DNA of 64,000 nt from NCBI GenBank assembly GCA_025363655.1, contig JANYDK010000011.1, positions 62,001 to 126,000 on the forward strand, read 5' to 3'. This document shows positions 1 to 64,000 of this stretch, one piece after another. The notes beneath the pieces were generated by a model. That model saw only the letters and a program-made list of their open reading frames with translations. It was not told where the DNA came from and searched no databases. The position numbers and the translations under genes were made by a program. Every line of letters begins with the position of its first letter. Positions within the stretch are counted from its first letter, which is position 1. Source of the DNA: Deltaproteobacteria bacterium (lineage in GTDB: Bacteria > Myxococcota_A > Polyangia > Polyangiales > JADJMO01).

Positions 1-1341
1 GGCCTCTCGACCGCCACCGCAGCGATCATCTCGCAGAAAAAAGGCGCCGGCGACGTCGATGGCGTGCGCCGCACCGGGTGGCAGTCGCTCCTTCTCACGG
101 CAGCGCTCTCGGTCCTCTTCGCGATCATCGGCATCGTCTTCGCCAAGCCGATCATCCACCACGTCGTCGGCGCCAAAGGCGAGGTCGCGCGCCTCGCCGT
201 CGGGTACTTGCGCGTCATCATCGCCGGCAGCTTCAGCATCTTCTTCCTCCTTCAGCTGACGTCGATCATGCGCGCGCTCGGGTCGGCGAAGACGCCCGTC
301 GTCATTCTCATCGGCGGCAACGTGCTCAACCTCCTCTTCGCGATCTTGCTCGTCTATGGGCAAGGCGAGAGGCCACACGTCTTCGACTGGTCGCTCCCGA
401 TCGCCAAGCTGGTGCACGCGCCGCGGATGGAGCTCGAGGGCGCCGCATGGGCCACCATCGCCGCCCGAGGAATCGCGCTCATTCCGGCATTTTGGTTCCT
501 CCGCACGCAGCGAGGCGATCGCATCCTCGCGCCGAAGAAGGAGTGGGTGAAGCCCATCCGTGACGAGCTCGCGCGTATCTGGGCGATCGGCTGGCCGTCG
601 TCGGCGCAGTTCGTCGTCCGCGTCGGCGCCTTCGTCGCCACCACCGCCATCATCGCTCACGGCTTCACCACCGAGACCGATCAGACGGCGACCACCGCGT
701 ACGGCCTCGTCTTCCGCGTCGAGTCGATGGCGCTCTTCATCTCGATGGGTTGGGGCTCGGCCGCGCAGACGTTCACCGGAACCTGCATCGGCGCGGGAAA
801 ACCACGGCGCGCGGGCTACGCCGGTTGGTGGGCTGCCGGTTACGACGCGTGCACGATGGCGCTCCTCGCCGCCGCGATGTCGGTCTGGAGCGTCTCGGTG
901 CTCAGCTTCTTCGACAACGAGTCGCGCGTGGTCGCGGTCGGTCAAGAGTACTTGAGCGCCGTCGGTCCGAGCTACGTCACCTACGGCGCGGCGATCGTCC
1001 TCGGCAACGCGCTCAGCGGCATCGGCGCGACGCGGCTCACCTTGCGACTCGATTTGCTGATCGTCCTCGGCGTGCAAATCCCGCTTTCCCTCGGCGCCGT
1101 CACCCTCTTCTCCCATCAGCGAACGTCGCTCTGGGGTGCCATCGCCACCACCAACGCGCTCTCGGCGATCGTTTACGGCGTCAGCTACGGCAGGCACAAG
1201 ACGCTGTGGCCCAAACGAAAGAAGACGCCGCAAGACGAGGAGGACGAAGCGGACATGGAGCCGCCGCTCTCGTCGTCCCAGAGGGTGCTGCCGGACGAGC
1301 CCAAACCAGAGCTGCCGAAATCGAGCGACGAAGCGATTTGA
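1..1341 (+). CDS. MATE family efflux transporter, 5'-truncated by window edge
   Basis: C-terminal part (446 residues visible) of a MATE-family inner-membrane exporter, a family that extrudes organic cations and drugs using a Na+ or H+ gradient. The frame is open from base 1 with no start, so the true start lies outside the window. The GTG at 64 is internal, because the preceding residues (GLSTATAAIISQKKGAGD) read as a normal MATE loop. The body is a series of long hydrophobic segments with the small-residue-rich pattern of the family. The last ~45 residues form a hydrophilic, acidic and Pro/Ser-rich cytoplasmic tail, which is longer than usual. Substrate cannot be told. The next gene starts 90 bases downstream. 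Confidence 0.85.
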   Translation, partial: GLSTATAAIISQKKGAGDVDGVRRTGWQSLLLTAALSVLFAIIGIVFAKPIIHHVVGAKGEVARLAVGYLRVIIAGSFSIFFLLQLTSIMRALGSAKTPVVILIGGNVLNLLFAILLVYGQGERPHVFDWSLPIAKLVHAPRMELEGAAWATIAARGIALIPAFWFLRTQRGDRILAPKKEWVKPIRDELARIWAIGWPSSAQFVVRVGAFVATTAIIAHGFTTETDQTATTAYGLVFRVESMALFISMGWGSAAQTFTGTCIGAGKPRRAGYAGWWAAGYDACTMALLAAAMSVWSVSVLSFFDNESRVVAVGQEYLSAVGPSYVTYGAAIVLGNALSGIGATRLTLRLDLLIVLGVQIPLSLGAVTLFSHQRTSLWGAIATTNALSAIVYGVSYGRHKTLWPKRKKTPQDEEDEADMEPPLSSSQRVLPDEPKPELPKSSDEAI

Positions 1342-1431
1342 CGAGCGACGCGGGCCCGCAAATACAGGCCTTCGCGAGCATTCTTCGGCGTCGGTCTTTG
1401 CGCCGCGACGGGCCTTCGGTAGAGCGGGGCG

Positions 1432-2595
1432 ATGGACCTCGAGCTCACCGAAGAGCAGCAGATGATGCGCGACACCGCCCGTGACTTCGCTCAGAAGGAG
1501 GTCGCGCCGAAGGCTGCCGAGCTCGACAAGACCGGCCGTTGGCCGAGCGAGATCGTCGCGCGCATGGGTGAGATGGGCCTCATGGGGGTCGCCATCCCCG
1601 CCGAGCACGGCGGCGCCGGCATGGACGCCATCTCCTACGCCCTCGCGATGGAAGAGATGTGCGCGGCCTGCGCCTCGTCTGGCGTCATCATGAGCGTCAA
1701 CAATTCGCTCTACTGCGACCCCATCAACAAGTACGGCACCCCGGCGCAGAAAGAGCGTTGGCTGGCGCCGTATGCGAGCGGCAAGAAGCTCGGCTGCTTC
1801 GGCCTCACCGAGCCGATGAGCGGGAGCGACGCGCAGACGATGGCCACGTTCGCCGAGCGCAAGGGCGACAAGTGGGTGATCAACGGTTCGAAGAACTGGA
1901 TCACCAACGGCCCGCACGCCGACACCATCCTCGTCTTCTGCATCACCGAACGCCCCGCCGGTGGCACCGCCGAGAACCCCGGCGGGAAGGTGAAACACAC
2001 GGCTTTCCTCGTCGATCGCGGCACCAAGGGGTACACGCAGGCGAAGCATGACGAGAAGCTCGGCATCCACGCTGCGCACTCGTGCACCGTCTTCTTCGAG
2101 AACGTCGAGGTCAGCGACGAGCACCGGCTCGGCCCCGTGGGTGACGGCTTCAAGGTGGCGATGAGCACCCTCGATGGGGGACGCATCGGCATCGCCAGCC
2201 AAGCGCTCGGCATCGCGCGCGCTGCCTTCGAAAAGGCTACCGCCTACGCGAAAGAGCGCAAGTCGTTCGGCACCGTCATCGCCAACCACCAGGCGATCGC
2301 CTTCATGCTCGCCGACATGGCCACCGAGATCGACGCCGCGCGTCTGCTCATCTGGCGCGCCGCCGCGATGAAGGACAAGGGCGTGCGTCACACCACCGAG
2401 TCGGCGATCGCCAAGCTCTTCGCCTCCGAGATGGCCACGCGAGTCGCGCACAAGGCCATCCAGATCCACGGCGGGTACGGGTACTCGCAAGAGTTCGCGG
2501 TCGAGCGTCACTACCGCGACGCACGCATCACCGAGATCTACGAAGGCACGAGCGAAATTCAACGAATCGTCATCGCCGCCAACACGCTGAAGTAA
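1432..2595 (+). CDS. Acyl-CoA dehydrogenase (short/medium-chain type)
   Basis: A 387-residue FAD-dependent acyl-CoA dehydrogenase, the size of a complete short/medium-chain enzyme. It oxidises acyl-CoA to trans-2-enoyl-CoA and passes electrons to electron-transfer flavoprotein in the cytosol. The family signature GLTEPMSGSDA is near residue 125, and the C-terminal IYEGTSEIQR motif places the catalytic Glu at residue 371, as in butyryl- and medium-chain enzymes. The ATG follows a purine-rich GAGCGGGG. A second homologue lies at 4389 on the same strand, separated by two lipoprotein genes, which suggests neighbouring acquisition or duplication rather than one operon. Chain-length specificity is not readable. 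Confidence 0.93.
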   Translation: MDLELTEEQQMMRDTARDFAQKEVAPKAAELDKTGRWPSEIVARMGEMGLMGVAIPAEHGGAGMDAISYALAMEEMCAACASSGVIMSVNNSLYCDPINKYGTPAQKERWLAPYASGKKLGCFGLTEPMSGSDAQTMATFAERKGDKWVINGSKNWITNGPHADTILVFCITERPAGGTAENPGGKVKHTAFLVDRGTKGYTQAKHDEKLGIHAAHSCTVFFENVEVSDEHRLGPVGDGFKVAMSTLDGGRIGIASQALGIARAAFEKATAYAKERKSFGTVIANHQAIAFMLADMATEIDAARLLIWRAAAMKDKGVRHTTESAIAKLFASEMATRVAHKAIQIHGGYGYSQEFAVERHYRDARITEIYEGTSEIQRIVIAANTLK

Positions 2596-2616
2596 CTTCC
2601 GCCTCTGCCGGAAGTT
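2594..2616 (+). terminator. Hairpin after acyl-CoA dehydrogenase gene
   Basis: A perfect 8-bp inverted repeat (AACTTCCG/CGGAAGTT) with a 7-base loop begins on the last bases of the stop codon at 2593-2595. There is no T tract after it, so it may be a weak or Rho-assisted terminator or an mRNA 3'-end stabiliser. Confidence 0.45.
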
Positions 2617-2691
2617 CTCAGTCGACGCGGATTGCGCGGTGATTCGCTTTGCATGCGGCGCGTTACGACTCATCCTCGGGGCTTGCCCATC

Positions 2692-3438
2692 ATGTCTTGC
2701 TCACGTCTCGCGCGTCTCGCCATGACGCTCACCGTCGTGCTCACGCCGTTCTATGGAAACGGATGCAGCAGCGCGCCCCCTCCCCCGCCGGAGCCGCCGA
2801 AGGAGGAGAAGATGGTGATGCACGAGAAGAGCGATGGGCCGACCGTCGAATACGATCTCGGGAGCATCGATCCGAACGTCGCCAAAGAGCGCTTCGATCG
2901 GCTGAAAGACGGCTGGAACGCCTGCTACATGGAGGCGCAACAGAAGAACGAGGCCCTCTCGGGGAAGATCACGTTCACCATCCGCACGCACAAGGACGGC
3001 TCGGTGAAGTGGGCCTTCGTCACCCACACCGACCTCGGCGATCGCACCGTCGAGCGTTGCGTCATCGATTCGGTGAAGGCCACCAACTTCGGCCCGCCGA
3101 TGGACGCCAAAGAGGGCGAAATCAAGGAAAAGACGTACGGCTGGGAGATCGACGGCGACGACGGCCGGCCGGCCGACATGGGCATCGAGTCGGCGGTGCG
3201 TCCGGCGATCGAGAAGGCGCGTGGCCGATTGAAGGAGTGCCAGTCGAAGGCCGGTGCGCAGGGCACCTTCGAGGCCACCATTTACGTCGCGCCGAAGGGA
3301 AAGCCGAAATCGATCGGTATCGCGGTCAGCGATCCGACGGGCGATGGCGCCATCGACTGCATCGTGGGGGTTCTCTCGAAGCTCACCTACGTCAACAAGT
3401 CGAGCTACACGACCAAGGTTACGGTCGATCTACCGTGA
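2692..3438 (+). CDS. Secreted AgmX/PglI-type repeat protein, probable lipoprotein
   Basis: A 248-residue exported protein. I chose the ATG at 2692 because it begins a Lys/Arg-then-hydrophobic signal sequence ending in YGNGCSS; in-frame starts at 2632 and 2653 would put charged residues before it. The Cys at residue 27 could be lipidated, although the lipobox is atypical. A Pro/Glu-rich linker (PPPPPEPPKEEK) follows, then two tandem beta-rich modules. Each has a Cys early and late (for example WNACY with ERCVID, and LKECQ with DCIVG), like the C-terminal AgmX/PglI module of myxobacterial gliding-associated proteins. That family link is by pattern only. The role is probably envelope-associated; the neighbours do not define it. 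Confidence 0.7.
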   Translation: MSCSRLARLAMTLTVVLTPFYGNGCSSAPPPPPEPPKEEKMVMHEKSDGPTVEYDLGSIDPNVAKERFDRLKDGWNACYMEAQQKNEALSGKITFTIRTHKDGSVKWAFVTHTDLGDRTVERCVIDSVKATNFGPPMDAKEGEIKEKTYGWEIDGDDGRPADMGIESAVRPAIEKARGRLKECQSKAGAQGTFEATIYVAPKGKPKSIGIAVSDPTGDGAIDCIVGVLSKLTYVNKSSYTTKVTVDLP

Positions 3439-3485
3439 GCGTGCATCGACACACCCAACCTACTTGGCCGTGCTACGCGTAAGCG

Positions 3486-4364
3486 GTGCGCTCGAGTTTC
3501 GCGCCCTTCGTCGTCGCGCTCGCCGCGGCCGTCGTGTTCGCCTTCGCGGCATGCAAGGGCGAGCCGGTCGGTGATGGACCGCCCTCGGTCGACTCGGGAA
3601 TCGACGCGGATGGCAGCTCGGATGGTGACACGCGCGATACGAGTGACGCGAGCAACGTGGACACGCTCGACGCGAACGGGCCGGCCGACGTCACCGACAC
3701 GCGCGAAGCCGGGGCCGAGGTCGGGCCCGATGGCTGCTTGCTCGGCGCGGCGCTCCTCCCGACGGGGAGCTACTTCGAATCGCTCGCCGGAACCACCATC
3801 ACCATCGGACCGCTGTGCATGGCGAAGGCCGAGACGACGATGCTCGAGTATCGCCAGTGCAACGACGACGGCGCCTGTACGTCGGATGGTCTCTCGTGCG
3901 GCATCGACGCGACGTGGCCCGAGCTCGACGCGGGGTCGCTCGATCACCCGATCAACTGCGTGACCCAAGCGCAGGCGAAAGCGTACTGCGCCCATCGCGG
4001 CGGCCGATTGCCGACCTTCGGCGAGCTCCAATGGGCAACCCGCGCCGGCAGCAAAGGGAGCCGTTTTCCCTGGGGGAACACGCCCGGTCCGGACGCGACG
4101 CACGCCTGTTGGAACGTGACGACGACGTGCTCGACGGGGGCCTTCCCCACGGGTGACAGCCCGCAAGGCATCCACGATCTCGCTGGCGGTGTCGCCGAGT
4201 GGACGAGCACCGACTACGATCCCGCGCCGCCCGAGGTCATCATCGGCAACACCTCGTGGAACGAGACCGTCGCCGGCAACCTCGAGGCGACGTACTTCGT
4301 GCACGAGGTGTCCGACACGCGAGGCACCACCGTCGGCTTCCGCTGCGTGTGGACGCCGAAGTAG
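3486..4364 (+). CDS. SUMF1/FGE-sulfatase-modifying-domain lipoprotein
   Basis: A 292-residue lipoprotein. The GTG start is followed by a clean signal peptide ending in lipobox FAAC (Cys23), then a ~60-residue Asp/Ser/Thr-rich linker typical of myxobacterial surface lipoproteins. Residues ~90-290 form a formylglycine-generating-enzyme (SUMF1) fold: AKAYCAHRGGRLPTFGELQWA, a PWGN core, a GIHDLAGGVAEWTS block and a terminal GFRCV. Most bacterial members of this class are binding or structural domains, not true sulfatase activators, and nothing here proves catalysis. It starts 47 bases after the AgmX-like gene and ends 24 bases before an acyl-CoA dehydrogenase gene, so all three could be cotranscribed. 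Confidence 0.85.
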   Translation: MRSSFAPFVVALAAAVVFAFAACKGEPVGDGPPSVDSGIDADGSSDGDTRDTSDASNVDTLDANGPADVTDTREAGAEVGPDGCLLGAALLPTGSYFESLAGTTITIGPLCMAKAETTMLEYRQCNDDGACTSDGLSCGIDATWPELDAGSLDHPINCVTQAQAKAYCAHRGGRLPTFGELQWATRAGSKGSRFPWGNTPGPDATHACWNVTTTCSTGAFPTGDSPQGIHDLAGGVAEWTSTDYDPAPPEVIIGNTSWNETVAGNLEATYFVHEVSDTRGTTVGFRCVWTPK

Positions 4365-4388
4365 CGCGCGGATACACGCCGAAACGCC

Positions 4389-5525
4389 ATGGATTTCGAG
4401 CTCAACGACACGCAGCGACTGGTACAGCAGACGGCGCGCGACTTCGCGCAGAAGACAATCCTCCCGGTGGCTGCAGCCATCGACAAGGAAGAGCGTTTCC
4501 CTGCCGACGTGATGCGCGGGCTCGCCGAGCTGGGGCTCCTGGCGGTGAACGTGCCCGAGCGGCTCGGTGGCGCCGAAGCAGGCACGGTGTCGTATGCGCT
4601 CGCGATGATGGAAGTGGCCCGTACCTGTGCGTCGTGTGCGGTGACGATGGCGGTGACCAACATGGTCGGCGAGGTCATCGCCCGCTTCGGGACCCCGGCG
4701 CAGGCCGAAAAATACTGCCGCGGACTCGCCGACGGTTCACTCGTCGCCGGCGCCTTCGCCCTCAGCGAGCCCGAGGCCGGCAGCGATCCCGGCTCCATGC
4801 GCACGAGCGCGCGCAAGGTCGGCGATCAGTGGATCCTCGACGGCCAGAAGCAGTGGATCACCAGCGGCGCCCACGCCGGCGTGATGGTCGTCTGGGCGCG
4901 CACCGGAGGCCCCGGCACCGGCGGCATCTCTTGTTTCCTCGTCGAAAAAGGCACCAAGGGCCTGATCATCGGCAAGCACGAAGACAAGATGGGCCTCCGC
5001 GGCTCCAACACCGTCGGCCTCGCCTTCGACGGCTGCGCGGTGCCCGAGAGCGCGCTCCTCGGCGAGCTCGGCGGCGGCTTCAAGATCGCGATGATGGCGC
5101 TCGACGGCGGACGCATCGGCATCAGCTCGCAAGCAATCGGCATCGCCTCGGCGGCACTCGACGAGGCGGTCGCCTACGCGAAGGACCGCAAGCAATTCGG
5201 CAAGCCGATCGCCGAATTCCAAGCGATGCAGTGGCAAATCGCCGACTGTCGCACCGAGCTCGACGCCGCCCGCCTCCTCTGCTTTCGCGCAGCCGCCTTG
5301 AAGGAAGCTGGAAAGCCGCACGCCAAAGAAGCGTCGATGTCGAAGGTCTATTCGACGGAAGCGGCGGTGCGCATCTGCAACCGCTCGGTGCAGATCCACG
5401 GCGGCTACGGGTACACGCGCGAGTTCGCCGCCGAACGCCATCTCCGCGACGTCCGTGTCACCACGATTTACGAAGGTACGAGCGAGATTCAGCGCACGGT
5501 GATCGCGCGCTCGGTGCTTCGGTAG
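4389..5525 (+). CDS. Acyl-CoA dehydrogenase (second copy)
   Basis: A 378-residue FAD-dependent acyl-CoA dehydrogenase, co-oriented with and clearly homologous to the gene at 1432. It has the same N-terminal helical domain (starting MDFELNDTQR), the signature ALSEPEAGSDPG near residue 120, the GGRIGIS flavin-binding block and the C-terminal IYEGTSEIQR with catalytic Glu362. It differs from the first copy in the middle beta domain, where an insert is shorter, so a different acyl-CoA substrate is likely. It is convergent with the leftward gene at 5530, with only four bases between the two stop codons. Confidence 0.93.
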   Translation: MDFELNDTQRLVQQTARDFAQKTILPVAAAIDKEERFPADVMRGLAELGLLAVNVPERLGGAEAGTVSYALAMMEVARTCASCAVTMAVTNMVGEVIARFGTPAQAEKYCRGLADGSLVAGAFALSEPEAGSDPGSMRTSARKVGDQWILDGQKQWITSGAHAGVMVVWARTGGPGTGGISCFLVEKGTKGLIIGKHEDKMGLRGSNTVGLAFDGCAVPESALLGELGGGFKIAMMALDGGRIGISSQAIGIASAALDEAVAYAKDRKQFGKPIAEFQAMQWQIADCRTELDAARLLCFRAAALKEAGKPHAKEASMSKVYSTEAAVRICNRSVQIHGGYGYTREFAAERHLRDVRVTTIYEGTSEIQRTVIARSVLR

Positions 5526-5529
5526 AGGC

Positions 5530-5796
5530 TCAGCTATCGCCGTCGAGCAAGCCGAAATCCCACGATTCGCCGGGCTCGCGGAGGCCGACGGTGGCCGCTT
5601 GGATTTTCGCGATGACCTCGCCGGCGCCGTGCCCGTTGCCGAGGCGCACGCCGACGGCGACGCGATCGGGGAGCGCCCACACCTTCGCCGCGACCACACC
5701 TTCGACCTGATAGACGAGCTCGAGCGTGCGGCGCACGCGCGGATCGAGATCGTCGGCGCCCGGCGCGTTCGGCGGCGGGAGGTCGTCTTCGCTCAT
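5530..5796 (-). CDS. Small conserved-looking acidic protein, unknown function
   Basis: An 88-residue protein that I do not recognise. I chose the ATG at 5796 (MSEDDLPPPN); six more residues could be added upstream. The N-terminus is Pro/Asp-rich. The remainder alternates hydrophobic and charged residues (RRTLELVYQVEGVVAAKVW, then VAVGVRLGNGHG), suggesting a small alpha/beta domain. There is no signal peptide or membrane segment. It lies downstream of the YIP1-like gene on the same strand with a 77-base gap and is probably the last gene of the hutH unit. The overlapping rightward frame is Arg-rich and looks like a shadow. Confidence 0.55.
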   Translation of the reverse strand: MSEDDLPPPNAPGADDLDPRVRRTLELVYQVEGVVAAKVWALPDRVAVGVRLGNGHGAGEVIAKIQAATVGLREPGESWDFGLLDGDS

Positions 5797-5873
5797 CACT
5801 CCTTCAGATAGCACACCGGCGCCGCGGCCGGCGGACAGCCGAGCGCTTCGCCGCGCCCTTCACGGCGTTTCTT

Positions 5874-6809
5874 TCAGAGGATCGCGGCGATCACCGTGGC
5901 AAAGACGATGGCCGCGATCACCGAGAGGACGACGACGTAGATGGCACCGATCACGAACGAAGCCACCACCGCGCTGACCAAAGCCTTGCCCTGTTCGGCG
6001 CGGTGCATCTTTTCGAGCCCGAGCATGTTGAGGAGCACGGTGGCGAGGAAGACGAAGTTGCCGAGGTGTCCCGGCACGAAGAAGAGCAGGCCAGCGACGC
6101 CGGAATAGCCGGCCACGCGCAAGGTGGCGTTGGCCGAGCGCGTCGCCGCCTTCTGCGACTCGAGCATGGAGTGCGAGACCTTGGCGAAGACGTTGACGGC
6201 GATGAACCCCATCGCGGCAGCGACGCCGAGGTTCCAACCGAGCCACAGGAGGTTGCCGACGAACGAGCCATACGAGCCGCCGAAGAGGCCGATGTCGAGG
6301 ATGCCGCCGAAGAGAAAGCCGAAGGCCGCGCGCGCGCTCGCCCCGACGACCCAACAGAGCATGCCGAATTTGACCGCGTCCTTCGGATCTTCGCTGGCCG
6401 CGACGGAGGCGAAGAACTGCTGCGGCTTGGTCATCATCTCGACGGTCTTGAGGAAAGCCGTCATCGTCCCGAGCTGGGCGCGTTGCTCCCAAGGAATGGG
6501 GAGAATCGGCCCCGCCTCGGCGACAGGCTGCTGCTGCGGATAACCCTGCGGGGGTTGTTGCGGATAACCCTGCTGCGGTTGTTGCGGGTACCCTTGCTGC
6601 GGTTGTTGCGGATAGCCCTGTTGCGGTTGTTGCGGGTACCCAGGCTGCGGTTGTTGCGGATAGCCCTGTTGCGGTTGCTGGGGATATCCCTGCTGGGGTT
6701 GCTGCGGATACCCTTGCTGCGGTTGTTGCGGATAGCCCTGCTGCGGCTGCTGCCCAGGGGGATACCCGCCCGGCGGATACCCCGGCGGCTGGCCGCCACC
6801 GGCGCTCAC
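5874..6809 (-). CDS. YIP1-like membrane protein with GYPQQPQQ repeat N-terminus
   Basis: A 311-residue inner-membrane protein. The GTG start at 6807-6809 overlaps the TGA of hutH (GTGA), so translation is probably coupled. Residues 1-24 are Gly/Pro-rich, residues 25-95 are nine copies of an eight-residue GYPQQPQQ unit, and residues ~100-311 form a compact domain with about five hydrophobic segments, resembling the YIP1 family (QFFASVAAS near its start; long Val/Ile/Ala-rich helices at the end). The Gln/Pro/Tyr tail is presumably disordered and cytoplasmic; such tails can bind proteins or phase-separate, but that is inference. The family assignment rests on topology and local motif only. Confidence 0.75.
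6525..6737 (-). repeat. 24-bp in-frame tandem repeat, nine units
   Basis: Nine tandem copies of a 24-bp unit encode GYPQQPQQ (one copy ends in P, one has PPQ, the last is cut short). The copies differ mainly at third codon positions and by single substitutions, as expected for replication-slippage expansion inside a coding sequence. Confidence 0.9.
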
Positions 6810-8383
6810 GAGAGGCCACCGATCGCGGCTTCGACGGCTTCGAGGAGCGAGCCATCGCGGAGGGACTCGGCAACGGAGGCGATTTCTTTGTAGAGCGGCC
6901 GATCGTCGGTGAGCGGTGGGATGGTGCGACGGACGAAGGCGTGCGCGGCCTGGACGCCGGTCGACGGCTTGAGCGGCAAGCGTTGATCGAGGCCGGCGGC
7001 GGCGACGAGGATCTCGATGGCGATGCCGTGGGTGACGTTCTCGACCACCTTCATCAGCTTGAGCGCGCCAACCGAGCCCATCGAGACGTGGTCTTCCTTG
7101 CCTGCCGACGAGGGAATCGAATCGACGCTGGCGGGATGGCACAGCACCTTGTTCTCGCTGACGAGCGAAGCGGCGGCGACCTGCGCGATCATGAAGCCGG
7201 AGTGCAGACCGCTGTGCGGCGCCAGGAAAGGAGTGAGGCCGCCCGAGAGCGCCGGGTTCACCAGCTGCTCGACGCGACGCTCGCTGACGTTGGCGAGCTC
7301 GGCGATGCCGATGGCCGCGAGATCGAGCGCCAACGCGAGGTATTGGCCGTGGAAATTGCCGCCGGAAATGAGCTCGGCGCGAGGCAGGCTCTTGCCCGCG
7401 GCGTCTTCGAGGAAGACGAGCGGGTTGTCGGTGACGGCGTCGACCTCGACCTCGAGGATCTTCCGCACCCAGACGAGCGCGTCGCGCGTGGCGCCGTGCA
7501 CCTGCGGCATGCAGCGGAGCGAATAGGCGTCTTGCACCTTGCTGCAGTGGATGTGGCTCTCGCCGATCTCCGAACCTTCGGAGGGGCCGAGGATGCGCCG
7601 GAGATTGTCCGCGGTGACCTCTTGGCCTGGATGACGACGCACGCGCATGAGGCGCGGATCGAAGGGCCTTCGTGATCCGAGGAGGGCTTCGAGGCTCATC
7701 GCACCGGCGACGTCGGCGGCGCTGGCGAGGCGCTCGGACGTGAGGAGCGCCAGCGCGCCGATCGCAGTCATCATCTGCGTGCCGTTGATGAGCGCGAGCC
7801 CTTCCTTCGCTTCGAGCTCGATCGGCTCGATTCCCGCCAGTTTCATCGCTTCGGCGGAGGGACGCAGCTGACCTTCGTAGTAGGCCTCGCCCTCGCCGAT
7901 GAGCGTCAATGCGAGGTGCGCGAGCGGCGAGAGATCGCCCGACGCGCCGACCGAGCCCTGCGAAGGCACGCGCGGATGAACGCCCTTGTCGAGCATCGCG
8001 CAGAGGCGATCGATCACCAAATCGCGCACGCCGGAGTGACCGGCGGCGAGCACTTGCGCGCGCAGGACGAGCATCGCGCGGACCACCGGGATCGGGAGAT
8101 CGACGCCGATGCCGCACGCATGACTGCGAATGAGGTTGCGCTGGAGACGGCGGATGTCGGCGGCGCCGATGCGCGTCTCCGAGAGCGCGCCGAAGCCGGT
8201 GTTGACGCCGTAGACGTTGGGCGCCGCATCACCACCAGCCGCGAGCGCGTCGATGGCTGCGCGTGCCGCCCGCACCCGCTCGCGCGCGCCGTCGTCGAGC
8301 GCGACCTTGCGACCACGGAGGGCGACAGCGGCCAAATCATCGAGGGAAATGGACCGACCGACGAAGACGGGAGAGGTGCTCAT
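6806..8383 (-). CDS. hutH: Histidine ammonia-lyase
   Basis: A 525-residue aromatic amino acid lyase that deaminates L-histidine to urocanate. The Ala-Ser-Gly triplet that cyclises into the MIO cofactor is at residues 147-149 within [15 protein letters not shown]. The N-terminal YGVNTGFG loop carries the catalytic Tyr (residue 58). The C-terminal EDHVSMG block has the Glu found in histidine lyases rather than the Gln of Phe/Tyr lyases, which supports the substrate call. No other hut gene (urocanase, imidazolonepropionase) lies nearby. The 142-base gap to the divergent lipoprotein gene probably holds its promoter. Confidence 0.92.
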
Positions 8384-8525
8384 GGCGGCGCGGACCCTAG
8401 CAGGATGGCATCGGCGAGAAGAGTCCGTCGTCTACGAGAGAGCCTCGGGCAGTTGCCGCACCGCGACGAGGTTGCGGATGGTCATGCGAAAAAATGCGAT
8501 ACTGCGCGTCTTCTTGGAGGCCACC

Positions 8526-9182
8526 ATGTCGAATCGTCTTTATTTCTCGGTGATTCTCGCTTCCTTCTCGATGGTCGCGTGCTCCAGCTCGAGCGACGGC
8601 GGGGCGACCCCGACCGCCTCCGCGAGCCCGACCGACTCCAGCGTCACCGACACCGGCAAGGCTGATTCGTCGGGGAGCGATTCGACGACGCCGACCGATA
8701 CGACGGGCACCGACAGCGCCAAGAGCGACACCGGCAGCGGCACCGACACCGCGCCGTTCGACGCGGCGGGCGTCACCTGCGGCTCGAGCACCTGCACCGG
8801 CAGCCAAATCTGCTGCGTCGATCCCTCCGGCCCGACCTTCACCTGCGCCGCGTCGTGCTCCGACGGCGGCGTCGCAATCAACTGCGACGGTCCCGAAGAT
8901 TGCACGGGCGGTGGCAAGGTCTGCTGCGGCACCATCAACGTCGGCGCCGGCACTCCGCCGACCTGCCCGATCAGCACCGGCTCGGCAGCCTGCGCGAGCA
9001 CTTGCGACACGAAGATTCCCACCAGCTGCCCGGACAAGGGCTCGGCTCGCCTCTGCCATGCCGCCGCCGATTGCGCGTCGGACGCGAGCAACAAGAACTG
9101 CTGCACCTTCAGCGCGGGCGGCGCCAGCGGCACGTTCTGCGTCGGCGACGCCTACAAGCTGATCGCCGACAGCTGCTTCTGA
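8526..9182 (+). CDS. Cys-rich lipoprotein with Ser/Thr/Asp linker, unknown function
   Basis: A 218-residue secreted protein. The ATG at 8526 is preceded by a good Shine-Dalgarno (TGGAGG). The signal peptide ends in lipobox MVAC. A ~70-residue linker of Ser, Thr, Asp and Gly follows, then a Cys-rich body with paired CC and CxxC arrangements (SQICC, KVCCG, NKNCC), which look like stacked disulfide modules. The pattern is common in myxobacterial surface lipoproteins of unknown role. The following phosphoesterase gene starts 69 bases after its stop, and the phased heptamer array lies in that gap. Confidence 0.75.
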   Translation: MSNRLYFSVILASFSMVACSSSSDGGATPTASASPTDSSVTDTGKADSSGSDSTTPTDTTGTDSAKSDTGSGTDTAPFDAAGVTCGSSTCTGSQICCVDPSGPTFTCAASCSDGGVAINCDGPEDCTGGGKVCCGTINVGAGTPPTCPISTGSAACASTCDTKIPTSCPDKGSARLCHAAADCASDASNKNCCTFSAGGASGTFCVGDAYKLIADSCF

Positions 9183-9183
9183 A

Positions 9184-9220
9184 TTCACGCGCGTTCACGC
9201 ATCCTTCACGCCATTCACGC
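9184..9220 (+). promoter_or_regulatory. Phased direct-repeat array, four TTCACGC heptamers
   Basis: Exact TTCACGC heptamers start at 9184, 9194, 9205 and 9214, spaced 10, 11 and 9 bases, about one helical turn each. The array ends 31 bases before the phosphoesterase ATG. OmpR/PhoB-family regulators bind tandem heptamers with this pitch, and Streptomyces PhoP boxes use GTTCACC units. A phosphate-responsive operator is therefore a natural guess for a phosphatase-family gene; it is not proven here. Confidence 0.55.
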
Positions 9221-9251
9221 GAGAGGCCCGAGGGTGTGGCAAAGTGAAGCG

Positions 9252-10739
9252 ATGCGTTCGCTTCGCTTTGCCTTGCCCTTCGCCGCTGCGTCCATTCTTT
9301 CGTCCACGATCGCGTTGGTCGGGTGTTCCTCGAAATCGACTGACGCGACGCCGACCGACGTCGGCATCGACGCGGGACCCGACACGCTCGTCGCCGTCGA
9401 TGCCTCGACCGCGCCTCCCGAGTGGGATCGAGCGGTCACGCCGCCGAGCGACGACGAGGCCGCGAAGAACCGCCTCGGCTGCGTCTACAAAGCCGGCGCG
9501 CTCCCGGCCGAGACGCAGGGCAAGTCGTCTCCGAGCGGCGCCAAGATCCCGATCGACACCGTGGTGGTGGTGATGATGGAGAACCGCTCCTTCGATCACT
9601 ATTTCCAGAAGTTGCCGACTGCCACCGGACGCACCGACCTCGAGGTCGCGCCCGACACGTACACCAACCCCGACGTCGACGCCGCGCACACGCCGGTGAA
9701 GCCTTTCCACGACACGCAGCTCTGCTTCGTCGACACCGCGCACGGCTGGGCGGCGTCCCATCAAAGCTGGAACGGTGGGAAGATGGATGGCTTCCTCGCG
9801 GCCAACGAGAACAGCGATCCGGCACCGAAACACGGCACTCCCGAGATGGCGCGCGGTCTGCGAGCGATGACCTACTACGAGCAAGCCGACTTGCCGTTCA
9901 TGTATTGGGCGGCCGAGAACTATTCGATCGCCGATCACTATCATTGCTCGCTCCTCGGCCCGACCTGGCCGAATCGCATGTACCTCTACGCGGCGACGTC
10001 GTTCGGCAAGACCGAGAACAAGGTGCCCGACGCCGGCAAGTCGATGATCCTCTTCGACGAGCTCGAGAGGCGCGGCATCCCCTGGAAGGTCTACGGCAAC
10101 GGCACCATCGGCTTCGGCATCCTCGCTGCGCAGTTCATCAAGTACCGCGAAGAGCACGTCTTCACGCTCGAGGACTACAAGGCCGACGCCGCTGCCGGCA
10201 CGTTGCCGAACGTCGCCTTCGTCGATCCGAACCTCGGCTCCGAGGCCTACAACCAGAACGACGAGCACCCGCCGGCGATGATGCAAGGCGGTCAGGCGTT
10301 CGTCGCCGACGTGACCAAGACGTTGATGGCGAGCCCGCAGTGGAAGCGCTCGGCGCTCTTCCTCACCTACGACGAGCATGGCGGCCTCTGGGATCACGTG
10401 GCGCCGCCTGCCGCTTGCCCGCCTGACGACACGCCGCCGCAGCTCCCCGCGGGCGATCCGCCAGGTGCATTCGATCGTTATGGAGTTCGCGTGCCGCTGG
10501 TGGTCATCTCGCCTTGGGCGAAGAAGCGCTACGTCGGTCACCACACCTACGACCACACCTCGATCGTGCGCTTCATCCAGGCGCGCTTCGTCCTCCCGGC
10601 GATGACCAATCGCGACGCCAATGCCGAGGCGCCGTGGGACCTCTTCGATTTCGGCGCCGCCCGCACCGACACGCCGGCAGTGCCGACGGTGCCGATCGCC
10701 GAAGACAAGCTCGCCAAGTGCAAGGCGATCTTCGAGTGA
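9252..10739 (+). CDS. Secreted phosphoesterase, phospholipase C / acid phosphatase family
   Basis: A 495-residue exported enzyme of the phosphoesterase family that includes bacterial phospholipase C and AcpA-type acid phosphatases. It should hydrolyse phosphate esters outside the inner membrane. I chose the ATG at 9252 (signal peptide, lipobox LVGC) over the GTG at 9234. Family landmarks are MMENRSFDHYF (metal and nucleophile region), GPTWPNRMY, NDEHPP, TYDEHGGLWDHV and the final DHTSIVRFIQ. A short Asp/Thr linker precedes the domain. Phospholipid versus phosphomonoester preference cannot be read. The upstream heptamer array suggests phosphate control. Confidence 0.9.
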   Translation: MRSLRFALPFAAASILSSTIALVGCSSKSTDATPTDVGIDAGPDTLVAVDASTAPPEWDRAVTPPSDDEAAKNRLGCVYKAGALPAETQGKSSPSGAKIPIDTVVVVMMENRSFDHYFQKLPTATGRTDLEVAPDTYTNPDVDAAHTPVKPFHDTQLCFVDTAHGWAASHQSWNGGKMDGFLAANENSDPAPKHGTPEMARGLRAMTYYEQADLPFMYWAAENYSIADHYHCSLLGPTWPNRMYLYAATSFGKTENKVPDAGKSMILFDELERRGIPWKVYGNGTIGFGILAAQFIKYREEHVFTLEDYKADAAAGTLPNVAFVDPNLGSEAYNQNDEHPPAMMQGGQAFVADVTKTLMASPQWKRSALFLTYDEHGGLWDHVAPPAACPPDDTPPQLPAGDPPGAFDRYGVRVPLVVISPWAKKRYVGHHTYDHTSIVRFIQARFVLPAMTNRDANAEAPWDLFDFGAARTDTPAVPTVPIAEDKLAKCKAIFE

Positions 10740-10826
10740 GTCCTCGTCGAATGAATCTTCCTCGAGCGAGCCTTCGCGAGCGCCGAAAACTGGCCCGATC
10801 GTGCGCCGTTGCGTCACTGCTCGGGC

Positions 10827-12611
10827 GTGAAGAACAGGCACTTCGATAAGAGCATCGTCATCGCGCTGCTCACGGGCGGCGCGATCGCCGGTTGCGGCGG
10901 CAAGTCGAAGCAGGTCGGCAACGCCGAAGCACCGGCGCAGTCACCGCTCGCGAGCGACCCGGCACCGCCCGTTTCGAAGTCGCATCAATTGGCGAGCGTC
11001 GCGCTGCAGACGCCGATCTTCGCGCGTCCCGATCGCGAGTCGAAGAAGCTCGGCTACCTGCGGCTCGGCGCGATCGTGCCGCGCTCGGAGAAGAGCGTCG
11101 CCGGCAGAGGGTGCGTCGGACCGGGCGCCGCTTGGTACGCCATCGATCATGCCGGCTACGTCTGCACGACCAACGCACCGAAGGCCGCGTCGAAATCGCC
11201 GAGTCACGAGAAGGCGCGCTGGGAGCACGAGGCGACGCTCGACCTCGCCCATCCGCTGGTGCGTGCGCTGCGACGACTGCCTGATCTCGACAAGCCGATG
11301 CCGTATCCATATGCCTTCGTTCGCGCGGTGGCGCCGCTCTATTTCCAGGTGCCGACGGCGCAAGAGCAGATGAAGGCCGAGTTCAAGCTGACGCAGCACC
11401 TCACCTCGTACAAGCGCCACACCGACGCCTACAACGCGGTCGAGCACGGTGGCGCCAACGCGGTGATGCTCGGCAAGGACGGCGTCGCGCTCGGCGCTCC
11501 CGAAGCAGCGTATCCGGCGGCGCCCACCGAGAAAGACGAGCACACGCTCTTCGGCGGCAATCTTCCGAACGTCGGCGCGGGCGACGTGCCCGACGATGGT
11601 CTGCCCTGGTGGCTGCACGTCTCGCATGCGCCGAAGGACAACCTGCTCGCTCCACGCTTCGATCGCGACATTCCCAACGTCTCGACCTTCGCCGCGCCCG
11701 ACTATGCCATCTTCGGCGCGCGCATCGCTCGGCATGCTGGCGTCGCGATCATCGGCACCTTCGTCTCGGTCGATGCGGTGGCGAAGAAGAAAGACCCCGT
11801 CAAGATCGCCGAGACGCGTCGCTTCGCCGTCACCATCGACGGGAGGCTGCTCCCCACCGACAAGTTGAAACCGCACGTCGCCTCGGCATTTCATGGCATT
11901 TCGCTGACTGGCGAGGGCGCGCCGACGATGCCCTTCGCCTTCGTGCGCAAGAAGGACGCGCACGTGTACACCGCCAGCGACCTCGGTCACTACTGGCCGA
12001 AGGCGGGCGAGCTCGCCTATCGATCGATCGTCCCGCTCACCGGCAAGGAGCGCCGCTACAAGAAGGTGCGCTACCTCGAGGCGAAGGACGGACGATGGCT
12101 CGACGTCGACGACGTCGCCTACGTCGACGTGCCGGCGAAGGAAGACTGGCCGAAGGAGTTCGACTCCACGAGCACGAAGTGGGTCGACGTCAGCATTTGG
12201 CAGCAGACGCTCGTCGCCTACGAAGGCCAGAAGCCGGTCTACGTGACGTTGATCTCGACCGGCATCGACGGGATGGGCGATCCGAAGAAGACGAAATCGA
12301 CCATCCGCGGCGCCTTTCGCATCGACGCCAAGCACGTGACGACGACGATGGACGCCGACGATCCAGAGAGCAAATTCGAGCTGCGCGACGTGCCTTGGGT
12401 GCAGTACTTCGAGCGCGGCTATGCGCTGCACGCGACGTACTGGCACGACGACTTCGGCAAGCCGCGCAGCCACGGCTGCATCAACCTGGCGCCGATCGAC
12501 GCGCATTGGCTGTTTTTCTGGACCGATCCCGGTTTGCCCGAAGGCTGGCACGGCGTCCGCGCCGACGTCGCGAGCATGAGCCCTGGTACATGGGTGCGGA
12601 TCCACGGCTAG
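10827..12611 (+). CDS. L,D-transpeptidase (YkuD) lipoprotein with SH3-like domain
   Basis: A 594-residue envelope protein. A GTG at 10827 starts a signal peptide with lipobox IAGC; the ORF could extend six codons further upstream, which would spoil the signal. Residues ~55-115 resemble a bacterial SH3 domain. The C-terminal third carries the YkuD L,D-transpeptidase core, with ALHATYWHDDF followed by RSHGCINL, where Cys551 is the nucleophile and the nearby His the base. Such enzymes make 3-3 peptidoglycan crosslinks or anchor proteins to peptidoglycan. The long middle region is unassigned. It lies 87 bases downstream of the phosphoesterase on the same strand. Confidence 0.87.
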   Translation: MKNRHFDKSIVIALLTGGAIAGCGGKSKQVGNAEAPAQSPLASDPAPPVSKSHQLASVALQTPIFARPDRESKKLGYLRLGAIVPRSEKSVAGRGCVGPGAAWYAIDHAGYVCTTNAPKAASKSPSHEKARWEHEATLDLAHPLVRALRRLPDLDKPMPYPYAFVRAVAPLYFQVPTAQEQMKAEFKLTQHLTSYKRHTDAYNAVEHGGANAVMLGKDGVALGAPEAAYPAAPTEKDEHTLFGGNLPNVGAGDVPDDGLPWWLHVSHAPKDNLLAPRFDRDIPNVSTFAAPDYAIFGARIARHAGVAIIGTFVSVDAVAKKKDPVKIAETRRFAVTIDGRLLPTDKLKPHVASAFHGISLTGEGAPTMPFAFVRKKDAHVYTASDLGHYWPKAGELAYRSIVPLTGKERRYKKVRYLEAKDGRWLDVDDVAYVDVPAKEDWPKEFDSTSTKWVDVSIWQQTLVAYEGQKPVYVTLISTGIDGMGDPKKTKSTIRGAFRIDAKHVTTTMDADDPESKFELRDVPWVQYFERGYALHATYWHDDFGKPRSHGCINLAPIDAHWLFFWTDPGLPEGWHGVRADVASMSPGTWVRIHG

Positions 12612-12643
12612 TCGATCGAGTAGACGGCTAGTATCCCGTCCCC

Positions 12644-14008
12644 ATGCACGACGTCCTCGTCATCGGCGCCGGTCTCTCCGGTCTCCGCTGCGCCGCACGC
12701 CTCCAAGAAGCAGGTCACTCGGTCGTCCTCGTCGAGGCGCGCGATCGCGTCGGCGGTCGCACGCTCAGTCGCACCTTGCCGACGCATCCGCACGTCACCG
12801 TCGACCTCGGCGGGCAATGGATCGGACCAGGGCAACATCGCCTCGAGGCGCTCTGCAGAGACCTCGGCGTCGACACGTTTCCGACGTTTCATGCAGGAAA
12901 AAAGGTGCTCGATTCGAAGGGAAAGATCTCGACCTACAAGAGCAGCATCCCTTCCCTCGGCCCGCTGAGTTTGCTCGAGATGGAGCTGACGCTCCGCCGC
13001 GTCGACAAGCTGGTGCAGTCGGTGCCGGTGCTCGATCCGCGGAAGGCGCCGCGCGCCGAGGAGCTCGACGGGGCGACGGTCGAAGACTGGAAGCAACGCA
13101 TCCACAGCCGCGCCGTCCGCGGTTGCGTCGATGCGGCCGTGCGCACCGTCTTCGGCACCGAGCCACGCGATCTCTCGCTGCTCTGGTTTCTCGCATATCT
13201 GCGCGCCGGCGGCGGCTTCATGAAGCTCGTCGAGATCGAGAAGGGTGCGCAGGAGCGGCGCTTCGTCACGGGCGCGCAGTCGATCTCCCAGCGCCTCGCC
13301 GATCGCTTCGTCGCCAAGGGTGGAAGGCTGCTTTTGCAGACGCCGGTAGCGGCGATCGAACAAGACGAGAACAGCGTGCGCGTCGTCACCTCGCACAACG
13401 AGTACTCGGTCGCGCGCGTAGTGATGGCGATCCCGCCGCACCTCGCGGGTCGCATTCGTTACCAGCCAGGGCTCCCGGTCGCGCGCGATCAGCTGACGCA
13501 GCGCTTTCCGATGGGTGCGACCGTCAAGTGCATCGCGGTTTACGACCGGCCATTCTGGCGTGAGCAGGGCTTCTCCGGCGAAGCGGTCTGCGACGTCGGA
13601 CCCGTCTCCGTCGTCTTCGACAACACCAGCGCCGACGACGGTACGGGCGCAGTGGCGATGCTCCTCGCGTTCGTCGTCGGACAACCAGGGCGTGCGTGGT
13701 CGACGCGTACCCAGGCCGCCAACAAGGCGATCGTCCTCGACACCTTCGCGCGCTATTTCGGCGACGCCGCGAAGACGCCGCTCGACTACCTCGAACAAGA
13801 CTGGTCGACCGAAGAGTGGACGGGCGGCTGTCCAGTCGGGAGCGCCACTCCCGGGACGCTGTCGGCGTGCGCACCTGCGCTGCGTGCGCCGATCGGGCGA
13901 CTCCACTTCGCCGGCACCGAGACCGCCACCGAGTGGACGGGCTACCTCGAGGGCGCGCTTCAAGCAGGCGATCGCGCTGCCGACGAAGTACGCGCGCGGC
14001 TTCGCTAG
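12644..14008 (+). CDS. Flavin-dependent amine oxidase
   Basis: A 454-residue cytosolic FAD enzyme of the monoamine oxidase/protoporphyrinogen-oxidase-like family, which oxidatively deaminates amines to aldehydes. The N-terminal dinucleotide fold is VIGAGLSGLRCA, followed by the RxGGR block (ARDRVGGRT). The C-terminal HFAGTETATEWTGYLEGA is the second FAD-contact motif. It has no signal peptide, unlike its upstream neighbours. The gene sits 32 bases after the transpeptidase and 40 before an amidase, so a small amine/amide catabolic pair is plausible. The substrate is unknown. Confidence 0.9.
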   Translation: MHDVLVIGAGLSGLRCAARLQEAGHSVVLVEARDRVGGRTLSRTLPTHPHVTVDLGGQWIGPGQHRLEALCRDLGVDTFPTFHAGKKVLDSKGKISTYKSSIPSLGPLSLLEMELTLRRVDKLVQSVPVLDPRKAPRAEELDGATVEDWKQRIHSRAVRGCVDAAVRTVFGTEPRDLSLLWFLAYLRAGGGFMKLVEIEKGAQERRFVTGAQSISQRLADRFVAKGGRLLLQTPVAAIEQDENSVRVVTSHNEYSVARVVMAIPPHLAGRIRYQPGLPVARDQLTQRFPMGATVKCIAVYDRPFWREQGFSGEAVCDVGPVSVVFDNTSADDGTGAVAMLLAFVVGQPGRAWSTRTQAANKAIVLDTFARYFGDAAKTPLDYLEQDWSTEEWTGGCPVGSATPGTLSACAPALRAPIGRLHFAGTETATEWTGYLEGALQAGDRAADEVRARLR

Positions 14009-14048
14009 TCGACGCGAAGACGTCGGCGAAATGAGAGACTGTGCCGCG

Positions 14049-15506
14049 ATGGATCCGACGCTCACCCTCTCCGCGCGCGAATTGGCCGAAAAAATCAGGG
14101 CGCAGACGCTGAGCTCGCGCGCCGTCGTCGAGGCGCACGTTCGCCGCATCGAGGAGGTCAATCCAATCCTCAACGCCGTCGTCCGTGAGCGCTTTTTCGC
14201 TGCGCGTCGTGAAGCCGACGCCGCCGATCGCGCCGTCGCCGAGGGTCGCGACGATCTCGGCCCGCTCCACGGCGTGCCTTGCACCATCAAAGAGAGCTTC
14301 GCGCTCAGCGGCATGCCCAACACCGGTGGTCTCGTCGCCAGGCAAGGAAGGCTCGCCGAGCACGACTCGGTCGCCGTCGCCCGCGTCCGCGCTGCTGGAG
14401 CGATCCCGCTCGGCATCACCAACGTCTCCGAGCTGTGCATGTGGTGGGAGAGCAGCAACCGCGTCTACGGTCGCACGAGCAACCCGTACGATCCCTCGCG
14501 CTGCGTCGGCGGGAGCAGCGGCGGCGAAGGTGCCATCGTCGGCGCGGGCGCGTCTCCGTTCGGTCTCGGCTCCGACATCGGCGGCTCGATCCGCATCCCC
14601 GCGTTCTTCAACGGCGTCTTCGGTCACAAGTCGACCGGCGGTCTCGTGCCGGCGACGGGCCAATTTCCGATTCCTCACGGCCACGCGCTGCGCATGATGA
14701 CCTCGGGCCCGATCGCGCGTCGCGCCGAAGACCTGATGCCGATCTTGCGCGTGCTCGCCGGCAGCGATCCGGGCGATCCTCTCTGTCGCGACTTCCCCCT
14801 CGGCGACCCGGCCGCCGTCGAGCTGAGCCGGCTGCGCGCCGTCAGCATCGAGGAAAATGGCTTTTCGCGCGTCGATGAGGAGCTCGTGGCGGCGCAACGT
14901 CGCGTCGAGGCCCATCTCCGTACAGGCGGCGTCGAGGTGACGCGCGCACGCTCGAAGGAAGTGCTCCCCGAGCTCGCGAGCTCCCTCGAGATCTGGAGCG
15001 CACGCATGTCGACCGCGGGGGGACCGACGTTCGCCGCGATGCTCGGCAACGGCCCCGACGTCAACGCCTTCCGTGAGCTCCTCAAGTGGACCCTCGGTCG
15101 CTCGGCGCACACGCTGCCCGCGCTCGTGCTCGCCATCGTCGAGCGCTTCCCCCACCTCGCCGAGGCACGCATGCACGTGGCGCTCGAGGCCTTCGAATCG
15201 CTGAAGGAGAAGCTCGCGCAGCTCATCGGCAAGGATGGCGTGCTTCTCTATCCCTCGTTCACCCAACCGGCGCCGCGTCACAATAGGCCGCTGCTCAATC
15301 CATTTCAATTCAGCTACCCGTCGATCCTCAACGCGCTCGAAGTGCCTTCGACGCAGGTGCCGCTCGGTCTCGGCACGCGCGGTCTACCGCTCGGCATCCA
15401 GGTCGCCTCGCTGCACGAGAACGATCACGTCACCATCGCCGTCGCCCTCGAGCTCGAGCGCGCCTTCGGAGGATGGGTCCCACCGCGGATGGCGTACGCG
15501 GCTTGA
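14049..15506 (+). CDS. Amidase (amidase-signature family, FAAH/GatA-like)
   Basis: A 485-residue amidase-signature enzyme with the complete Ser-cisSer-Lys triad: Lys81 in CTIKES, Ser156 in GGSSGG and nucleophile Ser180 in GSDIGGSIRIPA. The ATG at 14049 gives the usual N-terminus (LSARELAEKIRAQ); an ATG six codons upstream is possible. The C-terminal half (GVLLYPSFTQPAP, VPLGLGTRGLPLGIQ) matches fatty-acid-amide-hydrolase-like members more than GatA, and no gatB or gatC is nearby, so a catabolic amidase is preferred to a tRNA amidotransferase subunit. It is convergent with the histidine kinase gene, 14 bases apart. Confidence 0.9.
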   Translation: MDPTLTLSARELAEKIRAQTLSSRAVVEAHVRRIEEVNPILNAVVRERFFAARREADAADRAVAEGRDDLGPLHGVPCTIKESFALSGMPNTGGLVARQGRLAEHDSVAVARVRAAGAIPLGITNVSELCMWWESSNRVYGRTSNPYDPSRCVGGSSGGEGAIVGAGASPFGLGSDIGGSIRIPAFFNGVFGHKSTGGLVPATGQFPIPHGHALRMMTSGPIARRAEDLMPILRVLAGSDPGDPLCRDFPLGDPAAVELSRLRAVSIEENGFSRVDEELVAAQRRVEAHLRTGGVEVTRARSKEVLPELASSLEIWSARMSTAGGPTFAAMLGNGPDVNAFRELLKWTLGRSAHTLPALVLAIVERFPHLAEARMHVALEAFESLKEKLAQLIGKDGVLLYPSFTQPAPRHNRPLLNPFQFSYPSILNALEVPSTQVPLGLGTRGLPLGIQVASLHENDHVTIAVALELERAFGGWVPPRMAYAA

Positions 15507-15520
15507 GTTACGAGCGCGTC

Positions 15521-17152
15521 TTACGAACGCGAAGAGGGCGGAGGTGCGCCTTTTCCACCTGGGCCGCGAACCGGCAAGCGCAAAGCGAAGACGCTGCCGA
15601 CGCCGTCGTCTCCAGCCTCGACCGTGACCTCGCCGCCGTGCGCTTCGGCGATGTGCCAGACCAGCGCGAGGCCGATTCCGCTTCCTCGGACTTGCCCCGA
15701 TCGGGCTGATTTTCCGCGGTAGAATCGCTCGAAGATGCGCGGCCTCTCCTCGGGCGCGATGCCCGGTCCGAGGTCGACGACCTTGACCGAGTAGGCGTCC
15801 TCACCGCCGACCGTTCCATCTCGCGCCACGATCACCCGCACCACCTCGGTGCCAGTGGCGTACTTGATGGCGTTCTCCACCAGGTTGATGACCGCGAGCT
15901 GCAACGCCCGCTCGTCGACGACCACCGGGGGCAGCTCGGGCGCGACCTCGAGCTCGAGGCGCATGCCCTCGGTCTCGGCGCGATAGCGACAGGCCTCGAC
16001 GGCGCGGACGACGGTCGGCTCGAGATCGGCGTCGCGGTACGAATAGGCCGCTTTTCCTCGTTCGACCCGGGCGAAGTCGAGCACGTTCTCGATCAGCGCG
16101 GTGAGCCGCTCGCTCTCGCGGACGATGATCGAGAGGTACTGCGCGCGCTTCTCCTCGCTCGCCACGCGTCCGGTCATCAAGAGCTCGCCGAACATGCGGA
16201 CGAGCGAGAGCGGCGTCTTCAGCTCGTGCGAGACGTTGGCGACGAACTCACCACGCGCCCGCGCGAGCCGCCTCTCTTGCGCGGTCGCGATGAGGACGAC
16301 GATGAGCCCGGCGACGACGACCACGCACGAGAGACCGAGCAGCGCCATCTCGGTGAGTCGACGACGACGCATCTGCGCGGCGAGCTCGTCGGCCTTGAGC
16401 GGCGCGACCTGCAGGCGCCAAGCGTAGAGCGTGGTCGGGAAGCGCTTGGCGACGACGATGTCACTCGTGATCAGCGGCTTGCCGAAGATGATGTTGCCTT
16501 GATCGTCGACGACGTTCACGCGCGCCGGCGTCGAGGTGCCCGGATCAGGCACGATTTGCGGGAGAAGCTCGCGAAGGACGGCGTCGAGATCGTGATGGAC
16601 GACGAGCAACCGCTCCCCACTCGCGCCGCTCTCGGTCCGGAAGGGCACGCGCCAATAGGCGAGGAGGTAGAACTGACCGTCGTAGGCTTTGTGCAGGTGC
16701 TTGAGCTCGCCGAGGGGCAGCGTCGAGAGATCGAAATCGGCGAGGATCGTGCGCAGAAAGAGCACCCGAAAGGCATCGTCGGCCGGCCCGGGTGCGCGCG
16801 ACGCGAAGCCGACGATCTCGCGTTCTTTGGTCGCGTCGAGGACCACGACATGGGCGATGGTCGGCGTCTGACGCATGATCGCGCGCCAGCGCTTGGGCAC
16901 GTCGTCCGGCCTTCCGCCTTCACCGAGCGAGATCACCGCGTCGTCGGCCTCGACGATGGCGCGATCGACGCGATCGATCTTCTCGTCGGCGAGCCCGAAG
17001 GTCACCTCCGAGAGCGACTGCGTGCGCAGCGCCTCGATCTTGAACGTCGTGCGGTAGGTGACGACCGCGAGGATGATCGCGGCGACGATGATCGCCGGCA
17101 GGAGGATCCACGTGCGCCGCCGGGAAGACGCTTCGGGATCCCAACGCCTCAT
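15521..17152 (-). CDS. Membrane sensor histidine kinase
   Basis: A 543-residue two-component sensor kinase. TM1 spans ~15-33 and TM2 ~269-289, enclosing a ~235-residue periplasmic sensor region of no family I can name. There is no obvious HAMP domain; a short ERRLARAR stretch leads directly to the H-box FVANVSHELKTPLS with phosphoacceptor His309. The ATPase domain has NLVENAIKYA (N box), DLGPGIAPEE (G1), FERFYRG (F box) and GSGIGLALV (G2), so it looks active. No partner response regulator is adjacent. It begins four bases after the stop of the GAF-protein gene, so the two are cotranscribed. Confidence 0.93.
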   Translation of the reverse strand: MRRWDPEASSRRRTWILLPAIIVAAIILAVVTYRTTFKIEALRTQSLSEVTFGLADEKIDRVDRAIVEADDAVISLGEGGRPDDVPKRWRAIMRQTPTIAHVVVLDATKEREIVGFASRAPGPADDAFRVLFLRTILADFDLSTLPLGELKHLHKAYDGQFYLLAYWRVPFRTESGASGERLLVVHHDLDAVLRELLPQIVPDPGTSTPARVNVVDDQGNIIFGKPLITSDIVVAKRFPTTLYAWRLQVAPLKADELAAQMRRRRLTEMALLGLSCVVVVAGLIVVLIATAQERRLARARGEFVANVSHELKTPLSLVRMFGELLMTGRVASEEKRAQYLSIIVRESERLTALIENVLDFARVERGKAAYSYRDADLEPTVVRAVEACRYRAETEGMRLELEVAPELPPVVVDERALQLAVINLVENAIKYATGTEVVRVIVARDGTVGGEDAYSVKVVDLGPGIAPEERPRIFERFYRGKSARSGQVRGSGIGLALVWHIAEAHGGEVTVEAGDDGVGSVFALRLPVRGPGGKGAPPPSSRS

Positions 17153-17156
17153 GCGG

Positions 17157-18896
17157 TCATGGACGGCGCCCGCCAGCGTCGAGCGCCGCGAAGCCGCCGG
17201 TGTCGGCCGCGGTCAACTTGACGCCGCGCTCGGCGACGAACTCGCCGAACTGCTCACCGATGTACGTGATGCCGTGCAGCTCCGCCTCGGAGAACGGCTG
17301 ACCGTCGACGTGATCGGCCACCTCGATGGCGCCGAGGTAACGCTGGCCTTGCTTCACCGGGACCAGCACGATCGATTGCGGCTCGTGCCCCGCAGCGACG
17401 TACCGATCGCGTGCCCAGCGCGCATCGTTGATGGCGTCGAGGAGCAAGCCGTTGCCTTTTTTCACCGCGGTAGTGAGGAGGCCATCACCTTCCCGCTCAC
17501 GCATCCCGAGGATGCTCGACACCGGCGCGCGCGCCTTCACGATGACGAAAGTCTTCTGGTTGATGTCGTAGAAGTGGATGATCGCGACCTTCGAGGGCAG
17601 CTTGTCGCGGAGGAGATCGAGGATGAAATCGGCGCCCTCGAGCGCGTCGCGGAGGAAGTGGAGATCGTGCATGGCCTCGAAGAGATCGGCCATCAGATCT
17701 TCGGGGCGCTTGGCGCGTGATGCGGTCGGGATCTTCGCGGCGAGCGCCGGCGCGACCGGTGCTGCAGAGGCTGTAGGCGCGGCGATGGGTGCGGCCACGG
17801 GTGCGGCGATGGGCGGAGCGGACGAAGCCGTTGCCACTGGTGGTGCTACCGGCGCGGAAGGTACGACAGGCGCGATGGGAACCGACGGCGCCGCGGCGGC
17901 CGGAGGTATCGACTTCGGCAACGGTGCTTCGACCAGGGCTGCGGCTGCGATCTCGGCCGAGACACCGACGGCATCCATCCGCGGACGCGAAGGCGCACGC
18001 GTCGCGGGCGTCAGCTCGGCGGTCGGATTGGGCGGCGCAGCGCCGGAATGCGAAGCCGACGGGAAGGTGACGATCGGCTCGGGCGACCAGTCCTTCCACT
18101 TCAGCGTCACGATCGGCGGACGCTCAGGGCGCTTTTCCCAACGGTGATCGAAGATCGCGAGCTGCACCAGTCGCCCTGCGGGCGCATGCGCTTGATCGAG
18201 CTCCCAGCGCACCAAATCGAGATGCACGTGCGCAGCCGCGCCGGCGATGGTGGTCGTGGTCCCTACCGGCACGACGACCGCGAGCTCGCGATAGGTGAGC
18301 GGCGCTTTGCTGTTCGGATCTTCGCCGCGACGGAAGAAGACCTCGCCGTGCTCTTTGCCGATGGTCGGTTTCGGACGCGGCGGCGCGGTCGGTCGAGGCG
18401 CCGCAGCCGGAGGCACCGACGGCGCCTTGGCAGCAGATGATGCAGGTGCAGCAGGCGCAGCAGATACAGCGGGTGCATTCACCGCGCCTGGAGGTGGCGG
18501 CGGAGACACGGCATCGGCCGCGGCAGCAACGACCGCAGCCGTCGTCCGCGCACCAATGGGAACGGTCTTCGCCGAGCGACGCATCGCCGAAGCCGCAATG
18601 CTCGCAGGTGTCGATATCGGCGCGCTCGAAGGCGGCGGCACCGAAGGAGGCGGCGCATCGGCAGTGACAGCAGCATCGTCGGGCGCACGCGTGACTTGAT
18701 AGCGAACGCGAGCCGCAGCGTTGGTGGCTCGGTACCCTTCGGAGAGCACCTCGATCGTGAAGCTGGAGAGCGGCGCCGTGTCCGCGCGCGACGTCCGCAC
18801 CTGCGAGAGAGCTGCCTGCCAGCCCGGTGCATCGACGGTGACCTTGGTCGCCGCACCGCCGGAAGAAAGGGTCGCGACCTCGACAAACCAACGCAT
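17157..18896 (-). CDS. GAF-domain protein with Pro/Ala-rich linker
   Basis: A 579-residue soluble protein. Residues 1-70 form a small alpha/beta domain (MRWFVEVATLSSGGAATKV), residues ~75-415 are mostly Ala/Pro/Val low-complexity sequence interrupted by a folded segment near 175-290, and residues ~420-565 form a GAF-like domain (LHFLRDALEGADFILDLL, VAIIHFYDINQKTFVIVKA, SIVLVPVKQGQRYLGAIEVAD, FSEAELHGITYIGEQFGEFV). GAF domains bind small ligands or sense redox state. It lies immediately upstream of the histidine kinase (four-base gap), suggesting it feeds or modulates that kinase. That is inference. Confidence 0.78.
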   Translation of the reverse strand: MRWFVEVATLSSGGAATKVTVDAPGWQAALSQVRTSRADTAPLSSFTIEVLSEGYRATNAAARVRYQVTRAPDDAAVTADAPPPSVPPPSSAPISTPASIAASAMRRSAKTVPIGARTTAAVVAAAADAVSPPPPPGAVNAPAVSAAPAAPASSAAKAPSVPPAAAPRPTAPPRPKPTIGKEHGEVFFRRGEDPNSKAPLTYRELAVVVPVGTTTTIAGAAAHVHLDLVRWELDQAHAPAGRLVQLAIFDHRWEKRPERPPIVTLKWKDWSPEPIVTFPSASHSGAAPPNPTAELTPATRAPSRPRMDAVGVSAEIAAAALVEAPLPKSIPPAAAAPSVPIAPVVPSAPVAPPVATASSAPPIAAPVAAPIAAPTASAAPVAPALAAKIPTASRAKRPEDLMADLFEAMHDLHFLRDALEGADFILDLLRDKLPSKVAIIHFYDINQKTFVIVKARAPVSSILGMREREGDGLLTTAVKKGNGLLLDAINDARWARDRYVAAGHEPQSIVLVPVKQGQRYLGAIEVADHVDGQPFSEAELHGITYIGEQFGEFVAERGVKLTAADTGGFAALDAGGRRP

Positions 18897-18998
18897 CCGC
18901 TGCTCCGGGCGCCTGCAAGGGAACCGACTCGCCCCAAGCTGCAGACGGCAGCCGAGACCGGGTAACTATACCCTCCCGGCGAGGAAAGCCGCTGGTTT

Positions 18999-19025
18999 TC
19001 GGCGCTCGTTTCGACGAAACGCCGA
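18999..19025. other. Inverted repeat between purD and the GAF-protein gene
   Basis: In the 139-base gap, CGTTTC/GAAACG (19007-19012 and 19016-19021, loop GAC) sits inside a further partial pairing of TCGGCG with CGCCGA. It is a stable hairpin in either strand, but no T run follows it in the transcribed (leftward) direction, so terminator or regulatory function is undecided. Confidence 0.35.
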
Positions 19026-19035
19026 CGCAGGCGGG

Positions 19036-20325
19036 TCAGCGGCCCGAACGCGCGATGTCGCGGCGAAAGTGGCCACCCCTCAGGCGAACGTGGTCAATCG
19101 CGGCATAAGCACGCTGGGCTGCGTCATCGACCGAAGCGCCGCGCGCAGTGACGCAGAGCACGCGTCCACCGGCGGTGACCAATGCGCCGTCGCGACGCGC
19201 AGTTCCGGCGTGGAACACTTGCACCCCTTCGTGCGCGACCGCGAGGATCACGCCTTCGATCGCGTCGCCCGTGCGCACGTTTCCTGGATACCCCTGCGCG
19301 GCGAGGACCACGCACACCGCCGGCTCGGTGCTGAGGGGAGCGGGCCCCGAGAGTTGGCCGAGCTCACCCCGCGCCGAGGCCTCGAGGTACGGGAGCAAGT
19401 CTCCGTCGAAGCGCGCGAGCAGCACCGCGGTCTCGGGATCGCCGAAGCGGGCGTTGAACTCGAGGACATGCAGCTTCGCCGGTGTTCCCTCTTCGATCAT
19501 CAGGCCCGCGAAGAGCGCGCCGCGAAAGGGTCGTCCTTCCGCCGCGAGCCCGCGCACGGCCGGCGCGATCACTTCGTCGACGATGCGCGCGTGCAGCTCG
19601 GGGGTGACGACCTTCGGCGGCGAGTAGGCGCCCATTCCTCCGGTGTTGGGACCGCGATCGTCGTCGTAAGCGCGCTTATGATCTTGCGCTGGGGCCAGCG
19701 GAATGAAGGTCTGACCATCGCAAAGGGCATGAAACGAGACCTCTTGGCCCTGCACGCGCTCTTCGATCACCACCTCTGCACCGGCATCACCGAACGCGCG
19801 CTGCCGCATGATGGTGTCGATGGCGGCGACCGTCTCGTCGACGGTGCTGGCGACGATGACGCCCTTTCCCGCGGCGAGCCCGTCGGCCTTGACCACCATC
19901 GGTCTCCCGCGCGCTCGCACCCAGCGCTCGGCCTCGTCGGCGTCGCCGAAGACTTCGAAGTCGGCGGTGGCGATGCCGTGACGCTTCATGAAGCGCTTGC
20001 AGAAGGCCTTCGAACCTTCGATTTCTGCGGCCGCCTTCGAAGGACCGAAGGCAGCGACGTTCGCCTTCTCGAGCGCGTCGACGGCGCCGGCGACGACCGC
20101 AGCATCGGGCCCGACGACCACGAAGTCGATCTGCTCGCGGAGCGCGGCGGCGACGATCGATGCGACGTCGTCGGCCCTGCCAGGCAAGCACGTCGCGATC
20201 TCGGCGATGCCGGCGTTGCCGGGGAGCGCGAAGAGGGCGCCGCAGCGAGGAGACGTAGCAATTTTCGCGGCCAATGCGTGCTCACGAGCACCGCCGCCGA
20301 CGACGAGGACGCGCAAGGAGCTCAT
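19036..20325 (-). CDS. purD: Phosphoribosylamine-glycine ligase (GAR synthetase)
   Basis: A 429-residue ATP-grasp enzyme that joins glycine to 5-phosphoribosylamine, the second step of purine biosynthesis. The N-terminus has LRVLVVGGGAREHALA, the standard purD start. Next come DFVVVGPDA, the ATP-grasp core RPMVVKADGLAAGKGVIVA, and the metal-binding HVLEFNARFGDPE. It is full length for a monofunctional enzyme. It starts 16 bases after the small lipoprotein gene and is followed leftward by the GAF and kinase genes; no other pur gene is present. Confidence 0.96.
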   Translation of the reverse strand: MSSLRVLVVGGGAREHALAAKIATSPRCGALFALPGNAGIAEIATCLPGRADDVASIVAAALREQIDFVVVGPDAAVVAGAVDALEKANVAAFGPSKAAAEIEGSKAFCKRFMKRHGIATADFEVFGDADEAERWVRARGRPMVVKADGLAAGKGVIVASTVDETVAAIDTIMRQRAFGDAGAEVVIEERVQGQEVSFHALCDGQTFIPLAPAQDHKRAYDDDRGPNTGGMGAYSPPKVVTPELHARIVDEVIAPAVRGLAAEGRPFRGALFAGLMIEEGTPAKLHVLEFNARFGDPETAVLLARFDGDLLPYLEASARGELGQLSGPAPLSTEPAVCVVLAAQGYPGNVRTGDAIEGVILAVAHEGVQVFHAGTARRDGALVTAGGRVLCVTARGASVDDAAQRAYAAIDHVRLRGGHFRRDIARSGR

Positions 20326-20341
20326 GGCTCCGCGCCTCTTA

Positions 20342-20875
20342 CTACATCCCGGCGAGGATCTTGAACGACTCGCCGTCGGTCACGATTTGCAGGCGATTGT
20401 CGCGCACCGCGCGGTTCCAGACATCGCCCTTGCTGGTCGGGATCTGGAAGGACGCGGTGTAGGTGTAGTCGACGTTGAGTACGTGCTCGGTCTTGTCGCC
20501 GACCTTCTCGAGCCGCACCTCGGAGATGCGGTGATAGCGAATTTCGTAGCGAATCGCCTTGGTCTGCTTGAACTTGGTGGCGAGGTACGAGCGCAGCCCG
20601 TTGTAGTCCATGTCGTCGCCCGACTTGGCGTTGCCCCCGGTCTCGAAGTAGCGCGCAGACGCCAACGAGACGAGCGTCTCGACGTCGCGCTCTTCGATGG
20701 CGCGCCGGTATTTCTCGCAGAAGTGGACGACCTTCCAGTTGTCGTCGTTGTCTTCGAGATCGCTGTTCGCGATGTATTGGTGCGAGCACCCGAGGACGAG
20801 CGCGGTCGCACCCGCGAGCGCGGGGAGCGCGAGGAACGAGCACAAGGTCGCGGCGAAGGAGAGGCTTTTCGGCAT
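20342..20875 (-). CDS. Small lipoprotein with NTF2-like domain
   Basis: A 177-residue protein. The ATG at 20875 starts a signal peptide ending in lipobox LVLGC (Cys30). The mature part looks like an NTF2/SnoaL-type cone fold: a first helix WKVVHFCEKYRRAIEERDVETLVSLASARYF is followed by strands such as HVLNVDYTYTASFQI and a final LQIVTDGESFKILAGM. In secreted bacterial proteins such domains usually bind small molecules or other proteins. It is the first gene of the leftward purD unit and is divergent from the gene at 21023, with a 147-base shared control region. Confidence 0.75.
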   Translation of the reverse strand: MPKSLSFAATLCSFLALPALAGATALVLGCSHQYIANSDLEDNDDNWKVVHFCEKYRRAIEERDVETLVSLASARYFETGGNAKSGDDMDYNGLRSYLATKFKQTKAIRYEIRYHRISEVRLEKVGDKTEHVLNVDYTYTASFQIPTSKGDVWNRAVRDNRLQIVTDGESFKILAGM

Positions 20876-21022
20876 GGATGGAAGGCGCAGTCGTCGGGGA
20901 ACGACCTGGGAGGCGCATCCTATTCCAGGGGTCGAACCGGAGGGCAACCTTCGGCCGGCCGAAAATCGACCGTGCGCACTGGCGGCCTTGTCGACCGGGC
21001 CATCGGGGGGGAAGCATGCGCT

Positions 21023-22030
21023 GTGCGACCTTCGGCTCTGCTCGTGCTGCTCCTCTTCCTTTTCGGCGTGCTCGTCGCGCCGAGCTGCCGATCGCGAGGA
21101 AGAAGTGCGCGACGTCACGTGCCTCCGAGCGTGCAGGTGGGCGACGCGGGGGACGCGCATCCCCCTCACCTGGACGCCAGCGCCACCGATCTCGCTCGCG
21201 CCATCGACGACGCACTCGGCGCTGCCTGTCCGGCGACGATGCGCTTCGTCGTGCTTCCTGCAGATCGCCGGGAGAGCGCCGTCGCCATCGCCGAACGATG
21301 CCTCCAAGGGGTGACGCCGAGCGTCTTCTCGGTCGGTCTCGTCGAGCTGGTGTCGATCGACTCCACGCACGACGGCGCCGAGGCGGCGACGTTGCGAGCC
21401 CTCGCGCACGAGAACTTCGCGCTCGGCGTGAACGCGGAAGGCGCCATTCGGAAGTACGACGTGACCTCCACCGATCGCTCGGTGCGCTCCGTCGCCTACG
21501 CGATCGTGGTCCATCTCGCGCGACGGCCGGGCGTCGGAGCCGCGGGCGTCTTGCGCGTCGCGCGCGCGATCGGACGGCTCGGCCTCGACGCGGCCCTCGA
21601 GCTCCCGCCCGTGCACACCGACGTCGAGACGCTCTTCGCGCTCGCGCGGGCCGATGGCCTCGAGGCACCGCTGGTCCGCGGACCGATGGTGACGTCGATC
21701 CGACTCCGAGAACCAGGCGGGCCCGCCGACACGCCGCTGATCGTCGTGGAGCTCGATCGTCCGGTTCGCGCCGCGCCGATCGAGGCCCGAATTTGCGGAG
21801 TTCCGACGACGGGCGTGCTCTTCGGTGAAGCGCACGACATGTTGCACTTCGCGGCGCCGAAGTGTCCGACGGTCGATGGAGCACCGATCTACACCGTCGA
21901 AATCGGCGGGCTCGCCGGGTCGCCACGCGGGCTCGACGGCGGCATCGTCGCGCACACCTACGGACGACTCGGGGCGCGGCTGGCACCGAACGACGAACTG
22001 CCGGTCGAGCCCGACGACGGAGCGAATTGA
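21023..22030 (+). CDS. Predicted lipoprotein, unknown function
   Basis: A 335-residue protein of no recognised family. The GTG at 21023 follows a GGGGGGAAG Shine-Dalgarno and starts a strongly hydrophobic signal (ALLVLLLFLFGVLVAPSC) with Cys after VAPS, so lipidation is possible. Residues ~55-230 alternate helices and strands, with a helix-rich block RSVAYAIVVHLARRPGVGAAG. Residues ~250-330 look like a beta-rich domain. Only two bases separate it from the methyltransferase gene, so translation is probably coupled. The upstream 147 bases divide it from the divergent lipoprotein-purD unit. Confidence 0.6.
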   Translation: MRPSALLVLLLFLFGVLVAPSCRSRGRSARRHVPPSVQVGDAGDAHPPHLDASATDLARAIDDALGAACPATMRFVVLPADRRESAVAIAERCLQGVTPSVFSVGLVELVSIDSTHDGAEAATLRALAHENFALGVNAEGAIRKYDVTSTDRSVRSVAYAIVVHLARRPGVGAAGVLRVARAIGRLGLDAALELPPVHTDVETLFALARADGLEAPLVRGPMVTSIRLREPGGPADTPLIVVELDRPVRAAPIEARICGVPTTGVLFGEAHDMLHFAAPKCPTVDGAPIYTVEIGGLAGSPRGLDGGIVAHTYGRLGARLAPNDELPVEPDDGAN

Positions 22031-22032
22031 GC

Positions 22033-22974
22033 ATGCGCGCAAACTCGTTCCTCGAGGCCGTCGCCGCTGGACACCTCGTCGCCGACGGCGCGATGGGCAC
22101 CGAGCTGCATTCCCGCGGCCTGCTCTACGGCGCCTGCTTCGAGGCGCTCAATCTCCATCTCCATCGGCCCGAGCTCGTGGCCGAGATCCATCGCAGCTAC
22201 CTCGACGCGGGCGCGCGCGTGATCGAGACCAACACGTTCGGAGCAGCACGCACGCGCCTTTCGCTGCACGGCCTCGGCGACCGAGTGCGCGCGATCAACC
22301 TCGCCGGCGCGCGCATCGCTCGGCAAGCCTGCGATGCGGCGGGCCGAGAAACTTGGGTCGTCGGTGCGATCGGCCCGACGGGGTTGGTGATGCCAACCGA
22401 CGTCTCGAGCCTCTCGAGTGTCGAGCGCGCTCGCCTCCTCGACGACTACCGCGCGCAGGCCGAAGCCCTCGCCGAAGGTGGGGTCGACGCCTTGCTCCTC
22501 GAGACGCTGCGATATCCCGTGGAGCTCAAGCTCGCCGTCGAGGCCGCGCTCGGGCTCGGCCTTCCGGTGATCGCGCTGGCGACGTTCGACGACACGGAAG
22601 CTGGGCCGAAGATGGCCGATGGCACCGACCCCGAGACGATCGCGCGCTGGCTGACAGCCGCAGGCGTCGACGTCCTCGGGGCCAACTGCGGCACCGGCCC
22701 GAGACAGCTGGTCGAGGTGGCGACGCGAATGTTCTCTGCCGCAATATCACCAAAAAACAAGGCCACAGCGCCGCTGATCGCGATGTTCCCGAGCGCGGGC
22801 CTGCCGAGCGAAGTCTACGGCACCTTCGTTCATCCAGCGACTACCGACGACCTCGCTGCCGGCGCGCGTGAGCTCTTCGCGCTCGGCGTGCATTGCGTCG
22901 GCGGATGCTGCGGCACCACCCCGGCACACGTCCGCGCCATGTCTCACGCGGCCACCGGAGGTTCGCTACACTGA
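22033..22974 (+). CDS. Homocysteine S-methyltransferase family protein
   Basis: A 313-residue zinc enzyme of the homocysteine-binding domain family (MmuM / N-terminal MetH type), which methylates homocysteine to methionine using S-methylmethionine, betaine or similar donors. The start DGAMGTEL, the ETNTFGA block, GANCGTGP and the final VGGCCGTTPAHV are present. These give the three zinc-ligand Cys: one in GANCG and two in GGCCG. The ATG at 22033 follows the upstream stop by two bases. There is no cobalamin domain, so it is a stand-alone enzyme. The methyl donor cannot be told. Confidence 0.9.
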   Translation: MRANSFLEAVAAGHLVADGAMGTELHSRGLLYGACFEALNLHLHRPELVAEIHRSYLDAGARVIETNTFGAARTRLSLHGLGDRVRAINLAGARIARQACDAAGRETWVVGAIGPTGLVMPTDVSSLSSVERARLLDDYRAQAEALAEGGVDALLLETLRYPVELKLAVEAALGLGLPVIALATFDDTEAGPKMADGTDPETIARWLTAAGVDVLGANCGTGPRQLVEVATRMFSAAISPKNKATAPLIAMFPSAGLPSEVYGTFVHPATTDDLAAGARELFALGVHCVGGCCGTTPAHVRAMSHAATGGSLH

Positions 22975-22978
22975 CCAG

Positions 22979-23596
22979 ATGGCGTCATCGCGGCTGCGGG
23001 AGGAGGAGGCGATCGTGCCGCTGCCCGCGCAACGCATCACCCCCGCGACGCACGTCCGCGGTTCGGTGCTCTGCACGTCGCTCGGCAGCCTCCGCAAGCG
23101 CGGGCTCGGCGATCGCTACTACGCCGTGCTCGATCCTCGTTGGGAGGAAGCGATGCGCTCGATGACCGCGGCGGTGTGGGCACCGCTTCCCCTCGCCGTC
23201 GCACACTACGAGGCCTGCGATCGTCTTCAGCTCTCCGTCGAGACCATCGAGTCGATCGGCAGCGAGGCCGGGGAGATGCTCAACGCGGCGTTCGTCGGCG
23301 TGGTCGTCCGCGTCTCCCGCGAGATGGGCGCGAACCCATGGACGGTCCTCGCCAACATGCCGCGCCTCAACGATCGCCTCTGGCGTGGCGGCGCCTTCGC
23401 CGTCTACAAATTGGGCCCCAAAGAGGCGCGACTCGAGTGGCACGGACAACCCGTCGCCGCCTCGCCCTACTATCGCGAGGCGTTCGGCGCCTTCGCAAGC
23501 GCCGTCCTCAAGCCCTTTTGTCGCAGCCTCTTCGTCCGCCAATTGCCGCAAACGAGCGATCACACGACGATCGCCTATCGCGTCTCGTGGGCGTGA
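22979..23596 (+). CDS. Unknown protein, possibly DUF2378/TIGR02265-like
   Basis: A 205-residue soluble protein whose ATG lies four bases after the methyltransferase stop. It opens with THVRGSVLCTSLGSLRKRG and has a helix-rich middle (EEAMRSMTAAVWAPLPLAV, EAGEMLNAAFVGVVVR) and a beta-rich end (FAVYKLGPKEARLEWHG). The overall plan resembles the Myxococcus-rich DUF2378 family, and more remotely the 4-vinyl-reductase/heme-NO-binding fold; that is a weak resemblance and should be tested. No signal peptide or membrane segment is present. It is the last gene of a three-gene unit and converges on the leftward lipoprotein gene, 16 bases away. Confidence 0.6.
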   Translation: MASSRLREEEAIVPLPAQRITPATHVRGSVLCTSLGSLRKRGLGDRYYAVLDPRWEEAMRSMTAAVWAPLPLAVAHYEACDRLQLSVETIESIGSEAGEMLNAAFVGVVVRVSREMGANPWTVLANMPRLNDRLWRGGAFAVYKLGPKEARLEWHGQPVAASPYYREAFGAFASAVLKPFCRSLFVRQLPQTSDHTTIAYRVSWA

Positions 23597-23612
23597 AAGC
23601 AGACGTGAAACC

Positions 23613-24740
23613 TCAGCCCGGCGTGCAAACCTTACCGCTGGCGGTCGCGGTGCACTTGGCGTTGATCGCCGTGCAGTCGGCGTCGGCGGTGCACGTCTTC
23701 AGGCAGTTGCCGGCCATGCCCGTCGGATCTTTCGACCAGAGCGTGCCGGTCGCGTCGCTCGTCGGTAGCTCGGGCGAGCAGACGTATCCCGAACCGCAGG
23801 TGGTGCTGCCGACCGTGCAGAAGTTCGCGCAGTAACCCTTGCCGGTGGACGTGACGTAGAGGCAGTTGCACGTCGGCACGGTGCCGGCGTCGGCGGCCTT
23901 GGTGCACGCGCTGCCCGGCGATTTCGTGTACGTCGTCTTGGTCGTGAGGCAGAGGCCGTCCTCCACCTGGCACTTGTTGCCGCTCGGACAATCTGCGTCG
24001 GCCTTGCAACCGCCGAAGCAGTAGCCGATGCCGATCAGCTTGCCCGCCGAGTCGTGACCCCAGCCGTAGACGTTGCAGGCATCTTTGCCGAGGCAACCCG
24101 TCGGCGCCGCGCCTGTGTCGCCGAAGTTGCATGCCGGCAAACACAATTGGTGCGCGGTGAGGCCCGAGCCCGTCTTGAGACAGACGCCGAGATCGCCGTC
24201 GCAGGCGACGATGGTGGTGCCGTCGTTGCCCGCGCATTCGGCGCCGTCGTACCCGAGGCAGACGGGCGTCGGATAGAGCGCGCCGGCCGCGAAAAAGCCG
24301 TCCGTGCAGCTGTTGACGCCGTCGAGGGTCTTGTTGCACACGCTCGCGCTGGTCGCCGCGGTGCACGCCTTGCCGGTGGTGCCCTCGGTCGGTGTCGGTC
24401 GCGTGTCGATGCCGACCGTGCCGGTGTCGATGACCGTGCCGCTGTCGACGACCGTGCCGCTGTCGACGACCGTGCCGGTGTCGACGGGCGTGCCGGTGTC
24501 TGGCTTCGTTCCGGTGTCGATCGTCGTCCCGGTATCGGCGGCAGAGCCCGTGTCGATGCCGGGCACCGACGTGTCTGCGGGCGTGGTGCCGGTGTCGAAT
24601 TCGGGCTCGACGTCGGAGCCGGGCACCGACGTGTCGGCGTGCTTGCCGCTGTCGGTGAATACTCCGCCGGAAGGATCGACGCTGGTCGCGCAACCCACGA
24701 CCACGGTGCCGAACACGGAGAGCCAAGCGTGCGTCTTCAT
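23613..24740 (-). CDS. Cys-rich surface lipoprotein with Asp-Thr-Gly repeat stalk
   Basis: A 375-residue lipoprotein (lipobox VVGC, Cys17) with a good Shine-Dalgarno (GAGAAGG) before its ATG. Residues ~20-115 form a low-complexity stalk of DTGT/VDTG repeats, probably an extended spacer. Residues ~120-375 form a Cys-rich body with at least 24 Cys, including LCLPACNFG, GYCFGGCKADADCP, CNCLYV and CLKTCTADADC. This body is closely similar to that of the gene at 26330, which lacks the stalk. The KADADCPSGNKC-type units resemble eukaryote-like disulfide modules. Function is unknown; the metallopeptidase between the pair is a candidate partner. Confidence 0.8.
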   Translation of the reverse strand: MKTHAWLSVFGTVVVGCATSVDPSGGVFTDSGKHADTSVPGSDVEPEFDTGTTPADTSVPGIDTGSAADTGTTIDTGTKPDTGTPVDTGTVVDSGTVVDSGTVIDTGTVGIDTRPTPTEGTTGKACTAATSASVCNKTLDGVNSCTDGFFAAGALYPTPVCLGYDGAECAGNDGTTIVACDGDLGVCLKTGSGLTAHQLCLPACNFGDTGAAPTGCLGKDACNVYGWGHDSAGKLIGIGYCFGGCKADADCPSGNKCQVEDGLCLTTKTTYTKSPGSACTKAADAGTVPTCNCLYVTSTGKGYCANFCTVGSTTCGSGYVCSPELPTSDATGTLWSKDPTGMAGNCLKTCTADADCTAINAKCTATASGKVCTPG

Positions 24741-24777
24741 GGAAACCTTCTCGATTCACCAAAGGTTGACGAACCTC

Positions 24778-24806
24778 TCCCTAGCGCTCGCCGGGGGTCG
24801 AATCAA
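24778..24806 (-). promoter_or_regulatory. Predicted sigma-70-type promoter of Cys-rich lipoprotein gene
   Basis: On the minus strand TTGATT (24806-24801) and TAGGGA (24783-24778) are separated by 17 bases, about 40 bases before the ATG at 24740. The -10 is weak. Confidence 0.35.
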
Positions 24807-24879
24807 CGGCAAAGCAAGCCATTTCCCGCACCAACGCAAACATCCGCGACCGCACTTCGACGAGGCGGTTCACTTTTCT

Positions 24880-26295
24880 TCAGGGCGAAGAATGCGTCGC
24901 GACTTTGTCGGCACACGCACGCTCGCTCGGGAGCGTGTCCGCGCGCAACCATGCAGTCGCGCAACTCTCGACGTCGATTTCGGGTGCTGCCTCCGCGAGC
25001 GCGTCGATCATCTCGCGCATCGACGCCGCGTGAAGACTATGCGCGACGTAGAACTCGCGCAGCGCGACGACGAGACGCGGAAAGCCGATGCGTCGTTCGA
25101 GGGCCGTGTAGAAGAGCGCGCCCTTCACGTAGGGGATGACCGAGTAGTGCCGACCGACGTCGAAGACGCCACACGTCTCCGGCCGCCACGCGCGTTTCTC
25201 GAGATCGTCGCGCGCCATCGCCGCATCGAGCTCGTCGAGATCGGCCGCCCACTCGCCGTCGCCCGCAGGGTCGCCGAGCTCTCGAAGGACGCGCACCGTC
25301 AGGTACTCGGTCGTGCCCTCGGAGAGCACGAAATCCTCGAAGCAGCGCAGTCGCACGCCGTTGCCGAACCAGCCGTGGATCGCCTCGTGGACGGCGACGG
25401 TGGAGTCGCCCACGCGATCGTCGCCGACATGCCAAAAGGGCACGTGCTCCATGCCGCCGGTGTCGGGAGCGAGCACCGGGCCGACATTGGCGCCGAAGCT
25501 CCAAGGCCCGACGTGCGTCTCCATCCAGGCGAACGCCGGCACCACCGACGCGAGGTCGCGGAAGACCTCGTCACCCGTCCCCAATCGGAAGAGGTCGATC
25601 GTCGTTCCTGCATGCGTGACGCCGAGCCACTCGCGATGGAATCCGCCGATCGCAAAGGCCGCTGCGTAGGGCGGGATCGGCGTCGAGAGGTCGGTGGCGA
25701 TCGCGCTCCCGCCGCCCGTCACCCGTAGGTGAAAGGTGGCGTCGGCGTCGGGCGAGGGTTGGCAGGGAAAGACGTTCCCGCAGAAATATGGCCAAGTGCT
25801 GGTTCGCCCCGCGGCGAAGCCTTTGTGCGCGCCATCGTGGTGGCTCGGCTGCTCGACGAACCGATAGTCGATGTCGACGCGAGGACGCTCTTCACGCGCG
25901 GTGGCCTCGTCGAGCTCGATCGACAGACGACGGCGGAAGACGTGCGCGTTTCGATCTTCGACGTCGGCAATGGTGAACGCGAGCGCCACCTTTGCGCCAG
26001 TCGGCGGCACGCCGGCCACGCGCTCGATCGTCGTCGATCGCTCGTCGAGCGCTGCGCGCGATTCGGCGACCCCGACGTCGACCTCGACCACGTCCGAATC
26101 ACCTTCGAGCGTCAGCTCGGCTGAGGCCACTCGATCGGGAAAACCAAAGGTGACGCGCGTGTCGACGACGCGCCGTACAGAGACTGGCGACCTCGCGACG
26201 GCGACCGGGCGACGTTGGCAACTGCTCGACAGCAGCACGAACAGCGCCAAAATCGCGAACGGAGCGCCGCGCGCGATTCGAGCGAGGCGCACCAT
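24880..26295 (-). CDS. M1-family (gluzincin) metallopeptidase lipoprotein
   Basis: A 471-residue exported metallopeptidase. I chose the ATG at 26295 because it starts a signal with lipobox LSSSC (Cys26); the longer frame would run into the neighbouring gene's 3' region. The zinc site is complete: HEAIH at 303-307 and Glu326 exactly 18 residues later, the HExxH-x18-E spacing of M1 aminopeptidases. A GGMEH motif at 280-284 replaces the usual GAMEN exopeptidase motif, so aminopeptidase activity is uncertain. Being a lipoprotein, it should act in the periplasm or at the surface. It is flanked by two paralogous Cys-rich lipoprotein genes on the same strand. Confidence 0.85.
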   Translation of the reverse strand: MVRLARIARGAPFAILALFVLLSSSCQRRPVAVARSPVSVRRVVDTRVTFGFPDRVASAELTLEGDSDVVEVDVGVAESRAALDERSTTIERVAGVPPTGAKVALAFTIADVEDRNAHVFRRRLSIELDEATAREERPRVDIDYRFVEQPSHHDGAHKGFAAGRTSTWPYFCGNVFPCQPSPDADATFHLRVTGGGSAIATDLSTPIPPYAAAFAIGGFHREWLGVTHAGTTIDLFRLGTGDEVFRDLASVVPAFAWMETHVGPWSFGANVGPVLAPDTGGMEHVPFWHVGDDRVGDSTVAVHEAIHGWFGNGVRLRCFEDFVLSEGTTEYLTVRVLRELGDPAGDGEWAADLDELDAAMARDDLEKRAWRPETCGVFDVGRHYSVIPYVKGALFYTALERRIGFPRLVVALREFYVAHSLHAASMREMIDALAEAAPEIDVESCATAWLRADTLPSERACADKVATHSSP

Positions 26296-26329
26296 CGGTC
26301 GCAGCGTAGCGCCTCGAGACTCGACTGCG

Positions 26330-27157
26330 TCAGGTGGGTTGGCAGACCTTGCCGGTGGCCGTCGTCTGGCATCGCGCGTTGATCGGCGCGCACTCGACAT
26401 CACTGGTGCACGTGCGCACGCAGCTCCCCGCCATGCCCGTCGGATCGTGCGAGAAGAGCGGACCGGTGGTGTCGCTGGTGGCGAGCGACGGAGAGCAGAC
26501 CGAGCCGGCCCCGCACGTCGATTGACCGACGACGCAGAAGTCGGCGCAGTAGCCCTTGCCGCTGGTCGTACCGTACATGCAGTTGCACGCGGGGCTCGTG
26601 CCCGTCGCTTCGGCCTTGGTGCACGGCATGCCGGAGATCTTCGCGTACGACTTCTTCGTCGTCACGCAGAGGCCCTCTTCCCGCTGGCACGAGCTGCCGG
26701 TGGGACAGTCGCGGTCGGCGCGGCAACCGCCGAAGCAGTAACCGATGCCGTAGACCTTGCCTCCCGTGTCGCGACCCCATCCATAGACGTTGCAGACGTC
26801 CTTGCCGGCGCAGCCGACGGGCGCCTTGCCGCTGTCGTCGAACGTGCACTGCGGCAAGCAGAGTTGGTGCGTTCCGGTCGCGAGGCAGACGCCTTTGTCG
26901 CCGTTGCACGAGACGATCGCCGTTCCATCGTTGGCCGCGCACTCCGCGTCGTCGATGCCGATGCAGACGGCGGTGGGAAAGAGCGGACCGGCGCTGAACG
27001 CGGTCATCGTCGACTGGCCGGTGGTGCAGGTGACGTCTTGCGAAGGACGCGTGCCATCGTCGGCGGGCCGCTCGTCGACGCCCGTGGCGCAGCCGACCGA
27101 GGTGAGAGACGAGACGAGGAGGAGGGCCACGGACACACGAGAAAGAAGAGCGCGCAT
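26330..27157 (-). CDS. Cys-rich lipoprotein, stalkless paralogue
   Basis: A 275-residue lipoprotein (lipobox SVGC, Cys23). Its body aligns along its whole length with that of the lipoprotein at 23613: QLCLPQCTFDDSG, GKDVCNVYGWGRDTGGK, IGYCFGGCRADRDCP, CNCMYGTTSGKGYCADFC, DPTGMAGSC and a terminal TGKVCQPT. It lacks the ~90-residue DTGT repeat stalk of that paralogue. The conserved Cys positions imply the same disulfide map. It lies 34 bases upstream of the metallopeptidase start and 58 downstream of the MFS gene, in one leftward run. Confidence 0.8.
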   Translation of the reverse strand: MRALLSRVSVALLLVSSLTSVGCATGVDERPADDGTRPSQDVTCTTGQSTMTAFSAGPLFPTAVCIGIDDAECAANDGTAIVSCNGDKGVCLATGTHQLCLPQCTFDDSGKAPVGCAGKDVCNVYGWGRDTGGKVYGIGYCFGGCRADRDCPTGSSCQREEGLCVTTKKSYAKISGMPCTKAEATGTSPACNCMYGTTSGKGYCADFCVVGQSTCGAGSVCSPSLATSDTTGPLFSHDPTGMAGSCVRTCTSDVECAPINARCQTTATGKVCQPT

Positions 27158-27215
27158 ACGAATTCTCCGGGAGCAGAACGCGGGCGAGAGACGGCGCGCC
27201 AGCGGAAGAATTCAC

Positions 27216-28481
27216 TCAGGCTGTCGATTTATTTTCCGACCCCGGACGAGCGTTCTCGACGGAAGGAGGACGAGGCGGCACTCGTCCCGAACCGACGCGC
27301 ACGAGGACGAGACCGATCGCAGCTGCCCCCGCGGCGACGAGCGCCCACGTCGCGGTGTGACCCGCGCCGATGAGATAGCCACCGAGGGCAGGCGCGAGAA
27401 TCTGCGCCACCGAGTTGAGCGACTGGGCGATGCCGAGCACCGTCCCTTGCTCGTGTCGTCCAGCTTGCTGCGTGAGCATGCTGCTGAGCACCGGCCGGAC
27501 GACGCCGACGCCGAAGCTGGAGACCGTCGTGACGACGATGAGCGCCGGCAGCGTGCGCACGAGCCCGAGCACCGTGTAGCCGCCGATGAGCGTGACGAAT
27601 CCGGCGACGACGAGCGCCGGTTCTCCGAAGCGCTTGACGATGCGGCCCATCAGCCCGCCCTGGAGGATGATCCCGAGGAAGCCCGAGTACGCGAACAAAT
27701 AACCGATTTCCCGCGGGGAAAAGGGCACGCCGTGCCAGCTGTAGGTTCGTTCGGCGAAGAGCGCGAAGCCGGAGATGAAGGTGGAGAAGCAGAAGATGTA
27801 GAAGAAGAACTGCACCAAGAGGCCGCCGACGATCGGGCGCTTCAAGTATTGCGCGTACGTGTCGATGGCGAAGATGGAGACGCGTTTTCCGCCCGGCGCA
27901 GCCTCGGTCTGCGGCGGCCTTGCGCTCGGATGGACGCCGCTCGGAAGGAGCGTCACGGTCGCGAGGATGCTGGTCGCCGAGAGCACCGCCGCCGCCCACA
28001 CCGGCGCGGTGATGCCGTAGCGCATGAGATAGCCGGTGACGAAGGGACCGATGAAGAAGCCGACCCCGAAGGCGATTCCGATGATCGCGAACGACTTCGA
28101 GCGATTCTCCGGCGTGGTGTTGTCCGAGATGTACGCCTGCGCGATCGAGAGGTTGCCTGCCGTCGCGCCATCGATGATGCGTGCGAGGTAGAGCACCCAG
28201 AGCGCGTGGGCGCGCGCCATGACGATGAAGCCGATGAGCGTGCCGATCTGGCTGACGATGAGCACCGGCTTGCGACCGACGCGATCGGAGATTTGGCCGA
28301 GAATCGGGCCCGAAACGAGCTGACAGGCGGCGAACACCGAGACGAGCAACGTCGCCTCCATCGGGCTGGCCGCGAAGTGCTCGGCGTAGATGGCGAGGAG
28401 GGGGATGACGAGCGAGAAGCCGAAGACGTCGACGAGGACGACGAGAAAAATGGGAAAGAGCGGGGACCGCGGCCGAGACAC
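27216..28481 (-). CDS. MFS transporter, TetA-like
   Basis: A 421-residue, twelve-segment major facilitator exporter. Motif A, GQISDRVGRKP, lies between TM2 and TM3, and FSLVIPLLAIYAEHF in TM1 plus the half-repeat layout match the drug:H+ antiporter-1 (TetA-like) group. A hydrophilic central loop is near residue 195. The tail (~25 residues) is Pro/Ser-rich. Such proteins export drugs or metabolites, but the substrate is not inferable. It lies 31 bases downstream of the glycosidase-like gene and 58 bases before the Cys-rich lipoprotein gene. Confidence 0.9.
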   Translation of the reverse strand: MSRPRSPLFPIFLVVLVDVFGFSLVIPLLAIYAEHFAASPMEATLLVSVFAACQLVSGPILGQISDRVGRKPVLIVSQIGTLIGFIVMARAHALWVLYLARIIDGATAGNLSIAQAYISDNTTPENRSKSFAIIGIAFGVGFFIGPFVTGYLMRYGITAPVWAAAVLSATSILATVTLLPSGVHPSARPPQTEAAPGGKRVSIFAIDTYAQYLKRPIVGGLLVQFFFYIFCFSTFISGFALFAERTYSWHGVPFSPREIGYLFAYSGFLGIILQGGLMGRIVKRFGEPALVVAGFVTLIGGYTVLGLVRTLPALIVVTTVSSFGVGVVRPVLSSMLTQQAGRHEQGTVLGIAQSLNSVAQILAPALGGYLIGAGHTATWALVAAGAAAIGLVLVRVGSGRVPPRPPSVENARPGSENKSTA

Positions 28482-28512
28482 GCGCGGACCCTCGGTGCGG
28501 CCGTCGTCAGCG

Positions 28513-30132
28513 TCAATGCCCGAACGTGATCGAGACCGCGCCGGCGCCTTGCCGATGCAGCTTCACGACGACACCGCCATGAATCGAGCGTGAAGTGAAC
28601 GAGGCTCCCGACGAGGCTTCCGCCTCGGGCACGACGACGCCACCGACGGTGATCGACTGCGGAGGGCGCGCGAGGCGCAAGACGTCGTCGCCGAGGACGT
28701 CGAAGGGCGAATAGCGCAAGGTGGCTGCGTCGAAGGTGACCTCACGAACCACCGAGGTGCTCCGCAAGAGGTGGTTCCCCTCGCCTGCCCACTCCGGCAC
28801 CGCGGACATTCCGAGCGAGAAATGGCGCATGAAATCGCCATAGCCGTCGGAGAACCACCACCCTTCGCCGTCGTCGGGACCGACCTTGACGATGCCGGTG
28901 CTGGTGCACCAATAGGTCGCCCAGTTGAACGAGCGGAACGCGCGCTCCTTGGCGTCGAGGTCGCCCGTCACCTCGTACCAACGCGCGAGGATCGAGGCAT
29001 ACCGCGCGGTGTGGCTCGCCATCTTCGCCATGTCGGCCATCTGCTCCGACATCACCTCGGCGCCATACTGCATGCCCTTGCCGCCCGGCCCGTCGACGTC
29101 GACGCCGAAGGTGTCCTTCACGAAAGCGATGAGCTTGGGCACGTGCGTACGCCACGCCGGATCGAGCTCGGGGTGATCGAGCAGGTAGCGCGCGGTCTGC
29201 AGCGGCGCGTACTGGTTGGGGTTGTCCGAGGGATCGTCGTAGATCGGAATGTCCTCGAAATACCCGCCCCAGACGCCGTTCTCCATCGGGTACGTCATCA
29301 TCCAACTCCACGCATTGTCGCGTGCGCGGAGCATCGCCGGCGAGTGCAGCTCGAGGCGCCGGAGCTCGTCGAAGAGCATGATCGGCGCGATGACGTGGCC
29401 GCTGTACGGATCGCGCGTCACGTCGTCTTTGCCGTAGACGCGGAACGGCCACGGCGAATGGAGCGGGTCGCCATCACGAACGTGAGTCGCGAGCTCTTCG
29501 GCGCAGGCGACGGCGGCGTCGCGATATCGGACGTCGTCGGTGAGCTCGAAGAATCGGACGAACGCGTAGCCGATTTCACCGATCTTGTCCGGCTCGATGA
29601 CGCCTGGTCCGTCGCCGCGTCCGCAATGATCGCAGAAGCCGTCGTCGGCGCCGCCGTACGTCGTCGAGCCTGGATCGGCGCTGGCGAAAGGGACGCGGCC
29701 CCAGGCCCAGTCGTCCGGCGTGCGCCCGTGCTCGAGGATGTGATCGAGCGATTTTCTCACCAGGTCGAGGACGCGACGGTCGCCCGAGTAGGCGTAGTGC
29801 TGCAGCGCCGAGTCGACGAGCATCGCGCTGAGGCCGGCCGGATTGTTCGGCCATTGCACGCCGCCGAGCGTGTCCGGCGTGAAGCGCGAATATGCCTGCC
29901 AGGTCGGGAGCCCGTTCGGCTGCACGGGAAACCTGGCAAGCCCCTTCCAGCCGAGGGCGACGACCTTCTCGTAGGGCGCCCAAGGGAGGATTTTCTGTTG
30001 TTCGTCGAGGACGAGCGCGTGCCCGTGGAGCTTCGGCGCCGACGCGTGCGACGACGTCTGGCGGCTCTTTCCGCAGCGCAGCCAGGGGATGGCCGCGACG
30101 AGCACTGCGGCGACGGCGACGCGGAGGTGCAT
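28513..30132 (-). CDS. Secreted protein with predicted six-hairpin glycosidase-like fold
   Basis: A 539-residue exported protein. The signal peptide ends near IPWLRC, perhaps lipidated although the lipobox is poor. The body repeats helical hairpins with aromatic-rich turns (LQHYAYSGDRRVLDLVRKSLDHIL, YAFVRFFELTDDVRYRDAAVACAEEL, NAWSWMMTYPMENGVWGGYFED), which is the pattern of (alpha/alpha)6-barrel glycoside hydrolases and lyases. A beta-rich module ends the protein (SITVGGVVVPE, GGVVVKLHRQG). The exact family is not recognised. It is the first gene of a leftward run and is divergent from the kinase gene (49-base gap). Confidence 0.65.
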   Translation of the reverse strand: MHLRVAVAAVLVAAIPWLRCGKSRQTSSHASAPKLHGHALVLDEQQKILPWAPYEKVVALGWKGLARFPVQPNGLPTWQAYSRFTPDTLGGVQWPNNPAGLSAMLVDSALQHYAYSGDRRVLDLVRKSLDHILEHGRTPDDWAWGRVPFASADPGSTTYGGADDGFCDHCGRGDGPGVIEPDKIGEIGYAFVRFFELTDDVRYRDAAVACAEELATHVRDGDPLHSPWPFRVYGKDDVTRDPYSGHVIAPIMLFDELRRLELHSPAMLRARDNAWSWMMTYPMENGVWGGYFEDIPIYDDPSDNPNQYAPLQTARYLLDHPELDPAWRTHVPKLIAFVKDTFGVDVDGPGGKGMQYGAEVMSEQMADMAKMASHTARYASILARWYEVTGDLDAKERAFRSFNWATYWCTSTGIVKVGPDDGEGWWFSDGYGDFMRHFSLGMSAVPEWAGEGNHLLRSTSVVREVTFDAATLRYSPFDVLGDDVLRLARPPQSITVGGVVVPEAEASSGASFTSRSIHGGVVVKLHRQGAGAVSITFGH

Positions 30133-30181
30133 GGTGCCGCCAATATGCCGCCGGCTAGGCTATAAGAGCGAGGATTTTCCA

Positions 30182-32245
30182 GTGCGCGACCCTTACGGCA
30201 TCGTCGGACAAACCATCGATCGGCGCTACGCCGTCAAGCGGGTCGTGGCCGAAGGAGGCTTCGGGGTCGTCTACGAGGCCGAGGCCGTCTCGCTCGGCGT
30301 GCCGGTCGCGCTCAAAGTGTTGCGACTCGAGATGCAGGATGCGGGGCCCGACGTGCGCGCCCGCTTCGCGCAGGAGGCGAAGCTCCTCGCGCGTCTCAAG
30401 CACCCAGCCATCGTCGAGCTGACCGACGCCGCGCACCTCGAAGACGGAACGCCATATCTGGTCCTCGCGTGGATCGAGGGCGAGACGCTCGATGCGCGCA
30501 TTCGTCGCGTCGGGCCGATGGAGCTCGAGCCGGTGATTCGCCTCTTGACGCCGGTGGTCGGAGCCATCGCATATGCGCATGCGCAAGGCGTCGTCCATCG
30601 CGATTTGAAGCCGGCGAACCTGATGTTCTCGGGCGACGATCGCGCGCGAGTGCTCGATTTCGGCGTCGCGCGCTGGGCGAATAGCCTGGCGGTGCAAACG
30701 ACCACGACCTCGAAAACGGGCATCTCGCTCGGCTACGCCGCGCCCGAGCAGTACGGCAAAGAGTTCGGACCGATCGACGGCCGCGCCGATCAATTCGCGC
30801 TCGCCGCCATCGTCTACGCAGTGCTCACCGCGCAGCCGGCGTTCTCGGGCGACAGCATGACCGAGATCCTCTTCGCCACCTGCGCCGCGAAGGAGCGTCC
30901 GTCGATTCGCAAGGTGCGGCCCGAGCTCCCCGAGAGCGTCGACGTCATCCTCCAACGTGCGCTGGCGATTCGTCCGCAAGACCGTTACGCGAGCGTCGAG
31001 GAATTTTGGAGCGAGCTGAGCGCGGCGGTCACTGGCGCGCCGCTGACGTTGCCGAAGCCGCAATCGAACGTCGTCATCGCCTCGAAAATCCCTGCCGCGG
31101 TGACGTTGCCCTCGCCGCAAGTCCTCGGCGAAGGGGCCCCGAAGACGATCGCCGAGGTCGCCTTCGCGCAGACCGAGCGCGACGGCGAGCCTCCGCAGAG
31201 ACCGAGCGGAAAGTCACGCGCGTCCGCCGCTCCTGGTGCGCCGGCGCGCGGCTTCGTCTCCGCGCACACCGTTCGCCAAGGGGAAGCTCCGCCGACGAGC
31301 GAGCCTGTCTCGCGACGCTCGGGTGGAACGCGTTTCATCGTCTTCCTCGCCATCCTCGGCATCCTCGGCGGCGGCGCCTACGCAGCGAGCGCGCTCGGGT
31401 TCTTCGCGCCCTCCCCGAACGGCTCGGTCGGCACTGGCTCGGCGACGACCAAACCCACCGTCACCTACAAGCCGAGCGCCCCCTCCGCTTCCGACGCCGG
31501 TCCCGTCCTTCCACCGTGCGGGCTCGAGATGCTCGCAGGTGAGCTCTGCGTCCTCGGCGGTCGGCTCCACCGTGGCCCCTACGATTGCAAGAGCGCGGGC
31601 GCGCAGCTCGATCACAAGAGCGCGTGCCCCGACGAGATCGTCCTCGTCCGCACCTTCACGCTCGACAAGAAGGAGGTGAGCGGCGAGCGATGGAAGAAGT
31701 GCGAGGCCGCTGGCAAGTGCCCGGCGCTCGCGGCGATCGCCGCCGACGCACCCGATCTCCCCGTGCGCGGAATGAGCTTCGCCGACGCCGCAGCGTTTTG
31801 TGCGTTCGAGCAGAAGCGCCTGCCGACCGACGCCGAATGGGAGCTCGCGGCCGCCGGCGCGGGGGACACGCACCGCCTGTTTCCCTGGGGCAACGCGACG
31901 CCGAGCGACGCCCTCGCGGTCTTCTCGACGACCGGAGAGGACGGCCACACGCTCGCCGGGCCGAGCCCAGTCGGAACGCACGTGCCGGGCGCGACGCCTG
32001 ATGGTCTCCTCGATCTCGCCGGCAACGTCTCCGAGTGGACGAGCACCCCGGCGCCGAAGGGCGCGCCCACGGCCGCGGGTCCCGAACCGACCGAGGCCGA
32101 ACGACGAATCTGGGTGCGCGGCGGCTCCTATCTCTCGGGCTGGGATGCGCTTCGAACCTGGTCTCGCGAGGCGTGGCCCGAGAGCACCACTGGCGGCGCC
32201 ATCGGCCTCCGCTGTGCCCGCACCATCAAGTCCATAAAGAATTGA
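30182..32245 (+). CDS. Membrane Ser/Thr protein kinase fused to SUMF1 domain
   Basis: A 687-residue fusion. Residues 15-285 form a Hanks-type kinase with AEGGFGVVYE, Lys45, HRDLKPAN at 139-146 and DFG at 159-161, so it looks active. A Pro/Ala linker follows (~286-382), then one membrane segment (~384-407), and residues ~485-685 form a SUMF1/FGE-like domain (RLPTDAEWELAA, FPWGN, LLDLAGNVSEWTS, RGGSYLSGW). The kinase is cytoplasmic and the SUMF1 part periplasmic, so this looks like a receptor kinase. The GTG at 30182 follows GAGGAT at a suitable distance, and TATAAG at 30161-30166 could be its -10. The next gene starts four bases after its stop. Confidence 0.93.
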   Translation: MRDPYGIVGQTIDRRYAVKRVVAEGGFGVVYEAEAVSLGVPVALKVLRLEMQDAGPDVRARFAQEAKLLARLKHPAIVELTDAAHLEDGTPYLVLAWIEGETLDARIRRVGPMELEPVIRLLTPVVGAIAYAHAQGVVHRDLKPANLMFSGDDRARVLDFGVARWANSLAVQTTTTSKTGISLGYAAPEQYGKEFGPIDGRADQFALAAIVYAVLTAQPAFSGDSMTEILFATCAAKERPSIRKVRPELPESVDVILQRALAIRPQDRYASVEEFWSELSAAVTGAPLTLPKPQSNVVIASKIPAAVTLPSPQVLGEGAPKTIAEVAFAQTERDGEPPQRPSGKSRASAAPGAPARGFVSAHTVRQGEAPPTSEPVSRRSGGTRFIVFLAILGILGGGAYAASALGFFAPSPNGSVGTGSATTKPTVTYKPSAPSASDAGPVLPPCGLEMLAGELCVLGGRLHRGPYDCKSAGAQLDHKSACPDEIVLVRTFTLDKKEVSGERWKKCEAAGKCPALAAIAADAPDLPVRGMSFADAAAFCAFEQKRLPTDAEWELAAAGAGDTHRLFPWGNATPSDALAVFSTTGEDGHTLAGPSPVGTHVPGATPDGLLDLAGNVSEWTSTPAPKGAPTAAGPEPTEAERRIWVRGGSYLSGWDALRTWSREAWPESTTGGAIGLRCARTIKSIKN

Positions 32246-32249
32246 TACG

Positions 32250-34808
32250 ATGGCGGGCACGATGGGCGATGCGGACGACGACGCGCGCGATCGAGGTGAT
32301 TCGCGCGATTCGCGTGAGCTCCGCGACTTTCGAGACGGCGCCGAAGCGGGGCTAGACCCCGAGCGCACCGATCTGCGTGCCGAAGGGATCGCCCTCGTCA
32401 CCGAACGGCGCACGCTCTTCGCGTCCATCGCCCTCTATGCACCGCTCGGCTACGCTGGCGCGGTCGTCGTCCGCGATGGCGCGCACTCGCTGTGGCTTCG
32501 GGTGGTCATCGCCGCGACGCCGCTCTTCGCGCTCCGCGCGCTCTCCCCTCGCGTCGACGATTTGCCGTCCGCGCGCACCGCGACCCGGGTCGCGCTCGTC
32601 TGTGCGCTCCTCGCCGGCACGCTCACCGCAGGTCTCGGCCTTCGCACGCCACTCGCGGCCATCAGCGCGCTCTTCGCCTGCGCCACCGGCGTCGCCGCGG
32701 TGCTCGCCACCGTCGATGCCATCGCTGGACTCGGCGGGCTCTTTCCGGCGCGCCCCGAGACGAGGACGGCTCGTCGCGTGGTCCGCGCGCTCCTCGCCTT
32801 CGTCTGGATCGTCGCCGCCACGGTGGAGGCGACGCGCGCCCTCGCCGCCCTCGGCAGAGTCCCGACGCGAATCATCACGCTCGTCGCGCGCCCGTTCTTC
32901 GACCCAGCCCTCGCGTTCCTCGACGCTGCCGCCGTGACGTTCGCCATCGTCTACGTCGTGCAGGCCCGCCGGGCGCGGCGCTTCGAGCTCGGCGCGCTCG
33001 AACGCCACGATCTCTTGCTCGGAAGCGCCGCCCTCTCGCTCCCGATCACCATCTTCGTCGCCAGCTCGCTCGATCCGACGAATGCGTTCGCGCTCGAGGC
33101 GCGGCCGCTCGTCCTCCTCGTCGCGCCCGCGCTCGCCTTGGTCGTCGGCTCGCTCGTCGCCCAGTTGGTGCGCGACCCAATCACCTCTGGCGCCATCGTC
33201 GCGCGATCGTGGATCGCCCTCATTTTCGGCCTCGTCGCCTGGGTCACGGTCGAGCTCGCGCTCCCGACGGCCCGCTCGGGCGTGGTCGCGCTCGTCGCCA
33301 CCGTCGCAGGCCTCGGCGTCGGGCTCGCAGCACCGTCGATCGCCCGTCGCTTCGGCCTGCCTGATCCGTACGTCGAGACGATTCGTCGGGCCATCGCTCG
33401 AACCCGCGAAGCGACCGCCGCCACCGATCTCCACGACGTCGAACGCGGCACGCTCGGCGCGGTGCGCGCGCTCGCAGGTCGGCCTCTCCCGAGCAGCGGC
33501 GCCGTCACCCCGCGCCTGCTCACCTTCTCGCCGCTTCGCGAGGTGGTCATCGACGCCGCCGGCGAGCCACGCGGTCGCGATCCTTCACCTCTTCACGATG
33601 GCACTGGCGAGCAGGATCCCGACGCCCCCTCGCCCGTCACCCGCGTCGTTCCTCCCGCACTCCTCTCGCTCTTGGTCAGCGAGCCGCTCGGCGTCGTCCG
33701 CAGCGACGTGCTCCGCGCGCTCGAGGTACGAAGGGCCGATCTCCGCCCTGCTCTCGCCTGGTGTGATCGCAACGATGCGGTGGCGGTCGTCGCCCTCCTC
33801 ACCGATGGCGAGCTCGAAGGCCTCCTCGTCCTCCCACGTGGCCGCGAGGTCGAGAACGGCGTCGGGCTCCTCTATGCACGCGCCCTACGTGCCATCGCTC
33901 GCACCCTCTCTCCGCGCATCGCCCTCGAGACCGCCCTCGCCCGCGCCGCTGCACGCACTCGTAAAGCCGAACAACGGGCGCGCGACGTCGATCACCTCCT
34001 CGAACGCGCCGCCGAACGCGAAGCACGCATGAGCGCTGCGCTCGCCAGGAGCGGCGGTGGTAGCGAGCACGAGGCGGGTGAGGTGGTCGGCTATGCACCG
34101 GCCGCCCGCCAGCTCCGCGCCCAACTCGACGCCCTCGCCCGTGCGCCGGCACACCTTCTCGTGCTCCATCGCCCCGGCACCGATCCATCGACGTATGCCG
34201 CGCGATTGCACCGAGCGAGCGGCCGTCGCGGCGCGCTCCACGTCGTCGATGCCTCGCGACGAGAAGCGCAGACACCGCAACTGTGGCGCGATCCGAAGCG
34301 CTCGCCCCTCGAGCTCGCGCGCGACGGCACGCTCCTCGTCCGCAGCGCGCACCGGCTCCCCGCCGAGGTGCAGAAGTCGATCGTCTCCGCGCTCGCCTTC
34401 CGCGAAGGCCCGAGCGGCGATCCCCTCCCGCTCGACCTCCGCGTGGTCCTCGCCATCCCCTCCGACTCGCCGGAGGACGACGAGTCCTACCGCGTCGAGC
34501 CGACCGCCCTCGAGGCCAGCCTCCTCGGTCGCATGCACGAGCCCGCGCTGCGGGTGCCTCGGCTCTCACGACGCGTCGAAGACCTGCGCGCGCTCGCGCT
34601 CGATCGACTGGCCGCGCTCGGCGTCGCGCGGGCCGACGAACCCCTCGGTCTCGCCGAAGACGCCCTCGCGATCCTCGTCGAGCACGAATGGCCCGGCGAC
34701 GACGCCGAGCTCGACGCCGTATTGTTCGCAGCCGCCGCCCGGGCCGAGGGTCCCCGCGTCACCGCCGCCGATGTCCGCGCCTCGCTCCCGGCGCGCCCGG
34801 CGACCTGA
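32250..34808 (+). CDS. Membrane protein with degenerate sigma-54-activator ATPase domain
   Basis: An 852-residue protein. It has a charged cytoplasmic N-terminus, then about ten hydrophobic segments (~45-365), a soluble region (~370-590), a short coiled coil of Arg/Ala/Glu (ARTRKAEQRARDVDHLLERA) and, from ~612, a domain that aligns with the NtrC-type AAA+ core. The GESGTGK Walker A is replaced by HRPGTDPS (~640), the DEI of Walker B by RSA in GTLLVRSAHRLPAEVQ (~692), and the GAFTGA loop is deleted. The later landmarks VPRLSRRVEDLRALA and EWPGDDAEL remain. It should not hydrolyse ATP or contact sigma-54. It is probably a sensor or scaffold cotranscribed with the upstream kinase. Confidence 0.78.
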   Translation: MAGTMGDADDDARDRGDSRDSRELRDFRDGAEAGLDPERTDLRAEGIALVTERRTLFASIALYAPLGYAGAVVVRDGAHSLWLRVVIAATPLFALRALSPRVDDLPSARTATRVALVCALLAGTLTAGLGLRTPLAAISALFACATGVAAVLATVDAIAGLGGLFPARPETRTARRVVRALLAFVWIVAATVEATRALAALGRVPTRIITLVARPFFDPALAFLDAAAVTFAIVYVVQARRARRFELGALERHDLLLGSAALSLPITIFVASSLDPTNAFALEARPLVLLVAPALALVVGSLVAQLVRDPITSGAIVARSWIALIFGLVAWVTVELALPTARSGVVALVATVAGLGVGLAAPSIARRFGLPDPYVETIRRAIARTREATAATDLHDVERGTLGAVRALAGRPLPSSGAVTPRLLTFSPLREVVIDAAGEPRGRDPSPLHDGTGEQDPDAPSPVTRVVPPALLSLLVSEPLGVVRSDVLRALEVRRADLRPALAWCDRNDAVAVVALLTDGELEGLLVLPRGREVENGVGLLYARALRAIARTLSPRIALETALARAAARTRKAEQRARDVDHLLERAAEREARMSAALARSGGGSEHEAGEVVGYAPAARQLRAQLDALARAPAHLLVLHRPGTDPSTYAARLHRASGRRGALHVVDASRREAQTPQLWRDPKRSPLELARDGTLLVRSAHRLPAEVQKSIVSALAFREGPSGDPLPLDLRVVLAIPSDSPEDDESYRVEPTALEASLLGRMHEPALRVPRLSRRVEDLRALALDRLAALGVARADEPLGLAEDALAILVEHEWPGDDAELDAVLFAAAARAEGPRVTAADVRASLPARPAT

Positions 34809-34813
34809 CGATT

Positions 34814-34836
34814 GAATGCATAATCTATGAATGCAT
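34814..34836. repeat. Two GAATGCAT direct repeats
   Basis: GAATGCAT occurs at 34814-34821 and 34829-34836 in a short AT-rich island just after the preceding stop codon. The ATGCAT cores are themselves palindromic. Function unknown. Confidence 0.4.
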
Positions 34837-34877
34837 GAACGATTCGACGGCCAGCGGCCCGCTTCGACGCACCGCCG

Positions 34878-34907
34878 TTGACCGTCTTGGCCGCTCCCGG
34901 GTCTAAT
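34878..34907 (+). promoter_or_regulatory. Predicted sigma-70-type promoter of response regulator gene
   Basis: TTGACC at 34878-34883 and TCTAAT at 34902-34907 with an 18-base spacer, close to consensus. Transcription from about 34914 would give a ~118-base leader containing the hairpin element at 34949. Confidence 0.55.
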
Positions 34908-34918
34908 GAGTCCTTCAC

Positions 34919-35010
34919 TCGCTCCGCGGTTGCCGAAGGTCTCGTTTCGCCAAAGATTGCTTCGCAACTTTGGCCGCTTCGGTCAATCTCGCTCCGCTCG
35001 GTTGCCGAAG
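34919..35010. repeat. Direct repeats flanking the hairpin element
   Basis: TCGCTCCGC followed by GGTTGCCGAAG occurs at 34919-34938 and again, with a two-base TC insertion between the parts, at 34989-35010. The two copies bracket the hairpin at 34949-34978. Confidence 0.65.
34949..34978. repeat. Hairpin element, copy A
   Basis: A 30-bp sequence identical to that at 55189-55218. It folds as GCCAAAG + TTGC paired with GCAA + CTTTGGC, with one bulged A and a three-base loop. It sits in the leader of the response regulator gene. Similarity to copy B weakens but continues ~30 bases on the right side (TCTCGC, CTCGGT). It looks like a REP/small-hairpin repeat family member or a shared RNA element. 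Confidence 0.7.
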
Positions 35011-35031
35011 CTCCTGTTTTCTGGAGGGCTC

Positions 35032-35487
35032 ATGTCCGACGAAGTCCCCGTCATCCTGGTCGCCGACGATGACCCCGACATGCTGGCGCTGGTGATTCGT
35101 CACCTGAAGACGATGAAGTGTCGCGTCGTCGAAGCCGGAGACGGCGAGCAGGCCCTCGAGCTGGCGCGCAAAGAGCGCCCCGATCTGATGATCCTCGACG
35201 TCATGATGCCCGGCAAAAGCGGCTGGGAAGTCTGCAAGGCGGTCCGCGAGGACGAAGACCTGAAAGACACCGCCGTCATCGTTCTCACCGGCATCGGCGA
35301 GCAGCTGAACTCGATGACCTCGCCGCTCTACGGCGCCGACACCTGCATCGACAAGCCCTTCGAGTTCCCCGAGCTCGATTTCAAGATTCGCAAGGTGCTC
35401 TCCGACCGTCGCCGCCAGCGCAAGGACCGCCCGTCGGTGGCCCCTCCGCCGGGCAAGGGCAAGAGCAAGGCGTCGAAGACCGCCTGA
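35032..35487 (+). CDS. Single-domain response regulator
   Basis: A 151-residue CheY-like receiver. Acidic pair Asp12/Asp13, phosphoacceptor Asp56 (LMILDVMMPGKSG), Thr86 (VIVLTG) and Lys108 (CIDKPFE) are all present, so it should be phosphorylated. After the receiver there is only a ~30-residue basic Arg/Lys/Pro tail (RRRQRKDRPSVAPPPGKGK), which has no DNA-binding fold but could bind nucleic acid or a partner non-specifically. I chose the ATG at 35032 for its strong Shine-Dalgarno (CTGGAGGG); the frame is open upstream through the repeat region. No histidine kinase is adjacent; the nearest in the window is at 15521. Confidence 0.92.
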   Translation: MSDEVPVILVADDDPDMLALVIRHLKTMKCRVVEAGDGEQALELARKERPDLMILDVMMPGKSGWEVCKAVREDEDLKDTAVIVLTGIGEQLNSMTSPLYGADTCIDKPFEFPELDFKIRKVLSDRRRQRKDRPSVAPPPGKGKSKASKTA

Positions 35488-35511
35488 CTGTGGAGTTAAT
35501 TGGCCCAACCG

Positions 35512-35540
35512 TTGCTATCCCAGCGACGGATGGCTAACTA
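35512..35540 (+). promoter_or_regulatory. Predicted secA promoter, near-leaderless
   Basis: TTGCTA (35512-35517) and TAACTA (35535-35540) with a 17-base spacer. A start point about seven bases beyond the -10 would fall at ~35547, two bases before the secA ATG. No Shine-Dalgarno is visible before that ATG. Confidence 0.45.
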
Positions 35541-35548
35541 ACACCCCC

Positions 35549-38686
<3,138 letters not shown>

Positions 38687-39351
38687 TCGTTTCCGAACCG
38701 TTGCCCAAGGCGCGAAAGATCTCCGACCAGAGGTCTCTCGCGCCTTCGAGCTTCACGCCCCCTTCGCGTTCGAGGGCGGCGAGCGATGCGCGTCCGTTGC
38801 AGAGCATGGCGATGGGCATCATTTCGCCTGTGATTGTCAGCGGCGCCGGTGCGTCGTCGCCCTCGCGTACGTCGAGCACGCGCTCACCGAGCACGAGGCA
38901 AAACACCCGACCTGCCGTCTTCACGGCAAGCGCGGTGCGAACGCCTTCGCCCGGTAGATAGCGACGCTTGAGCGAGAGCAGGTACCAGCCGAGATCGAAC
39001 CGATCGCCGCGCTTCGGCTTGGCAGGGAGGAAGAGGCCACCCCAACGGGCGAGCGCGTGCAGCGCCGGCTCGAGCGCTCGCCCTTCGGCGGTGAGCTCGT
39101 AGGCGACGGCGCTCACCGGCGCGGGCAACTTCACCTTGGTGACGAGGTCGGCCTCTTCCAGCTCGCGGAGACGCTTGGCGAGGAGGTTGGTGCCGATGCC
39201 GGGGAGCGCTTCCACGAGATCGCCATAGCGGCGCGGGCCGAGCAGCAAATCGCGCACGAGGAGCAGCGTCCATCGTTCGCCGACGACGTCGAGCGCCTTG
39301 GCGAGGCCGCAGTGCTGGTGGTAGCCGCGTCTGCTTTGCACTTTACTTTCA

Positions 39352-39366
39352 TATAGTGGACACTAC
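39352..39366. promoter_or_regulatory. Predicted HxlR operator
   Basis: TAGTG-GA-CACTA (39354-39365) is a perfect 5-bp inverted repeat in the 53-base divergent gap, overlapping the TATAGT that could serve as the rightward -10. A second inverted repeat, CTTGC-GGAA-GCAAG, lies at 39369-39382 next to the GAGG Shine-Dalgarno of the membrane-protein gene. Autoregulation plus control of the neighbour is typical of HxlR genes. Confidence 0.5.
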
Positions 39367-39394
39367 GTCTTGCGGAAGCAAGAGGTGACCCACC

Positions 39395-40150
39395 ATGTCG
39401 AGCCCTTCTCTCGTCTCCACCGTCTCCTTCCTCCTCGTCGTCTTCCTCGTCGCCTCGGCACCCGTCGTCGCCACCGTTTGGTCCGGCCGGCGCCTCGGTG
39501 AGGCGCGTGAGGTCACACGCCGCAAGCTGACGATCGTCATCGCCGTCGAGGTCGTCTTCCTCGCCGTCACCTTCGCGATCGCGCGCGCTGGCCTCCTTTC
39601 GCGCTTCGATACGCTACCTCCTCCGCTCATGCGCCTCCTCGGGCCGACGATGATCGCGGTGGTCGTGCTCGCCTTCGGACGCGCTGGAGGACGCCTCGCA
39701 CGGACGCTCCCCCTCGCCGCGCTGGTCGGCTTCCACGGCTTCCGCGTCCTCGTCGAGCTCGTGCTCTTTTCACTCCACCGCGACGGCGTCGTCCCCCCGC
39801 AGATGACCTTCGCCGGGCTCAACTACGACGTCGTGACTGGGCTCACCGCGTTGCCGGTCGCCTTCCTCTACGCTCGCGGCACCGTCGGACGCGGCGCAGT
39901 GCTCGCGTGGAACGTGATGGGCACCGGGCTCCTCTTCACGATCATCACCATCGCCATGCTCTCGGTGCCGGGACCGCTGCGGGTCTTCATGAACGAGCCC
40001 GCCAATCGCATCGTCGCCACCGCGCCGTTCATTTGGCTTCCGGAGGTGCTCGTCGCCGCGGCGCTCTTCGGTCACTTGGTGATTTTTCGTTCGCTCGCCG
40101 CTGCGCCGCGTTCGCTCTCGATGCGCGCGGAGAGCGCTCCGCAGGCATAG
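39395..40150 (+). CDS. Seven-segment membrane protein, unknown
   Basis: A 251-residue integral membrane protein with about seven hydrophobic helices, beginning VSFLLVVFLVASAPVVATV; it has no family I recognise. Short loops contain DYDV-like and Arg-rich turns (FGRAGGRLART, LFSLHRDGVVPP). There is no transporter or enzyme signature. The ATG at 39395 has an AGAGG Shine-Dalgarno. It is divergent from the HxlR regulator and shares its operator region, so it is the likely target, and induction by a small reactive or hydrophobic compound is plausible. The last 79 bases overlap the 3' end of the convergent gene at 40072. Confidence 0.75.
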   Translation: MSSPSLVSTVSFLLVVFLVASAPVVATVWSGRRLGEAREVTRRKLTIVIAVEVVFLAVTFAIARAGLLSRFDTLPPPLMRLLGPTMIAVVVLAFGRAGGRLARTLPLAALVGFHGFRVLVELVLFSLHRDGVVPPQMTFAGLNYDVVTGLTALPVAFLYARGTVGRGAVLAWNVMGTGLLFTIITIAMLSVPGPLRVFMNEPANRIVATAPFIWLPEVLVAAALFGHLVIFRSLAAAPRSLSMRAESAPQA

Positions 40151-41955
40151 AGCGCGAGCCTTCGCTGGGTCGTCGTCGGCTCGGTGAAGGTGAGCGTGTG
40201 CGCGGCGAAGCGAAGCAGACCGACGCGATGTCCGAAGGAGAGCGCCGCATGCGGTGACTCTGCGTGACCACCGACGCTCGCAGCAATCTCACGGAGCACG
40301 GCGATCGTACGCCCGGCGCGGACGAGGCCTGCGTCTTCTATTTCGCTCGGAATCGTCAGCGGCGTGCCGAGCTCGTGCGCGACGAGGACATCGACGAAGT
40401 GCCGCGCCTGGGTCGCATTCTCTTCCGTCACCTCGGTCATCACGTAGAGCACGTCGTTCTCCAGCTTGGCGAAGTCGCGGAGCGCGTGCCCTCGATGGAG
40501 CCGGCCGAAATCGATGATCCAGACGTTTCCGCCGCCGTCGACGAGCACGTTCTGTCCGTTGAGATCGCCGTGCGTGAGCGAGACCGGATGCCGCTCACCG
40601 GGCCGGCGCTCGATCGAATCGAGCCGCTCGTAGAACTGCGCGACGTTGGGCGCGAGGCCGAGGTCGGGGATGTCGATCTCCTCGCCCGTCGCGGGACGAC
40701 CGATCAGCTCTTCGACGCGCGCACGCACCGAAGGCGCCCAGCGTGCGGCGAACTCGTAGTCGGCGAGGACGTCGAGCGGCTCGAAGCTCGAAGCCGCATA
40801 GAGCCGCATCAGCGTGTCCCCGAGCGAGCCGCGTAGCACCCGAGCGATCTCTTCGTCGGGCGCGCCCTCCTGGTAGATCCGCTGGAAACTGCGCACCGAT
40901 TTGGCGCCGCCGAAGGAGGCGAAGCGAAAACGCACCGCGCCGAGCTCACCGAGATCACCGAACTCGACGACGCTCGGTGCCGCGTTGCCGAGCACGTCCT
41001 CGACCCGCTCGAGGTTCACCCGCTCTTGCCCGAGGTCGCGACGAGGCCCGAGCTTGACCACGCTCGGCACCTGCGCGTGACCCATGGCGTCGACCGAATC
41101 GCAGAGAAGGACGTGTGCGCCGGAAAAACCGCCCGCGAGTGGCGTCAGCGCGACGCTCCGACAATTGCGAAAGAGCCAGGAAAGCAGGGACACCGAGGCC
41201 GAATGCGGATCGTCGAGCCCGACCGGTGCGGGCTTCCGCCACTCGAGACGCACGAGGGCACCCGGCGCGCGCATCGAGGTACGTTCGAGATCTTCGTCGA
41301 CCTTCTCGCCGACCAGCCAACTCGCGAGCTCGCCCGGCGCGTGCTCGACGCGGACGTCGAGGAGTCGCTCGAGCTGATCGAGCGCGTTGAGGTGCTGCAC
41401 GCGCGAGGCGCTCGCCGTCAGCGCCGAACAGGTTGCGAGCGACGAAATGCGCCCGCGAGCGTGGAGATCGTAGAGGAGAAAGGTGACCTTGGCGTCCGTC
41501 CAGACGCCGATGACGCCGACGCGGAGCCGCCCATCGGGCGAGGCGCGGCGTGCGTCGTCGAGCTCGGCCGGAAGCGACGTGCTCTCGAAATCGTCGAGCC
41601 CGATCGCGTCGACGAAGCGCGCGCCACTTCGCGCCGCACCCTCGCCGTCGACGACCAGCTCGGCGCCCGGCGTGCCGCGGAGGCAATGAGGACCGAAGCG
41701 CGCAAGATGCCCCGCCTGCGCGATGTCAGCCGGATCGTGGCGATCGAGGATGTGGATGACCCGCAGCTTCTGCGGCGGCTGGGCGTGCGCCCAAGCGAGG
41801 AAACGTCCGAGGGGCCCCGACCTCTCGTCGTCACCGAGGAGCCGACGCGCCTCCCGATGACCGATGTGGAGTGGGCCCGGCACCGGCACGTCTTCGGCGA
41901 GCCGCGCGACGAAGTCACCTTGCAAACACTGGGTGATGAGGACGCCGAGCGGCAT
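40072..41955 (-). CDS. Isochorismatase-like/APH-like fusion with altered hydrolase site
   Basis: A 627-residue two-domain protein. Residues 1-195 follow the isochorismatase/cysteine-hydrolase fold: CLQGDF near residue 10, RVIHILDRHDP, and GPHCLRGTPGAE at 89-99. However, the Asp of the DxQxDF motif is Cys10 and the nucleophile Cys of TDxCV is Lys156 (WTDAKV). Residues ~265-620 form an aminoglycoside-phosphotransferase/kinase-like domain with HGDLNGQN at 462-469 and IDFGR with Asp482, which look catalytically intact. I chose the ATG at 41955; earlier starts would run through Arg/Pro-rich sequence and a palindrome. Function unknown; a signalling or conflict-system role is speculation. Confidence 0.75.
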   Translation of the reverse strand: MPLGVLITQCLQGDFVARLAEDVPVPGPLHIGHREARRLLGDDERSGPLGRFLAWAHAQPPQKLRVIHILDRHDPADIAQAGHLARFGPHCLRGTPGAELVVDGEGAARSGARFVDAIGLDDFESTSLPAELDDARRASPDGRLRVGVIGVWTDAKVTFLLYDLHARGRISSLATCSALTASASRVQHLNALDQLERLLDVRVEHAPGELASWLVGEKVDEDLERTSMRAPGALVRLEWRKPAPVGLDDPHSASVSLLSWLFRNCRSVALTPLAGGFSGAHVLLCDSVDAMGHAQVPSVVKLGPRRDLGQERVNLERVEDVLGNAAPSVVEFGDLGELGAVRFRFASFGGAKSVRSFQRIYQEGAPDEEIARVLRGSLGDTLMRLYAASSFEPLDVLADYEFAARWAPSVRARVEELIGRPATGEEIDIPDLGLAPNVAQFYERLDSIERRPGERHPVSLTHGDLNGQNVLVDGGGNVWIIDFGRLHRGHALRDFAKLENDVLYVMTEVTEENATQARHFVDVLVAHELGTPLTIPSEIEDAGLVRAGRTIAVLREIAASVGGHAESPHAALSFGHRVGLLRFAAHTLTFTEPTTTQRRLALYACGALSARIESERGAAASERKITK

Positions 41956-41968
41956 CTCGCGAACATAC

Positions 41969-41993
41969 CTCCGCCGGCGGTCCGCCGGCGGAG
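41969..41993. promoter_or_regulatory. 25-bp perfect inverted repeat upstream of fusion gene
   Basis: Two 11-bp arms (CTCCGCCGGCG and its complement) around a GTC centre, 14-38 bases upstream of the leftward ATG at 41955. It could be an operator for a dimeric regulator or a leader hairpin limiting translation. Confidence 0.5.
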
Positions 41994-42127
41994 CCGCCAC
42001 CGCCGGCGACAATCGGCGCAAAAACAAGCTCATTTCTCGATGCGCCCGACGGCACGCGCTTCGCGAAGGGTGCCGCCGGTCGCGCTCGTGCGACCCCAAC
42101 GCCGGTCCACCCGGCACGAGGTCTCTC

Positions 42128-43219
42128 ATGAATCGCTCATTCCACTCGGTCGACTCGCTCGCCTCGGTCGCTCTCTCCCTCAAGCTCGGCATCGGGCTCC
42201 TCTGCGTGGCTTTCCTACCGTTCACCGGCTGCGCCGCGCATCACGACGTCGGCGAGGACGAAGCTGCCCCCGCCGTCGCGACCGACGAGGCCATCGTCCA
42301 CGGCGCCGCCGACAAAGGACGTCATCCCGCCGTCGTCGCGCTCATCGCCGAAGATGGCGACGGCACCGCGCTCTGCAGTGCCTCGCTGATCGCGCCCGAC
42401 GTCCTGCTCACCGCACGCCATTGCGTTTCCTACCTCCGGAGCGAGTCCGTCACTTGCCCGGGCAACGGCGCGCAGGTGACCGGCGAGCGGCCGCCGAGCT
42501 CCCTCTTCGTCGTCCTCGGCGACGACGCGAGCAGCGCACCGGTGGCCCGTGGGGCGGAAATCTTCGTTCCGAATGAAGACCAACTGTGCGACGCCGACAT
42601 CGCGCTCGTCCGCCTCGACCGCGCCATCGACAGCGTCACGCCGCTCCCACTCGCGAGAAAGGGCCCGGCCAGCGGTGGAGAGATCGTCGCCGTCGGCTTC
42701 GGCAAGAACACGCTCAACGGCGGCGCCGGAGTGAAGAGATTCCGCACCGACGTCCCCATCACTGCGACCTCGCGCTTCGAATTCCTCGTCGGCGAATCGA
42801 CGTGCAGCGGCGACAGCGGCGGCCCCGCGCTCGACGTCGACACCGGCGCCATCTTCGGCGTCGTCTCCCGCGGACCCGCGCGCTGCGATCTCGCGAGCGC
42901 GCGCAACACGTACACGCGCATCGACGCGTGGGCCGAGCTCGTCGATCACGCCCTCGCCTCGAGCAAGCACGGCGGTGGAAAGTCGCCTGGCGGAGGGACG
43001 AGCAGCGACGCTGGTAGCAGTGGAAGTGGAGGAAAACCGCCCGGCAACGACGTCGGTGACCCTTGCAAGGACGGTTCGACGTGCGCGAGTGGTGTGTGCG
43101 TCGAGCACAGCTACTGCTCGCGCAAGTGCGGCACCGACGTCGGTCGTTGCCCGTCGGGCTTCCACTGCACGAAGGCCACCGCATCATCGACCACGCGCGT
43201 CTGCGCGCGCGCGAGCTAA
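42128..43219 (+). CDS. Trypsin-like serine protease lipoprotein
   Basis: A 363-residue secreted S1-family protease. The ATG at 42128 follows CGAGG; the lipobox is FTGC (Cys35). The catalytic triad is complete: His98 in LLTARHC, Asp157 in CDADIALVRL and Ser230 in TCSGDSGGPA. The EAIVHGA start of the domain is Ile-Val-like, as in chymotrypsin activation. A Gly/Ser linker (~268-300) leads to a ~60-residue Cys-rich tail (CKDGSTCASGVCVEHSYCSRKCG) resembling disulfide modules of myxobacterial surface proteins, perhaps for anchoring or substrate binding. It is divergent from the fusion gene (172-base gap). Confidence 0.92.
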   Translation: MNRSFHSVDSLASVALSLKLGIGLLCVAFLPFTGCAAHHDVGEDEAAPAVATDEAIVHGAADKGRHPAVVALIAEDGDGTALCSASLIAPDVLLTARHCVSYLRSESVTCPGNGAQVTGERPPSSLFVVLGDDASSAPVARGAEIFVPNEDQLCDADIALVRLDRAIDSVTPLPLARKGPASGGEIVAVGFGKNTLNGGAGVKRFRTDVPITATSRFEFLVGESTCSGDSGGPALDVDTGAIFGVVSRGPARCDLASARNTYTRIDAWAELVDHALASSKHGGGKSPGGGTSSDAGSSGSGGKPPGNDVGDPCKDGSTCASGVCVEHSYCSRKCGTDVGRCPSGFHCTKATASSTTRVCARAS

Positions 43220-43240
43220 TCACGATCGAGCGTGATTTCT
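43219..43240 (+). terminator. Terminator-like hairpin after protease gene
   Basis: ATCACG (43219-43224) pairs with CGTGAT (43231-43236) across a six-base loop, followed by TTTCTCATT. A short, moderately stable intrinsic terminator is plausible. Confidence 0.5.
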
Positions 43241-43260
43241 CATTGTTCCGAAGTCTCCCG

Positions 43261-43287
43261 CGTCGGGCTCGACGTCAGAGCCCGACG
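43261..43287. terminator. Bidirectional hairpin at the protease/folC junction
   Basis: A perfect 10-bp inverted repeat (CGTCGGGCTC and complement) with a seven-base loop spans the folC stop codon at 43275-43277. It has no T tract but is positioned to separate the converging transcripts. Confidence 0.45.
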
Positions 43288-44603
43288 TGCGGATCGCCGA
43301 CCTCGCCCGTGAGGAGCGAGCGCACTTCACCGACGAGGTAGAGACTTCCGGCGACGACGACAGTGCCCTCGGGACCGACGTTGGCCCGCGCACGCCCGAG
43401 CGCCTCGACCGCCGACGTTGCGATCTCTCCCTGAGCGTCCGCTTCGGCGAGCGCACGTGGATCGGCGGCAGGTCTTCCTCCGCCCGACGCATTCGGTGCG
43501 ACGTAGAAACGTGTCGACGTCTGTGCGATGAGCGGTGCGGTCATCGTCGACCACGGTTTGTCGGCCATCGCGCCGAAGACGAGGGCCCGCGTGCTTCGCG
43601 CGTCCGGCATCGAGGCGAGGGCAGTCGCGAGCGCGAGCGCGCCCTCCTCGTTGTGCGCGCCGTCGAGCAGATATCGTCCCGCGAGCGCCCCTTCGGCGAC
43701 GATGAGCTCTTCCAAACGCCCTGGCCAGCGCACGGACGCGAGTCCCGACACGATCGCGGCATCGTTCAGCCGCGCTGCGAGCACCGATTCGGCCCGGGTA
43801 CGCGCGAGCCAAATCGCGCCGATGGCGATCGCGGCGTTGCGATCTTGATGGGCACCGAGGAGCGTGGGGTGAACGACGACGTGCTCAGCTGACATGCTCT
43901 CGACGACGAGCCCTTCGTCGGTGCGGCGGTGCACGAGGTCTTCACCTGCGTGCCACACTTGGAGTGCACCGACCTCGGCGGCGTGTCCGTCAATCACGGC
44001 GCGCGCCTCTGCGGGGACCACACCGACCATCAGCGGCACACCGGAGCGGCAAATTCCGGCTTTTTCGCGCGCGATGGCGCCGAGCGTCTCGCCGAGGATC
44101 GCAGTGTGATCGAGGCCAATCGAAGTGATCGCCGTCGTGAGCGAGCGCGAGACGACATTGGTGGCATCGAGTCGACCGCCGAGGCCGACCTCGAGGATCG
44201 TCAGCTCGACGCCGGCGGAACGAAACGCGCGGAAGGCGACCATCGTCGCCACTTCGAAGAACGTCAGCTCGGGATGAACGTCGAGCACGTAGGCGAGCTC
44301 GCGCGCGAGGAGCTGGTCGTCGATCGGCGCGCCGTCGAGGCGAATGCGTTCGGCGAAGCGCACCAGATGCGGGCTGGTGTAGAGGCCCGTACGAATGCCG
44401 CCGGCGCGGGCGATGGCCTCGAGGGACGCGCTCACGCTCCCCTTGCCGTTGGTGCCGGCGACGTGGATGCAAGGCGCCGCGTCTTGCGGGCGACCCTCGC
44501 GCTCACAGGCCTCGTCCATCGCCACGAGGCCGTGACGCGCACCTCGAGGGGCGAGCGCGTAGAGGCGACCGAGCACCTCGGCGAGCGGCGGCGATGACGC
44601 CAC
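43275..44603 (-). CDS. folC: Folylpolyglutamate/dihydrofolate synthase
   Basis: A 442-residue Mur-ligase-type enzyme that adds glutamate to dihydropteroate and folates. The P-loop is HVAGTNGKGSVSASLE (~46-60). TGLYTSPHLVRFAERIRLDG, GGRLDATNVV and the GLDHTAILG block follow, and the C-terminal domain has YLLDGAHNEEGA and LVFGAMADKPW. Length and motifs are those of a complete bifunctional FolC. It starts two bases after the accD stop, the same accD-folC order found in many Proteobacteria. Confidence 0.95.
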   Translation of the reverse strand: MASSPPLAEVLGRLYALAPRGARHGLVAMDEACEREGRPQDAAPCIHVAGTNGKGSVSASLEAIARAGGIRTGLYTSPHLVRFAERIRLDGAPIDDQLLARELAYVLDVHPELTFFEVATMVAFRAFRSAGVELTILEVGLGGRLDATNVVSRSLTTAITSIGLDHTAILGETLGAIAREKAGICRSGVPLMVGVVPAEARAVIDGHAAEVGALQVWHAGEDLVHRRTDEGLVVESMSAEHVVVHPTLLGAHQDRNAAIAIGAIWLARTRAESVLAARLNDAAIVSGLASVRWPGRLEELIVAEGALAGRYLLDGAHNEEGALALATALASMPDARSTRALVFGAMADKPWSTMTAPLIAQTSTRFYVAPNASGGGRPAADPRALAEADAQGEIATSAVEALGRARANVGPEGTVVVAGSLYLVGEVRSLLTGEVGDPHVGL

Positions 44604-44605
44604 GA

Positions 44606-45442
44606 CTACCGTAGATGGCGCAAAATGAGGGCGATTTCGCGCCGCATCTCCAGACGCGAGACGACGCGATCGATCATCCCGTGCTGAAGAAGAAACTCGG
44701 CGCGCTGGAAGCCTTCGGGGAGCTTCTGACGAATCGTCGACTCGATGACGCGGGGACCGGCGAACCCCACGAGTGCCTTCGGCTCGGCCATGTTGACGTC
44801 GCCGAGGAGCGCGAAGCTCGCCGCGACGCCGCCCGTGGTCGGGTGCAGACAGACCGAAATGAAGGGAAGCCCCGCGTCACGCAGCCGACCGAGGGCAGCG
44901 ACGGTCTTCGCCATCTGCATGAGCGAGAGCACACCCTCCTGCATGCGCGCGCCGCCCGAGGCCTGCAGCAGCACCGCTGGAAGACTGTCGGTGACCGCGC
45001 GCTCGAAGAGGCGGCAAATTTTCTCGCCCACCACCGAGCCCATCGAGCCACCCATGAAGGCGAAGAGGAACGCGCCATAGGCGACGTCGATCTCTTCGAT
45101 CTTGGCGCGACCGATTTCGATGGCCTCTTTCGCGCCGGTGTTGCGCTGTGCGATGCCGACGCGATCGCGGTAGGCACGACCATCGCTGAAGGCGAGCGGA
45201 TCGCCCGGCTCGAGGTGCGAGTCCCATTCGGTGAGCAGACCGTCGTCGAGGAGGAGGCGACGCCATCCATCCCCCGAGAGGCGATGATGCTGGCCGCACG
45301 TCGGGCACACCTCGGAGTTGCGCGCGAGCGCGTCGGCGAGCAGCGTCTCACCGCAGCCGTCGCACTTGCGAAACACACCCTTGACGACCGAGCGTTTCTC
45401 GCTCGCGTCGGTCTCGGGCCTCACTCGATCGTTCCAGCTCAC
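44606..45442 (-). CDS. accD: Acetyl-CoA carboxylase carboxyltransferase subunit beta
   Basis: A 278-residue beta subunit that, with AccA, transfers the carboxyl group from biotin to acetyl-CoA to make malonyl-CoA. The N-terminal zinc ribbon is CDGCGETLLADALARNSEVC followed by PTCG. The crotonase-type core has the acyl-CoA-binding region FAFMGGSMGSVVGEK and LQASGGARMQEG, with PTTGGVAASFA and GFAGPRVIEST further on. It precedes folC directly. The 94-base gap to the upstream CoA-transferase gene could hold its own promoter. No accA is in the window. Confidence 0.96.
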   Translation of the reverse strand: MSWNDRVRPETDASEKRSVVKGVFRKCDGCGETLLADALARNSEVCPTCGQHHRLSGDGWRRLLLDDGLLTEWDSHLEPGDPLAFSDGRAYRDRVGIAQRNTGAKEAIEIGRAKIEEIDVAYGAFLFAFMGGSMGSVVGEKICRLFERAVTDSLPAVLLQASGGARMQEGVLSLMQMAKTVAALGRLRDAGLPFISVCLHPTTGGVAASFALLGDVNMAEPKALVGFAGPRVIESTIRQKLPEGFQRAEFLLQHGMIDRVVSRLEMRREIALILRHLR

Positions 45443-45536
45443 GGCAGGCGCACGTTAGGTGCACTGCGCTCGGCGGCGCAACGATGCACCGCAGCGTCAG
45501 TCCTGCGTAACGAACGACGCACCGTTTTTCGGCAAC

Positions 45537-46199
<663 letters not shown>

Positions 46200-46200
46200 G

Positions 46201-46977
46201 TCAGCTCCCCTTCACTGCGGGTTTCGCGGCTGGTTTCGCCGTCGTGCGCCGCTCGATGCGCTTCTGGTACTGCTTGCCGACGAAGACGCGCTGCACGTAG
46301 ATGCCGGGCGTGTGGATGTGATCGGGATCGAGCGCGCCGACGTCGACGATCTCCTCGACCTCGGCGATGGTGAGCTTCGCTGCCGTCGCCATCATCGGGT
46401 TGAAGTTCATCGCCGTGTGCCGGTAGACGAGGTTGCCGAAGCGATCGCCCTTCCACGCCTTGACGATGGCGACGTCGCCGGTGATGCCGCGCTCGAGCAC
46501 GTAGTCACGCCCCTCGAACTGACGAATCTCTTTCTTCTCGGAGTACTTCACGACCTTGCCGCCCTCGCCGTAGCGAAGCGGGAGACCGCCGTCGCTGATC
46601 GCGGTGTGCGCGCCGGTCGGCGTGAAAAAGGCCGGAATTCCTGCACCGCCAGCGCGAATGCGTTCGGCGAGGGTGCCCTGCGGCGTCAGCTCGACCTCGA
46701 GCTCGCCGGAGAGATACTGCCGCTCGAACTCTTTGTTCTCGCCGACGTACGAGCTGATCATCTTCGAGATCTGCTTGTTGCCGAGGAGGATGCCGAGACC
46801 GAACTCGTCGACCCCGCAGTTGTTGGAGACGAAGGTGAGGTTCTTGATGCCGAGCTCACGGAGCGCGGCGATGCAGTGCTCGGGAATGCCGCACAAACCG
46901 AAGCCACCCGCGAGGATCGTCGCCCCGTCGGGCACGTCCGCGAGCGCGGCCTTCGCATCGGAAAAGACCTTGTCCAT
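46201..46977 (-). CDS. scoA: 3-oxoacid CoA-transferase subunit A
   Basis: A 258-residue A subunit of the same CoA-transferase. The oxyanion/CoA region [10 protein letters not shown] is at ~27-36. [62 protein letters not shown] (read as consecutive family blocks) and the [15 protein letters not shown] segment are standard. A short Lys/Ala-rich tail follows. It is 45 bases downstream of an acyl-CoA dehydrogenase gene, suggesting a unit for branched-chain acyl or ketone-body breakdown. Confidence 0.94.
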
Positions 46978-47022
46978 GCGCGGCGGCGTACCGCGACGTC
47001 ACCGGCGCGGGAAGAGCCGTCG

Positions 47023-48165
47023 TCAGCCCGCGAGCACGTGGCGTGAAATCACCATCCGCTGCACTTCGCTCGTGCCTTCGCCGATCTCGCAGAGCTTGGC
47101 GTCGCGCAGGTGCCGCTCGATTTGATACTCGCGCGTGTAGCCGTAGCCGCCGTGAATCTGCAGCGATTTGTTGCACGCGCGCGTCGCCGCCTCGGAGGCG
47201 TAGAGCTTGGCCATCGAGGCCTCTTTGCTGAAGGGCTTCCCCTGATCGGCCATCGACGCCGCCCGATACGTGAGGAGCGCGGCCGCATCGAGCTCGGCCT
47301 TCATGTCGGCGATCATCCATTGAATCGCCTGGAAATCAGCGATCGCCTTGCCGAACTGCTTGCGCTCTTTCGCGTAGGCGACCGCGAGCTCGAGCGCGCC
47401 ACGGCCGAGGCCGAGCGCGAGAGCAGCGATGGAGACGCGGCCCTTGTCGAGGATCTTCAAGGTGTCGATGAAGCCGTGATCGAGCTCACCGAGGCGCTGC
47501 TCGTCGGAGACGCGCACGTCCTCGAACGAGAGCTCGACGGTGTCGCTCGATCGCATGCCGAGCTTCTCGAGGTGCTTGCTCGCGCGAAATCCAGGCGTCC
47601 CGTGCTCGACGATGAAGGCGGTGATGCCCTTCTGCTTCTTCTCCGGCGAGGTCTTGGCGAGGACGACGCAGAAGCCGCCGACCGAGCCCTGCGTGATGAA
47701 CATCTTCGTGCCGTTGATCACCCAGTGATCGCCGTCGCGTCGCGCGGTCGTCGCCATGCCGGCGGCGTCGCTGCCGCTGCCCGGTTCGGTGAGGCCCCAC
47801 GCTGCGAGCCACTCGCCGGTGACCGCCTTCGTCAGGTACTTCTGCTTCTGCGCCTCGTTGCCGAACGCGAGCACGTGACCGGTGCCGAGCCCATTGTGCG
47901 AGGCGACGGTCAGCGCGAGCGAGCCATCGACGCGCGCGACCTCTTCGACCGAGATCGCGTACGCGAGCGTGTCCATCTCGGCGCCGCCGTAGATCTCCGG
48001 AATGCGAATTCCGAGGAGCCCCATCGAGGCCAATTTGGGGATGATTTCCTTGGGAAACCGCTCCTCTTTGTCCCACTCGATGGCGTGCGGCCGGACCTCT
48101 TTCTCACAGAACTCTCGGACGGTCTCGCGTAGCTGCTGGTGGGTTTCGGGGAGCTCGAAGTCCAT
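47023..48165 (-). CDS. Acyl-CoA dehydrogenase (third copy)
   Basis: A 380-residue FAD-dependent acyl-CoA dehydrogenase. The flavin signature is WGLTEPGSGSDAAG (~127-140), with ITQGSVGGFCVVLAKT, GRVSIAALALGLG and the C-terminal IGEGTSEVQR, whose Glu363 is the canonical catalytic base. The Tyr before that Glu in the other two copies is Gly here. Because the base is in the canonical place, an isovaleryl-CoA-type enzyme is less likely. It leads the scoA-scoB-(accD-folC) run, so its product probably feeds acetoacetate or acetyl-CoA metabolism. Confidence 0.94.
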   Translation of the reverse strand: MDFELPETHQQLRETVREFCEKEVRPHAIEWDKEERFPKEIIPKLASMGLLGIRIPEIYGGAEMDTLAYAISVEEVARVDGSLALTVASHNGLGTGHVLAFGNEAQKQKYLTKAVTGEWLAAWGLTEPGSGSDAAGMATTARRDGDHWVINGTKMFITQGSVGGFCVVLAKTSPEKKQKGITAFIVEHGTPGFRASKHLEKLGMRSSDTVELSFEDVRVSDEQRLGELDHGFIDTLKILDKGRVSIAALALGLGRGALELAVAYAKERKQFGKAIADFQAIQWMIADMKAELDAAALLTYRAASMADQGKPFSKEASMAKLYASEAATRACNKSLQIHGGYGYTREYQIERHLRDAKLCEIGEGTSEVQRMVISRHVLAG

Positions 48166-48252
48166 GGACCGCGCAGCGTCGAAATTCTGGAGGCGAGCGT
48201 CAACAGCCGCGACCGATCACCGGCACCGCGGAGCCTGATAAGCTCGGCCACG

Positions 48253-49044
48253 ATGTCGATTTATCCGCCCCCTCCCCCCGGCTGGGACTCGCGCGCGATG
48301 GAGCTGCCGGCCGAGTCGACCGATCCGGCCGCCGCTGCCCGCGCGCTCGCCGCCTGGGCGCAGGCACGCGGATACGAGCTCAACGAGAAGCCCGACCTCG
48401 CTTGGTACAAGGGGTGGGCGCCGATGGTCTACCTCTTCGCGCCGAGCCGCCTTGGACGGGAAGTCCGCGCGCAGTTCGGTGACGCCAGCGTCTTCATCGT
48501 CGAGGCCTACGAGCCCATGCCCGAGCGTGGCGGCGAGAGCGAGTGCTACGTCATCGCCTTCCTCACGAGCGCACGCCTCGCCTACCGCGCCGCCATTCGT
48601 TCGCGCATGCAGAAAGAAGCCGTCGAAGAGCTGCGCACGCAGCTCAACCCGCGCAAGACGCCGCGCTCGCTCTCGCGTTGGCGATGGCGCGAACGTGAGA
48701 ACTTCCTTCGTCGAACCTACGGCCGCGGCGTTCGTGGCGTCCTCGGCGACGCCATCTTCGAGGCGCACTGCGAAATCGCCACGCCCACCCGCGAGGAAGG
48801 TCTCGCCGCGTTGCCGGTCGCGCTTCGTCATCTCCTCGTGCAAGGCGGCTGGCGCGGCATCCTCGAGTTCCGACCCGGCGGCATGGTGTCGACCACCTAC
48901 GGTCCGCCGATGTTCGATCCCGCTTCGCTCGATGCGACCTTGGCGATGCTCGGTCAGGTCTACAACGCGGCGACGCGCCACATGTACCCCGGCCCTCCGC
49001 CATCGTCGGGCATCCCTTCGTCAGGCTCGTTCGGACCGCGCTGA
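48253..49044 (+). CDS. Unknown cytosolic protein
   Basis: A 263-residue protein with no family I recognise. The ATG at 48253 begins MSIYPPPPPGWDSR. Next come a helix (ARALAAWAQARGYEL), an aromatic strand block (LAWYKGWAPMVYLFAP), a long basic helix (YRAAIRSRMQKEAVEELRTQ) and a Trp/Arg-rich stretch (RWRWRERENFLRR). A Pro/Ser tail (PGPPPSSGIPSSGSFG) ends it. The Pro-rich termini suggest disordered tails around one folded core. No signal peptide or membrane segment is present. It is convergent with the DUF4388 gene (12-base gap) and divergent from the acyl-CoA dehydrogenase. Confidence 0.6.
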   Translation: MSIYPPPPPGWDSRAMELPAESTDPAAAARALAAWAQARGYELNEKPDLAWYKGWAPMVYLFAPSRLGREVRAQFGDASVFIVEAYEPMPERGGESECYVIAFLTSARLAYRAAIRSRMQKEAVEELRTQLNPRKTPRSLSRWRWRERENFLRRTYGRGVRGVLGDAIFEAHCEIATPTREEGLAALPVALRHLLVQGGWRGILEFRPGGMVSTTYGPPMFDPASLDATLAMLGQVYNAATRHMYPGPPPSSGIPSSGSFGPR

Positions 49045-49056
49045 GCTCCGCGGCCG

Positions 49057-51612
49057 CTACATTCCGAGCGTGATTTCACCGCCGCAGGGCACATCGATCT
49101 GCTGCGTCTTTCCCGCACTGCCGACCTTGATCGCGTGCGAGCCGCAGGGCACGGTCAGCGGCCCCGGTCCTTCGCCGACCACCTTGCCGTCGACGAAGAT
49201 GCGCCGGCCTTCGCCCGTCTTGTCGGTGCGCAGCGTGCCCAACGTCTTGTCGCCCGTCGCCGTCGTGCTCGCCTTGGCAGTCGTCGCGGTCGCGGTCGCG
49301 GTCGCGGTGGCGGTCGTGGTCGCGAGCGTGGAAGCAACCGTCGACGCGGTCGTCGAGGGCAGCGGAGATGCGCTGGCACTCGTCGAAGGCTTGGCGCTCG
49401 CGGTCGCGCTCGTCGAAACACTCGCCGAGGGCGATGCGCTCGCACTCGCATCGGCCATCGCGGAGCTGGCGGAGGTCATGGTCGACGTCGAGGGCGTGAC
49501 GTCGTCGTCCTTCTTCGCGGCTTTCTTCTTCTTCTTCGGCGGCTCGTCGGTGGGCTCGGCCTCGCCCGTTTCGGGCTCTGCCTTGGACGACGAATCACCT
49601 TGTTTTTGCAGCATCAAGTACGCGACGTAGCCGCCGACGATCGACGCGACGAAGAGGCAGCCGAGGACGATCCAGAGACCGGTGCGACGCCGCGGTTTCT
49701 GCGCGAGATGCTGCCGCGTCGCCATCACGTCGTCGACGTCCATCAAGTCATCCATCGTGGGAATGGGCGCGGGCGGCGACGAGACGTGCGGCGTGTAAGG
49801 AATGTCGACCGGCGCCGGCGGCGGCGTCGCGTTGGCAGCGACCGCGCTCTCGGCGAGCGCGAGCGCGTCGAAGCTCTGCGAGAAATCGGAAGGCGCAGGC
49901 CCCGTGTCGGCCGGAGGCGGAGCTGGCGTGAGCGGCGCGGCGAGGGGAGCATCGGCCGAGGCCTGCACCTGCATCTGCATCTGCGTCTTGCCGAGCGCTG
50001 AAGTGACGACGCTCGGCGCAGCCTCGACGGCCGGCGGCGGAGGCGAGCTGGTGTGCAGACGCTGCGTCTCGCGCAAGGGCGAGGGAGTGCGCGGCGGCGG
50101 AGGTCCACCGAGTCTCGGCGCGAGCTTACCGACCGGCTCGCCCTGCGCGGTGCCGAACGGACGCGGCGGCGGCCACTGCGCTTGCTTGGTCGCCGGAAGA
50201 TCGATCGGCTCGGCTTCGAGCGACGGCGGCGGTGCGAGCGCAGCCATCGGCGCAATAGGTGCGATCGGCACGATGGGAGAAGGCGAGAGTGCAGCTGACG
50301 GCGCATTCGTCGTCCCCGAGCGCGGCACCAAGGAAAAACCAGGCGGCGGCAGTGAGCCCGAGGCACGCGGCGCGAGAAGCGCGAGCCGGGTCCGCACCTG
50401 CTGCGCGAGCGCGAGGTGATCGGCCTTGGGGATGTCGGCGCCGACGTCGAAGAGCGCGAAGGCGACGTACTCGTGCAGCCACCGCGCGAGGGCCGGCACT
50501 GCGTCGGCGCCCGCGATCGTGGCGACGTTGCCGGCGACGCGCGCCGAGTCGACGGTACCATCGGCGAGAGGCCCGGCGCCGGCGAACAGCGTCCCGAGAA
50601 CGCCGACTCCCGCCGCATACGCGCTGAGGTGCTCACGGAGCGCCTTGTCTTTCCCATGACGTGCCGCCACGCCGAAAATCGTGCGGATCGCGTCGTTGAA
50701 GATGGCGACGACCGACGCCGCGTTGGTCGGCAACGGTGGGTTGATGACGACGAGTCCCGACTGCACGAGCTGGTAGAGGACCTGCGTCACCTCGAGCTCG
50801 CTGCGTCCCGCGTGCTGCGCGATCTCGTTGACGGTGCGCCTTCCATCGATCGCGCGATGCACCTCGGCCATCCCCGGCCACGCCGCGATGAGCTCGGCGG
50901 GAGGCCCTTCGCGGGCATCGACCCGCTGCGGCACGTACTCGGGCGAGGGAATGCGCTCGCGGAAGTACTTGAGCTCGGTCATCCGCGCGACGCCCTGCGC
51001 CGAGAGTGCCATCGCGCTCACGTGGAGCCGCGCCGAGAGGCGCTCTTCGTCGAAGCCGTCGACGAAGTAGAAGCTCCCGTCGGCGACGCGCAGCGCGGCG
51101 TAGACGATCTCCTCGGTCTGCTGGGCCGCGATCGAGAAGAGCTGCTCGCGTTTGACGAATCCGAGCGCGATCGCCGTCTCGCCGAAGCGCTTGCGCTCGA
51201 ACGGCATGCGCGCGGTCACCGCCTTGATTTGTGCGGCAGTGATGATGCCGAGCTGCTGCATGATCTCGCCGAGTTGCTCACCCGGAACGTCGGATGCGGC
51301 CCCGACGACGTGCCCACCGTCGAGGAAGATGGAGCGCGAGCCGCCGCCGATCACGACGAGCTCACCCCGGAAACCGGCGTCGGCGACGAGACGGAGGATG
51401 TCGACGAGCGCGCCGCCAGCGACGATTTCCCCCGCCAGCCGCAGCGTCGGCGTCGCCTCTCCGGCAGCGCGAAGTAGCAGCACCGACGCCGGCGAAGCGA
51501 CCACCCGAAAGGCGCCTTTGCGCGTCCGTAGCGCCGCGCTGGCCGTCTTCCCGATCGGGCGAAGGACGCCGCCGTCGTCGATTTGCACCTGTGCGTCGCG
51601 CGGATCCGCCAC
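49057..51612 (-). CDS. DUF4388-type protein with membrane anchor and PEGA-like end
   Basis: An 851-residue protein. Residues ~40-300 contain DUF4388-like (PATAN-type) repeats found in myxobacterial signalling proteins (LRLVADAGFRGELVVIGGGSRSIFLDGGHVVGA; ALRVADGSFYFVDGF) and a winged-helix-like block (TVNEIAQHAGRSELEVTQVLYQLVQSGLV). A ~250-residue Pro/Ala linker follows, then a single TM (GLWIVLGCLFVASIVGGYVAYLML, ~675-698), a Ser/Thr/Ala low-complexity stretch, and a PEGA-like C-terminal beta module (IFVDGKVVGEGPGPL). The membrane orientation would put the signalling part inside and the PEGA part outside. Function is unknown. Confidence 0.72.
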   Translation of the reverse strand: MADPRDAQVQIDDGGVLRPIGKTASAALRTRKGAFRVVASPASVLLLRAAGEATPTLRLAGEIVAGGALVDILRLVADAGFRGELVVIGGGSRSIFLDGGHVVGAASDVPGEQLGEIMQQLGIITAAQIKAVTARMPFERKRFGETAIALGFVKREQLFSIAAQQTEEIVYAALRVADGSFYFVDGFDEERLSARLHVSAMALSAQGVARMTELKYFRERIPSPEYVPQRVDAREGPPAELIAAWPGMAEVHRAIDGRRTVNEIAQHAGRSELEVTQVLYQLVQSGLVVINPPLPTNAASVVAIFNDAIRTIFGVAARHGKDKALREHLSAYAAGVGVLGTLFAGAGPLADGTVDSARVAGNVATIAGADAVPALARWLHEYVAFALFDVGADIPKADHLALAQQVRTRLALLAPRASGSLPPPGFSLVPRSGTTNAPSAALSPSPIVPIAPIAPMAALAPPPSLEAEPIDLPATKQAQWPPPRPFGTAQGEPVGKLAPRLGGPPPPRTPSPLRETQRLHTSSPPPPAVEAAPSVVTSALGKTQMQMQVQASADAPLAAPLTPAPPPADTGPAPSDFSQSFDALALAESAVAANATPPPAPVDIPYTPHVSSPPAPIPTMDDLMDVDDVMATRQHLAQKPRRRTGLWIVLGCLFVASIVGGYVAYLMLQKQGDSSSKAEPETGEAEPTDEPPKKKKKAAKKDDDVTPSTSTMTSASSAMADASASASPSASVSTSATASAKPSTSASASPLPSTTASTVASTLATTTATATATATATTAKASTTATGDKTLGTLRTDKTGEGRRIFVDGKVVGEGPGPLTVPCGSHAIKVGSAGKTQQIDVPCGGEITLGM

Positions 51613-51670
51613 GAGACCTTATCTACCAGGAAGCGTTTGCCGCCTCGCGTGCAAAATCGCCGGGCGGCCT

Positions 51671-54607
51671 TTACTTGATCTCCGGCTTCACCTTCGCCGC
51701 CTCGGTGTTCTTCGGATCGAGCTTGAGCGCAGCGTCGAGCGCCTCCTTCGCCTTGACCATCTGCTTCTCCTTGGCGAGCACGCGGGCGAGCTCGACGCGG
51801 AGCATCGCTTCTCCTTGCGGCTTCGGCTTGGCGTCGAGGCCGGCGTCGATCTCGCCGTGGGCCTCCTTGTACTTGCCCTTCATCGTCAGCGCGCGCGCAT
51901 AGAGGAAGTGCACCTCGGGTGCGTAGACGTCGACGAAGACCGCCCCTTCACCGACCTGAATGGCCTCGTCCCACTTCCCGGCGTCGTCGAGCGCCGCGAG
52001 CAGCTTCTTCCAAGGCACGCGCTCGTGCGGATCGAGCTTCACCATCTTGCGCAGCAAATCGAGCGCGTCGGCGCTGCGCTTCTCGTCCTCGGCGAGCTGC
52101 CAGAGATCGATCAGCGGATCGATCTGCGTCGGATCGAACGCCGCCGCCTTCTCCAGCGAAGTGCGGAAACGCTTCACGTCCTTCTTCGGATCGGCGAGCG
52201 CGAGGTCGGCCATCATGTTCTCGACGACGTAGCCATCACCACCTGCAGTGATGATTGCTTGGGCGTGCTTCGTCGCCTCGCCGACGTCCTTGCGCAATCC
52301 GAAGGCGATCTTGGCGGCGATGTAGTGCGCGAGCTGCTGCTTCGAATCGAGCCCCACCGCCTTGGTCGCCGCGTCGTCGGCTTCCTTGAACTTCTGATCG
52401 AGAAAATAAGCCGCCGCGAGATCGCCCATCTTGTCGGCGCTCTTCGGATCGGCGGCGCTCGCCTTCTCCGCGAAGGCCGTCTCGGGGACCGCCGCGATGT
52501 CGAACATGAACTGACCGTCGTAGCGCACGAGCCGCTTCTTCAGCCACGCCTTGAACCCGGAGTCGAGATCGTCCGACGAGACGCCGAGCGCGGTCTTGAT
52601 GACGTCGCCGCTCTTCTTCCCCTGCCCCCAGTACTTGAGCATGTCGACGATCTTGGGAAACCCATAGGTCTCGACGATGTAGATGATCATCTGCGACGAC
52701 GCGTAGTACGCCACGATGATGTCGCTCTGCGTCTTCGCGTGCGTGAACGCGTGGTTCATGTCGGCCACCTTCGGCAGCCGATTCGCCGACGCCGCCCGAT
52801 AGAGATCGGGATCGAGCGCGCGGTGCCACTCCGGCCGGGTGACGATGGTCTCGTACTCGCTCAGCCCTTCGGTGAACCAACGCGGCACGTGGTTCTTCGA
52901 GAGCTGAATGGCGAACACGTGCCCGAGCTCGTGCCAGAGGACGAGCCCCCAATTGGCCGGCTCCTTCTTCGGGCTCACCGCGGTGATCACGCGACCGAAG
53001 CAGACGCCCGCCGGTCCGATGCTCGGCAGCCCCTCGGTGCGCACCGAAAAGTGCTCGCGCTCGGGATAGATTTCGACCTGCACCGGGTTCGTCGGCGTGA
53101 AGCCGTACTTCTTCACCATCCCGGCCCACGCCGTCGCCATCATCTGCGGCACGTAGCGACCAAGCAGCGGCGCCTCTTCCTTGTCGAGCCGGAACTTGAA
53201 CGCCTTGGCCGCGCCGGTACCGTCGTCGAGCTCGAAATCCTTGCTCAACGTCTTTTCATAAAGACGCAATGTATTGACGAGGCGGACGTTGTATTTGTCG
53301 ACCTTGTAGCCACTGTCGAGCGCGGCGAGGCCTTCCTTTTCGTCGCCGCGACGCAGCAGGTTGAACCCAAGCTCGGCCCACGCCTTCCCGTCGCGCGGAT
53401 CGATCTTCGTCGCCTCGGTCATCATCGTCACGAGGTCGTCGTAGCGATGCTCCCACTCGGCGAACTCGCCGACGATGGTGAAGAACGACGAGTACTGCTT
53501 GTCGAGCTTGAAGACCGCCGCCTTGCCCTTGCCATAGCCGGTCAGGTCGTCGTCGAGAAATCGAATCGCCGCCTTGAGCGAGAGGAGCTCGAGATCGGTC
53601 GGATCGATGGCGAGACCTTTGTCGGCCATCGCATCGGCGCCCTTGATGTCCATGTCGTGGAGCACCATCGACGCCTTGAGAAAGTACGCCCGCGTCAACT
53701 TCGGATCGAGCTTGAGCGCCGCGTCGAGCTCCTTGTCGGCGGCGTCCCAATCGTAGCTCTGAGCGAGCTTCACCTCGGCCTCGAGCAGGTGCACGAGCGG
53801 GTGATCGGGCGCCACCTTCTTCGCGTCGCGCACGCACTCCGCGGCGTGTCCCGGATCGTAGTAATCGAGAAAGAGACTGGCCCACGCGAGGTTGGTGCCG
53901 ACGTGGAGCTTCTGCAGCTTGAACGCCGCCTTGAACGTCGAGTTCGCGTACTTCACGTCGCGCATCACGTGCGCCGCCTCGCCGACCACCGCGAGCGCCT
54001 CGGGCGTCTGGTAGACCGGATCGCTGCCTTCGCTGTCGGCGTAGAGCGCATCGGCGACCTTGCGCGCCTCTTCTCGATCTCCGCTGCGAACGAGCGCGCG
54101 CACGAGGACGGAACGAGCACGAGCGGCGACAATCTCGTCACGGAGCGGATCGGTGAGCTTGATCGCAGCGTCGAGCTTGCCGACCGCGAGCACCGCCATC
54201 GCTTGGAAACCGATGGCATCGAACTTAGTCGCGAGGTCGGTGCCCGCGAGCGAGGCCGCCTTCTTCGCGTTCGCCTCCGCGTCCGCGTACTTGCCGGTCT
54301 CGTAGGCGATGCGCGCGAGACCGACGGTGGCCTTCGCGACGTCTTTGCCGGTCGCCGCCTTCAGCAGCTTCTCGGCTCCGACGTACTCGGCCTTGTCGAG
54401 CGCCTCCATGCCCTCGGCGAGCTTGCCGGTCGGCTTCGGTGGCGCGTTCGACTTGATGCCGGCGGACGAGGTACCCGCGCCCGCGGTCGCGGTCGTCGCC
54501 GTCGGCTTTTTCAGACCTGCCGGCTCGTCGGCGCGGGCCGAGAGGGGCCCGAACGCCATCGGGACGAGGAGCACGAGCAGCGGGGCGAGGCGTCGAAATG
54601 CTTTCAT
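51671..54607 (-). CDS. Exported TPR protein with HExxH metallopeptidase domain
   Basis: A 978-residue secreted protein. I chose the ATG at 54607 (MKAFRRLAPLLVLLVPMAF, cleavage near SARADE). Tetratricopeptide-type helical repeats occupy ~60-450 and ~720-970 (ALDKAEYVGAEKLLKAATG, ALDAALKLDPKN). Between them, ~480-700, is a gluzincin (peptidase MA-like) domain: HELGH at 559-563 and Glu580 in WFTEGLSEYE, a complete HExxH-x16-E zinc site. It should act in the periplasm, with the TPRs binding substrate or partner. It is divergent from rpsT; the shared gap holds the rpsT promoter. Confidence 0.85.
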   Translation of the reverse strand: MKAFRRLAPLLVLLVPMAFGPLSARADEPAGLKKPTATTATAGAGTSSAGIKSNAPPKPTGKLAEGMEALDKAEYVGAEKLLKAATGKDVAKATVGLARIAYETGKYADAEANAKKAASLAGTDLATKFDAIGFQAMAVLAVGKLDAAIKLTDPLRDEIVAARARSVLVRALVRSGDREEARKVADALYADSEGSDPVYQTPEALAVVGEAAHVMRDVKYANSTFKAAFKLQKLHVGTNLAWASLFLDYYDPGHAAECVRDAKKVAPDHPLVHLLEAEVKLAQSYDWDAADKELDAALKLDPKLTRAYFLKASMVLHDMDIKGADAMADKGLAIDPTDLELLSLKAAIRFLDDDLTGYGKGKAAVFKLDKQYSSFFTIVGEFAEWEHRYDDLVTMMTEATKIDPRDGKAWAELGFNLLRRGDEKEGLAALDSGYKVDKYNVRLVNTLRLYEKTLSKDFELDDGTGAAKAFKFRLDKEEAPLLGRYVPQMMATAWAGMVKKYGFTPTNPVQVEIYPEREHFSVRTEGLPSIGPAGVCFGRVITAVSPKKEPANWGLVLWHELGHVFAIQLSKNHVPRWFTEGLSEYETIVTRPEWHRALDPDLYRAASANRLPKVADMNHAFTHAKTQSDIIVAYYASSQMIIYIVETYGFPKIVDMLKYWGQGKKSGDVIKTALGVSSDDLDSGFKAWLKKRLVRYDGQFMFDIAAVPETAFAEKASAADPKSADKMGDLAAAYFLDQKFKEADDAATKAVGLDSKQQLAHYIAAKIAFGLRKDVGEATKHAQAIITAGGDGYVVENMMADLALADPKKDVKRFRTSLEKAAAFDPTQIDPLIDLWQLAEDEKRSADALDLLRKMVKLDPHERVPWKKLLAALDDAGKWDEAIQVGEGAVFVDVYAPEVHFLYARALTMKGKYKEAHGEIDAGLDAKPKPQGEAMLRVELARVLAKEKQMVKAKEALDAALKLDPKNTEAAKVKPEIK

Positions 54608-54697
54608 GGAGGGGCTCGGAGAGTATGACGACGAAACTTCGAGAAGGTTCTCGGGGAAACGCACGGGGAGGCTCGAACCCCACACGGCGATCGGCTC

Positions 54698-54725
54698 TTG
54701 ACTCCAGCCTGAATTTCGCTATGGT
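54698..54725 (+). promoter_or_regulatory. Predicted rpsT promoter
   Basis: TTGACT (54698-54703) and TATGGT (54720-54725) with a 16-base spacer, close to sigma-70 consensus. The ~45-base leader carries CCGGG-ACTG-CCCGG, a small hairpin before the Shine-Dalgarno that might take part in S20 autoregulation. Confidence 0.6.
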
Positions 54726-54776
54726 TCGCTCCCCTTTTTTCACCGGGACTGCCCGGAACAGGTTTTGAGGAGCACT

Positions 54777-55040
54777 GTGGCCAATCACTCGTCCGCCGAG
54801 AAGCGCAATCGTCAGCGAATCGTCCGCACGGAGCGCAACCGCGCCGACAAGAGCACGGTCCGCACCTTCGTGAAGAAGGTCCGCGCCGCCATCGAAGCGA
54901 AGGACAAGGTTGCCGCCAAGGCCGCCCTCGCCCTCGCCGGCAGCCAGCTCGACAAGGCCGCGACCAAGGGTGCCGTTCACCCCAAGGCCGCAGCCCGTAC
55001 CATCAGCCGTCTCAGCAGCGCTGTCGCCAAGCTCGCCTGA
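54777..55040 (+). CDS. rpsT: 30S ribosomal protein S20
   Basis: An 87-residue, Lys/Ala-rich primary 16S-binding ribosomal protein. I chose the GTG at 54777 because it gives MANHSSAEKRNRQRI, the usual S20 start, and sits five bases after AGGAG. RNRADKSTVRTFVKKVRAAI and KGAVHPKAAARTISRL are the family core. S20 commonly starts at a non-AUG codon in other bacteria, where this limits its synthesis. It is monocistronic, with its own promoter and the strong terminator at 55081. Confidence 0.96.
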   Translation: MANHSSAEKRNRQRIVRTERNRADKSTVRTFVKKVRAAIEAKDKVAAKAALALAGSQLDKAATKGAVHPKAAARTISRLSSAVAKLA

Positions 55041-55080
55041 GCTCGGCGTCTTCGCTCGAGGACTGCATCTGCGTGACGGA

Positions 55081-55117
55081 GGGGCCGCCCGACGCGAAAG
55101 CGTGCGCGGCCCCTTTT
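55081..55117 (+). terminator. Intrinsic terminator of rpsT
   Basis: GGGGCCGC (55081-55088) pairs with GCGGCCCC (55106-55113), with an inner GACGC/GAAA/GCGT stem-loop, and is followed directly by TTTT. It is the clearest intrinsic terminator in the window. Confidence 0.9.
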
Positions 55118-55119
55118 GC

Positions 55120-55147
55120 TTGTCCAAAATCATAGTCAAGCTATGTT
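55120..55147 (+). promoter_or_regulatory. Predicted promoter with CATAG palindrome
   Basis: TTGTCC (55120-55125) and TATGTT (55142-55147), 16-base spacer. The spacer and -10 contain CATAG-TCAAG-CTATG (55131-55145), an inverted repeat that could be an operator. Transcripts would carry hairpin copy B in a ~200-base leader. Confidence 0.4.
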
Positions 55148-55188
55148 TCTGGAATAGCAGCGCCGTCCGATCTCGTTGGCCTGTCCGT

Positions 55189-55218
55189 GCCAAAGATTGC
55201 TTCGCAACTTTGGCCGCT
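55189..55218. repeat. Hairpin element, copy B
   Basis: 30 bp identical to 34949-34978, again in the leader of a rightward gene. GATCTCG occurs on both sides (55169-55175 and 55224-55230); the right flank resembles that of copy A. Confidence 0.7.
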
Positions 55219-55351
55219 CCCTGGATCTCGCCTCTGGCTCGGTCCGCCCGCATATCCGCCGCGCCCTTGCTTTTCCGACCTCCGCAGCTCTCCCGCGGCC
55301 GGCGAAACAGCAGGTGCAACTCAGCGCGCGCGGCACTAGGGTCCTTCCGCT

Positions 55352-58303
55352 TTGACTACGAACGACGATCGCGACCAGGAGCGCCCGACAGGCGCAGACA
55401 GCGACGAGCACGAGGCAGAGCCGCGCGCCCAGACGAAGGCCGACGAGCCTGCGCCCGAGCCGCCCGCCTCGAAACCGGAGCCTGAATCCGAGCCTGAGCC
55501 GCAGCACGAAGAAGACGAAGAAGAGGAGATCGGCGAAGCGCCTCCGCGGCGGAATTTCCGACCCATCGCCATCGCCGTCGCCTGCATCACGATCATCGCA
55601 GGCGTGCTTCTCTTCAAAGATCTGAAGGGCCTCGGAATCTGGGATCCGTACGAGCTCGGCCTCGCCGACATCGGCTGTCGCAAGGCCGCCAACGCCGGCG
55701 CGTTCGATCTCTCCAAGTGCGGTCTCGACGCCAACGCCAAGGTCACCGACATCCGCCCGGTGGTGATGGTCCAGTCGGTGGCGTGGGGTTTCCGTCTGCT
55801 CGGCGTCTCCGAAGCTGCTGGTCGCGTGCCGCTTGCGCTCTGGGCGCTCCTCGGCGTCATCGCCGTCACCCTCGCCGTCTCCCGCCTCGTCGACGCCCGT
55901 GCCGGCCTCTTCACGGGCGCCGCGCTGGTGACGATGCCGCTCTATCTCGTGCAAGGTCGGCTCATCCTCGGCGATGCGGCGACGATGGGCGCGTTCGCGA
56001 TCGCTCTCTCCGGCCTCGCGGTCGCGGCGTTCGATCGTCGAGACGACGGCACGCCCACGTCGTGGGGTGAACGCGCGCCATGGGCGCTTCTCGGAGCCCT
56101 CGGCGTCGCTGCCGGAATCGGCTGTCGCGGATACGCCGTCGGCTGCGCACCGGCCGCGGCCATCGGTCTCGCGTGGCTCGTCCGGACCGCCAACGTCACT
56201 CGCGAAGACGACTCGCGCGCGCCGCTCCTCACGCTCCTCGGCGTCGGAGTCTTCGCAGCGGCCATCGCCATCGGCATCAAGTTGGCGCCCGGTGAGCTCG
56301 GTCGCACCATGCTCCAACCGGCGACCACGCGCGCGCTCGCGGCCGCCGCCATCGCTGGAGCTGCCGCGCTCGCCTGGGTGAAGGGCACGTCGAACGAGCG
56401 CGCGCACCGCGCTTTCGTCGGAGCGGCGCTCGCGGTCGGAGTCCTCGGCGTCGCCGTCGGCGTCACCGTCGCGCTCACTGCCGACGAAGGAAAATTCGTC
56501 GCCGCCGTCGGCGCCACCGCGCAGGCCACGCGCAAATATCCGACCTTCGATCTCCTCGTCCGCCAAGTCGCGCACGGGCTCTTTCCCTGGAGCTGCTTCG
56601 TGCCCTTCGCGCTCGGTCGGGCGATGGCGCGTCCCGCCGTCTCGCACGACGGCGCAGCGTCCCGCGAAATCGACCTGCGCATCGCCGCGCTCGTCGCCGC
56701 CGCCCTCGTCTACGCGGTACAAACGCTCGCTTCTGCGCGCTTCGGCATCATGCCCTTCGCCGGCCCCGTCGCCCTCGCGATCGTCATCGGCGTCGTCCTC
56801 CGCGATCTCGAGCGTTCCCCGGCGGGCTCGCTCGCCGTTGCCATCGGCACCACCGTCCTCGCCTTCCTCGTCCTCAACGACTTCAACTTCGAAGACCTCG
56901 CGAAGTCGCCCGTCGAGCTCGCGACCGCGCCAATCATCGAGCCTTACGGCCTCTACGGCGTCAGCATCCCGGAAGAGCTCCGCCTCAAGCTGAAGACGAC
57001 GCTCGTCGTCGCGGCCGGCGTCTTCCTCCTTCCAATTTTCTTCGTTTGGGTCGACGAAGATCCGCGCCCCGGTTGGACGCCGGTGAAGCGTATCTTCACG
57101 CCGATCGACAAGCTGGTGGCGATGTGGCGTCACCCCTATCAAGGCCTCTTGCTCCTTCTCTTGGCGAGCTTCGAGGTCTGCATCGGCATCGCGGGTCTCC
57201 TGACGTGGCGGAAGGGGCTCCGAAAGCGCATCCCGCAGCTGCAAGGCCTCGGCATCCCCCAGCGCGACATTTTGGTGAACCTCTGGTGGTATCTCCTCGC
57301 CGCTGCAGTCGCCGTCTACGTCGGCTACGTCCTCTTCCTCTACGGCCGCGATCTCTTCCGCTCGCTCCGTCGCATGCGCGTCGCCACCATCGCCATCGGC
57401 GGTCTCGCAGCAGGGTGCGTCTTCAGCTATGGCGTGATGCCCGCCGTCGCCAACCAGTTCTCGCCCAAGGGCGTCTTCGCGACGTACCGTTCGCTCGGCG
57501 CCGGCAAGCCGATCGCGCTTCTCGGCCTCAACGCGCGCACCGCCGCCTACGACCTCGAGTCGACGACGCCGGTGGTGGTCGACAGCCCACGAGCCGCCTA
57601 CGAGTGGCTCACCAAGGGCGACGTCGACCGCAAATTCCTCGCGCTCCGCGTCGAGCACCTCGCCGAGCTCAACCGGCTCTTTCGCGAGAAGGCAGAACCG
57701 CGCATCAACCTGCCGATCCTCGACGGTCGCTCGGCGCAGGTGCTCCTCGCGAGCAACCTCCTCTCCGGTCACGGCAACGAGAACCCGCTCGATCGCCTCG
57801 TCCTCAGCGACGTCCCGACCGCGACCACCGGCTGCGAGAACGACGCCATCATCTGCGCGCCGTCGCACGCGCTCGACTGCGACATCGACGGCAAGCTCGC
57901 CTGCGTCGGCTGGGATCTCCTCGACGCCAACAACAAGCCGATCAGCGCAGTGCAGTCGGGCCAAAAGGTGAAGCTGCGCGTCATCTACAAGGTGACCGGC
58001 AAGCCGAGCGGCGGTTGGCAGATCTTCATCCACGTCGAGCAGCCCGGCACTGCGACCGCCCGCAAGACGTCCGACCACGTGCCGCTGAACGGGAAGTACC
58101 CGATGGACGCCTGGGCGCCGGGCGACGTCGTCGTCGACGACAGCGAGTTCAACCTCGAGCCGAACATGCGCTCGGGCGCGGCCATCTCCATCCTCACCGG
58201 CTTCTTTTCCGGCAACTCTCGCCTGCCTCTGGTTCGCGGTCCCGACGCCGGTCCCGAGCAAGAAGGTCTGCGCCTCGTGCTCGGCAACGTGATGGTGAAG
58301 TGA
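55352..58303 (+). CDS. GT-C (PMT/ArnT-like) glycosyltransferase
   Basis: A 983-residue multi-pass membrane enzyme. A TTG at 55352 starts an acidic disordered N-terminus (~65 residues of Glu/Asp/Pro/Lys). TM1 (RPIAIAVACITIIAGVLLF) is followed by GIWDPYELGLADIG, whose Asp and Glu match the DxxE catalytic loop of dolichyl/undecaprenyl-phosphate-sugar transferases of the PMT_2/ArnT type, and later helices fit that fold. The C-terminal ~270 residues form a soluble, probably periplasmic beta-rich domain (QIFIHVEQPGTA). It probably transfers a lipid-linked sugar to an envelope acceptor. The start codon is uncertain. Confidence 0.8.
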   Translation: MTTNDDRDQERPTGADSDEHEAEPRAQTKADEPAPEPPASKPEPESEPEPQHEEDEEEEIGEAPPRRNFRPIAIAVACITIIAGVLLFKDLKGLGIWDPYELGLADIGCRKAANAGAFDLSKCGLDANAKVTDIRPVVMVQSVAWGFRLLGVSEAAGRVPLALWALLGVIAVTLAVSRLVDARAGLFTGAALVTMPLYLVQGRLILGDAATMGAFAIALSGLAVAAFDRRDDGTPTSWGERAPWALLGALGVAAGIGCRGYAVGCAPAAAIGLAWLVRTANVTREDDSRAPLLTLLGVGVFAAAIAIGIKLAPGELGRTMLQPATTRALAAAAIAGAAALAWVKGTSNERAHRAFVGAALAVGVLGVAVGVTVALTADEGKFVAAVGATAQATRKYPTFDLLVRQVAHGLFPWSCFVPFALGRAMARPAVSHDGAASREIDLRIAALVAAALVYAVQTLASARFGIMPFAGPVALAIVIGVVLRDLERSPAGSLAVAIGTTVLAFLVLNDFNFEDLAKSPVELATAPIIEPYGLYGVSIPEELRLKLKTTLVVAAGVFLLPIFFVWVDEDPRPGWTPVKRIFTPIDKLVAMWRHPYQGLLLLLLASFEVCIGIAGLLTWRKGLRKRIPQLQGLGIPQRDILVNLWWYLLAAAVAVYVGYVLFLYGRDLFRSLRRMRVATIAIGGLAAGCVFSYGVMPAVANQFSPKGVFATYRSLGAGKPIALLGLNARTAAYDLESTTPVVVDSPRAAYEWLTKGDVDRKFLALRVEHLAELNRLFREKAEPRINLPILDGRSAQVLLASNLLSGHGNENPLDRLVLSDVPTATTGCENDAIICAPSHALDCDIDGKLACVGWDLLDANNKPISAVQSGQKVKLRVIYKVTGKPSGGWQIFIHVEQPGTATARKTSDHVPLNGKYPMDAWAPGDVVVDDSEFNLEPNMRSGAAISILTGFFSGNSRLPLVRGPDAGPEQEGLRLVLGNVMVK

Positions 58304-58306
58304 GCC

Positions 58307-58323
58307 GCATAGCAAAGCTATGC
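58307..58323. repeat. GCATAGC-AAA-GCTATGC palindrome
   Basis: A perfect 7-bp inverted repeat three bases after the glycosyltransferase stop codon, followed by AAAAA. It resembles the CATAG-TCAAG-CTATG repeat before the same gene (55131-55145). Confidence 0.5.
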
Positions 58324-58469
58324 AAAAACCCGACGCCGACATCGACGACGGGCAGCGCTTATTTTTCCGAGTAGAAGCCCCCTGCCCTGCGGACGTCACG
58401 CGCCGCTCGGCGCATGAACGCGCGTAAGCCCTTTGCGGCCAACGTGGGGAGGGCGTAGAGCCGAGCGTG

Positions 58470-58862
58470 ATGTCGGACGACGGACGCGACAGCACCCTGC
58501 CCACCCCCGCCTCGTCACGACGCGCCGAAGAGCGCTTCGAAGTCACCTGGGCGGTCGACTGCGCGAGCGAGGAGACTTTCCTCTACGCGTACATCACCAA
58601 CGTGAGCGCGATGGGGCTCTTCGTGCGCACCGATGCGCCGCTGCCCGTCGGCACGCGTGTGCACCTGGCGTTCGCGCCCCACGGATGCGACGCCTTCGCC
58701 TTGGTCGGCGAGGTCGCGTGGATCAACCCGCGCAACGCTGGCGACAACCCGAACCCGGGGATGGGCGTGCGCTTCCTCGGCCTCGGCGCCGACGATCGCG
58801 AACGACTCGTCGAAGCCATCCGCACCATCGCCTACGTCCGCGGCCACGACCCGGCGAACTAG
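58470..58862 (+). CDS. PilZ-domain protein (putative c-di-GMP receptor)
   Basis: A 130-residue single-domain PilZ protein, ATG at 58470 (a GTG three bases earlier is possible). The binding signature is present in modified form: SRRAEERFEV supplies the RxxxR arm, and NVSAMGLFV corresponds to the D/NxSxxG motif with Asn first. The strand VGEVAWINPRN and the final GMGVRFLGL complete the barrel. Such proteins bind cyclic-di-GMP and modulate motility or polysaccharide export. It is convergent with the lipoprotein gene at 58876 (13 bases). Confidence 0.9.
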   Translation: MSDDGRDSTLPTPASSRRAEERFEVTWAVDCASEETFLYAYITNVSAMGLFVRTDAPLPVGTRVHLAFAPHGCDAFALVGEVAWINPRNAGDNPNPGMGVRFLGLGADDRERLVEAIRTIAYVRGHDPAN

Positions 58863-58875
58863 TCTCAGTTCTGCT

Positions 58876-60618
58876 TCACGGAGGCGGTGGAAGCGGCAAT
58901 CGGCGAGCGCGCACGCGGTCGTCGTCGGCCGCGGGATCGCCGTCTGCGTCGTTGGCCCAAGCGACCGCGCAGTAGCCGGCACCGACCACCACCGACGGTG
59001 AAGACACCGGACCGGCGGCGACGGAGACGTCGAACTCGCTCTTCGTGGCCGCGACGTTGTTGAAGAGGAAACCGCCCGCCGCGCTGATGTAGCGCGCAGC
59101 GACGACTCCGCGATCGCCGTCGAGCCAACCGACGATGTAGAACTTCGCGGCACCAGTGACGCCGGCAGCGATCGACGGAGCGGCTTGATCGCCCTTGTGA
59201 TTCACGTCGTCGAGCGGGGCCGTCGCTTCGGTTCCGACTGGCCCGCTGGCGTCGAAGCGCTGCACGCGGATGTCGGTCCCGTCGTCGCCGTCGGCGCCGC
59301 TGCTCGCCCACACCACGGCGAACTCGCCGCTGGTCAGCGCGGCGACGCTCGGCTGATTCTGCGTGCCGGTCTTGACGGAGTTGACGACGGCCTCGCTCCC
59401 CTTCGGCACGCCATCGGTGCCGACGTGGCGGAGCTTGATGTCATCGCCGTCGGTCCAGACCACGACGTAGTCGCTGCCGGTGAAGGCGACGCGCGGCGCC
59501 GAGTTGGAGCCGGAGGAGCTGACCGTCTGGGCGGCGACGAAGGTGCCGTCGGGCTTGCGAAGCGACGACTTGATGGCCGTCCCTTCGACGTAGGTGACGA
59601 GGACGTCGCCGGGAGTCGCGCCCGCCGCCGCCGCCGGACTGCTCGCCGCGCCGCCAGAGACGGTGACGTCGTCCGCCGGCGCCTTGCCCATGTTCACCGC
59701 CTGCAACGACGCGAAGACGTTGGACGTGGCGCGGCCGAAGACGACGAGGACGTTGCCCCCCTCGACGGGAACGATCGACGGCGACACGTTGGCGCCTGCC
59801 CGCTTCTTCGGTTGCCCCTCGAAATCGACGCGCGAGAACGTCTGCAGCCGAATCTCTTTTTGGATGACCGCCGGGAGCGTCATGTCGAGCTTCAGATCGG
59901 CGGTGAGGCGCCGCCAGGTAATCTCGTCGCTCGCGTCACCGCCGCCCCCGTTCATCGCCTTGTCGGCCCAAGCGACGAAGAGCTTGCCGTCGTCGAGCCA
60001 TCGCATCGCGACGCCCGTCTTCCGCCCCGGAAGGCCTTTGAAATAGGAGTGCGCAGCTTCCCCGTTGCCGACGATGACCTCTTTCGTCTGGCAGGTCGTG
60101 ATGTCGCACACTTCGTCGGCAGCGTCGGTCGTCTCGCACGTCTCGGTCGCTCCGACGACGCCGTCACCGCACTTGGCGACGTCGACGTAGCGGACGATGG
60201 TGATGGGGATCGTCACGTCGTTCTGATCGACGGCCTTGTCCGTGCACCCGCGGAAGGTCTTCTTTCCGAGCGCGCTGCCCTCGACGTACCAGCTGAGGGT
60301 CGTCGCCGGATCCTGCTTCACGTCGAAGCTCACGCACCACTGCTTGCCATCGGTCGAGCACTTGTTGGCGGCGCCGGGCTTCGAGAGCGGATGCGGCTCG
60401 CCGACCAAAGCGCCGCCTGGCTTCAGATCGGGTCCCTTGCAGGAGGTCCCGCTGCTCACGGTCAGGCTCACGGTGTCGGCATCGTCGAGGACGCCCTTCG
60501 GCCCGACGAACGTCAGCGTGATGGGCGACGTGACCGCTGAGCCCTCGCGGCTCGAGCAGGACGACGCGGCGAGGAAGGCGAAGGTACCGAGGGCGGCAAC
60601 GACACCGCGGGCGCGCAT
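58876..60618 (-). CDS. Large lipoprotein with CGDG-type disulfide repeat
   Basis: A 580-residue lipoprotein (lipobox ASSC, Cys21). An N-terminal ~120-residue domain has four Cys (GTSCKG, NKCSTDGKQWC). Near residue 155 is CGDGVVGATETCETTDAADEVC, the Myxococcus-type Cys-rich repeat. Residues ~185-560 repeat a beta-propeller-like pattern of strands and Asp/Gly turns (FVAWADKAMN, LVTYVEGTAIK, YVVVWTDGDDI, AVVWASSGADGDDG, AVAWANDADGDP). It is probably cell-surface, with a ligand-binding propeller. The tail is PPP. It follows the anti-sigma gene leftward with a 73-base gap. Confidence 0.8.
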   Translation of the reverse strand: MRARGVVAALGTFAFLAASSCSSREGSAVTSPITLTFVGPKGVLDDADTVSLTVSSGTSCKGPDLKPGGALVGEPHPLSKPGAANKCSTDGKQWCVSFDVKQDPATTLSWYVEGSALGKKTFRGCTDKAVDQNDVTIPITIVRYVDVAKCGDGVVGATETCETTDAADEVCDITTCQTKEVIVGNGEAAHSYFKGLPGRKTGVAMRWLDDGKLFVAWADKAMNGGGGDASDEITWRRLTADLKLDMTLPAVIQKEIRLQTFSRVDFEGQPKKRAGANVSPSIVPVEGGNVLVVFGRATSNVFASLQAVNMGKAPADDVTVSGGAASSPAAAAGATPGDVLVTYVEGTAIKSSLRKPDGTFVAAQTVSSSGSNSAPRVAFTGSDYVVVWTDGDDIKLRHVGTDGVPKGSEAVVNSVKTGTQNQPSVAALTSGEFAVVWASSGADGDDGTDIRVQRFDASGPVGTEATAPLDDVNHKGDQAAPSIAAGVTGAAKFYIVGWLDGDRGVVAARYISAAGGFLFNNVAATKSEFDVSVAAGPVSSPSVVVGAGYCAVAWANDADGDPAADDDRVRARRLPLPPPP

Positions 60619-60691
60619 GCGCGAAACGTTATCACGTCAAAGGCCGCCTCACGGCCCGAAAGATCCGCTCGCAGACGTCCCGTTGTCCGAC

Positions 60692-61978
60692 TCAGAGGTC
60701 GGTGTTGATGGGCGACGCCTTCTTGGGCGCAGGGGCGAGCACCGGCGGTTTCGCAGGGGCCGGCGTGCTCAGCGCGGCGAGCGCCGCTTCCGCCCGCTTC
60801 TTGGTGACGGCGTAGGTCTTGGCCTTTTCGAACAGCGCGCGCGCGCTGGTGGTGTCGCCGGAGTCGCGCGCACACTCACCGCCTTCGAGCGCGGCATAGG
60901 GCACGTCCGAGCTCGCCGGCCACTCGGCGAGGACGCGCTGGAATCGCTTCAACGCTTCACCCAACTTACCGAGCGCGCGCTGCGATCGGCCGGCATAGAG
61001 GAGGGATGAGGAGGGCTTGAGCCCTGCCGCCGCCGAGGCGTCGAACTGCTGCGCGGCGTCGGCGTATTTCGCGCCCTGATAGGAGGCGAGCGCGTTGTCG
61101 TAGAGAGAGCCGCTCGAGGCAACTCCTTTGGCCGCCGTCGCTCCCGCGGCCCCGCCCACCATGCCGGGGCCTTGGGTCGCTGCCGGCGGAGGCGGCGACG
61201 CGGCCGGCATGTCTCCAGCGGTCGCCGGAGCCGGCTTCTTCGCCTTGCCGCCCATCTCCGATTGCACCTGCGTTTCCGTCGGTTTGTTGTCGGCGACCTT
61301 CTTTTCGACTTCGTTCTTGAGCGTCGCCTCGTCGTCGGCACCGCCATAGCCGTCGCCATCGACCTTGGCCTTCGACTTGTCCTTCGCCTGCTCCGACTCG
61401 TCGGCCTTTCCTTCGAGGCCTTGGGTGAGGAGATCGGCAGGAGCTTCCAGGCCGGCAGGCGGCGCGATCGAGAAGTTGGGCGCCGCCGACTCCTTCTTCC
61501 TCGGCTCTGCGTGCTCGGCTTCCGCGAGCTTGCCGTTCGCGGGATCGGGATCTTCACTCGGGCGAGCGACGGTGGCGACGGGAGAGCCCTCTTCTTGAAT
61601 GCCGGCCTGCCGAGGCGCGCTTCCTTTTCGCAACATGACCACCGACATGCCGACCATCACCATCAGCACGGCGGCCATCGCCACCTGCGGGCGCATCGCG
61701 TAGTTGCCGGCGATCGAGATGACGCGCGCCGCCCGTCGCGTCCATGGCTCGGGCTGTTTGGCGATCGACGCCGCCTCGAGAATTCGCGCCTCGAGAAGCG
61801 ACGAAGGCGTCTCCAACGACAGCGCCGCGCCTGCCTTCTGACCCTGCCGGAGCCGCTCGACGAGCGCAGCGCAGCGAGTGCAGCCGAGCAGATGCCGCTC
61901 GGCCTCCTCCGCTGCACGACCTTCGAGCTCGTCATAGACGAAGTCGATGGCCATCTCGTCGAGCTTCTCGCAGTCCAC
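60692..61978 (-). CDS. Zinc-finger anti-sigma factor with TPR-like periplasmic tail
   Basis: A 428-residue membrane regulator. The N-terminal zinc domain (zf-HC2) has Cys3, His29, Cys33 and Cys36 in MDCEKLDEM and HLLGCTRC, the pattern that binds and inhibits ECF sigma factors. One TM lies at ~95-117 (PQVAMAAVLMVMVGMSVVML). The periplasmic part has a Lys/Glu/Ala low-complexity stretch (~150-270) and TPR-like helices at the end (DNALASYQGAKYADAAQQFDASA, LGKLGEALKRFQRVLAEWP). The 56-base gap from the sigma gene points to a classic sigma/anti-sigma pair. Release is probably by regulated proteolysis or a periplasmic partner. Confidence 0.88.
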   Translation of the reverse strand: MDCEKLDEMAIDFVYDELEGRAAEEAERHLLGCTRCAALVERLRQGQKAGAALSLETPSSLLEARILEAASIAKQPEPWTRRAARVISIAGNYAMRPQVAMAAVLMVMVGMSVVMLRKGSAPRQAGIQEEGSPVATVARPSEDPDPANGKLAEAEHAEPRKKESAAPNFSIAPPAGLEAPADLLTQGLEGKADESEQAKDKSKAKVDGDGYGGADDEATLKNEVEKKVADNKPTETQVQSEMGGKAKKPAPATAGDMPAASPPPPAATQGPGMVGGAAGATAAKGVASSGSLYDNALASYQGAKYADAAQQFDASAAAGLKPSSSLLYAGRSQRALGKLGEALKRFQRVLAEWPASSDVPYAALEGGECARDSGDTTSARALFEKAKTYAVTKKRAEAALAALSTPAPAKPPVLAPAPKKASPINTDL

Positions 61979-62034
61979 GGTTCTTCCCCTCTTCCTTCTC
62001 GTTCGCGATCCAGCTTCTAGTTCTAGTTACGAAT

Positions 62035-62673
62035 TCACTTCAGTGCTTTGGCGTAGTCCTCGAACTCGGCGAGTGCTGCCTGCAGACGCTCGAGCGCATA
62101 GCGCATTCTCGATTTCACGGTGTTCTCCGGGATGCCGATGATCTCCGCGATGTCCTTGAAGGGCAGCTCGCCGAGCTGACGCATGAGGAAGACCTCACGC
62201 TGATCGTCGGGGAGCTTCTCGACGGCAGCCGCGATGTGCGTCTGCAGCTGCTTGCCGATCGCGACCCGATCGGCGCCTGCGGTGGTGCCGGCCACCTTGT
62301 CACCCAGCGTCGGGCCATCGCCGCCCTCGCCCTCCGACTGCGGCGCGTCGAGGGACGCGTGCCGTCGATGAACCCGCTTGCGCAGGTGGTCGATGCAGAG
62401 GTTGCGCGCGATCGTGTAGGCCCAGGTGGTGAAGCGCGCTTCCTCCTTGAAGGTCGCCACGTTCTGCACGACCCGGACGAAGACTTCCTGGACGATGTCC
62501 TCGGCCGTCGACGGAGTGTGCACCTGTCGGAGCGCGAAGTTGTAGAGAGGGCGCTGGTGCTTGCGGACCAACGCCCGGAACGCAGCTGCGTCGCCGCGCC
62601 GATAGCGCGCGAGGAGCGCCTCGTCCGTCTCGGGAGGGAGCGTGCTCAACGGCCGAGCCCCCCCGAGCCGCAC
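62035..62673 (-). CDS. ECF-type RNA polymerase sigma factor
   Basis: A 212-residue group-4 sigma factor. Region 2 contains LVRKHQRPLYNFALRQV, DIVQEVFVRVVQNVATF and FTTWAYTIARNLCIDHLRKR. A ~35-residue linker follows, then region 4, LPDDQREVFLMRQLGELPFKDIAEIIGIPENTVKSRMRYALERL (the -35-binding helix-turn-helix). The GTG at 62673 is the farthest plausible start; a TTG at 62649 behind a G-run is an alternative. It directs transcription of an envelope-stress-type regulon, probably including this operon. A 14-bp palindrome lies 46 bases upstream. Confidence 0.92.
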   Translation of the reverse strand: MRLGGARPLSTLPPETDEALLARYRRGDAAAFRALVRKHQRPLYNFALRQVHTPSTAEDIVQEVFVRVVQNVATFKEEARFTTWAYTIARNLCIDHLRKRVHRRHASLDAPQSEGEGGDGPTLGDKVAGTTAGADRVAIGKQLQTHIAAAVEKLPDDQREVFLMRQLGELPFKDIAEIIGIPENTVKSRMRYALERLQAALAEFEDYAKALK

Positions 62674-62718
62674 GAGATCCGAAAGACGCCCAAGATGAGA
62701 CGGGGCTGCCGGTTCTGA

Positions 62719-62732
62719 CCTGGTCGACCAGG
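62719..62732. promoter_or_regulatory. 14-bp perfect palindrome before ECF sigma gene
   Basis: CCTGGTCGACCAGG has no spacer and lies 46 bases before the sigma start. Plausible operator for a dimeric repressor or activator. No clear ECF-type -35/-10 pair (GAAC/GTC) at 16-base spacing was found beside it. Confidence 0.4.
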
Positions 62733-63053
62733 CATTCGCCGCCTCGGCGAGCGGCCAATGCCGCCACCGAAGGAGCCCATCTCGTCTTGCCTGCGTCCAT
62801 GTTCATTCCGACGCATGAGCGGAAAGAACGGTCTGTCGGACGCGCGCCTTGCAGCTCGTGCCCATGCCTCGGCTCGGCTCCGTCGCGTCCCACTCCTCAC
62901 GGTCGCATCTTGCCTTGTTCCATCCGAGAACCGGTACTTCCGAGGAAACGCGCTAGCGGCGGGTTCGATACCCGGTCGCTCGCCCAGCCGTCAATGGACA
63001 GCAAACACCTAGAAAACCTTGGGAGGTCGCGTGGTTGCACCCTGCACGCGCCG

Positions 63054-63082
63054 TTGACCCCTCGTAACAGGCGAGCTATACT
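63054..63082 (+). promoter_or_regulatory. Predicted strong sigma-70-type promoter
   Basis: TTGACC (63054-63059) and TATACT (63077-63082) with an exact 17-base spacer, the best promoter match in the window. Transcription from ~63089 gives a ~178-base leader before the ATG at 63267. Confidence 0.65.
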
Positions 63083-63208
63083 CCGAGGTCGCACATCGGG
63101 ACAACCAGCGCGCAGTGCCCCAAATAATTCGTCGGGGTGCGCTTCGTTCTCCCTCTCTCCCTCGCCGAGTCGTACACTCGGCCTGCTTTTTCGCCGACGT
63201 TGCTTCTT

Positions 63209-63258
63209 GGTGGGTCAATCGTAGCGGTCTCATACGGCTACTCCCCACCGAAAGGGGG
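63209..63258 (+). promoter_or_regulatory. Leader with alternative hairpins around the Shine-Dalgarno
   Basis: GGTGGG (63209-63214) can pair with CCCACC (63244-63249), with GTAGC/GCTAC inside (63221-63225, 63237-63241). The same C run (63243-63246) can instead pair with the GGGG of the Shine-Dalgarno AAAGGGGG (63251-63258). The two folds are mutually exclusive and would expose or hide the ribosome site. Confidence 0.4.
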
Positions 63259-63266
63259 CTCCGATC

Positions 63267-64000
63267 ATGTCTCGTACGATGCAGTCGCCGTCGACTCGCT
63301 CTGTTGTCGCGCGGTGGACGCCCACGATCCTCGTTGGCGCCGTTCTCCTCAGCCCCCTCGCGGCGTTCGCGCAGGCGGGTAAGCCTCCGGCTCCTGCGCC
63401 GGCGCCCGCCACGTCTGCCAAGGCCGCAGCCACCTCTGCGAAGGCTGGCACATCAGCCAGTGCTGCGCCGAGCGGCGCACCCACGGGAGCTCCCAGTGGG
63501 ACTGCGTCGACAGCGGCGACTGCAGCTCCTGCAGGTAGCACCCTGGCGACGGGTGCCACCGGCTCGATGGACGGGGCGACCTACTCGGTCCGGCTCCGCG
63601 ACCTCGAGCAGCGCATCAACGAACTGAAGGAGGCCATTCGCCGCAGCCACACTCGGCTCGCCCTCCTCTCCGAGTCGATCCTCAGCGGCATAACCGCAGC
63701 GGCGCGCGCCGAAGTCGTCTTCGAAAACGACATGTCGAGCGCCTTCCGCCTCAAGCGCATCGTCGCGCTCTACGACGGCGCACCGCTGGCGACGAAAACC
63801 GACGAGCGCGATCAGGTCGGCGATCAGAAAGAGATCCCGCTCTACGCCGAGCTCGTGCAGCCGGGCGATCACACGCTCCAGGTCCTCCTCGAGTACCAGG
63901 GCAACGGCTACGGCATCTTCTCGTATTTGAAGGGCTACAAGTTCGAGGTTCGCTCGAGCCGCTCCTTCACGGCGATCGAGGGCAAGACGCTCTCCCTCCG
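63267..64000 (+). CDS. Secreted coiled-coil/beta-domain protein, 3'-truncated by window edge
   Basis: 244 residues are visible and the frame is open to the last base, so the end lies outside the window. The ATG at 63267 has an AAAGGGGG Shine-Dalgarno. A signal peptide ends at AFAQA (near residue 36); there is no lipobox. An Ala/Pro/Ser/Thr linker (~38-100) follows, then a coiled coil (RLRDLEQRINELKEAIRRSH) and a beta-rich domain (ALYDGAPLATKTD is followed by EIPLYAELVQPGDHTLQVLLEYQ). The PGDH-TLQV style resembles PEGA-like periplasmic domains. Similar myxobacterial proteins are often partners of an adjacent TPR protein; that is inference. Confidence 0.75.
   Translation, partial: MSRTMQSPSTRSVVARWTPTILVGAVLLSPLAAFAQAGKPPAPAPAPATSAKAAATSAKAGTSASAAPSGAPTGAPSGTASTAATAAPAGSTLATGATGSMDGATYSVRLRDLEQRINELKEAIRRSHTRLALLSESILSGITAAARAEVVFENDMSSAFRLKRIVALYDGAPLATKTDERDQVGDQKEIPLYAELVQPGDHTLQVLLEYQGNGYGIFSYLKGYKFEVRSSRSFTAIEGKTLSL

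Follow-up and report, generated by a model that had tools for sequence, protein, structure and literature searches.

A stretch of 64,000 nucleotides of a 9.04-Mb myxobacterial genome, most probably from the order Polyangiales, was analyzed (hereafter, the window). Within it, a lipoprotein gene (positions 8526–9182, forward strand) is followed by a lipoprotein phosphoesterase gene on the same strand (9252–10739), with a 69-bp gap between the stop codon of the first (TGA, 9180–9182) and the ATG of the second (9252). The upstream lipoprotein is rich in cysteine and has a lipobox (VAC) and homologues in four family relatives, but no Pfam or NCBIfam match. The phosphoesterase belongs to PF04185 (E-value 7.3e-82), the phospholipase C/acid phosphatase superfamily; its match to the NCBIfam PC_PLC model is below cut-off. 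Its relatives are in Polyangium, Minicystis, and Polyangiaceae-type MAGs, the closest orthologues being in different genera with 60–62% protein identity, and there is a paralogue in the same genome (59%). Directly upstream of the lipoprotein gene, on the opposite strand, is a histidine ammonia-lyase gene (hutH, 6809–8383; NCBIfam match over cut-off), and downstream of the phosphoesterase is a forward-strand gene for an L,D-transpeptidase (YkuD) lipoprotein (10827–12611; PF03734, E-value 3.7e-19).

The 69-bp gap contains four exact forward-strand copies of the heptamer TTCACGC (9184–9190, 9194–9200, 9205–9211, and 9214–9220), whose starts are separated by steps of 10, 11, and 9 bp. An earlier note made from the DNA sequence had described four identical heptamers at these intervals between the lipoprotein and phosphoesterase genes, and exact matching bears out both the copies and their placement. 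The array is 37 bp long, begins 2 nt past the lipoprotein stop codon, ends 31 bp ahead of the ATG, and so occupies the region 31–68 bp upstream of the phosphoesterase. Relative to a helical turn of 10.5 bp, all copies are within about 1.5 bp of one face. In this arrangement, direct repeats facing the same way at intervals of roughly one helical turn ahead of a gene, the array resembles tandem operators of OmpR-family regulators in general. When the copies are aligned with their flanks, column identity is 100% within the heptamer (28 of 28 positions intact) and 25%, the random level, outside it. The earlier note had also suggested that the array might drive the L,D-transpeptidase gene, but nothing linking the two was found. 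The annotated neighbors of the array include no response-regulator gene, the nearest regulatory genes found being those for a histidine kinase (15524–17152) and a GAF protein (17160–18896).

The start of the phosphoesterase is uncertain, because an alternative GTG start codon (9234, forward strand) is preceded by a good Shine-Dalgarno-like sequence, GAGAGG (9221–9226), directly after the array. A consensus scan of the region found no promoter or sigma-70 site and no recognizable -10 element, and a terminator search also gave no result. In the phosphoesterase homologues and other lipoprotein genes, a weak sequence profile suggests short-leader promoters, with a -10 element near the ATG. By analogy, CAAAGT (9240–9245, forward strand), 6 nt before the ATG and matching at three of six positions, might be a weak -10-like hexamer.

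Within the window, TTCACGC is not significantly enriched as a word: there are 21 copies where 14 are expected, a number reached by 9 of 100 shuffled sequences. Its arrangement is another matter. This is the only four-copy heptamer array in the window with steps of 8–12 bp, and none appeared in 20 length-matched third-order Markov sequences. From measured heptamer frequencies, arrays of this kind in any heptamer should arise by chance at 7.4e-4 per 64 kb, or 0.1 per genome, and with the steps narrowed to 9–11 bp at 1.6e-4 per 64 kb, or 0.02 per genome. The earlier note's judgment that a chance origin is very unlikely thus holds for this window, although not for surveys of thousands of windows.

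The array could nevertheless be non-functional, having arisen in a short unconstrained gap as repeats turned over locally, by slippage or by template switching with variable junctions, or in part by coincidence; we consider this a substantial possibility, if somewhat short of an even chance. The genomic background lends it weight. A 1.65-Mb sample (18% of the genome) yields 18 four-copy heptamer arrays whose steps are 8–12 bp, including the one described here and excluding one run of N. Their words are unrelated, and several of the non-coding ones occupy short intergenic gaps. Direct-repeat arrays with a period of 8–12 bp and unrelated units were noted in such gaps at L180 12817–12856, L193 10837–10873, L130 14158–14186, L184 14973–15004, and L210 17789–17817. 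Short intergenic direct-repeat arrays are a general trait of this genome, perhaps originating by replication slippage. With several arrays located in gaps of this kind, intergenic slippage is a live explanation, and the TTCACGC array resembles slippage products in its period, its position in a short gap between genes, and the commonness of such arrays in the genome.

It differs from them in its spacers, however. In short tandem repeats made by slippage the copies share spacers as well as core, while here an exact heptamer is set in mutually unrelated sequence. Flank identity (0.25) is the lowest of the 18 four-copy arrays, the others ranging from 0.29 to 0.88. Sharp edges of this kind are found in 21 of the 94 heptamer arrays with at least three copies in the 1.65-Mb sample, but in only this one with four. 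Had a longer repeat decayed neutrally, all 28 heptamer positions would not have been left intact while the flanks became random, and for pure coincidence the expectation of 0.02–0.1 per genome is calculated before the array is also required to be intergenic. An origin by ordinary slippage is therefore disfavored, since the spacers are not shared and the flanks are at the random level.

In the genome, this is the sole four-copy TTCACGC cluster. The pair pattern occurs in eight places, the array included; of the remaining seven, rough ORF calling puts five within coding frames, one spans the start codon of a hisH-like gene (C68), and one is an intergenic pair (C67). Triples of the shorter TTCAC with one-turn spacing were found by a genome scan at the array and two other places only. 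A genome-wide TTCACGC regulon was rejected, the matches besides the array being coding repeats (for example a triple within an ORF on C142), the hisH-like start-codon duplication, and the one intergenic pair. At the hisH-like gene, the start codon region is duplicated, with ATGAGCGTGAA occurring as a tandem repeat ahead of the gene (L004 1501–1518).

In the order as a whole, 8 of 184 genomes have TTCACGC triples. All TTCACGC triples besides the array are in unrelated contexts, some directly after a stop codon, and have identical spacers. The frequency-matched control word CCATCGT forms triples in 7 of the 184, and TCGCATC, a composition-matched control chosen because it is array-forming in this genome, in 16. 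TTCACGC triples being no commoner than those of the controls, the idea that the word is under selection or especially prone to forming arrays across the order was rejected, and the counts are in keeping with a non-functional array. The same survey also argues the other way. For TTCACGC and both control words, arrays across the order nearly always have identical or similar spacers; ordinary slippage thus leaves a different signature from that of the array. In another genome of the order, an 11-bp unit, ATTCACGCCCG, was seen in six intergenic copies (L240, about 1468–1545, minus strand; G018:C301), followed by a gene for a putative translational GTPase with a TypA-like N-terminus. No match was found in a plasmid collection, and literature searches for TTCACGC arrays turned up nothing of relevance. 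The earlier note had made the array's standing depend in part on its conservation in relatives. No such array is present upstream of the inspected phosphoesterase homologues, including the genome's own paralogue on C133, the closest orthologues being only 60–62% identical; this too is as a non-functional array would have it.

The interpretation first proposed was a phosphate-responsive site for PhoB or PhoP. In its favor, the target is a phosphoesterase-family gene, the helical phasing would suit an OmpR-family protein, and of the published Pho units, CTGTCAT in E. coli and GTTCACC in S. coelicolor (PMC4415409), the second resembles TTCACGC. The genome supplies its own standard of comparison in a pst-pho locus on C116, with genes for a phosphate-selective porin (Porin_O_P, PF07396), an OmpR-family regulator, a kinase-like protein, pstB, a phoU-like protein, and pstS. 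The best NCBIfam model for the regulator is PhoB (TIGR02154), although below its curated cut-off. Ahead of the Porin_O_P gene is CGTCAT-N5-CGTCAC (CGTCATCCCGTCGTCAC; G000:C116:277222; L191 7222–7238), and ahead of phoB is CGTCAT-N5-TGTCAC (CGTCATCTGGTTGTCAC; G000:C116:278989; L191 8989–9005), the latter followed by TACAGT, with the ATG 7 nt later. Both are 11-bp repeats with a GTCA core. Judged by their sequences, they are classical PhoB boxes and define the PhoB word for this lineage. A genome scan with this local Pho box recovered both sites among 14 matches, against 2 for a reversed control.

The array differs from these boxes. Like a PhoB box, it precedes a gene concerned with phosphate chemistry and consists of direct 7-nt repeats spaced by about one turn, but its core is TTCA rather than the GTCA of the E. 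coli unit and the genome's own pho genes, where the form is (C/T)GTCA(T/C), and its steps are 10, 11, and 9 bp rather than exactly 11. The best match to the local box anywhere in the gap has mismatches at 3 of 12 positions, and roughly one in four random 69-mers does as well or better. The presumed -10-like hexamer lies about 19 nt beyond the array's final copy, as compared with about 10 at phoB. The resemblance to the Streptomyces PhoP box, which has GTTCACC units of 11 nt, extends to the common TTCAC: the bases preceding the four copies are A, G, C, and A, so that one copy in four has the leading G; a G follows TTCAC where the PhoP unit ends in C; the steps are again not 11; and the host is not an actinobacterium. 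The pst-pho locus has isolated copies of TTCACGC but no cluster, and no multi-copy cluster was found near any phosphate gene elsewhere in the genome, the check that the earlier note had put forward; nor is the motif repeated ahead of other phosphate-starvation genes. Two of the three results that by the earlier note's own account would count against it were thus obtained: a lack of further genomic matches by phosphate genes and a lack of conservation, the latter among relatives of different genera at 60–62% protein identity. The phosphate reading is unsupported because of the difference in core and in steps and the chance-level match to the local box. A Pho box was rejected on sequence, spacing, and genome distribution, and induction of the phosphoesterase through such a site under phosphate limitation is very improbable indeed. 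What survives of the original proposal is its more general part, a site for some tandem-binding regulator, for which the exact copies, unrelated spacers, single helix face, and location in a 5′ gap leave room.

Downstream of the array is a second unusual feature, a 15-bp inverted repeat, GGCAAAGTGAAGCGA-TGCGT-TCGCTTCGCTTTGCC, which spans the ATG at 9252 (9238–9272, forward strand) and which the earlier note had missed. It is among the strongest few in the 1.65-Mb sample. As RNA it is predicted to form a hairpin of -25.7 kcal/mol, the most stable among 101 lipoprotein start regions (the runner-up is at -15.2 kcal/mol). The fold of 9183–9290 is correspondingly stable (z = -4.11), while that of 9170–9260, in which the 3′ arm of the hairpin is cut off, is unremarkable (z = -0.53). 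The hairpin arm was also considered as a recurrent motif and set aside, matches with up to two mismatches numbering 75 as against 53 for a reversed-pattern control, a modest excess. On the view that the array is non-functional, this perfect inverted repeat beside it would have arisen through the same turnover process. Alternatively, the occurrence of so unusual a hairpin within the same 90 bp as the array suggests that this 5′ region is special.

The array might then act at the RNA level, as part of a leader in which copies of UUCAC and the coding strand would be rivals for pairing with the 5′ arm of the start-codon hairpin, so that access to the start is tuned. Beyond the rank of the hairpin and the stability of the longer fold, this has in its favor the predicted duplex between copy 3, with its flanks, and the 5′ arm (-21.7 kcal/mol). 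Copies 1, 2, and 4, however, pair with it weakly (-7 to -11 kcal/mol), the local hairpin prevails whenever its 3′ arm is part of the folded sequence, and no start-codon hairpin was seen in the phosphoesterase homologues. Moreover, a transcript that began close to the ATG would leave the array outside what the gene's own promoter transcribes. Control of this type is unlikely. A composite of the 90 bp is also conceivable, with a four-site operator followed by the start-codon hairpin, copy 3 competing for the 5′ arm, and the choice of transcription start or a bound protein toggling translation; we regard this elaboration as less probable again.

The array is, in sum, real, not easily dismissed as ordinary slippage, and not a Pho box, and any function must be putative. 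Our tentative preference, held at a little below even probability, is that it is a locus-private tandem operator for a putative DNA-binding factor other than PhoB. In the gap ahead of the phosphoesterase gene, the protomers of such a protein would occupy the four TTCACGC half-sites, aligned along the same helix face by the spacing of roughly one turn. If the last copy serves as the -35 position, the promoter being of the short-leader type, the protein would activate that gene; alternatively, it would repress it. We infer binding in a promoter region from the four exact copies in unrelated spacers, from the array being the only four-copy, sharp-edged one among 94, with a chance expectation of 7e-4 per window, and from its position shortly upstream of the ATG, given that homologues of the gene, judging from the sequence profile, seem to be transcribed from their own short-leader promoters. 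Telling against it are the points that no second non-coding site with more than two TTCACGC copies was found in the genome, that the inspected homologues lack the array, that a recognizable -10 element and an adjoining response-regulator gene are missing, and that short arrays are frequent in intergenic gaps. The balance between an operator and a non-functional array rests on the base rate assumed for exact four-site operators.

Among known systems, a close likeness is to OmpR/PhoB-family tandem operators such as the tor boxes of TorR at E. coli torCAD, which have a four-decamer arrangement: there, too, several direct repeats lie about 10 bp apart in a promoter region. TorR binds its tor boxes individually, with differing affinity (PMC9239176). 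The array differs in its word, in consisting of exact heptamers only, and in its steps of 10, 11, and 9 bp, and it is a candidate site by sequence for which a TorR-like partner was not found.

In genomes as GC-rich as this one, slippage arrays form a high background, which any assessment of exact short direct repeats must take into account. The genome's own Pho boxes, as classical PhoB boxes, are usable for reading phosphate regulons in Polyangiales. If the preferred reading is correct, a secreted phosphoesterase from a myxobacterial lineage that has been little studied would have an operator private to it, and the regulator could be fished out with the DNA.
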